From Crambe crambe (lineage: Eukaryota > Porifera > Demospongiae > Poecilosclerida > Crambeidae): a stretch of DNA of 64,000 nt. Made by a program: the position numbers and the translations under genes. The notes under the pieces were generated by a model. The model saw only the letters and a program-made list of their open reading frames with translations, made no database searches and had not been told where the DNA came from. Shown in pieces: positions 1 through 64,000 of this stretch (within the stretch, counting starts at the first letter, position 1; every line of letters starts with the position of its first letter). The stretch spans positions 6,509,001 to 6,573,000 of the forward strand of contig OZ004584.1 of NCBI GenBank assembly GCA_963924555.1, read 5' to 3'.

Positions 1-1635
1 TGTACCTGGCTGGCCTGAACCAAATGCTGGTGGAGGACCTGTTGCCAGAGCATGACGTGATGGCTGGCCTGGACCAAATGTAGGCAGAGGACCTGTCGCA
101 GGCGGCTGACACTGAGCAAATGCTGGCGGAGGACCTGCTGCCAGAGCACGAGGTGGCTGATGGGTGGCACCCACATTAGAAGGAGGTGCTGGATTAGTCC
201 GAGGGACATAGGCATGAATACACCGGTCCATCACATTCTTTCCATTGAGACTTTGTGCAATAGCATGGGCATCTGTATTCGGGTAGAGCTTTATCATGAC
301 TCCATTGGAAGGAGGTGGAAGACGATTAAAGGACAACATCGGAGCAGAAATGAGGGCTCTTATTTCACTCTCACTGAAAGAGGGATCAATATTCTCAATA
401 ATGACACAGTCTGCAGGAGGTTGTGAGTGGACAGGTCCACTATAAGTTGGCTGGAAACCACTTCTGCCTGAAGCAATGCTTGCACCATCATTAAACTCTG
501 TCCTATCCACCAAAGAGGGACCTGAAGGTGATTGAAGTTCACCTTTTCCAAAACCAATTGAAATAATTTGAAACTCTCCCATGACTTTAGTATTTCTCAT
601 TTTCTGAATAGCAAGGTTGGCCATTTCTAGAGAAGAAAAGAAAATGATTCCAAATCCAAGGGATTGGCGTGTCTTGCTATTTTTTGCAATAAATGCATTG
701 CTGATCCCAGATTCAAACTCTTTGAAATGTTGCCTAAACTTCCTATTGGAGACGGCTTTTGAAAATTTGGGTCTTGAGTGGACTAAAACTTTGATCTTGT
801 CACTGGAAGTTGATATATCAGAAGTAACAGACTCGACATCGGACAAGCTCTCACTGTCCCCTTGAGAGGGAGCATTGACATGACCTGATGGGGGAGGGAC
901 ATAGGGTGGAAGAACTGGTCCAGGAAGGACAGAGGATTGAGAAATACTTGGTACTTGCTTAGATTTTTCTAAACTGACTCTGACGCGTATTCCTAGTAAA
1001 ATGCTCTGATCAAGAGCTTGTATTGCTGCTTTGGCAGATGCAGAACTTGAGAAGGTTATGAAACCGAAACCTTTGAACTGGTTGGTTCTCTTATCTCGAA
1101 TGAGTTCAATTTTAAGAATCCGTTTTTCAAACTTTACAAAATGCTCACGGATGTGCTGTTCATTTGTGTACTCAGGAAGTTTTGATCCAAAAAAAACTCG
1201 ACAGGGTTCAGACTTTGAAACACTTTTGGTCTTGGTAGGATTAGACGTAGTGACACCAGGAGTGCTAGATTCAGTGTTTTGGCTCTTCTTTCTAGCACGA
1301 GATCTCGTTTTCTTTACGTGAGGTTGAACAGTCAGTTGGTACTGTCCTTGAATCATGGATCCATTCAAATTCTTTACGACTTCATTTCCCACAGAAGCAG
1401 TCATTATAACTATAGCAGATTTATTATTTGTCTGTGCATGATAATTGATCATACTATTCCCATAACCAAAGTTAACGATATGCTCTTTCACATAGTCTTT
1501 CGCTTGCTGAGGAAATTTGAAGTGTAATTTCGAAACAGCTTCCCCTCTTGGGGCATTAGTTGCACTTGGATGGCTGGATACACTTGAAACTGACTCAGTA
1601 TCTGAGTCACTCTCATCTGTATCAAAGTCGTATGT
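1..1635 (-). CDS. Multi-RRM protein, PARP14-like N-terminal region (partial, runs off left edge)
   Basis: An open frame of 545 codons with no stop runs from a splice acceptor (CAG at 1636-1638) to base 1. An acidic Ser/Asp-rich start is followed by four RRM-like domains: about 1545-1325; about 1215-975 (RNP1-type KGFGFITF); about 810-560 (LGFGIIFF); and about 415-205. A Pro/Gly-rich tail repeats ATGPPPAFGPGQPS-like units to the window edge. RRMs bind RNA, and tandem RRM-like folds begin PARP10/14-type ADP-ribosyltransferases. I infer that the gene continues to the left as such an enzyme, because its third RRM block is the inverted paralogue of the 5' exon of the PARP gene at 11.4-16.7 kb. The first exon and start codon are not identified; they may lie beyond 1640, near the inverted-repeat element at 1846. 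It could also be an RRM-only protein. Confidence 0.75.
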
Positions 1636-1845
1636 CTGTATGAGTACAACATGCTATTTACTGTATGTACTATGTATAGGCTATTCCACAACCACAGAAG
1701 GCTGTATGGTTTAGAGCCTGAGGGCAAGAGCGTGGTTGTGGTATATAGCCTTATTTGGGCATTGTTATCACGAAACAGATATCACCCTGACCAACTTCCT
1801 GGGTTGTATCAATATCAGTTGTGCCTGTACTAGTGAATTGAACTA

Positions 1846-2648
1846 AAGTCTATTCGCGTTCACCTCGACCCGGAAGTAGCTGTGGTGTAGTAAGCTTACG
1901 TAAGAACACGTATTAATCCAATTAGCCACATAGTTATGGCTATAAGTATGCGCGGGTAATTGGAGCCAAGCCACGTGTTATCAGTTTAGATCAAGTTATT
2001 TTCTGGTTTCTTTTCTCGTTTTTGTGTGACTTTCTCTCATGCCTGCCATGACTCTCCCTGGACTTCTGCCTTGTTCTTCTACTGGACAATCCCCAGAGAG
2101 GTAGGGTGGTTCAGCTGACATCTCAAGCCTGCTCCTTCCTTTCCTGATCCCAGCAACTCCTGGAGGGTTTAGCAATGAATGTTCTGTATAAGCTAAACTG
2201 CCGGGAAGATTAGCAGTGATTCGAATATTGTAGTTAAACTTGAAAATGTGACTTCTCATTGATTCTATCGATCTAGTTAGCTAAAAGATTCTGTGATTCA
2301 GTTTTCTAGTTAGCTGAACTATTCTATAATTCATATTTCTTAGTTTTAACCAGCAGTTACTTGCGTAAGCTAGCTAACTTGAGATTCAGTAGCACCTGGC
2401 AGCCATTGTTGTTGCTCTATCGCGCGCAATGCGCGCGCACTACATTCCTTGTGGTGAATGGCAGCTCCATACTTTGCTTATGGGACATACAGCTAACTTC
2501 TTACTGGTAAGGATTGAGTCTTTATAAAAAGTATCATCATAAATCTCGGATAATTAGCTAGCTGCTGGTGTTTGAAATTTTGAAATTGGTCAAGAATTGA
2601 GCAAGTTATCACGGATATAAAAAGGTCGAGGTGAACGCGAATAGACTT
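1846..2648. mobile_element. Non-autonomous DNA element with perfect 28-bp terminal inverted repeats
   Basis: The sequence at 1843-1870 is repeated exactly as its reverse complement at 2624-2651 (core TTCGCGTTCACCTCGACC). If the outermost TA dinucleotides (1844-1845 and 2649-2650) are target duplications, the element is about 803 bp and could belong to a TA-duplicating superfamily. The TIRs are partly palindromic at the tip, so the boundary is ambiguous by 1-2 bp. No transposase was seen inside; the minus-strand 88-codon frame at 1996-2259 is not recognisable. A CG-rich alternating palindrome (about 2421-2438) lies within. Confidence 0.65.
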
Positions 2649-2774
2649 TAGAAAAAGCTATGATGATTTCCCCCCAAATGGTAGACCAAACTACTGTTAT
2701 TCTGTATAGCGTGAATTTTTGTGGGGTAGAATTTGTTCTAGTCCTGTGCATCTGTATGGTAACACTATAGTCCA

Positions 2775-4300
2775 TCACTTAAAGGCTTCACTGTAGCTAC
2801 TGTATTCATGCCACAATACACCTACCATACTAAAATTCTCATCATCCAGCTGAAAAGCTGCAAGAAAACAAAAATAAAACACAAAAAAAAAAAAAAACAA
2901 CGCTGGGTGATACATCTACATATGTACTTATGATTATGATTACACTATGAATAAAATAACAGATTCATTGGATGCCAAGACAACCGAGTCATAAAATGCC
3001 CCAAAATTGGCTGTGTGCCTGTTGGAAAATTGTAAACCAGCTAGCGCAAATTCAAATATAAGTACTACATAGATACCGTAACTCACAATCAAATATAGTA
3101 ACTTGGCTGCGTCCCTGATTGGTGAGAGGCTAAGGAGAGATTAAATAAGATGGTTTGTAATAATAACACATTTGTTAAATGTTTCTAAATAAAGCACACC
3201 CATTGAATTCAACACAATAGGCTAATTTAAGTGCCAATACATGTACACATGAATAACGCATACTTGTCACAAGTAGGGGGAGGGGAGCATCTGGTTAGTC
3301 TGGCATAGCCGACCCTTTACCAACCCAATGGAAGGGAAAAGGGTCTGCAGAATCTGGTGCTGGTCAATTAACTAACCACACACTAATTAACGTTATTTAA
3401 TCTAAAAACCTGACCAAGTCTGGATGATGGCCATTCAAGTAATTAGAGATGTTGCACAGGAGGCAGCTAAGGCCTAAGCTTTAGGATACGACAGACTGAT
3501 AGCCTTGCAGACATAGTGACTTAGATCTGACCATGTTTGGATAGAGATATGTTTTTGATTGTTTCAACCACTGTAAAGGAGGCAGCCAAGCGTTAGGAAT
3601 ATAGGACTGAAAGCCTGCATGCAAGTAAGTAACTTGGAATACTCATGCGCAATGTAATAATTCCACAAGAACTGATCCAGTATGCTGGAGTCACCAGATC
3701 CTTCACTCTTTTTGCACGAGGGGCGGCAACACCAGACTAGCATCTATTATGCCACATATTAATTCGGGATTTCAGATAGTCATATCCAATACATTCCTTT
3801 CTGTGGCATCATACTAGATGTTTCCCTCCCATGCTTCACGAGACTATACTAGTTTCCATACGTAAATTTACATTACATACCAGTATATTGCTGGGATCAT
3901 TTTTCCACTCTCCATCCACTATGAACATGTAACTATGGTTACCCACTGGCAACTTCAAATCCACTAGTACACCTCCAGATCTGAAATGTGTACAGATAGG
4001 TGGGCACTATTTAGAGTTTATCCTCAAGGAGGAGCTAACTGCACAATATCACGGCACTTTACACACTTCTCTCACTAATTAAAACTTGCTAACACCCCAA
4101 TCACACCCCAAACATGTTAACATCACATCAATGCTAAAAACTAGCTATGTTAAGACACCAGTACTAGGAATAGCGTACCCGTTAGGAGTAGACACAGGGA
4201 CTCTTTCCCAGTTGTTGAAATCCCCGGCAAGATAAACCTCTCTTCCTCCACCGTCCCACTGAAATATATGATTGCCGAAAGCCTTTTGCTGCTCAGCCAT
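2775..4300 (-). CDS. Mini-protein with glycogen-binding CBM48 (AMPK-beta-like) domain
   Basis: Three exons on the minus strand: 4300-4179, 3980-3881 and 2849-2775, 98 codons plus stop. Donors are GTACGC and GTATGT, acceptors are TTTCAG and TTTTCAG, and the phases agree. Exons 1 and 2 encode a CBM48 fold close to the AMPK beta subunit: FQWDGGGREVYLAGDFNNW, then DLKLPVGNHSYMFIVDGEW and DPS. The two Trp that stack on glycogen in AMPK beta (FNNW and DGxW) are present. The Lys of the QYKF motif is Met here, and the later TVNN segment is missing. The last exon (LDDENFSM... to TGA at 2777) is less certain. There is no room for the C-terminal beta-subunit domain that binds alpha and gamma, so if the model holds this is a free-standing carbohydrate-binding module. 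Start chosen at ATG 4300, directly before the domain. Confidence 0.55.
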
Positions 4301-4514
4301 AATTAAGGGATGTGGTAAAGGGTCGACCACACCAGATACAGGCTAGCGCGTGCGTGTGTGACGTGCGTGGGCGGGGCACGACCTGCAATGAAGATATTCT
4401 TGATGAAGGGTTTCCCATATAAACACTAACAGCTAGCAAGGATGATAGAGACCAATTGCAAGAAGATATGCAAATGTACAGTTGGGGTTGGTTGGAGGGA
4501 GCGTACCCAGGCTT

Positions 4515-4720
4515 ATGATGTAATGTGATGAGAGGTGCAAGGCTATGTAGGGGTACACACAATCACTTATGATGTATGTGATGACAGGTGCAAGGCTAGG
4601 TAGGGGTACACACAATCACTTATGATGTAATGAGAGGTGCAAGGCTAGGTAGGGGTACACAATCACTTATGATGTAATGAGAGGTGGCTAGGGAGAGGTG
4701 CAAGGCTAGGTAGGGGTACA
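4515..4720. repeat. Minisatellite, about 45-55 bp unit
   Basis: About four imperfect copies of a unit containing CACTTATGATGTAATGAGAG and GCAAGGCTAGGTAGGGGTAC. It lies upstream of the CBM48 gene start and is followed by a run of 26 C at 4732-4757. Confidence 0.85.
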
Positions 4721-4807
4721 CAATCCCAATTCCCCCCCCCCCCCCCCCCCCCCCCCCAAGCCAAGCCATTTTTTTTTTATTTTTTTTTGCTGAGAGAGAG
4801 GTCTTAC

Positions 4808-5257
4808 CTAGCCTCGCGCCAGGCTCTCAGGAAGGGGGAGGGGGAAGGAAAAGAGAGCCTGGTTGCCACTGTATGCGCATGCGCTGATTTTTTAAGCCGC
4901 GAATCACTACGCGCGTGCTATGTTAGTCATAAAACGTCATTTAAACATGGTTTCGACCACGAGGGTTTGTCGTTTGTAGTGAGCAACAATAGAAGTGTCC
5001 TCATCTTGGGTAACACTACTGCAATGAAGAAGCAGTGGGTGACAATCCTTGTTTCGAGGGCGAAAAGGACAACTGAGCAGTAGTAGACATTTTGAGCAAC
5101 AATGTACTTTGACCTATGACGTTTAGTGTTGCGGACATATACAGGCAAGTATCCGGATTCCGCAAAATCGCGGAAAAATCAGCGCATGCGCAGACAGTGG
5201 CAACCAGGCTCTCTTTTCCTTCCCCCTCCCCTTCCTGAGAGCCTGGCGCGAGGCTAG
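4808..5257. mobile_element. Foldback/MITE element with about 95-bp inverted arms and 7-bp target duplication
   Basis: The left arm, 4808 to about 4905 (starting CTAGCCTCGCGCCAGGCTCT), recurs as its reverse complement from about 5163 to 5257. The arms are flanked by GTCTTAC at 4801-4807 and 5258-5264, a good target-site duplication of 7 bp (8 with the next C). The 450-bp element has no plausible coding capacity; the short frames inside are arm translations. A 7-8 bp duplication fits P-like or hAT-like superfamilies, but I do not assign one. Confidence 0.75.
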
Positions 5258-5986
5258 GTCTTACCCAACTAAGCCACCATCTTGTTAAGAGGGAGCAACT
5301 CAAAGTATAAAGATGTTTATAGTTGACCCTTTCACCCTATAGCACTTTATCATAACATGTAGCTACACTAACACCACAGAGAAAGAATCAACAATAATGT
5401 GTGTTTATTAATTAATAATGCTGAATGAAGCTATAGGTAATGACGTCTACACTGTCCTCCCCTTGCAGCCTGAGTGTGTAATGAATATTATTATTGTAAA
5501 TTACATAGCTAAAGTTGCAGCCAAGAGTCTTAGCTAGTAAATCTAATCATTGTAACAGTTGGTAGCTAGCATCATTCAGCAAACCGTCCAGGGATTTGGC
5601 AAGTTACTTATGGATTACTAACAGAAACTATTAATAATCAGTAAAGAATCCTGAAACTAACTGATCAACCACAGCATGCTTTCCCGGCAACTCTGCAATA
5701 ATTCTCCATAATTAGTAATACTGGGCTGACTATAGATAGCCTACAATAGGTAATGGATGAGAGTTGATGAATGCCGTTATTATGTGTGTTAAACAGTTCA
5801 AGACTTATTTAAATCTAGCTAGCTACATGTAAATTAGACTGGCTAGCACAGGCTCCTTAATGACTGGTTTTCAGAACACTTTTGCTCAGCCTCTGCTCTA
5901 GTCTTGTCTCTAAGGACATGCTATGCCAGAGCCCCTTACTGAGGAGTATCCTGTAAAAGCCTCTTCCAAAAATGCATGGTCTTATT
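5258..5986. other. Intergenic stretch without recognised gene
   Basis: AT-rich sequence with short open frames only. No splice-consistent coding signal or RNA gene was recognised before the inverted-repeat element at 5987. Confidence 0.5.
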
Positions 5987-6120
5987 GGCCACTATTTTGT
6001 AGTGCAGGCAGGGGTGGCATAGTATTGGCTACCATTATTTTTATAGTTCTATTCAGTCGGTTTCTTAAGAAAACCACAGGAGTTGATACAATGCAGGCAG
6101 GGAGAAACTAAATAGTGGCC
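5987..6120. mobile_element. Short inverted-repeat element, copy 1
   Basis: It begins GGCCACTATTT and ends AAATAGTGGCC, giving about 11-bp terminal inverted repeats. A diverged copy in opposite orientation lies at about 7806-7955, sharing the central TTCTTAAGAAAAC palindrome and the ATGGTAGCCAATACTATGCC block. No protein is encoded. Confidence 0.6.
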
Positions 6121-6534
6121 TTACCTTCACACCCTTACTCCCTGCAAAGATATACCCCACCTGTGTTATGAAGTCTTAATTCTCTTGCCCAATTACTTTC
6201 TTGCCCTGACCACCATCCTTACCTTGTTGTGGCAGGTGGGTGGGTATTATTATAGTATACTCATCATTATTAACGATTTACTAGAGCTCATAGAATTCAA
6301 TGCCCCGATGTAATAAGCTCGTGACCTGGTAAGGACGAATCATTATTTTTAATGCGCGTAATAATATTTATTTTAGCACGTGCAAGCTATATCGATCAGT
6401 AGCCCTGGTTGCAGAATCAGCAAGAAAAACAGGCATTCAATCCACAAGAAGAATTATAATATGCTATTATGGCTTCAAGAAAAAGTAAGTATGAAATAAT
6501 GCTAGCAAAATGTGTCGAATAAGCGCGTATTTTA

Positions 6535-6910
6535 GGTCCCAGAGAGAGCGGTAGCTCTTTCTAGTTCTTGTACGTTGACGTACGTGACGCGGACGGTGGT
6601 GCGCGCCGTATATAGACTTGTCCCCTCACTTAGACTAAACAAAAGCTACTGTTGAATGATTATCCAGCCTACAAAGCAGGTAAGTCGCTGGATGTATCAG
6701 AGAGTGTAGTAGCACTCTCCTCTCTATGTAGGCTTGAGCAACAAAGTAATTATTATCATTCTTAGACAACCATATCTCGCTAACTTCTAAAGAGTCAAAG
6801 AAAAAGGAGACACTACGAAGCACAGTACTCGACTAGCTTAATTACACATGTGATATCCAATTATAATTATTACTCAGCTAGCTCTATCTCTAGCTCTATA
6901 GCCAGCTCTG
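6535..6910. repeat. Dispersed repeat, copy 1 (direct repeat of 7495-8200)
   Basis: Blocks shared in the same order with 7495-8200 include GTGGTAGCTCT/GCGGTAGCTCT, CACTTAGACT-AACA-AAGCTACT, TCTTAGACAACCATATCTC, and AAAAAGGAGACACTACG followed by AGCACAGTACT. The second copy is longer because of an insertion. No coding function is visible. Confidence 0.55.
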
Positions 6911-7494
6911 TGCATACTAGATCATGGACTACTAACTCTATCAACTCAGGGCAAGATTTTAGATTCACCAATCCATTTACCAGACTCTATTTCAGATTCA
7001 TCTGCATCCTCGACCTCCAAGAATAGCTCACTTTAGCTGATAGATAATCATTGGGGTGCTATGCAATTCATCTGTCCCTGCATACACATGAAAGAATGAA
7101 CTCTTGCATTTATGCGTACACAGTAGCAAGTCATGTGTGGGTCTATGTAAACAGCTGGAATGTGGCGATCCACAAGTTTTTGATAAGCCAAGGTAGCTAC
7201 TACGTAGGTTGACAAGTTAAAACTGGATGCCTAGAAACTTATTATCATTTTGGTTATCACTGATTTATTTTTGCAGGTATATAAATAATTATAGGAGTTA
7301 TACTGATCTTATTTTTTGAATGCACTAGCTGTCATTATCATATCAGATGTTAATGCTATTCATAGTTATTTTTATAACTATAGCTTGGCTCGTGACTTTG
7401 TAGCTTCTGTTCTTGCTATTTAAGGCAGGCTCTCTTGCTAGATGATCTTGCTCTCGCTATTTATGGCTTTCTGTTGGAATTCTTGCTTACTTTC

Positions 7495-8200
7495 TGTTAT
7501 CAGAAAGAGTGGTAGCTCTCTCTGTGTAGGGCCTAGGGATGACCCGGACGGCGTCTATAGACTAGCTAATACAAAAGTGAAATTCTAGTTTCACCACTTA
7601 GACTTAACAGAAGCTACTTTAAATGATTATGCAGCCTACTAGAGCCTACTACAAAGTGCAGACCAAGTTTCAGGACCAGGGAGCTTACTGTTTCAGAAAA
7701 ACGGCAAGCAGATATATCGCTGGATTCTTCTTCTTCTGTATTATTCTTCTTCTTCTTAGACAACCATATCTCACGAACCATTCAAGCTATAGCAAGTATT
7801 AATTTTATGTGTGAAGGTAAGGGCACTATTTAGTTTTTCCATGCCCGCAGCAGTGGCTGAATTTCTACACCGCAACTCCTGTGGTTTTCTTAAGAAAACG
7901 ACTGAATAGAACTATAAAAATAATGGTAGCCAATACTATGCCACCCCTGCCCGCATCAGTCCCCAAGCAAAACCATCTGATAAGAAACTAATGATCAACA
8001 AAATAGTGGATAAATCCACTCCAAATTCTACAAACTACAATCTTTTCTACTCGTCGATCCTCTAAAGAATGGAAGAAAAAGGAGACACTACGGAGCACAG
8101 TACTTGACTAACTTAATTATTGGAAGCCATTTTTTCAATAATACGAATGTGCATTTATTTCATATCCCGAATTATTATAATTTATTACTCAGCTACTACT
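7495..8200. repeat. Dispersed repeat, copy 2, interrupted by a nested element
   Basis: Same family as 6535-6910. Between TCTTAGACAACCATATCTCA (about 7755) and GAAAAAGGAGACACTACGGA (about 8075) it carries extra sequence that includes an inverted copy of the element at 5987-6120 (about 7806-7955). This indicates nested insertion after the repeat was copied. Confidence 0.5.
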
Positions 8201-9148
8201 CTATCAACTCAGGGATCTAGATCACCAATCTATCTCCCAGTAGACTCTATTTTACTGCATCTGAACTCTATACATAAAACCATAAAAGTGAAAGGGAAAA
8301 GACCAGGAACAAGCGTATAACTAATAAGATGTATGTATGTACCATAGTCACCTTCAGCACTCTGGTGAAAATTTGAGGCATAGCCAGGATGGGGGGAGGG
8401 GGGCAAATGAAAAGATTTGTACGCGAAAATTTTAACTGGAAGCCACACCCACAAATTAAATTATGTGCGGAGCAGGCAATAGTTAGTTGAAGTTAAAGTA
8501 TAGTACAGCTACTTGCAAGATTACTCGAATGCTACTGCCGTAAGAAAGAGCCTCATACCAGTTGGTCAGGTTAAGACTACTAAACAGCAGCATAAGGAGT
8601 GAATATAGATAACGCAATTTATAATTTATAAGTCAACTCATGCGAATGAACTCTGAAAAGGGGGGAATCCCCCTCTCTGGCTACACCACTGATTTTAGCA
8701 CTATATTTTATACAAAAATAATGAAATTGTGAATGGATGAAAACTCAAACACACATTATTCTTTACCCCTAGCTATCTACAATAGCTCAAAATCATCATT
8801 AAAATAGTTCTTTATAGCATCTTCACTTATGCTTATAATCAGCACAATGCTCCAAGACACAACATTTTGCTCAGCAGTAGTTAATTATTGTTTCCCTGCC
8901 CATTTTTTCACAATCATTAATTTTCTTAGGTTAAAGTAAGCTGGTAAGTACCCAAACTGCTAAAAATCGGGCATTTTGCCATTCTCTGTCAAGCAGATTC
9001 AAGTGCACCGTTGTATTGAAGAGAATCAGTGGCTTCAATCCACAAAAGCATCGATGTCACAGAAGTCCCGCCCACTACATTAAAAATACTAGTGATCTCT
9101 GCAACGTCTTGGCCAATTTCAGTGCTTTAGGCCAAGCAAACATGATTA
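8201..9148. other. Intergenic stretch without recognised gene
   Basis: Low-complexity AT-rich sequence and a G-rich patch near 8390. No exon with both splice signals and a recognisable protein was found on either strand. Confidence 0.5.
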
Positions 9149-9459
9149 CAGTTGAACCTCGGTTATCCGGACACCTTTGTCCAAGCATTTTTTCCAGGCT
9201 GCCGGATAAGTGAAATAGTATTAAAATAATAGTGTTATATAAGGTTATGTTGGCTGTTTGGAATTTTTAAAAAGCTAGTACTAACAGCTTAGAACAGTGT
9301 AGCTTGTTAATTATGTGCCTGTGCAAAGCACTCTCAGAAAATAACATTAAAATCCATTACACATGCTTGTAGTGCATGTATTAATCACTATTTCCTAATC
9401 TGGATAAACGAAGTTCCAGATAAACGAGGTGCGAGGTGCGGATAACCGAGGTTATACCG
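9149..9459. mobile_element. pogo/Tigger-like MITE
   Basis: The left end CAGTTGAACCTCGGTTATCC and the right end (reverse complement CGGTATAACCTCGGTTATCC) form imperfect terminal inverted repeats. They are flanked by TA at 9147-9148 and 9460-9461. The GAACCTCGGTTATCCG terminus is typical of pogo/Tigger elements of the Tc1/mariner group. At 311 bp it is non-autonomous, with no transposase. Confidence 0.7.
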
Positions 9460-10149
9460 TATTAGTTTCTCGTCACCACCCGCATCCTTTTCCAATTCAC
9501 AGAGAGAGATTAAGAGCAAACATGAAGGAGAGACTCTGCTGCTGCCACCAGACTATGTAGCGCTCATGTGACATAAAACTTTTATAGCGCTCATGCGACA
9601 AATTTTTTTTATAGAATAATTAGGAAGTTCAGCTCAGCTGTGTGTAAGCCAGTGTAATGTATGTGAACTAAGGATTCTTGTTATTGTATAAACAGTAATT
9701 ACTTCCTGCATTTTCATTGGTCATTTTTTATATCATTCTAGAACTTTCTATAATCATATGGCACTATTTAAACATGTAATGTTTCCTTTTGCATTGCTCT
9801 CTATCTTACTCTAAGAAAGTTTAATCTTGTCTTGAAGTCAGTCAGTTGTGCCATCTTAGCTACCTACAGAATTTAGCTATGGAATTCATTATTTCATTAT
9901 ACTTCCTGTCTTGAAAAACAATGGCAGTAAGGATGACAAGTTAGCCCTGTTTAAACAGGCTTCGATAGTTACTTGAAGCGGTAAGGTTTACTAGGATCAT
10001 CTCCTGTCCGCATCCTGTTTAATAAGAAATGAGTTGAGAAACAAGTTTGTTTGGCCTTAAGTTGGCAGGAAAAAAAGTAGAATCCTTATTGATTTTTGAC
10101 CTGATATTGCTACAAGAAAAGACCAGGAACAAGTGAGGAGGATGACCAT
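9460..10149. other. Intergenic stretch without recognised gene
   Basis: AT-rich, with only short unrelated frames. No RNA gene or exon could be supported. Confidence 0.45.
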
Positions 10150-10313
10150 TGCAAAAAAAGTAAGGAAACAAGGTAGGGATGAAGGATGGAAATGGGATCA
10201 ATCTTTGTTTTGTATATCCAGCCACGGGTAGCTTCGGTGCAGTAATGAACATAATAATTATGTAACCCATTTCCATCCTTCATCCCTACTCTTGTTTCCT
10301 TACTTTTTCGAGC
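10150..10313. repeat. Inverted repeat, about 48-bp arms
   Basis: The arm 10150-10198 (AAGTAAGGAAACAAGG, then GTAGGGATGAAGGATGGAAA) is repeated in reverse complement at 10266-10313, around a loop of about 67 bp. It is probably a remnant of a MITE; no target duplication could be fixed. Confidence 0.6.
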
Positions 10314-11438
10314 AATGATCATATATTTTTTCAGAAATGTTTTCTGCCTTGGCACCAAAGTGCCGAGGATGCATGCATGACGCGCACGCACAATTATACG
10401 CAATGATGCACGATGATGCATATAGAGCATGGGCTAGACACAAGCTCTACTACAGTACTAAGGACAAACAGACAGACTCAGGCTCAAGCTCAGGCTCAGA
10501 CTCAAGCTCAAGCTCAGGCTCACAGTCACTATGCAGTAACTCTACACCACGAAGAGAGTGCTAATGCTTCTTGGCCGTATTTGCCAACAAATCAAGCCCA
10601 TATGACATGCAGAGAACTGACTAAAGTGAACAAAAACAACAGAGATACACAAACTAGTGATTGTTTGAAGTGCCAAACTTGAAAGAGAGAGCCATGGTGA
10701 AGGAGAATCTCCGAAGTTAAAGGCTATGACCTGGAGTGCACAATAGTGATATCAGAGAAGCACCGACTATGTTGCTAAGTACACATTATTTAGAATGTTT
10801 AATAAGATACACTGAAGTGCCAAGGCATTCCTAGTCTTATAAAAGACTAACTTGTTCCCTCATACCATATAGCCAGAGAAGATTTTAATTTGACACTTTG
10901 GCGGTTTAAGCATCAAATTGCCAAAAATAAAACTGTCCAAAGTCGTGGGGTTTAATTAAATTCGTGATACATTCCGTGCCATTTATTGCACACCACTACT
11001 GGAGAGAAAAATTATAGCTAGGCCTCCCTGGAGGAGTAGCACCTTTACAGTTGTGTGAGGGGCCATCTACAAAAACCTATGATAGCTAGCTAGCTGTACA
11101 CAGCTCGCATGCACGACGCACACACATTGCACGCTTTCAGATTCCATCAAATTCTGATGATCATTGCCATTTTATGAGGAAATCGTATAATATAATTCCT
11201 GTCAATATTTCCGGGTATATGATGATAGTGAATCCCAACCAATTGCTTAACCCCTTGCTGTGCATGCGCAGCGGTGATGTAACCCCTTGCTGTGCATGCG
11301 CAGCGGTGATGTAGTGATGACTAGTAAGTTAACTAGTTTGAATAAGGGCTGAATGGATGAGGGTTAAGTTGAATGCGAAATTCTCCACCCTCTGTCTTTC
11401 CTGACCAGTTTTTCCACCCTATGTTCCTCCCCCATCAG
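10314..11438. other. Intergenic region upstream of the PARP gene
   Basis: Contains a CAGGCT/CAAGCT hexamer-like run (10476-10530, giving spurious Gln/Ala-rich frames) and a 32-bp exact tandem duplication (11249-11312, unit starting AACCCCTTGCTGTGCATGCG). No convincing first exon for the gene at 11439 was recognised here. Confidence 0.5.
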
Positions 11439-14400
11439 GTCATGTCAATGCTCCTTCTCAAGGGGACAGCAAGAGCTTGTCAGATGTTGAGTCTGTTACT
11501 TCTGACATATCAACTTCCAGTGACAAGATAAAAGTTTTTGTCTACTCAAGACCCGAATTTTCAAATGCTGTCACCAATAAGAAGTTTAGTCAACACTTCA
11601 AAGAGTTTGAATCTGGGATTGACCATGCTTTTATTGCAAAAAATAGCAAGACACGCCAATCCCTTGGATTTGGAATCATTTTCTTTTATTCTCTAGAAAT
11701 GGCTAACCTTGCTATTCAGAAGATGAGAAATACTAAAGTCATGGGAGAGTTTCAAATTATTTCAATTGGTAAAAAAGGTGAACTTCAATCACCTTCAGGT
11801 CCCTCTTTAGTGGATAGGACCAAGTTTAATGATGATGCAAGCATTTCTTCAGGCAGAAGTGATTTCCAGCCAACTTATAGTGGACCTGTCCACTCACAAC
11901 CTCCTGCAGACTGTATTCATGCCTATGTCCCTCAAACTAATCCAGCAGCTCCTCCTAATGTGGATGATCCACAGCAAGTATCAGTGAAAGTTACTCACCT
12001 CCCTACTACTATAACCAAAGAAAAACTGCATTTGCACTTCTTAAAGGCAGGGGAAATCAGAGGTGAACCTGTTATTCATGTCACCGATAAATCAGTTTAT
12101 GCTCATGTTAACTTCCACCAACCCATGTCAGCGCAGAATGCAGTATCTATGCTTAACAATAGTGTCATTGATGGTACAACGATCAGAGTTAAGCTTGCTC
12201 GAATGAAATCTCCAAATGCTGAGACGAAGTCCATTGAACGTGATAACTATGAAAAAGTTCTGAAATTGGATCCCAATCAGTGGAACACATTGATGCTGGT
12301 TAATCCAAACAGTGGAACATCACTATTCCAGGATGTAATATCTCCTTACAAGAGTAACCCCAATGTGATCATTCAGCTAGTTCATGAGAACCAGAGCGTG
12401 AAATTCTCAGGGAAGTTTGATGCTGTGGAAGATGCTTATTCCACCCTCAAGCGACAGTTGAATAAAGAACTTCCTGTCGACAAGTACGTACAATGTAGAT
12501 TATCTTAATGTGCTGTATATATACCAATGTACTGTGAAATCTTCATGGCTTGCCAAAATAAAAGTTCCACTCTATGCATGAAAACTTTTGTGGCTATCAT
12601 GTAATATTATTTTACTTCTTATTTCTTGCAGGTTAAAGAGAGAAGCTTTGGTTAACTTGAGGCCATCCTTACCTTCTGAGATCAACCAGAAGTATGGAGC
12701 ACATATTGTTGACTATCAAGGAATTGGGCCAACGATTCAATTCGAAGGTCCCATAACCGGCATTGAAAAAGCTCATGGTGAAGTTAAAGCTCTCGTGGAT
12801 AGCTTGTTCATGGAAGAAGTGAAATTAGAAAAGGAATATCAAGTTGATCAACTTGAAAAGGCAAGGAAACAAATTAAAGTTCCAGTTTATATCTGTTGCC
12901 CAGACTCATCACGAAGAAAGTCAGTAGTACTGTTTTCATTTGATCACACTACTCTTCAGAATTCAGCTCCTCGTGTAGTTCAACTTCTTTCTGTGAATGC
13001 TTTTCGTTTAAAATGCAAACCTGCAGAAGCTGTGTACTTACGATATTTCAAGAAAGATTTTATGTCCAAACTTCCAGCCAAAGCCACATTTGATGGTTCA
13101 GGAGAGAAAGTAACACTGAATGGTGGAGAAAACGAAATTCGAACATCCATAGAAATGATCCGTGCTCAAGTTTTTGAAGGATTATGCAGTGAAAAATTCA
13201 TTTATTCTTGTAACCCAAAGTTTCAATCTCAAATTGGAGAAACCATTCTTAGACCTTTCGAATTGGATGATCCTACTTTCCAATATATAACACCAAAGCT
13301 GTCTGGACAATCTAGTCGAGAAAAGGGACAGAGTAAAGGTCATCAAGCAAAGGATGAAAAAATAACTGTTTACATTTACTGCAGAAACCCAGAGTGCTTT
13401 GAGAAAGTATGTCAGTTACTTGAGGATTTGAATCCTGGCTCCAAGTTTTATCGTTTGCCCCATGTAAATGCTGCATCTATGATCAATGAAAACAAAATCG
13501 GGTTAGAAAATAAGTACAAAGTTCGAATCATGCAGGACCGAGCTTCATCTGTAGCTATCCACGGCTTAACTCAAGAAGAAGTGCAGCAATGCTACGATGC
13601 GATAAAAGAGCTTATTGAGTCTAATTTGATGGTTGTAAAGTATGTATCCGTAAACCCACAAATCGGCGAGCTTTTGAAGCTGTATCAGATAGAACTAGCA
13701 GAATTGAGAAGAGATTGTTCAGAATTAACTGTCCTTCCTCCAAATAAAGATAATATTAATGGGGTTATAAGAATCAAAGGCTCAATCAGTCAAGTGGATG
13801 ACATTAAAGAAAGACTTTCTTCTGGACTCCTCACTATGAACTCGTCAATGGAGCAGTTTGACCTTTCCTGCCCATCTGATCTATTTAAAATGTGGTGCAA
13901 TAGATGGAGTCAAGTCAGAGAGCAGGAAAAAAAAAGGTCAAAAGTTCTTCTTACCTTCAGCGAGTCAGGTCAGGGTAGTGGTGACAATAAACATGTCAAA
14001 TTCACTGTTATTGGAACTGACGAGATTGGAGTACAAGAAGTCAAGGATGCTATCCTTTCTGAAGGGGTTCAGGTTGAAAAAAAAGTCATTGAATTACCAC
14101 CAAATGGTGCAAATTATCTACTTAAAGCCAAAAAGGACAAAAATATGGACTTTCTGAAGAACGTAATCGTAAATGTTGGATATATAAAAAAATCTACAAA
14201 CGAAGTGACTCTTTTTGCCCCCAAGGAACTTGAAGAAAATCTTTCCATTGCTGAGGAGAAAATTCGTGAATTTATTGGTGACCGTGCAAGCACAAGCGAC
14301 ATCATTTACAGTAAAGATCCTGTTGTAGGCTTGATATTACTTTCACCTGTGAGATCAGTGCATCATATAACAAATGCTAATGCCATCGCTGGACAGCATC

Positions 14401-16715
14401 AAGCCTCTGTGCATGTTCTGAAAAAGCCCAGTGTGGGTCTCCGTATCAGTGGTTCTGAGACTGCCATTGCCAAAGTCAAACCATTCATTCAGTCCACCAT
14501 TGAAGCAATCGAGAAAACCATTGGAGAGAAAAAAGTGCCTATTAAAGCTCTCCATGTTCCCTTGCTAACATCTACCGAATTCACAAGATTTCAGTCTAAA
14601 CTTGAAAGTGATCTCTGTGTGACATGTTCTTATCCTAAATCTGGCAAAGTGGCCAAGCTCATATGCAGTTCATTAATTCGATTGGATAGTGCAGGATATG
14701 TCAAAATTGACATCTGCAAAGGTGATCTCATTTATGAGCAGGTTGATGCTATCGTAAATGCTGCCAATGAAGATCTGAAGCATATTGGAGGACTGGCTAA
14801 AGCTATTTCGGATGCTGGTGGACCAAGTATACAGACTGAAAGTGATGACTATATTCACACGAACTGCAAGGTTAAACCTGGACAAGCAGTTTGTTTAGGA
14901 GCTGGAGATCTTCCCTGCAAGAAAGTGATCCATGCTGTCGGACCTCGCTGGATGGGTGGTCACTGCAATGAGGAGCAGACTCTATATTTTTCTGTTTTCA
15001 AGAGCCTCGAGGCAGCATCTAATGAATCACTCTCTTCCATAGCTTTCCCTGCTATTGGCACAGGAGTGTTCAATGTGCCAGAAGACATATGTGCCAGAGC
15101 ATCTTTGAAAGCAGTACGAGATTTTTGCCAAGCTTTTCCATACACTTCCATCAATACGGTGAAATTTATACTATTCCAACAGAGTTCTGTCAATGTGTTC
15201 AAATCACCAATCATGTCAGGTCAGTGTGGGGAATATCAGCATGGTAACCAATCAGCTGTAAGGTCTCCTTATGTCCCTGAATCCAGTCCAGCTTCAAACA
15301 TCACCAGAAACTGGCAATGGAAGAATGACCAAGGAACATTTACTTCCTACAGCAGTGAAATCTCCAACCATCTGACTGCTGCTTTTCAATCATCTCCGAA
15401 GGGATCCGTTCAAGTCACAATAAATGGAGTTCCATATGTTATTGACGTTGCTAAGATGAAGCAGACTAATAGTCTCACTGGTTACTCCAGACAAATCACT
15501 CAAACATCTGATTCCTCAGACTTCCAGTGGATGTACCAAGATGATAATTCTGCATGTGTTTATTACACACCTAATGATTCAAAATCAATTGAGACTATGT
15601 TCCTATCCAAAACTCCTGGTCAGTTGATCATCAATGGAAGGATATATACGTTTGATTTCACTCAAATGTGTCAGATTAACAAAGCCACTGGATTTAAACG
15701 TGACATATTACGACGAAATGCTCCCAAAGTTGAAACACTCTTGGAATCTCCAGATAATGTGGGAAAACATGAGCCAAAGCTATCAAATGATATCATTTTG
15801 ACCTTACGAGGTCCATGTGAGAGTTTGGGAGCTGCTGAGGAAAAGGTGATCTCCAAGTTGAAGAGTGCCAACAGTTCTCAAATCTTGGATACTCTTCCAA
15901 AGAATGTGACTCCAGCTCTGAAGAAGAAGCTTCAACAGATTGCAAAGAAAAATAGCCTCATGTATTCATTTGAAGAGAAATCTGAAAAGCAGGTGATGAA
16001 AGTTGAAGGAGTCTATTTCAAAGTTCAGGCTGCAGTTAATGCTATCAATGAAGAGATTCTTACCTTTCTTGTGACATCTGTTGCATCTGAAGACGATCTT
16101 CAGTTCCCCCCGGAATGGGTGCAGCAGACTCAAACCACTGAGCTATTTCAGGTGACTTGTGGCAGTCCAGAGTGGCAGCAGGTTGAAGGGAAGTTTTCAG
16201 CTACAATGGCTGGTCATCCAATTCACAGTATCGCTCGCATACAAAACAAATGGCTGTGGGAAAAGTATGCTATTCAGAAGAAACGTATGGGTCAAAAGAA
16301 CCAAGGTCGTGTCAATGAGATGCAGCTGTTTCATGGAACACGTAGCAATGACCCGAAGTTGATATACGAAGGTGAAGATGGGTTTGACATGCGATATGGA
16401 GCTCAGGGGATGTGGGGTGTGGCTAACTATTTCGCTGTTAATGCCAGTTATTCTAATAACTATGCTCATCAATCTCAGATGGGAAGAAAAGAGATGTTTC
16501 TTGTCAAGGTGCTGACTGGTGATAGCCATGAATGTCCATCTAATCGTTCTCTGCGCATGCCTCCAGTCAAGCCAACAACTGGTGGAGCTCAGGGAGGTGA
16601 CGTCCAGTTTTCTCAGATGAAGTATGACACTGTAACAGGACACACCAATGGCTCTCAAGTCTTCATGACTTATGATAATGACAAGGCCTACCCTGCATAC
16701 CTCATCTCCTATTAA
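11439..16715 (+). CDS. PARP14-like mono-ADP-ribosyltransferase (RRM, macro, two WWE, PARP catalytic)
   Basis: Two exons were read: about 11439-12483 and 12632-16715 (donor AA|GTACGT, acceptor TTCTTGCAG, matching phase). Order of domains: RRM-like (about 11535-11770) and a second RRM (about 11975-12220); a long region of KH-like repeats (12640-14680); one macro domain (about 14695-15195, with VDAIVNAANEDLKHIGG and AFPAIGTGVFNVP); two WWE domains (about 15305-15490 and 15520-15700); and the PARP catalytic domain (about 16110-16715). The catalytic His is in LFHGT and the Tyr in NYFAVNASYS. The position of the PARP1 Glu is Val (SQVFMTYD), so mono- rather than poly-ADP-ribosylation is expected. 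Human PARP14 has three macro domains; here there is one. The 5' end is uncertain: TGA at 11402 closes the frame and no ATG occurs until about 11698. Either an upstream exon splices in at 11439 or the gene is 5'-truncated. Confidence 0.85.
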
Positions 16716-16775
16716 ACTAAAGTTTGTGAAACTGAAGTTTGTGACTCTAGCGAACTACATATATTTGATTGAAAA

Positions 16776-16781
16776 AATAAA
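16776..16781 (+). terminator. Polyadenylation signal of the PARP gene
   Basis: AATAAA lies 61 bases after the TAA stop codon, in an AT-rich 3' flank. Confidence 0.5.
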
Positions 16782-17115
16782 ACATTCAAGTGAATATAAA
16801 AAATATTCAATTGAATTAGCTGTTTAAAAAAAAGATGCTATTATAGCTATTATTAATCTTATTCTTGCAGTATTATAATTTTATTGAAACAGTAAATTTT
16901 AATTTTTTATGATGTCGTGTTTGATCATGATGACATTGTTAAATAGAAAACTGCAAAATGACTAGCAAGCATGCAGCACATATATAATTGTAAGCCTCGT
17001 TCCCAGGCCTTCCTCTGTATCTTAACAGAATGATACTTGAACAGGATAGGGCAGTCTAAAATATAAATCGGTCAATGGGGGACATCTGTGGAGGAAAGAA
17101 AATGTTTCTATTCGA

Positions 17116-17202
17116 GCCACTGAGCTCTTTCAGATGACTTGTGGCAGCATGTTGAGGGGAAGTTTTCAGCTACAATGGTCGATTCACAATATTATTGCTG
17201 TC
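17116..17202 (+). pseudogene. Decayed fragment of the PARP catalytic-region exon
   Basis: Matches 16135-16235 of the PARP gene block by block: CCACTGAGCT, TTTCAG, TGACTTGTGGCAG, GTTGA, GGGAAGTTTTCAGCTACAAT and ATTCACA. A deletion of about 13-16 bp after GGCAG and further losses break the frame. It sits about 100 bp before the ZNF277 start codon. Confidence 0.75.
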
Positions 17203-17305
17203 ACGTGTGGGAAAAAAATTTTGATCGGAGTGATCAGTAAATTTTGCGTATAATAATTATTATTATTAATAAAATGCGGGTCAAAGGTCTAGTTGATCTG
17301 GCAAG

Positions 17306-20300
17306 ATGTCGAATTCACATCAAATAGCGTCAACACTGTGCAGAGATACATTCTTACATCCTCTCTCTTTCCCAAGTGCTCCAGAAAAAGACTTATCCCA
17401 TTTTCTGGATCCAGAACGTGATGTGCCCATAGCATGCCTCATGCCCTCGTGTTCAGAAATGTTTGGTGTACCTGAAGTTGCTGTTCTTGAAAAAGAAATG
17501 GCTGATGCTTCCACTGATGGAGTTCATAAGACTAAGCAAACAGTCAATTCTGAAATAGAGAGACCAGATTCTGGTGATACTAAGGGAGTGAATACTGTGA
17601 AGTATCAAGAGTCCAATGCTGCTGATAGAGATAAAGTCAGATCCAGAACTTTATGTACCAAAGAAAGTAGACCTGGGACTTTGCAAGAACACAGTGTTAG
17701 TATAAAAGGAGGTGCAGCTGTGACTTTACAAGGGCCCAGTGTTTCTATAAAAGGAACTGGAGTGCAAGAGCCCAGTGCTATTATAAAGGGAGGTGGAGCT
17801 GGCACTTTGAATCAAACGAGTGCTGAAGGAGGTGGACATTTGCAAGAAACAAGTGCTACAGGCACAAATAAGGCTGGGACTTCAAAGCTTCAGTTCAGTG
17901 CCAAGGACAAGTGGTTGCGGCATTTATTTCTGGTGCATAAAATGGTCATTGATAAGGCCAACGAAATTAGTAGTCTTAAAAGGTTTGTTTAATAGAAGGT
18001 TCAGCACTAGCTACACTTCTATTACAAATATTACTATCATGTATCTTCCCTTTTGCATAATAGCTACTCCCTCTACTGGAAAAGGAGATTTTCCGAGTCT
18101 CCCATTACTGATTTTGCTGCAGTAATAAGAACTAACTCCACAAATGATGGTAAAGCACTATTATTTTCGTACTAAAATTTAATGTTTTTGTTTATAGATA
18201 GCTAAATCAGGAAAGGGTCTTAGCCAATAAGAGCAATAATTTATCTTGTGATTACAGAGTTTTTTTATTCCCTTTCAGCCAGGTATGACCCGAGTGCGGA
18301 TTATTTTTTGCTCAGTGGCACTTTACCAGAAGATAAGCAGTTCAGAGAGCAGCTTCAACGCCAGAAACTGGTAAAGGGGACCGGGATGGGAGAGAGAGAG
18401 AGAGAGAGAGAGAGAACTAGAGTGCACTGTATACAAATGATGGAACCTCTTGATACAGAAAGTATCTAGTTTAGAGATGTCTCCTCATACATAAAAAGCT
18501 AGAGTTTGAATTTAGGGAATTGAGTGTACATACATGTGGGGTTAGACTATAGCTAATTATGTGCTGTATCAGTTTGACCATAACATTGTTATTTGTGACC
18601 TAGCTTCTTAGCCACATATAGTTCCAAACTTCTGTCATATTTCTGTGAGGAAGTCAATGGCCAAAATGACACCTGAGAAAGTTTCACATACAAAATTATC
18701 AGCACTACTATGCTGCTGGACATGTTTCTAGGAAGCAGTTCTGTCTGTTCAGCAGAAGGAGAGAGAAGAGGAGAGTTTTTCTCGAAGCTGTCTCTTTTGC
18801 AGTCACGTTGTCACTGGCAACAGGTCACTCCTCTTCCAGCACATGCTCGACACTCACGGCTTCAATGTTGGGCAGCCTGACAACTTGGGTGAGTAGTCCA
18901 TACCAACATGTACTGATAGCCAGTCAGTAGCTGAACTTTGTTATTTTATCCTCTCTTTCTTTCTTTCTCTTCTTTCTCCTTTCTTTCTTTCTTTTTCGTA
19001 TGTAACTTTCCTTCCTTCCTTCCTTCCTTCAGTTTTTGTGAATGAGTTTCTAGACTTACTCCAGGGGAAGCTTAACAAGTAAGAATAATTACTTGTGTAT
19101 TGTTATAATGGGGAAGAAATTTTCCATTCCCTTTCACGTACATAGTTTTCAGTGTCTGTACTGTGAGAAGTCATTTCGTGACTACCCAACACTTAAGGAC
19201 CACATGAGGAAGAAGCAACACAAGAAGATCAGTCCCACCAACCATTCATACGATAAATTCTACATCATCAACTATCTGGAATTTGGCAAGACGTGGACAG
19301 AGGTTCAGGCTGAGGATGACAGGGAGATACTACCTCAGATCCAAGACAGGTCTGTAAACTTTCAACTCTACAAGTCATATTGTAACTACATACAGCCTAC
19401 AGTGACCACCTCTGGGTCACAAAAAGTATACGGAGGTTGTTGGAATGGTTGACCTATGGAATGGAATGGTGGTTGGTAGTGGTGGATGGTCGAAATGGCA
19501 AATCAAATGGTCTTTATGTTAGATCATGACGGTGAGTGACTACAAGGTTTACAATAGATGGAGGCGGAGCCAATGTGTCTATTGTAAACCTCGTAGTCAC
19601 TGGAGTGATCTAATGACTTAGACAATAGTATAAACTGTGTATAGTCTTATGACAACCACAGGTCTCTATGTGAAACCACAGGTCTCTACCGGTGATACAT
19701 AGATACCTGACCACTTGCAGGCCTAGCAAGTGATTACTACGTGATATAGTTACCTCATTACATCAAAGGGAATTATTCATAAAATTGTCTAAGGGTGGTC
19801 TCTGTATACAGGTGGTCTTTAAATTCACTGTACTGGTGTTATGACAGTTTTTAATGCAGTCTGTGCTCTATGATCAATTGATGTATTCTTTTTCAGTGAG
19901 TGGGATGACTGGCGTGAGAGTGAAGAGATATCTCTCATCTTTTGTCTCTTCTGTCCTCATTCCTCTAAAGACCTCACCTCCACTCTTGATCACATGATGG
20001 CTGAGCACGGCTTCGACTATCAGCAGTGCTGTCATCAACACAACTTGGACTATTATGGGCAAATTAAAGTCATCAACTACATCAGGAGGAAGGTGTGATG
20101 TAGGCAACAAAGAAGTGGTGTCCTGATAATGGAGGTGCCCTTATCCATTGTAATAGAGTGACCTGATAATGGAGGTGCCCTTATCCATGGAGGAAGGTGT
20201 GGTGTAGGCAACAAAGAAGATAATGGAGGTGCCCTTATCCATTGTAATAGAGTGACCTGATAATGGAGGTGCCCTTATCCGTGACCTGATAGTAGAGGTG

Positions 20301-21073
20301 CCCTTATCTATTGTAATAGAGTGACCTGATAGTAGAGGTACTCTTTTCCATGGAGGAAGGTGTGATGTAGGCAATAAGTGGAGCTCCTCCAAGTGTGGAC
20401 CAGAAGAAGTTATGTACTGATAATGGAGGTACCCTTATCTGTTATAATAGAGTTGTAGAGGTCCCCTTATCTATGGGCAAATAATGGATTGACCTGACTG
20501 TACAGGTGCTCTTATCTATAGACATCTTTACAGAGTGACCTTATTGTATATAGAGGTGCCCTTATATGAATTAACCTGACTATAGAGGTGCCATTATCTT
20601 ATGGATTGACCTGATTTTGAAGAGGTGCCCTTATCCATAGTCATAGACATCTTATGGTACCTTGATCATAGAGGTACCTTTAGCCATGGAGTCTTCTGAT
20701 TGTAGAAGTGCCCAACATCTTTTGTATACAGAGTGTCCTGTTTTAGAGGACACTCTGAGATATATTGACTGACATATTGAGGGGTTACATTTGATATGAG
20801 TTTGCCCCTGTTTACTTTAATCCATCCATAATAGGTTCATGTTAATACCTGTTCCTATTGCTGCGAGCAATTTCAGTCCCACGATGAAATGTCTTGTCAC
20901 ATGAGACGCCATAAACACTTCATGCTGCCACCCGATAGGTCAACTTGGGACCAATCACAGTGAGTTCTTCTGGATTATGACTAAAGGTGTAGCTGTGTTG
21001 TTATTCTTGTAGGTACTTCTTTCCCACTTTTGAAAATGACACATTTTTGTTTTATTTGGAAGACATATCTTGA
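17306..21073 (+). CDS. ZNF277: Zinc finger protein 277
   Basis: Eight exons: 17306-17982, 18283-18370, 18732-18888, 19033-19078, 19146-19349, 19897-20092, 20835-20959, 21013-21073. All have GT/AG borders and consistent phases, giving 517 residues. Signatures match animal ZNF277: a fused YFLLSGTLPED block; finger CLFCSHVVTG ending HMLDTHGFN; CLYCEKSFRDYPTLKDHMRK; then the FYIINYLEFGKTW block; CLFCPH ending HMMAEHGFD; IKVINYIRRK; CSYCCEQF ending HMRRHKH; and the terminal TWDQSQYFFPTFENDT. The N-terminal finger is split: CLMPSC in exon 1 is separated from HLFLVH by an insertion of about 130 residues, rich in Ser/Gly and repeating QGPSVSIKGG-like units. Known ZNF277 binds ribosomal protein uS5 and has been linked to Polycomb function. 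ATG 17306 is the first in frame with the conserved HPLSFP motif. The 3' end converges on the kinase gene. Confidence 0.93.
18964..19032 (+). repeat. Pyrimidine microsatellites forming the acceptor tract of ZNF277 exon 4
   Basis: TTTC-type and then TTCC-type tetranucleotide runs lead directly into the AG at 19031-19032, so a microsatellite acts as the polypyrimidine tract of this splice site. Confidence 0.7.
19535..19601. repeat. Short hairpin, 24-bp arms, in ZNF277 intron 5
   Basis: 19535-19558 (AGTGACTACAAGGTTTACAA...) pairs with 19578-19601 with one mismatch, around a 19-bp loop. Either a tiny MITE remnant or a structured intronic element. Confidence 0.6.
20110..20700. repeat. Minisatellite in ZNF277 intron 6
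   Basis: More than ten imperfect copies of a unit containing TGATAATGGAGGTGCCCTTA and TCCATTGTAATAGAGTGACC, of variable length. Some units include a GGAGGAAGGTGTG(A/G)TGTAGGC block that copies the end of exon 6 and its donor (20085-20105), so the array seems to have amplified from the exon border. Confidence 0.75.
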
Positions 21074-21379
21074 AATTCATCTCAATAAGATATACCACAT
21101 TGCAGAAGCTCAGAAGTATATATTACAACTATTAACTTTAAAAGAAATTACATGGGAGAACAAAAAGGCATGAAACAAAACCAATGTATAATTATTAAAG
21201 GACAATAAAGAAATAACAGTGAAATTAATAGTGTAACCCTTGCATGCATGTTAGTTTGAATGCAACTCAGCAACTATGACATGATGAGAATTGTCAAGTG
21301 CTGCAAAGTGATTACATAATCAATAATAACAATTACCACAGATGCATGTTAAGTTTATAGTTCTTCACTCAGTCTTGTA

Positions 21380-22333
21380 TTATTCCATGTGGGTGCTGAT
21401 CTGATGGAATACGTCAGCTGCTTCAGGTCGTTTACACTTGTTATCAGATAGGCAGGAATGTATTATCTCCTTTAGTGGATGAGAATCTGGGATTTTCTCA
21501 AGGAGTGCAAACAGCTGCTTTTTCTGCTTTAGGTGTATCTTCACTGTAATAATTTGCGTTGCTATGACACCAAAGGAGTAAACATTGATAGTAAGGCTGT
21601 AGTTAGCAGGATCTTCTCTGACTTCAGAAGGAAAGTAAACTTCTCTATGACCAAGGGCTGTCAGTGTTGCACTCATTTGATCATGAGGTATGAGTCGGGA
21701 CATTCCAAAGTCAGCTATTTTGGCAATTGGAAGGTCACCAATTCTGGCCAATGATAGCAGTATATTATCGTCACAGAGATCACGGTGGACAATCTCCTTG
21801 TCATGCAGAAATGCAAGGCCTTCTGAAATATCCTTACATAAACTGATTTGGCATAAGAGAGTTAGTTTCTTGTCAGTTTTTGTTTCATCTCCTAAATATT
21901 TTTTGAGACTGCAATCCATCAGTTCCATGACCAGAATCGGCAGGTTAGATTTTGGTTCAGTGACTGTGGCTAGGTGATGTACGATATTCTTATGCTCCAG
22001 TGATTTCAAAAAGTTACATTCCTTCCTGAAATGCTCAAGAGCAGCTGTTTGGATTGTTGTGGTTGCATTCAAGCCAGTTGCCAGTTCTTGAGCATGATGT
22101 GTCAGGAGTTTTGCTGCACAAGCATTACCTTTGAATGTAGCTCTGAAAACAGTACCAAATGCTCCATTACCAATATTTTCACCAGTCTTGATATCAAGGT
22201 CTTCTGCTGATACTAATCATAACAAGAACAACATAGCTAATGACAATAATTATACAATAACTAAAATACCTTGATCTGCTTGAAAGCCATCAGCAGGCTC
22301 CACGTCAATTTGTAAGCCAGAGCCATTTAACAT
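21380..22333 (-). CDS. Protein kinase domain, tyrosine-kinase/TKL-like, probably receptor type
   Basis: Exons 22212-21380 and 22333-22270 (the latter possibly extending upstream) join in phase (donor G|GTATTT, acceptor GATTAG). The kinase domain is nearly complete: glycine loop GNGAFGTVFRA, Lys in CAAKLL, helix-C Glu in FRKECNFLKSLEH, catalytic loop HRDLCDDNILL, DFGMSR, and YFPSEV where MAPE is usual. NVYSFG replaces DVYSFG. The protein ends at TAA 21380-21382, soon after the C-lobe. The short upstream segment has KKKYVMLN, like a juxtamembrane region. No exon for a transmembrane segment was found between 22334 and 22613, so the link to the Ig-like exon upstream is inferred. Alternatively it is a cytoplasmic kinase starting at ATG 22333. 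The gene is convergent with ZNF277, 306 bp apart. Confidence 0.75.
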
Positions 22334-22613
22334 TACATACTTTTTCTTTGGACATGATTATGAAAAGTCATGATTATGAAATGTCAGTCATTGCTAGTTC
22401 TGAAGGAATATCATGTTAGTGGTGGTCTGGTGGAGGGGGTGGGGGATGAGAGTATGTTGCACTCATTCCTACATTGTATAAAGAGGGTACACTGATTACT
22501 GCTAGTTGTGACTGAAGTCAACTATCCAGCTAAGAGAATTAGAATTATAGTTACTAGCTAATCCAGCCAAAACATCTATGAGAATTCCTTTATATATACA
22601 TGGAACTAATCAC

Positions 22614-22923
22614 CTGCAATTGTTATTCCTTGACTCATTGTTTCATTAACTTGTCCACAATAAAAGGTGCCTTCATATTGAGGTTGGATTATAAACCTTA
22701 CCACTCTATTGGGTATTATAATGGTAGATTTGATGTCTTTAAGATTAGTAGCTATCATTGATAAAAAAGTGATGCTTGTAGCCATTGAACCATTCTGAGC
22801 ATTACAATGAAGTATCAGTTCATTTCGAAATCTCTGAAAAGTCAACTCAAATATCTGATTTTCAGGAGCTCCTTGCACTGAAACAAGAACGATATAGAAT
22901 ACAAAAATAGGGTAGTACCACAT
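22614..22923 (-). CDS. Signal peptide plus Ig-like extracellular exon (probably 5' end of the kinase gene)
   Basis: ATG 22923 opens a hydrophobic signal peptide (YPIFVFYIVLVSVQG), followed by about 80 residues with an Ig-like pattern: LILHC early and GTFYCGQ late, about 50 residues apart. Two N-glycosylation sequons are visible. The exon ends at the donor GCAG|GTGATT in phase 1. It has the layout of the first exon of a secreted or receptor protein. Position and strand favour belonging to the downstream kinase, but the phase does not fit its nearest exon directly, so at least one exon (transmembrane) is missing from the model. Confidence 0.55.
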
Positions 22924-23351
<428 letters not shown>

Positions 23352-26084
23352 CTACCTGATATTTTTTTCAGTGAGTGATCTTTTAATGTTTTTTGATGTT
23401 TCTGTAACACCATCTTCTCGTGCAGATGCATAGCGTTTAGGTGCAGTGTCACTCCTTCGAAACATAGCCTTTCCCCTCTTCAGAGGCATAGTAGATCCCT
23501 CAGCAACACTTCCACTCTCAGTATTGCTACGGGAACGGATTCCTGGAATTGAAATGTCAGGATTCTTCAATGCCTTGACAATTTTTACGACAGCAGAAGC
23601 AATTTCAGATGGGGAAGCATCTTCGTCTCCGAGTAGGGACCAATCAGATTCTGAAACATTTGGTGGTCGGACAAGGATGGTAGAGGGGACGTTAAAGGAC
23701 CCACCAGCTGCTCCTCCCGTTACTCGAATTGGAACGACATGATTTCCATTCCAAATGAACTGCTGTGCTTCAAAAGCGGCTCCTGGTCCTCCTTCGACGA
23801 GAATGCAGAGGTCAATGACTCGTGGTGTCAGCATTTCCCGTTGTCGTACGCTGTTACCAAAGAAAAGAGTGTCCCCATACGGAACTCGTTGGAAGGTACG
23901 ATCTGGATTTTGCCTTGTCTGAGTTGACTTGTCTTGTTCGTCTCTGATGGCTATAACATGGCAGACTCCATGAGGTTTTTTCATTCTTTCTCGCTCTTCG
24001 AAAAAACTCCTCCCCACCGTTTCTCCCACACCATAAAACCCTCCAGTGATGAGTATAATCTCTTCAACTCTTGCCAGCTGTTTGCCGATCTCCTTGCAAA
24101 TCGCTTCGCCACATTTCGAGTAGAACTTTGTACCCCCAGACACGTACATGTGCTGCCCTTCAGGTAACTCCTGCTCCAGTTGAGAGCAGAGACTTTCAAC
24201 TTCTGTCTTTCGTTTGACCACTTGATTCAACTCATCCACTGCCTTCTGGGGATTGAGAAGCGTGCCCACCCTATCAAGCATTGCAGATAAGTAGCTCTGT
24301 GATTTGCAATCGATAAAGGTGCTGGTACCGATCAGCGTTGCCATCCAGTTTGGCATTTCCAAAGGTTCGTAGATCAAAGGGATGATTCTCTTTCGCTGCT
24401 CACAGTAATACACTTGCTGCTCACAAAATGTGTCTTCTGCAAATTCTTTTGATAAGACGAAAATCACAGCTCCAGCCTCGTTCACTTTCTCTTGAAACAG
24501 ACCTGGTTTTTCCTCGTCCGTTAGGCCGTCAATATCACAGGAGCACCAAACTTCGTAATCCTTTTTCTCCAGTACCGTGACAAGACTTTGCGCAAAGTCC
24601 TTTTGTTCCTTGCAGCAACTGATGACGATGAATGGCTTCCCTTGTCTGGACTCAAATATGGACTTACGATATCTTTCAGGAAGTGATTGCGGGAGATTAG
24701 AGCCATAGCTTTTGATAGTCGACTTCCGTCGAGTTACGTCGGTCAAGAAAACTTTCAAGGTTGGAGAGGGACAGCAGGAATCCTCCACGATTCTCACTGT
24801 GCTTTCCTTTTTCAGCAACGGAGGAGTAGTTAGACCCGAATTAGTGCTTTCTTCATCGGGAGACAACTCTTTCCGGTATCTCTCAGCGATTTCAGCTGCT
24901 ATTTTTGAAGCATCGCTCTCCGTAATACTCTCCAAAGTCACTTCCTTTCCTCCTGCTACTCCGTCACCTGATATGACTTTGTCTCCATGAATGTACTGGG
25001 TTGTGGCAAACTGAATTGCAAGACATTTCGGAGGCCATGTTTTATTGAAATTGACTGGCAAAATCAACTTCCCTAGGACATCAGCTAATTTTACTTCACG
25101 ATTTGTCCATAGTGTCTGACCATACTGCATTGTGATCAAGGGAACAAATAGAGAACAGTTGGTTATAGCATCGTTCAACACATCTTGCCAATCTCTTCCA
25201 CTCTCAATGCAGTGAACATCCAGAAACACACGATAGCCTAAATATTCCAAGGCATTCTTGAGAAGCACAGCAAAAGGCCCGGCCTCTGTGTGCACGTAAC
25301 TCAGGAGAATTTCAAACAGATCGAAACTTGAAGAGGGTGCTTTCACATCCGTGTAAACCAAAGAGTTCAATCTCTGATCAGTGGAGTCATTATTCTCATT
25401 GATAGGAGCCAAGTCTTCACCATCGTTTGGTAAAGAATTATGCAGTTCCAATTGTTTTCTTTCAATGTTTTCAATGCTAGGTAGGCTGTTTTCAATCGTT
25501 GATACTCTCTTGATCTTTGCATTTTGATTGCAACGGATTTTAACTGTGTGAAATACGACTACCTCCATAACGGTTAGCATGCTCTCTTGCCTCTTACTAA
25601 TCGGCCACAGATTGCGATCCAGGAAACAGAATTGTTGTAACAAGAGAGATTTGTACAGAGAAGGTAACTGGCTGCTGATCTCATGGGCGAGATCGGCAAC
25701 TGTGCAATCCAGATTGCAAAACACAAAACCCACAGGAAGATCAGGTGATCCCTCTATGACGATGCCCAGACGTGGTTTATTGTACGTGAATCGAATGTTC
25801 ACCTTGCCTTCTGCAGAGAGAATGTCCCGTAGTTTCACTACATTTTCAAGGTTTTCATTAATCTCCCAACCGTGTGGGCTCAGGAAAAGGTAGTCACGGT
25901 GCTTGAGGGTGTCGAAGAGTAGTGTAGTGACTTCATTCCGGAATTGGGTTAGAATTTGGGAATGAGACTCAGGGGTTACATGCACTGTTCCAATCACTTG
26001 GTTATGAATGGTGCTGGTTTCGTCACAGAGACATATTCCAACTAGAGGAGAGATTACCGACTTACTTACTTCCTCTGAAGTCAT
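23352..26084 (-). CDS. TIR-TIR-SLOG protein, intronless
   Basis: One uninterrupted frame of 910 residues from ATG 26084 to TAG 23352. Residues about 1-185 look like one or two beta-grasp (ubiquitin-like) folds. Residues about 254-375 form a TIR domain strongly recalling SARM1: YRVFLDVHCIESGRDW, then LWTNREVKLAD with Glu330 at the NADase catalytic position. Residues about 483-612 form a second TIR (KPFIVISCCKEQKDFAQSL) with FCEQQVYYC, which puts Gln557 at the Glu position. Residues about 645-840 form a SLOG/LOG-like Rossmann domain: YVSGGTKF, ITGGFYGVGE, GNSVRQREML and EGGPGAAFEAQQF. TIRs of the SARM1 type cleave NAD+, and SLOG domains bind nucleotides (TRPM channels; ThsA of bacterial Thoeris binds a cyclic ADP-ribose isomer). 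A role as a one-polypeptide producer and sensor of such a signal is inference. The basic Ser/Arg-rich tail from about residue 850 is probably disordered. It is transcribed divergently from CSTF3. Confidence 0.88.
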   Translation of the reverse strand: MTSEEVSKSVISPLVGICLCDETSTIHNQVIGTVHVTPESHSQILTQFRNEVTTLLFDTLKHRDYLFLSPHGWEINENLENVVKLRDILSAEGKVNIRFTYNKPRLGIVIEGSPDLPVGFVFCNLDCTVADLAHEISSQLPSLYKSLLLQQFCFLDRNLWPISKRQESMLTVMEVVVFHTVKIRCNQNAKIKRVSTIENSLPSIENIERKQLELHNSLPNDGEDLAPINENNDSTDQRLNSLVYTDVKAPSSSFDLFEILLSYVHTEAGPFAVLLKNALEYLGYRVFLDVHCIESGRDWQDVLNDAITNCSLFVPLITMQYGQTLWTNREVKLADVLGKLILPVNFNKTWPPKCLAIQFATTQYIHGDKVISGDGVAGGKEVTLESITESDASKIAAEIAERYRKELSPDEESTNSGLTTPPLLKKESTVRIVEDSCCPSPTLKVFLTDVTRRKSTIKSYGSNLPQSLPERYRKSIFESRQGKPFIVISCCKEQKDFAQSLVTVLEKKDYEVWCSCDIDGLTDEEKPGLFQEKVNEAGAVIFVLSKEFAEDTFCEQQVYYCEQRKRIIPLIYEPLEMPNWMATLIGTSTFIDCKSQSYLSAMLDRVGTLLNPQKAVDELNQVVKRKTEVESLCSQLEQELPEGQHMYVSGGTKFYSKCGEAICKEIGKQLARVEEIILITGGFYGVGETVGRSFFEERERMKKPHGVCHVIAIRDEQDKSTQTRQNPDRTFQRVPYGDTLFFGNSVRQREMLTPRVIDLCILVEGGPGAAFEAQQFIWNGNHVVPIRVTGGAAGGSFNVPSTILVRPPNVSESDWSLLGDEDASPSEIASAVVKIVKALKNPDISIPGIRSRSNTESGSVAEGSTMPLKRGKAMFRRSDTAPKRYASAREDGVTETSKNIKRSLTEKNIR

Positions 26085-26349
26085 TAGAGACGCTTGCAGA
26101 AGTTAGTCTCGCGCGCCCGCCCCTCCAAAATAAGCAGAAGTTATGAAGAATCAGCCCTGCATGGGGTACGGGTGGCTAGCCTAATTATTGTAATCACGTG
26201 AAAATCACATGTGACGACACGTGTTTTTTAAAAGATCTTTTTCGTCATCTCTGCTTGGTGCTCCTCGTATTGGTAATGTGAGCTCTCTATAGTTGTTATT
26301 GGTCTTATATTTGAGACATACATGCGTGTTATTGCCTTAGAAGTGAGAC
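26085..26349. promoter_or_regulatory. Bidirectional promoter region between the TIR-TIR-SLOG gene and CSTF3
   Basis: The two start codons face away from each other across 265 bp. The interval holds a GC-rich CGCCCGCCCC patch next to the TIR start and E-box-like sites (CACGTG, CACATGTG, ACACGTG) at about 26196-26224. Shared regulation is inference from the spacing. Confidence 0.6.
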
Positions 26350-46279
<19,930 letters not shown>

Positions 46280-46699
46280 TAGGACATGCATGTATGTCTA
46301 AACTCTCCCTCATGACAATCATACAGTGTCTTAAGCTGATCAATTAATACCTCTGTTTGTTTTTTTGATAGTGATGGGTGTGGCCTAAACTAATCATGAA
46401 CCGGAAGTACACATTGGCATCCGCTCACATACAGTCGAGTCAATTATCTGTCAGAAAAGTTCAGCTGAGAAAGCAGTAGGCTAGCTAGTCACTATCATAA
46501 AAGTTTAATAGGCTGTCTATTAGCGAGGTTAAATATTCGGAAATCAGCAAGATCTTGGTAAGGACCCGTATAGCTACCATTTCACACCCTCTGGTTCCCT
46601 CCATTTTAGAAGCGTAGCTAGCTACCAGCAACACACGGATCATTGGGCTAAAATACCACCTAGCGCTCTAACTGTAGCTAGCTAAGCTTATATAGCTGT

Positions 46700-46841
46700 T
46701 AGTGCCAGATCTACCCATCGCAGATCTTTCATCACCTTGTCCTTGTGCTCTCACAGTACAGCAGGCAGTAGTGCGAGAAGGATCCAGCAAGATCGATATC
46801 GAAGAACTGAGCGGTTGACTGGTTTTCTACTTCGTGTTCGG
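46700..46841 (+). other. Possible 5' untranslated exon of the HECW-like gene
   Basis: The sequence ending in CTTCGTGTTCG is followed by a strong donor, GTGAGTAACA (46842 on), about 560 bp after CSTF3 ends. No ATG-led frame is convincing, so if real it would be non-coding and joined to 56.7 kb by an intron of about 9.9 kb. Linkage is inference. Confidence 0.3.
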
Positions 46842-47598
46842 TGAGTAACATGATTGTTGTTACTAGCAGAGATGGATAGTCTTGTTCCTAAAGGCGTTGG
46901 ATGTGATTCATCAAGTAAACATGATTCATTTGTTGATTAGCCTCTGCACCTTCCTTGCCACAATTATAAAAAAAAATAATGCCATTTTACAGAAGTAACA
47001 ATGAGTCCTTATTGACTATGGCAGCCAGCCCCTAGCTCCCCCTGTGTCATTAGGATATTGTGTGGTAGAAGAGGTAACCAACTATGATTAGATAGATATC
47101 CGAGTGTAAAATGATGATAGCTAGGTTCCTTCGAGATGAGAGTCTTCTGATCCTTGCAGTGATGATTTCTGGAATGATGTTAATAGCCTGTGGACATGGT
47201 GGACATCATCAATAAATAGCTGTTGTAAAACAAGCATCTCAGTTGATGCTAGCTACAAAAATAAAAGTTCTGTAGTCAGTCTTGACCAATTAACTCATTG
47301 GTTGGGTTGTTATCATTGTTACAACAATGTCATAATTGCAGAAAGAAGGAAAATGTATGTCACCATTATTTTCCACAGCTGCTAGGCCCTTTTTTCCCTT
47401 CTCAAAAAATGAAGTAAAATTAACGATGTGTACTTGCAACAGTATAGAGGTATATTATCCCCCACGAAAGGGTGGAAAATAATGGTGACATAACATTGTA
47501 GTTACTGTTACATGTGACATTTTCCGGCCATTAAATTAATTTTTCCCCACATATCTGGTCAATATGTGTGCCTTTGTCTGATCAAATTTGTATTAGTA

Positions 47599-47714
47599 GC
47601 TATGGGGTTAGTGTTATCATCAGGCATTATGTCCACACAATATTGCTGGGTTATTTGCTATGGGGATTAGTGTTATCATCAGGCACTATGTCCACACAAT
47701 ATTGCTGGGTTATT
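47599..47714. repeat. 58-bp direct tandem duplication
   Basis: Two nearly identical copies starting GCTATGGGG(T/A)TTAGTGTTATC-like and ending CAATATTGCTGGGTTATTT. Confidence 0.85.
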
Positions 47715-48015
47715 TTGAGCACTGACTCAGTACACTCTTAGAGTCAGCTTTGGCAAGACTGTACACCAATAGATGATGGCAAGACCAATGGAACATTCTG
47801 ACTGATATAGAGTCATCCGTCACACAGATTAACCTTGTGTTGCTTGCGTGTAGTACCATACTAATGCCCTAACTTAGTTGTCACCTATGTTATGCTGGTC
47901 GAGATGAAGAGTCCCAAAGAGAGAACATTTCCCGATATTCACTGTGAAACTCAAAGGAAATGATTGAAATAAATGGACTAGTGATATTGTTCACAATGTC
48001 CCAGTGGTGACTGTT

Positions 48016-48214
48016 AATAACCAGGTTCCACTGAAGTCGAGATATATGTAATAACCAGGTTCCACTGAAGTTGAGATATATGTAATAACCAGGTTCCACT
48101 GAAGTCGAGATATATGTAATAACCAGGTTCCACTGAAGTTGAGATATATGTAATAACCAGGTTCCACTGAAGTCGAGATATATGTAATAACCAGGTTCCA
48201 CTGAAGTTGAGATA
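48016..48214. repeat. 34-bp tandem repeat, six copies, alternating variants
   Basis: Unit AATAACCAGGTTCCACTGAA plus GT(C/T)GAGATATATGT. The variant base alternates C, T, C, T along the array, so the true higher-order unit is a 68-bp dimer. 34 is not a multiple of 3, so the long minus-strand frame across it is accidental. Confidence 0.9.
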
Positions 48215-48805
48215 TAATATGTAGAGTCTAATTAATAGTACTAGTCACGTGATGAATTAGGATTGCGAGTATGAGTTGTAATGCGCATACATTTCCATAT
48301 ACTGCTATACATATTCAATGTTTTTTGTTTGTTCAGGGTCTTAGGAAGTGATCAGTGTGACTAAACTGTTAATTAGATGACACTAGACAATTATTGCATG
48401 TTTGTGTGTGTGCATGTGAAGTGTGGGTGTGTGTGTGTATGTGGTGTGTTTAGAAACACAGCAGTGGCGTCCTTGTTTCAGGGGTAAATCATTCTACAGT
48501 GCACAGAAGAAGAATAGTTATTTCATTGAAGGGTTGAGGAGATAATCCATTAATGATCCCTCCAAGTCAGTAAGACCAACTCTTCCTTAGACTATGTGAT
48601 CATTACATGGACAGGTAAAATACGCTGTTGATCTTTCCCCTTTGAACCCGTTTGTCTGAAGCCTGCTTGTTCCCAACAGGAGGTGATCGACCCATTCATG
48701 AACTCAAAAGTGTCCCAACATTATCTTTGCAGTGTGGCAAGGTGACGTTTTTTTTTCTAGAGCTTCCATGGGGCCAATTTCTATTAACAAGTTCCTGCCT
48801 GCACA

Positions 48806-48808
<3 letters not shown>

Positions 48809-48884
<76 letters not shown>
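48809..48884. repeat. (CT)n microsatellite, 76 bp
   Basis: Uninterrupted CT run. Frames reading through it as Ser/Leu or Arg/Glu are artefacts. Confidence 0.95.
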
Positions 48885-48889
<5 letters not shown>

Positions 48890-49735
48890 GGACTTTTTCC
48901 ACTGAGGATGTGGGTAGGCAGACCAGCCTTTTTTATAATGGAAGTGATCATCAGCCATTAGCTTATTTGAGGCTCTTTTCATCAGCTACATGTTGCTATA
49001 TACCATGTGAGAAGAATATTTGGTGTGATCTTTGTACACAAACATTAGCACTATAAAATACTTTGCAACGTGACCCCTTACTTGCTGTCAGGTGCATAGC
49101 TTGGTATAAAAAGGTTGGCTTTACCTTATTTACTTACACGAGAGCCTCAGGGCTTGAAATATCAGTCCCACGTAAGTAGAAATCAATTTTTGGTTAGGCA
49201 TCCAGTGCCCTGGAATATTGTTAGCATGGAAATAGCATGACTTTGTGGCTTTGAATAAGACACACACACACACAACAAACAAACAAAAAAACAAACAAAC
49301 AAACAAACAAACAAAACTGATGGTTCACACTACACAACTTTACCTCATAAAATAATATGGCACTTTTAAAGAATTTGCAAATTTGGTTGTCCCTTTTCCT
49401 ATATATTATGTAGCTCTGTGGGTTACGTAGGTGAAAACTTTATCATTGTTTGCATCAGAAGCCCCCTGTTTGGTCAAAGCTTATTCTGGTGGGGAATGTG
49501 TGTGTTGATGCTATCCCTTCTTCTGTCTGTCTGTGAGTTGTCAGTGTGTGTAGGACAACTTGAGACTAATTAGAATCTGAAAATGGCCAATCTCAAAGAG
49601 AAATTGGGCAAATTAACAGTGTATCATCTTTACTATCAGACTTTAGATCTTTTATGGTTTTCATGTGCTTTTTTTTCTTTGTGGAAAAATATCTCTTGTA
49701 ATTCATTAAATAAAGGCTGGCCATAATTTCATGTA

Positions 49736-49957
49736 CAGTGGGCCCTCACAAATCCAAACCCCTTTCATCCGAACCTTCACACACACATCCAAATAGCAAT
49801 TTTCATGATATTCATGGCTATTTTGAGGTGCATTAAATAGAGACAAGAAAGCAAAGCTAGTGCATCCATTCAAACTGTATGCATTCACTAATCTGAATCT
49901 TTCACTAATCCAAACAGGCTCTGGTCCCAAGCTATTTGGATCAGTGAGGGTCCACTG
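49736..49957. mobile_element. pogo/Tigger-like MITE, second family
   Basis: The terminal repeats CAGTGGGCCCTCACAAATCC and, reverse complemented, CAGTGGACCCTCACTGATCC are flanked by TA at 49734-49735 and 49958-49959. The element is 222 bp, with no transposase. A degenerate relative lies at about 62915-63075. Confidence 0.75.
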
Positions 49958-50525
49958 TACTTCCTAAGTTTCAATAATAATTTGTTTTGTACTGAACAGA
50001 CAAATAATATTTCCTAGTGCAGAATCAAAACCTTACATACAAACATTGCAATTACATGATTATTTCTCTTGTTCTCTTACATTTCACTGACTGTAACAGC
50101 CGGGGGAAGTGATCAAAAGTCCAGCCCTCCCCCGCATTGACAGATCTAATACACTAGCCTAATTTGAGCCATGTACTGAGAATAATTCTTAAACCTGCTA
50201 TATATGTAAATATATAGGCCTAGAGATACCTGTAATCACTGCCCTGGTCATTATCCATTGATTTGATTGAAAATAACTGAGGAGTACTGCATGTTTGACC
50301 AGTTATGCTTTTGACCTACGTAGCCATCAAAAACAATTTATTCATTCACCAGCTCTGTGCTATGTGGCTAATCCTCTCCCTTTATACTAGGGGGATTTTC
50401 CTGATAATTAATCAAAACTATCCCATGCCATCTGGTCGATCACCCTCTCATAATGTATTGTATTTGTCTTGCTACATGAACCAGGTAATTTCATTACCCC
50501 CGTATTTTCAAGCATGGCCATAATA

Positions 50526-50692
50526 ATCAGACTGAGCTGTCACACGACTGAGGTGAGCTGTCACATGACTGAGGTGAACTATCACGTGACTGAGGTGGGC
50601 TCTCACGTGACTGAGGGGTGGGCTATCACGTGACTGAGGTGAACTGTTGTGTGACTGAGGTGGGCTGTCACATGACTGAGTTGATGACTTGC
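50526..50692. repeat. Minisatellite, about 21-22 bp unit
   Basis: About eight copies of GAGCTGTCACATGACTGAGGT-like units (20-base core GCTGTCACATGACTGAGGTG). The frames across it (His/Ser/Val-rich) are repeat artefacts. Confidence 0.85.
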
Positions 50693-50699
50693 GCATGCT

Positions 50700-53600
50700 G
50701 TGAGCACTATAATACCTGTTAATTTTTGAGAACTAACTTGACGTGAGTAGTAAGATGACACCGATCCCCTTATTAGTGAAAGTACTAGCTCTTCATGTGT
50801 GAGATTGCCATATTTAGCCCTTTTCACTGACTGAGATGCTTCGTCACCATAAATATTATTACCGTCCCTCACTTGTAGTCAGTCATCAAAATGCAAGAGG
50901 CAGTATCAATAGTAACAGGATGGAGGACAAAAATGGAATGTGACAGGCTGTTTTCCTGTTGGTCTGACAGTTACAACAGAAAGAAGCAGTTCTCCCCAGT
51001 GAAACTGATCAGAGTGGTGCTTGAATGCCACATTAAAGGATTTTGACATTCTTGTGGCTATTGGTTTAACCACATGAAAGGGAAAAAATGGGCCCCCCCA
51101 TCAGTGAGAGTGGTGTTGCACCTCTCTAACATCCTTTGGGGAGGAAATCAGTGGATGCCATCAAATATCTGATCAACTGGTGTTTGTTAGCATTCAAACA
51201 CCAATTATATTTAATCTGATGCACCTCATATGACCATCCACTCACTTTAGGCTAAAATTTGCTCTCCAGGGAGTGGGTGGTAAGAACATAATTGGATCGT
51301 GGCAATAACCTCTGTCGCTTAAGTGGTCCAGACTATGTTTCAGCTGTCCAATCCTTAAGTGGATAGAGTTGTTGGCAGAGGTCCAGTGTGGATAGCTCTT
51401 GCCCTAATTGTGTTCAAGTGGCCTGCAAGAGGAGGCCCTACTTTTAACCAATAGCTGGCAAGGAAAAACAAAGCAGTGGCACTTAAGGTAGATGGAGGGT
51501 ACTACTATGTGGCTTTCAGTCATGTGCAGGGCTCAGCAGTCATATGATAATCATTTATACAACATGGGGGGCTCAGAAAGTATCCACATTTCAGGGCCGA
51601 TTGTATCTGGCAAGGAAAAACAGAGCAGAGGTACTTAAAGGTAGACTAGTGTAGTAGCTCTCACTTTAATATGATATACAACCTCCATATGGGATTATAA
51701 CTGCATGTATACACACCTCAGCCATGATGAATCCTTTCTCAAAGTCTGTGTGTATCGATCTTGCCAGCAGGCTTGAGGGGCTGCAGGGATGGAAGCAACA
51801 CAGTTTTGCCTGGACATTCATGTCAGACTGTTATTAAATATTGCCCCAGAGAGATTGGATGGTGGGAGAGGTATACTTTTAAGTATGGCAGCAATAACCT
51901 GATTCTGCATTTCAGGATGGTTGTCCATAAGGAATAATTATGTAGGTAGGTAGTAGCTCACAAGGTCCTTAGAAACCTGGAACAAATTCCAAATTCAGTT
52001 CCCCCAAAGCTTTAACCTGACGATAGACAGTACATTTTGAAACTGGTCTTGTTCTTCCTTAAAAGTGTAGTACATTATGTTCTAAGTAGTGTGCTTGGCC
52101 GGCTCTGTGAATTGATGGAGGATGGAATTGACTGTTTAGATTTGGCATTCCAGCTATGAAAATGAAATGAGCTACAAATTCCTGACTCGGGGACAGCAAG
52201 TATACAGAGCAAGTATACAGAGTATACACTCAGCAGTATTATCCCTGCAGTATAATTAAATCCAGGGCGGGCCACCCTGTTTGGGGGATAAAGAATCTTC
52301 AAAGAAAATGGCATTAATATTCTTAAACATGAATATTTAAGCACCCTATTTAAATATACTAAGGAAGGCCTGGGTATGAGACTAGGGAAGTCTCTACTCT
52401 GTACTTCTTTGTTCTGAGAGCTAGTATACTATGTATTCACCTATTCTCTTTTATTTCTGCCTGGGATATAATGCTTTTTATGAGAGCATCATTTAGTCTT
52501 GGCATTATTTTGGGAAATAATTGGTCAGGTCTATAATGCACATACACAGAGAACTTACACTGCAGCCCTAGACAAACTGTACAACTTCACTTTTGTACAC
52601 ACACCGGCCCCCACAGGATAGGCAAGCCTGTATGTATGTGCTTCATCATGAGTAGTCCATGTTATCATCAGGATCTCACTTACAGCTGAATGTCTGTAGT
52701 CTCATATTAGCTTAATATTTATCATTTTTCAAGTATGCTTTGATGAAATTTCTGTGGACAGGTGTTCTAGCTATAATGGTTAGACTATCTCTTCACCAAA
52801 ATTTCCAACCATGGCTAGTAGTCATGAGTTATGGTGAGCCAAATGTCTAATACTTGGGACGGTAGGTTCTGTCCATACAGTGGCCATTAATTTCAGCCCA
52901 TCCCACACGCTACATAGTTTATGAGTTTGTGGCATCCATCCATGTAATTCCTTCAATAATTCCAATCATTGAAATCAGTGGGTGTGGCCAAAGAAGGAGG
53001 GATTATTTTAAGTCCACTACCAAAAAAAATTCCCGTGTGTAGAATCCTGATAGTTATTGGGCCTCGTAATCATTATTATAAAGTTAATGTGTCGATCGAT
53101 AATCATGCCCTTACTTGGCATGGCTCTGGATGTGTGTTCAGTGATTGCGTCTACCACATCTGGCCAATCAGATTCAGTGGAATATTATTTCCAGAGGGAG
53201 TTACTTTTATTGAGGCAACTGTTACAGTGATTATGTGACTTTGTGTCTCCCTAACAACGCCCATTGCATGCATTCATTCCTGGTTGCCATGGAATAATTA
53301 TGGTAAGCTTAGTCAGCAATTTTGCATAATAGGGATTTGTGGTCTTACAGAGTTTATACAGTGGATAACATGCACCAAACCAATATTTACATAGCTTCCT
53401 TCTAAGTAGCCCAACTCTAAAGCCACAATTAAGTCCTTTGAAAGGAGGCTATGTAAATTTTTGGTTTAATTGGTGTTCTGTTGCAAGATCACTGCAATCC
53501 ACTGTAACAGAATCACATTTCTGTTTCTGCAAACCACAAAATCTTTCCTTTCTGCTGGAGTCTAAAGTAGCAGCGAGTGGACTAATGTTCAAATTGTGGC

Positions 53601-54070
53601 TGTCGTAATGGAAGTCATTGCTTGAGATGAAGTGAACATTAGTGAAGGGTATTTGGTTGAGTTGCTTGACCTGTAAAGCTACTGACAAGTGAGGGTCTGT
53701 ATGACCAGGAACACATGAGATCTTACACCATTCTTCTAAATACGTCAAAGGAGGCCTGGCCATATCTAATTTCAATCTCTGATTATTAATTGCTCTCATG
53801 ATCAGGTTTATTTCACATATATAGATGTGGCCATTATAGTGTGTATGCATTGCTGTCATTTTTTGAGAGATTTCGTTAATGGATCATAGTCATTCGATTC
53901 TCGTGGATCTTCCATTTTTGGCTTCTATTGACCCTTTGCCCTGTGTGACTTTATGATTAATGGCAGCCAAAACATGCTGTACAGTTCCCATGCATGTATG
54001 ATGAGCATACCTATCCATGCAAGGTTATCAACCCATACTAACATTGCAATTACATACATGTACCCGACAA
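50700..54070. other. Long stretch without recognised gene
   Basis: No exon pair with consistent splice phases and a known domain was found. The largest frame is 136 codons on the minus strand (53449-53859), with no recognised motif. A short CCAGGGCGGGCCACCCTGTT block at about 52261 recurs near 63257 in reverse complement, so dispersed repeats are present. Confidence 0.45.
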
Positions 54071-54079
54071 CCATACAAC

Positions 54080-54370
54080 AACCCAGCAAATATTATACTG
54101 CACATGATTGTATATATTACTGAATTGTGAAACTATACTGCACATGTTAGATTTAGATTACTGAAATGTATACCATACTGCACATGTATAGATTACTGAC
54201 AATATACCATACTGTATAGACTACTGACAAATATGTAGTATACCATACTACACATGTATACCATATTGCACATTTTATAGATTACTGATAAATGTGTAGT
54301 ACACATTTCATAGATTACTAACAAATATGTAGTATACCATACTGCACGTGTATAGATTACTGAACTGCAA
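54080..54370. repeat. Degenerate tandem repeat
   Basis: Recurrent ATACTGCACATGTATAGATT, ACTGACAAATATGTAGTATA and ACCAT blocks in irregular order, about six to seven partial copies. Confidence 0.7.
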
Positions 54371-55000
54371 ATGTGTAGCAGAATCTCTATAAGTGCACAC
54401 TAAATTGAAACTGGACAAGTCATGAAGGAAGCCAGCAGGAAAACAATGACATGTAGACACAAAGAGTTCTGTAAAATGAGGAACAAATTGCATACAGTGA
54501 GCAGAGCTAGAAATATGACACTCAATTTGATTGGTCAGTATAAAGATTTGGTCGGACATCCAGTACCGGTATCCTGTAATACTTAAAACTCTGAAACTTG
54601 ATTGGTTGGTTGGTCATTTCCAAGAAATGGTCGGAAAATGACCAGTGACCAGCAGTTATTTCCATTTATTAATCCAACAGTCAAGTGCTGTATCAGCTAA
54701 GCTTGGAACATTCCTCTGATGGGTCTCCTACAGTGCTAGCTTGTTTTGCCTTTTGATGGACTATGCCAACATGAAGGAGATAGGGTTTCACAACTCTTTA
54801 CTGGTTGACTTCTTAATTAACACTATTGTCATCAAAAGTTTCCAGTTCAATAGTTTGTGCTGTGAAACCCAATCACCTGCATATGGGGAGGTGGTCTCTT
54901 TAAAGAGGCTGGAATTACTTTAATGAGAGGGGTGGTGGTCTTGTTACAGGGTGGTCTGATATTAGAATCTTGGGTTTCACCATCAGTAGCTGGTGATGGG

Positions 55001-55671
55001 TAGAGACATGCAAATTATGCTTTTTTTCTTCCCTATTATGCTATGCTCCAATGCCAGAACCCCTTCTCTATTATGCTCAACAAACATGCCTATTATGCTT
55101 TAAAAATTGGTAAGAAAATTTGGTTTATTGTAGCATAATTGCAGCCTCTTTTAGTCATCCATCATAATTTTATCAGCAGCAAGTTAGTTTGCTGGAACAT
55201 TTAGTAAAGAAAACAGCAGCAGAAGACAGTTGTAATAACATGGCCAGAGGCACTGCTACGGCTGGTACGGCCATGGCCATACTACCATTCAGAGTGTGTG
55301 TGTGTATGCAATTTGAATAATAATAATAACATTGACTTATAAGTTAGTACATGGCATTGCCTGCAGATTGAAATTGATATTGAACTTACTGGAGGGAATT
55401 CCCCAGACCCTCCAGATGGTAGTTATGGCTGTACCACTATAATTAGGTGGCTCCGGCTCTGAATAATATATTTTTTTTGTTACCACCACCAATTATGTAG
55501 GTGGCTACTCTAATTCAGCAGTTTATACAAAGGAACTCAAGAGTCAACATCAATACCTCCATATCTGCCAACCCCTGGAAGTAAAAATCCCCTATTATGC
55601 AAGCATTGTGCTGGCATTAAGGTTCAACCCATTATGCCCAAAACTATGCCGGCATAATTTGCATGTCCCTA
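55001..55671. mobile_element. hAT-type non-autonomous element with 8-bp target duplication
   Basis: It starts TAGAGACATGCAAATTATGC; its end reads, in reverse complement, TAGGGACATGCAAATTATGC. The flanks are an exact 8-bp duplication, GTGATGGG (54993-55000 and 55672-55679). The TAG(A/G)G terminus plus 8-bp duplication is the hAT superfamily signature. Internal copies of CTATTATGC form subterminal repeats. It is 671 bp without a transposase. Confidence 0.85.
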
Positions 55672-55836
55672 GTGATGGGACCTTAAATAAATAGAGCATT
55701 ACACTGTTGGTCTGATTAGACAGGCTTCACTGTAGCTGGAATAGGACCAATAGTTTCATTACACTGGTCTGATGACCAGAAAGGTTTGGAATATATAAAT
55801 TGGGAAATTTTCCTTACAATAATAATAATAATACTT

Positions 55837-55908
55837 CATGTTTACATGTCAACTTATTTTCATGTTTACATGTCAACTTATTTTCATGTTTACATGTCAA
55901 CTTATTTT
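55837..55908. repeat. 24-bp tandem repeat, exactly three copies
   Basis: Unit CATGTTTACATGTCAACTTA plus TTTT, perfectly repeated. Confidence 0.95.
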
Positions 55909-56199
55909 GGTTGTTTCAGCTTTACTTGTAATTAGCTTTTGTATAAGGTGAAATTAATTTTCATGACCATGAAATGAAAATAAATCAACATCGAAAATAT
56001 CCCAGGTGCTCATTTATGCATTGTAGCTGGAATGTGGTTTAATTGGACAGGTTTCATTTTGTATGTCTGGCAATGTGTTGTGTGTATTATTGCATTCATT
56101 GGGTTTCTGTGATGTTCCAGGTGTGCTATCACTGCCGAGTCTTTCAAGGAGGAAGCTTGGACATAATACAACTGACAAATAAATCTAATAGAGGCCCGG

Positions 56200-56570
56200 G
56201 CCACTACATGTACGACCACCACATGAAAAGGTGAGACAGAGCGGCCAGACACTACGTCTACAACCACCACAGGAAGAAGTGGGACACAGAGGCCGGACAG
56301 TACCTGCACAACCGCCACAGGAAAAGGTGGGACACAGAGGCTGGACAGTGCGTGCACAGGAAAAATAACAAAGCTTGGAGGAAAAAGAATTAATTTTGAG
56401 TTGAGACGCAGAGCAAACAGTAACTCCTTCACAACAAAGCTTGGAAGAAGAAGAATTAATTTTGAGTTGAGACACAGAGCAAACAGTAACTCCTTCACAA
56501 CAAAGCTTGGAAGAAGAAGAATTAATTTTGAGTTGAGACACAGAGCAAACAGTAATCAAGTACTCCTTCA
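56200..56570. repeat. Two adjacent tandem arrays, 48-bp and 66-bp units
   Basis: About 56215-56360 is a 48-bp unit (CACAGGAAGAAGTGGGACAC, AGAGGC) in about three copies. 56381 to about 56570 is a 66-bp unit (AAGCTTGGAAGAAGAAGAAT, TTGAGTTGAGAC at 56396-56407 then every 66 bp) in about 2.8 copies. Both units are multiples of 3, and the 48-bp part can read WDTEAGQYLHNRHRKR, but no start or splice context supports coding. Confidence 0.8.
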
Positions 56571-56748
56571 CAAGGCTCTAGAAAAAAATATATATCTGAG
56601 GCCAGAAGCAGCTGCTAATGAGGAAAGTTTTAGAATGATAACAGTGGACTTGTGATAAATAATCAAAAGGTCTTCAAAGTCCACTCATAGGCAATACGAT
56701 TATGCTCTCTATCTTTTGTGATATTGAAAGTAACTAGTAATAAAAAAA

Positions 56749-59700
56749 ATGTCGACTTCTACACATTCTGAAGAACAACAACAGCCCAATGGATACCCTG
56801 GGAAGTCCAAACTCATGCCCAACGGCAAGTCACATGAGAGTCAGGTGACTTCTAACAACACTGGTAGCTCTTGTAGCGAGTGTGGAGTATGTGACGAAAC
56901 ATTCCTAGCAGAAGGCCAGCCCCCATTTTTGAAGTTTGTTGTGGATATGAATCAAAATTCAGCAATTGTGCCTGATCTCCTGGACCCCTCCAATCAGAAC
57001 GGGATTCCGTTTATAGACGATTGCTTCATTCCCGCTCCGTCTGAATCAGGTCAGGAATTCGATCCCGAACTATTTGATTCCATTCTGACAACTGGTAACG
57101 ATATTCTGGCGAGGTTAGAGTCCACAAGCTCGACTGGAGGGAGCGTGACGTCCCCTATAGAGGTCACAGTGGAAGAGGGAAGAGGAGGAGGCGTAACGGG
57201 GGAGCAAGTCGAATGGGGGAGTGTCGCTCAATCTGGAGAGCTCTCCGGACAAGGTAAGAAAATAATATATAGGATCAAGGAACAAGGGATTGAGCTTATT
57301 CAAGCCCTTGTGTTACCTGTTTCTATTATACACTGCCATTGGCTTGGACCCACAGTGTAATATATCTTTTAGTGAACTCTCTATAATTTAGAACACAATA
57401 TAAAAAACCTCCCTATTATTATTGTTATTATTGTGTTAGTCCTATGGAGGGTCATAGGTCATCCCTACATAGAGAGCGCTACTGCGCTCTCTTATTAAAG
57501 ACATTTTTCAAGGAACCAAATAAAAATAGAAGAAGTGTCCATCACGTATTATAGAGGCTCCACTGTAGTTTAGAAATTAAGAGTTTTGATGACTTCAGCC
57601 TTATAATTTGAAACATATTTACATGTTGTTGTTGATGTTGTTCCCCCCTCCCCTCCCTCCTCCCCTCCCCTCCCTCCTCCCCTCCCCCTCCCTCTTCCCC
57701 CCATCCCCCTCCCTCTTCCCCCCATCCCCCTCCCTCTTCCCCCCATCCCCCTCCCTCTCCCCCCATCCCCTCCCTCCCCTTTCTGGGCTATGATTTTACA
57801 GAACCTGATTTTGATGACTTTATCCGTGGTCGTGTCCTGAGCACCATCATCGAGGACGGAGTGGAGGGAGGGGAACGTGACGAGGGTGAGGATGAGGACT
57901 CTGACTACATCCACCTGGACAACATCCAGACCTCTCTCCCAGTCGGACTGGGAATACTGCCCCCTCTACCAAAACTCCACTCAACACAGCCACACCCACA
58001 ATCAGCACCAGAGCCACACCCACAATCCCATTATCGTCCACGACCAAAACCCCGTCAAAACATCTACCCCCAATCAACAACAAATGACACCACAAACTCT
58101 GATCCTGATTTGACAAATACGATGGATTCTACAGATATCGAAGTTTTTCCTATAGCCCCACTCCGTTCGTCGTCTCTGAGAGACTCTGCTGATCTCTCGG
58201 AGGCCCTGCCTGCTGATACCAGTACTGTACTCACGTCTAATAGGGAAGAAAGTGATCTCAATGCTTCATCGCAGAGAAGCACCACCGATATATCTGGACA
58301 TACCACTCCCGTGAATTTCACATCAGCCGAAGGAGAAAGTGATATAAATCCCACTATAGGACGAGGTGACGGAGGCATCTCAGAGGAGTCCACGTCTCTT
58401 CAATTCACATCTGAAGGAGCTGAAGGAGGTAAAGCGATATCTGGAAAAGTCGAGGATAGGGATAATTTAGAGCATGATTCACAAGCAACACCAGTGCCTC
58501 CTCATTCTAGTTCTGATGGGGAGGATGTAGTAACATCACGAGAAGATGATGTTCCCACACCCACAAGGAGTGAGTCAGGGGATAACGTCCCATCTTCATC
58601 GTCAAGGGAAACACAAGGTACTGGCAGTGAGGGGGCGACTGTGGGGGAAGTGAGGGGTGTGGCACTGGTGGGTGGGAACGAACGATCAACCTCTGCTGGG
58701 GGAGACATAGTTGTGACTGGAGGGGGTACTACCGGTACTGCTCTCATCGTTAGCCCCCCTCCCGAGGAGAATACAGAGAAAGACATACCTTCATCCTCCA
58801 GTCCTGGTTCTCGGGTGGGTGTGGTCAGTCCAGAGGAACATTCATCGTTGTCATCATCCTCGTCACCACCTTCCTCTCGACTAGAATCGAGTTTGGACAC
58901 TGGAGGGTCCCCGAGGAGAAGAAGAATGGATTCCTCAGATTTGGATAAAGGTCAGGTCCGTCGAACAGCAAGTAATGCTGTCACTTCCCCCGTTCTTCGT
59001 TCCAAGTCCCCACATACACCCACTAGACGTCCGTCGTCAGAAATGGTGGTGTTACAACCCCTCTCGCCGGATCACGGCACCGATTTGACCCGTCAGTACG
59101 AGTTCCTTAGACGAACGCTCTCACATAGCCAGAGACGATATTCTCAGAGAGGAAAACACCCCAGAGAAGGGAAAGGGCGTGGCCAGGGTGGGCGTGGTCA
59201 GGCCAAAGGGGGAACGGGGCATGGTCAGACTGTCCATGTAGCCAATGGAAGTGTGGCTAGCAGACCAGGAGCTTCAGGAGGAGGAAGAGGTCAAAGTGCA
59301 ACATCAGAAGAGACTCGTCAGAAGCAGACGATTGGACAGCTGAGGGCAATTGTAAGAGAGAGTGAAAGGTCTTCCCCTCAAGTTCGACGAGCCAACGAGA
59401 ACTTGGAGACACATGTGGACCAGCACGGACGGACTTACTACATGGATCACAGCACACGGACGATAGCGTTTGATAGGACGTCTGATGTGTCCCCACAGCA
59501 ACAGGAGATGCAAACTAGAAGAGAAATGCTGGACAGAAGGTGAGTGTGTGCTAAGTTACCTTAATTAACAGTACTATATGTGTTTCTGGGTGCTACATTT
59601 AGCAGTTAACCATTGGTGGTTATCTACTCAAAACACAGCCACATGTTAATTGCAGGTACTGTACTAAAGTGAATGCTAAATTTAATACCCGAGATTAATT

Positions 59701-62700
59701 AAAAGTGTCCTTAGGTACATGTAGAGCTAAAAAGAGATTGATTGAACATAGACTGACATCAAACGTTTGAATGCAACAAGTAAGGATGGCTTAGTTACCC
59801 TTTACCAATCACCTGAATGAAGATGACTCAACAGTAACAGCTTGTGTCTATGGAACTTCTGATAGGTGATCTGTAGCATCCTGACATGATCCTTTCAGGG
59901 ATTTGAAGGATGTCTAACCACAATGTCATTATGCACTTTGACCCAGATTCCTGTGTTTTAGTACTATAGTAGTTCATTGCTTTAATATTACATGCGAGCA
60001 AGGTTTACAGTCGTAGTTGGCCAAATATGGAGATGGATACAATCTTTGGTGGTGTTTCAGAACCTGATATTCACCACCAAGACACGGCTGTAAATTCTCG
60101 AAGTACACAGAACCGTGTGAACATAATCACTCAGAGTTGTCAAAATGCAAGCGAAAACAGCAAGAAAGCATTTATATCATGTCTGCTATAAATCTAGGTC
60201 TGTGGAGTAGTCATTTGATGAGGCAGTAAGATCTAGTCTTGAATAGCTAAGAGGTAGCGTACGACATTTTACGTACAGTACATGGATCAAGGCACAAGGA
60301 ATGTTTGTGTTAGTTCATTCTATCGTTCTTGTTAGTTCAGTCTAGCTTTGAGAGTAGGTTAAATATAAGTCTATGAGCTTATGAATGATACAGCAAACAT
60401 GGCTGAGTGTTTCCCCTAGCTACTGTGTTCAGAACGTTAAACACTTGGAAGTGTGGGTACATAAGGTCTCTATGCTATTTACACACCAGGCCCAAGGCGC
60501 CAAGAGACCATACATACTGTGACGTTGATAACAGTCTTGATTGATAGTACATGAATGCTGATACATATGTATCAGCCTCCGAGTCAATAAATGGATTTAT
60601 TCATCAAACTTGAATGCAGTGATCCTATTGGTCCGATCATCTTATAGAAGAAGTGACAGTACTTACTGTTGTGGTGGTTGGTGGGTATTTCAAGTTCACT
60701 TGACAGTTTAGTTAGGTAGCAGTGATGACTAAAAACATGAACAATTGTACACTGCTTACCTATAGTTACATAACACACTGTGCGGCATTGATTAAGTTGT
60801 GCCATTAAGTCTGTGATAATATTAATTCTGATGATTTTTGAGTATATTTGGCACCTTGGAGAATCCTGAGTGGTTCACGGGTTTTAATAGAACCTTATGC
60901 AAACTGCCATCAGAACAAGCATAGTTATAATCTGCTGGTCTTCGAATTCAGAGTTCAGTCAAGAATTAGTAAGAACAAGTTTAGTTTGTAGATTGTTGCA
61001 TTCATGTTATCATTACTCCACAAAGATGGTTAATTTTAGTAGTGAAGTTCTCTTCTTTTCTGTTTGCATCTCCTCTCTTCAGATACCAGAGCCTTCAGAG
61101 GAGCTTTCGGCGTAGTGAGAGACCAACGGTCAATGTCCGAAACCGTTCCTCCTTCTTCACCTCCAGTCGGACTCCCAACGAACACAGAACTGAAAACAAC
61201 TCCCTCTCCCTCACCCTCGCAGAAGCCGAGGAAATGGCTCGAAGCCTCTCCCGCTCCAAACCCAAGAAGCAGAGGAGCAGCAGTGGGAAATCGGGACGAT
61301 GGTTCTTTTCTAGGAAAAGCAAATCTAACAGCATCACACAACAGCAAGAATCCAGTTCAGATGACAACATTATTGCCATCGAAGTTCCACCCAGTTCAGA
61401 TGAGAATTCTTCGCAACTGGAACCAATTTCTGATTCCTCAATCACACGAAGTTCTGAATCTGGGTCGGATTCCAGTACCAGAAACCAGAATGAGAATGAA
61501 ATTGCTTCGACTACTGTGGCTGTCGGAAGTTCAATGGCTTCTGTGAGCAGTAGTGATCGGGAAATGACCCCTGCTTCCATTCTGAGTTCTGAGTTTGAAT
61601 CTGGTACTGAAGATGAGTCAGTGCGAAGGTCAAATGACGCCATTAGCAGTCAAGAAGTCGTGGAAGAGCAAACCAGTCCAGCAGAGCGGTCTGGTCAAGC
61701 AGAAGTTGTGCAAGAGCAGTCCAGTCAAGCAGAGGGTGTGCAAGAACGGTCCAGTCAAGCAGAGGGTGTGCAAGAGCAGTCCAGTCAAGCAGAGGTTGTG
61801 CAAGAGCGGTCAGAGGGTGTGCAAGAGCAGTCCAGTCAAGCAGAGGTTGTGCAAGAACGGTCCAGTCAAGCAGAGGGTGTGCAAGAGCAGTCCAGTCAAG
61901 CAGAGGTTGTGCAAGACCAATCCAGTCAAGCTGAGATCGTGCCTGGTCAAGCAGACGAAAGATCCCGTCAAACAGAACGATCTGGTCAGAGTACCTCTGG
62001 TTCAGAGAGGACGCACCCCACTCAAGTAGGTAATGTTGAGGTCAGTAGTGAGTTGTCCAATAGCTCCCTCGGGATTGGTTTGAGGGAGAGACAGACGTCC
62101 ATCGTGCACGCCAGCAATCTGAGTGAAGCGGACCAGAGTGCCGCCACTAGAGCACGAGCTAAGGCAGCCGATAAGAGGAGGAATAGGCAAAGATACAACA
62201 CTGATGAGCTCACCAATCAAGGTATGTATGTATGTATGTATGTATGTATGTATGTATGTATGTATTGTATGCACTCTGGACTCATAAGCAGGTGACCATG
62301 AGATCGAATCCCACCAGTGTTTATTTAATTCATCGCATTAATTTGCTAGCATCTAACACCATGCCACCAGTCCACCCAGCTGGAAATGGTACTACCTGGT
62401 GCAAATCAAACTGGCTATATCTCTCCAATATCAGTTGTAGTCTAGGTTGGACTTCGGGTGCCCACACCACTTGCTCCAGGAGGTTGCCCGCACTGGCTCA
62501 TAGTGCCTGGCTTGACCAGGTGCATGTGACCGCTCAGCGGCAGCTAGCATTTTGTATGTATGTATGTATGTATGTGAAACTGTTTGTTTGTTTGTTTGAG
62601 TCAATTTGATCACAACATTTAATTGTCTATAGAAGCTGAGCAGCTGATGGGTAATGTTTCTGGAGGGACAGTGCAACCAAGTTCCCCCTCCAGCCCCAAC

Positions 62701-64000
62701 GACCCCTTCAGCACCACAGGGACTGCGGTTCTCAGCGAGCCTGTCAAGGAAAAGAAGGTGGGGTCTGGTATCTCACGAGGAAGTCGTAGGAAAAGTAAGA
62801 GATCGGCAGCGAATCTGGCAACTTCTCCTGCTCTTCGCTTCATCGCCAGAAAAGATCTCTACTCCTTCCTCAGTTCAGCAGGGGTAAGTGATGGCCACTG
62901 CATGTGTGCTAATCGGAACCCCCTTTAATCTGAACCCCTTTAATCCGAACCTTCACTTATCTGAATAGCCACTTTAATGATATTCATGACTATTTTGAGG
63001 TGCATTAAATGGAAATTAGAAAGTGCTCCATTCAAATTGTATACATTGACTAATTTGTATTGGAAGGTCCACTATTATGGGATTATTCCATTGTGGATCA
63101 ATTCTAGAGAATAAAAAATGGAAGAGAAAAAAGGAACACTCATTTTCTATACCAGAGTCTCCCCTAGCTGTACTTTCAAACAGGGTATTCATGAGAATAT
63201 AATTCAATTAGTGCCATAGACCCAGCCCACTTTCTTTGAAGTTCTATATCCAAACAGGGTGGCCCGCCCTGCATTTAGTATACTGGGGGAAACACTGCTA
63301 TACCCATAATACTTATTATTGAGGAGGAGGAATTTCACCATTATAAGCATAATGAATTACCAATTGACAGGGCCGATCATGCAAAGCTGATATTTTATGA
63401 TATGATATTTAGCTAGCATGGCACTGACCTGTTCTATATACTTGCATGTCCTTGTGTCAAGAGTAATATCATTCACGTACGTAATTATGTATGCACGTGT
63501 GCAGGTTGCCGGGGAAGAGTTCTTTAGTAACCGAGCACTCATGGAGCTGGTCCAGAGAATCAGATCAAATCACACTCTCTTCGAGAAGTAAGTCTTAGCC
63601 ACACACTAGAAACACATACATTCATTATACATAACTTTGGCCACTTTTTTCAACTTTGTCATGGTTTCTAGTGTACTTAGACCTGAAATTGATTTGCTAT
63701 GGAGATAGTCCAACCAGTCTGAAAACAAATATTAAAATATGATTGTACATAGGTATGAACACAGCCACCACTTGGTGGGTGCGTTGAACAAGTTTGCCGA
63801 TCTCCATGCTGACCTTCCTGATAATTGGGAGAAGAAACTAAACAAACAAGGAAGAGTGAGTCATCATGTCTCGATTAATGTTTACTGTTAAGGTCCTTAA
63901 TAATTGTTTCAGGGGGGTGAATTTATAAACACAATGCTGTGGGATACACCAGATTAGATCCAGTTCCACTATTATTATCTGTCTCCTGCAGGTATTCTTT
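56749..64000 (+). CDS. HECW-type HECT E3 ubiquitin ligase, 5' part (partial, runs off right edge)
   Basis: Exons 56749-57253, 57802-59539, 61083-62221, 62633-62883, 63505-63587, 63753-63855 and 63992 to beyond the edge; all phases agree (1,276 residues so far). An in-frame TAA upstream (about 56734) supports ATG 56749. HECW1/2 identity rests on a WW-like domain in exon 2 (NLETHVDQHGRTYYMDHSTR), then YQSLQRSFRRSER, then the segment typical of HECW between its WW domains: ALRFIARKDLYSFLSSAG, VAGEEFFSNRALMELVQRIR, YEHSHHLVGALNKFADLHAD and LPDNWEKKLNKQGRVFF, the start of the second WW. The catalytic HECT domain should lie beyond 64000. Long Ser/Thr/Glu-rich disordered regions fill exons 2 and 3. 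No C2 domain, present in vertebrate HECW, is seen. The first WW lacks the usual leading LPxxW and its second Trp (AFDR). Confidence 0.88.
57642..57786. repeat. Homopyrimidine minisatellite before HECW-like exon 2
   Basis: About 145 nearly pure pyrimidines (CCCCTCCCTCCTCCCCTCCC, then CCATCCCCCTCCCTCTTCCC repeated), ending 15 bp before the acceptor of exon 2. It may serve as an extended polypyrimidine tract; mirror symmetry could allow triplex formation. Confidence 0.85.
59540..61082. other. HECW-like intron 2
   Basis: A 1.5-kb intron without recognisable genes or RNAs on either strand. Confidence 0.6.
61706..61935 (+). repeat. Coding minisatellite in HECW-like exon 3 (10-residue repeat)
   Basis: A 30-bp unit encoding QEQSSQAE(G/V)V, about eight copies, one shortened by 12 bp (61802-61813 region). 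Every unit keeps the reading frame. Part of a disordered acidic linker. Confidence 0.9.
62222..62265. repeat. (GTAT)n at the 5' splice site of HECW-like intron 3
   Basis: The exon ends at 62221 and the donor GTATGT is the first unit of an eleven-copy GTAT run, so many overlapping donor-like hexamers follow. A smaller GTAT run lies at 62555-62573 in the same intron. Confidence 0.85.
62915..63075. mobile_element. Degenerate copy of the 49736-49957 MITE in HECW-like intron 4
   Basis: Shares CCCCTTTAATCCGAACCTTC, ATGATATTCATG-CTATTTTG and AGGTGCATTAAAT in the same order. Terminal repeats are eroded (GGTCCACTAT at the right end). Confidence 0.7.

Follow-up and report, generated by a model that had tools for sequence, protein, structure and literature searches.

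Introduction

Animal TIR enzymes can make cyclic ADP-ribose (ADPR) isomers, and to our knowledge it is still open what reads these molecules in animals. SARM1 has the layout ARM-SAM-SAM-TIR, and in LOG enzymes the Arg and the Glu of a GGxGTxxE-type site are catalytic. The SARM1 TIR is reported to yield glycocyclic ADPR as a minor product, and the SLOG-like domains of TRPM channels have been pointed to as candidate readers (PMC11025887); the MHR1/2 region of TRPM2 has been reported to bind ADPR (PMC13143021). In ThsA, the residues R371, K388 and E403 were described to coordinate 3'cADPR, and changing R371 and E403 also raised the resting NADase activity in planta (PMC10022894). A recent atlas of eukaryotic TIRs places SARM1 within a mainly bacterial TIR clade, and its main text contains neither the word 'SLOG' nor 'sponge' (PMC13142454). 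Among the open-literature matches listed there was no animal TIR-SLOG protein, an earlier mention being possible. The SLOG survey likeliest to mention such proteins is reportedly that of Burroughs 2015.

Here, we describe a gene of the sponge Crambe crambe, which joins two TIR domains and one SLOG domain in a single chain. It lies in a stretch of 64,000 nucleotides (contig OZ004584.1, assembly GCA_963924555.1), hereafter called the window.

The locus and its host genome

All three domains are supported within one frame of 910 codons without a stop (Table 1), and the original prediction of TIR, TIR and SLOG in one uninterrupted chain is thus borne out. The N-terminal 245 residues gave no Pfam match above cut-off (the best, PSF3_N, reached 14 bits against 27) and no NCBIfam match. 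The Pfam scan gave no match in the tail behind SLOG either, which agrees with the earlier remark that no obvious killing effector follows this domain. A search of the sponge's own genome (143,139,886 bases, 119 contigs) with the protein returned the full gene once among at least four matches; the remaining ones, at least three, cover part of TIR1 alone (E 2.6e-7, 0.0015 and 0.86).

Table 1 Features of the TIR-TIR-SLOG gene and its divergent neighbour, in window coordinates
Feature	Position	Strand	Basis
TIR-TIR-SLOG protein, single-exon ORF of 910 aa	23352..26084	-	ORF and own-assembly protein search
N-terminal region, residues 1-245, without accepted family match	25350..26084	-	Pfam, NCBIfam
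TIR1, residues ~254-375; Glu330 codon 25095-25097	24960..25325	-	TIR_2 and SARM1 TIR matches
TIR2, residues ~483-612; Gln556/Gln557 at the catalytic-Glu site, 24414-24419	24249..24638	-	TIR_2, alignment
SLOG domain, residues ~645-840	23565..24152	-	Profile searches, family alignments, model
SLOG Arg749 codon	23838-23840	-	Alignment
SLOG GGPGAAFE motif; Glu772 codon 23769-23771	within 23565..24152	-	Alignment
C-terminal tail, residues ~841-910, Ser/Arg/Lys-rich, no domain	23352..23564	-	Sequence; Pfam
CSTF3 first coding exon, divergent neighbour	26350..26487	+	Exon end by reading; peptide match to 6uro

The start codons of the gene and of CSTF3, which runs on the opposite strand and carries introns, are separated by 265 bp on a 9-Mb contig, and the peptide of CSTF3 exons 1 and 2 aligns with the CSTF3 chain in 6uro at E 2.1e-17. 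Members of the Wnt family gave 14 matches in the genome and none in any of the 14 control genomes. Judged by this setting, the locus belongs to an animal genome, as had been claimed, since a divergent intron-bearing CSTF3 adjoins it and the genome contains the 14 Wnt matches.

Right downstream of the stop codon runs a long (CT)n tract (~23118-23230). About 7 kb from the gene lies a PARP14-like gene on the plus strand (11477-16715), for which Pfam recognises RRM, Macro, two WWE stretches and a PARP catalytic domain across two adjoining long frames. Three successive minus-strand ORFs (33599-34759, 36587-37849 and 39785-41056) match the fibrillar-collagen C-terminal domain, one above the cut-off (31 bits) and two below it (20.5 and 23.7 bits), and are possibly tandem copies.

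The two TIR domains

Searched as isolated domains, both TIRs clearly exceed the TIR_2 cut-off of 28 bits (TIR1 55.1, TIR2 47.6), so the second TIR was correctly recognised. Among solved structures the SARM1 TIR is closest to TIR1 by sequence (E 1.7e-5); Glu330 stands opposite the catalytic Glu of SARM1 and the SARM1-like stretch ahead of it is kept, as expected for the SARM1-like TIR that had been proposed. The best named matches of TIR1 come from NADase or signalling systems (the TIRs of ThcB4, a retron and SARM1), those from NCBIfam lying far below their whole-protein cut-offs. The closest NCBIfam model, ThcB4 of Thoeris type III (2e-14), indicates kinship at the domain level only, since its 53 bits fall far short of the cut-off of 220.

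TIR2 has a Gln at the position of the catalytic Glu. The alignment pairs Gln557 with Glu330 and opens one gap ahead of the following strand; counted back without a gap, Gln556 takes the catalytic position, and Glu555 is one or two residues off. Loss of the catalytic Glu is therefore likely rather than certain, as Glu555 sits so close. Because a Gln replaces this residue, TIR2 is probably a pseudo-enzyme and no second producer. Among solved structures, its best relatives by sequence are TIRs of the Toll type, matched weakly (E 0.017 and above).

The SLOG domain and its relatives

The isolated SLOG domain misses both Pfam families, reaching 25.6 bits for LDcluster4 (cut-off 26.3) and 17.5 for STALD (cut-off 24). 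In the six-frame genome search it again stayed below the LDcluster4 cut-off (24.7 bits), and the STALD search did not pick it out. Profile searches therefore confirm the two predicted TIRs above cut-off, whereas the SLOG domain on its own falls short of both LDcluster4 and STALD.

A prokaryote scan of one genome per species (84,980 species), restricted to two short peptide patterns, yielded 75 candidate stretches, two of which are relatives: one from Candidatus Eisenbacteria (L018; 38% identity across the whole domain, E 4e-35) and one from Lacipirellula (L019; 34% across the whole domain, E 3e-27), these E-values being relative to the candidate stretches only. Both are free-standing proteins, the closest SLOG relatives found in this pattern-limited scan, and both lie above the LDcluster4 cut-off, as does the TIR-fused L017 treated below. 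No TIR gene adjoins either of them, by eye, within the stretches listed. As the nearest relatives are free-standing and without a neighbouring TIR gene, a sensor role does not follow from kinship. With a four-row profile, and the best candidates alone scored per genome, matches at 1e-5 were obtained in 6 of 392 Planctomycetota genomes (252 bits in L019's own, 28-43 bits in the other five) and, among 47 genomes from the phylum of L018, in that of L018 itself only; the close SLOG family looks rare within the genomes sampled. Four pattern-limited scans of viral contigs gave no SLOG relatives, and none were found in phages. In the plasmid collection, the SLOG query matched one record, from Burkholderia (E 0.6), and L018 as query matched none; a query from TIR1 to the end of the protein matched 43 records, the Burkholderia one at E 0.8, and the best 30 of the 43 otherwise concern the TIR part (best E 2e-4).

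In phmmer, the SLOG segment alone matched no solved structure up to E 10, and as a single sequence it compared weakly with ThsA (21.6, E 0.012). The PADLOC model of ThsA aligns residues 623-840 with model positions 261-476 of 478 (E 0.0037). The SLOG family profile reaches 1rcu (8e-9), which we take to be a SLOG protein, a cytokinin phosphoribohydrolase (LOG, 0.0035), ThsA over most of the domain (0.0061) and TRPM2 (0.014); the last counts little alone, because unrelated dehydrogenases start at 0.018. A profile of six rows (window SLOG, L017, L018, L019, L023 and L024) scored 64.8 against the ThsA SLOG, the best of 100 column shuffles being 19.7. The three closest rows scored 53.9 when compared with L022, L025 and L026, three rows labelled LOG-like by eye, and 36.0 against ThsA, with maxima of 25.2 and 23.6, respectively, in 250 shuffles each; another column rule gave 45.8 and 36.7. 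AlphaFold, run on three rows for residues 630-850, returned alternating strands and helices (pLDDT 72.7, pTM 0.78); the whole protein folded without alignment gave a pLDDT of 32.6. Judged from sequence together with the order of strand and helix elements, residues ~645-840 are a real SLOG-superfamily domain. The proposed SLOG/LOG-like assignment thus stands, with relatives above the LDcluster4 cut-off and a family profile that reaches LOG and ThsA structures.

In a 12-row tree, the window SLOG groups with L018 and L019 (82/95, not starred). Constraining it to ThsA gave a p-AU of 0.013, constraining it to the bacterial TIR+SLOG rows p 0.12; these tests are moderate evidence, as the groups were defined with the tree already in view and several branches are long. 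A ThsA-type STALD domain was accordingly rejected, given the STALD score, the genome search and the p-AU. The same results, together with the missing K388 loop and the LOG-like free-standing kin, contradict the idea of a ThsA-type sensor by descent, and suggest that the domain came from a bacterial LOG-like stock, not from Thoeris.

Along its full length the domain is conserved with the bacterial homologues, pocket residues included. Glu772 aligns with ThsA E403, and Arg749 either coincides with R371 or falls one residue from it, according to the alignment used. The K388-bearing loop of ThsA is absent from the window SLOG in the alignments; the ligand set R371/K388/E403 is not present as a whole, the Glu being kept. 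Arg749 is placed 16 residues ahead of the GG, and the motif GGPGAAFE ends in Glu772; this is the spacing of the LOG-like L026, and an Ala replaces the Thr of GGxGT. L018 and L019 read GGPGTAHE, also with an Arg 16 residues ahead of the GG as in L026, while of the bacterial TIR-fused SLOGs L017 has the Glu without the Arg and L024 has neither. Because the LOG-type pair Arg749/Glu772 is kept, the domain may process a nucleotide, not merely sense one.

TIR and SLOG fusions in bacteria

L017, a protein of 1069 aa encoded on a 3.2-Mb replicon of Burkholderia stagnalis listed as a plasmid, places a TIR (53.7 bits) ahead of an LDcluster4 SLOG (27.9 bits). It is 22% identical to the TIR2-SLOG part of the window protein, with E 1e-7 when only the two proteins are compared; within the plasmid collection E is just 0.6-0.8, and the link is therefore one of common domains. 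L024, from a planctomycete and hence from the phylum of L019 (1-3048, minus strand), combines a TIR (51.1 bits), a SLOG of 22.0 bits, which is below the LDcluster4 cut-off, and a KAP NTPase. Identity to the window SLOG is 29% over 169 residues in L017 and 38% over 47 in L024. Since these two bacterial cases join TIR and SLOG, the fusion itself is, on this comparison, not an animal invention; what appears distinct in the animal protein is the double TIR, one probably without its Glu, combined with a LOG-like pocket. By eye, L017 is preceded by a gene for a MoxR-type ATPase. Such an ATPase also occurs in vWA-MoxR conflict systems, in whose published account TIR- and SLOG-fold modules are mentioned (PMC7159879); L017 may be linked to these systems.

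Regarding the occurrence of the architecture, it is seen once in the sponge's own genome, where the LDcluster4 search found no second TIR+SLOG gene, while a chain of TIR and SLOG is bacterial as well. The other LDcluster4 matches in this genome are a LOG-like fragment (L011) and a fusion, L009 628-2112 (G000:C21:384383-384763), which pairs two nucleoside-processing domains, an adenosine deaminase (1.3e-64) and an LDcluster4/LOG-type SLOG (27.9 bits), in one frame of 494 aa. The TRPM-type SLOG family PF18139 gave no match in the genome, which is uninformative as it gave none in the controls either.

Possible functions

Given the domains, residues and SLOG kinship described above, we tentatively favour an intracellular TIR enzyme that would cleave NAD+ and carry a built-in nucleotide-binding control domain; we infer the NAD+ cleavage, the ligand, the direction of regulation, the cell compartment and any immune role. 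TIR1, with Glu330, would be the cleaving enzyme, and TIR2, its catalytic Glu probably gone, would serve as a surface for TIR-TIR assembly or as a scaffold. The SLOG pocket would bind an ADPR-type nucleotide, either TIR1's own product or that of another TIR, and this binding would switch the assembly on or off; the N-terminal 245 residues would probably take in an upstream signal. This reading is suggested by TIRs above cut-off, by Glu330, by Arg749 and Glu772 being kept in a SLOG conserved with bacteria, by the recurrence of TIR-SLOG in bacteria, by the role of R371 and E403 in ThsA and by the glycocyclic ADPR of SARM1. Counted against a control domain are the free-standing SLOG kin without a TIR gene alongside and the missing K388 loop. 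While the original observation is confirmed, its interpretation is partly supported: TIRs and SLOG do sit in one chain, but TIR2 is probably no producer, and regulation of the TIRs by SLOG, offered initially as a fallback, fits at least as well as cis signalling.

Alternatively, and somewhat unlikely in our opinion, SLOG could be a LOG-type enzyme that cleaves a nucleotide, perhaps TIR1's product, by hydrolysis at its N-glycosidic bond, which would turn the chain into a two-step NAD+ processor or a self-limiting switch. The free-standing L018 and L019 have the motif and Arg spacing of a LOG site, a spacing that the window protein retains along with the last Glu; LOG-like rows give the three-row family a higher score than ThsA does, and the Arg/Glu pair is not kept in the bacterial TIR-fused SLOGs. 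However, the Thr of the site is Ala here and the LOG-like label was given by eye. We know of no assay for this clade.

An adaptor without enzymatic function, in which both TIRs make protein contacts as in Toll/IL-1R signalling and SLOG is structural or a relic, would suit the probably altered site of TIR2 and its weak Toll-type relatives, the activity of TIR1 being predicted from sequence; we consider it quite improbable, as TIR1 keeps Glu330 with the SARM1-like stretch before it and the SLOG pocket residues are conserved with bacteria. That fused neighbouring genes, a pseudogene or bacterial contamination simulate the protein is highly improbable, for although the ORF is intronless and its GC3 (0.44) exceeds that of the two neighbouring ORFs for which it was determined (0.34-0.35), one 910-codon frame holds three conserved domains and the intron-bearing CSTF3 starts 265 bp away on the 9-Mb contig.

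It is possible, if rather doubtful, that one animal protein makes an ADPR-type immune messenger through TIR1 and reads or destroys it through SLOG. If so, it would be a self-contained producer-reader or carry an enzymatic off-switch, with a SLOG that is LOG-like kin and not ThsA kin; among the literature matches listed, such a producer-reader in one chain has no described counterpart. A TIR with its catalytic Glu, fused to a SLOG pocket, would be a second candidate reader beside TRPM, and would make the reader question testable with a single purified protein.

Comparison with known systems

ThsA (SIR2-SLOG/STALD) and the window protein both place an NADase domain, predicted in the latter, ahead of a C-terminal SLOG, and they have the pocket Glu in common, with the Arg at or near R371. 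They differ in that the window protein has TIRs where ThsA has SIR2, for which Pfam gave no match in ten ORFs of the window, and in that its SLOG does not reach the STALD cut-off, is without the K388 loop and is disfavoured as a group with ThsA. In the Thoeris system as a whole, producer and effector are encoded by separate, adjacent genes, in contrast to the one chain described here. With SARM1, the sponge protein shares a TIR that keeps the catalytic Glu, yet Pfam matches neither SAM nor ARM domains in it. In L017 and L024, too, a single chain has a TIR ahead of an LDcluster4-type SLOG, that of L024 being sub-cut-off, but they have one TIR each, the Arg/Glu pair is not whole and L024 adds a KAP NTPase; L018 and L019, on the other hand, are without a TIR and keep the Thr of GGPGT. 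The MHR1/2 region of TRPM2, an LSDAT SLOG, is an animal SLOG too, with a profile match that is not significant by itself, but TRPM2 is an ion channel without a TIR, whereas the sponge protein joins its SLOG domain to two TIRs.
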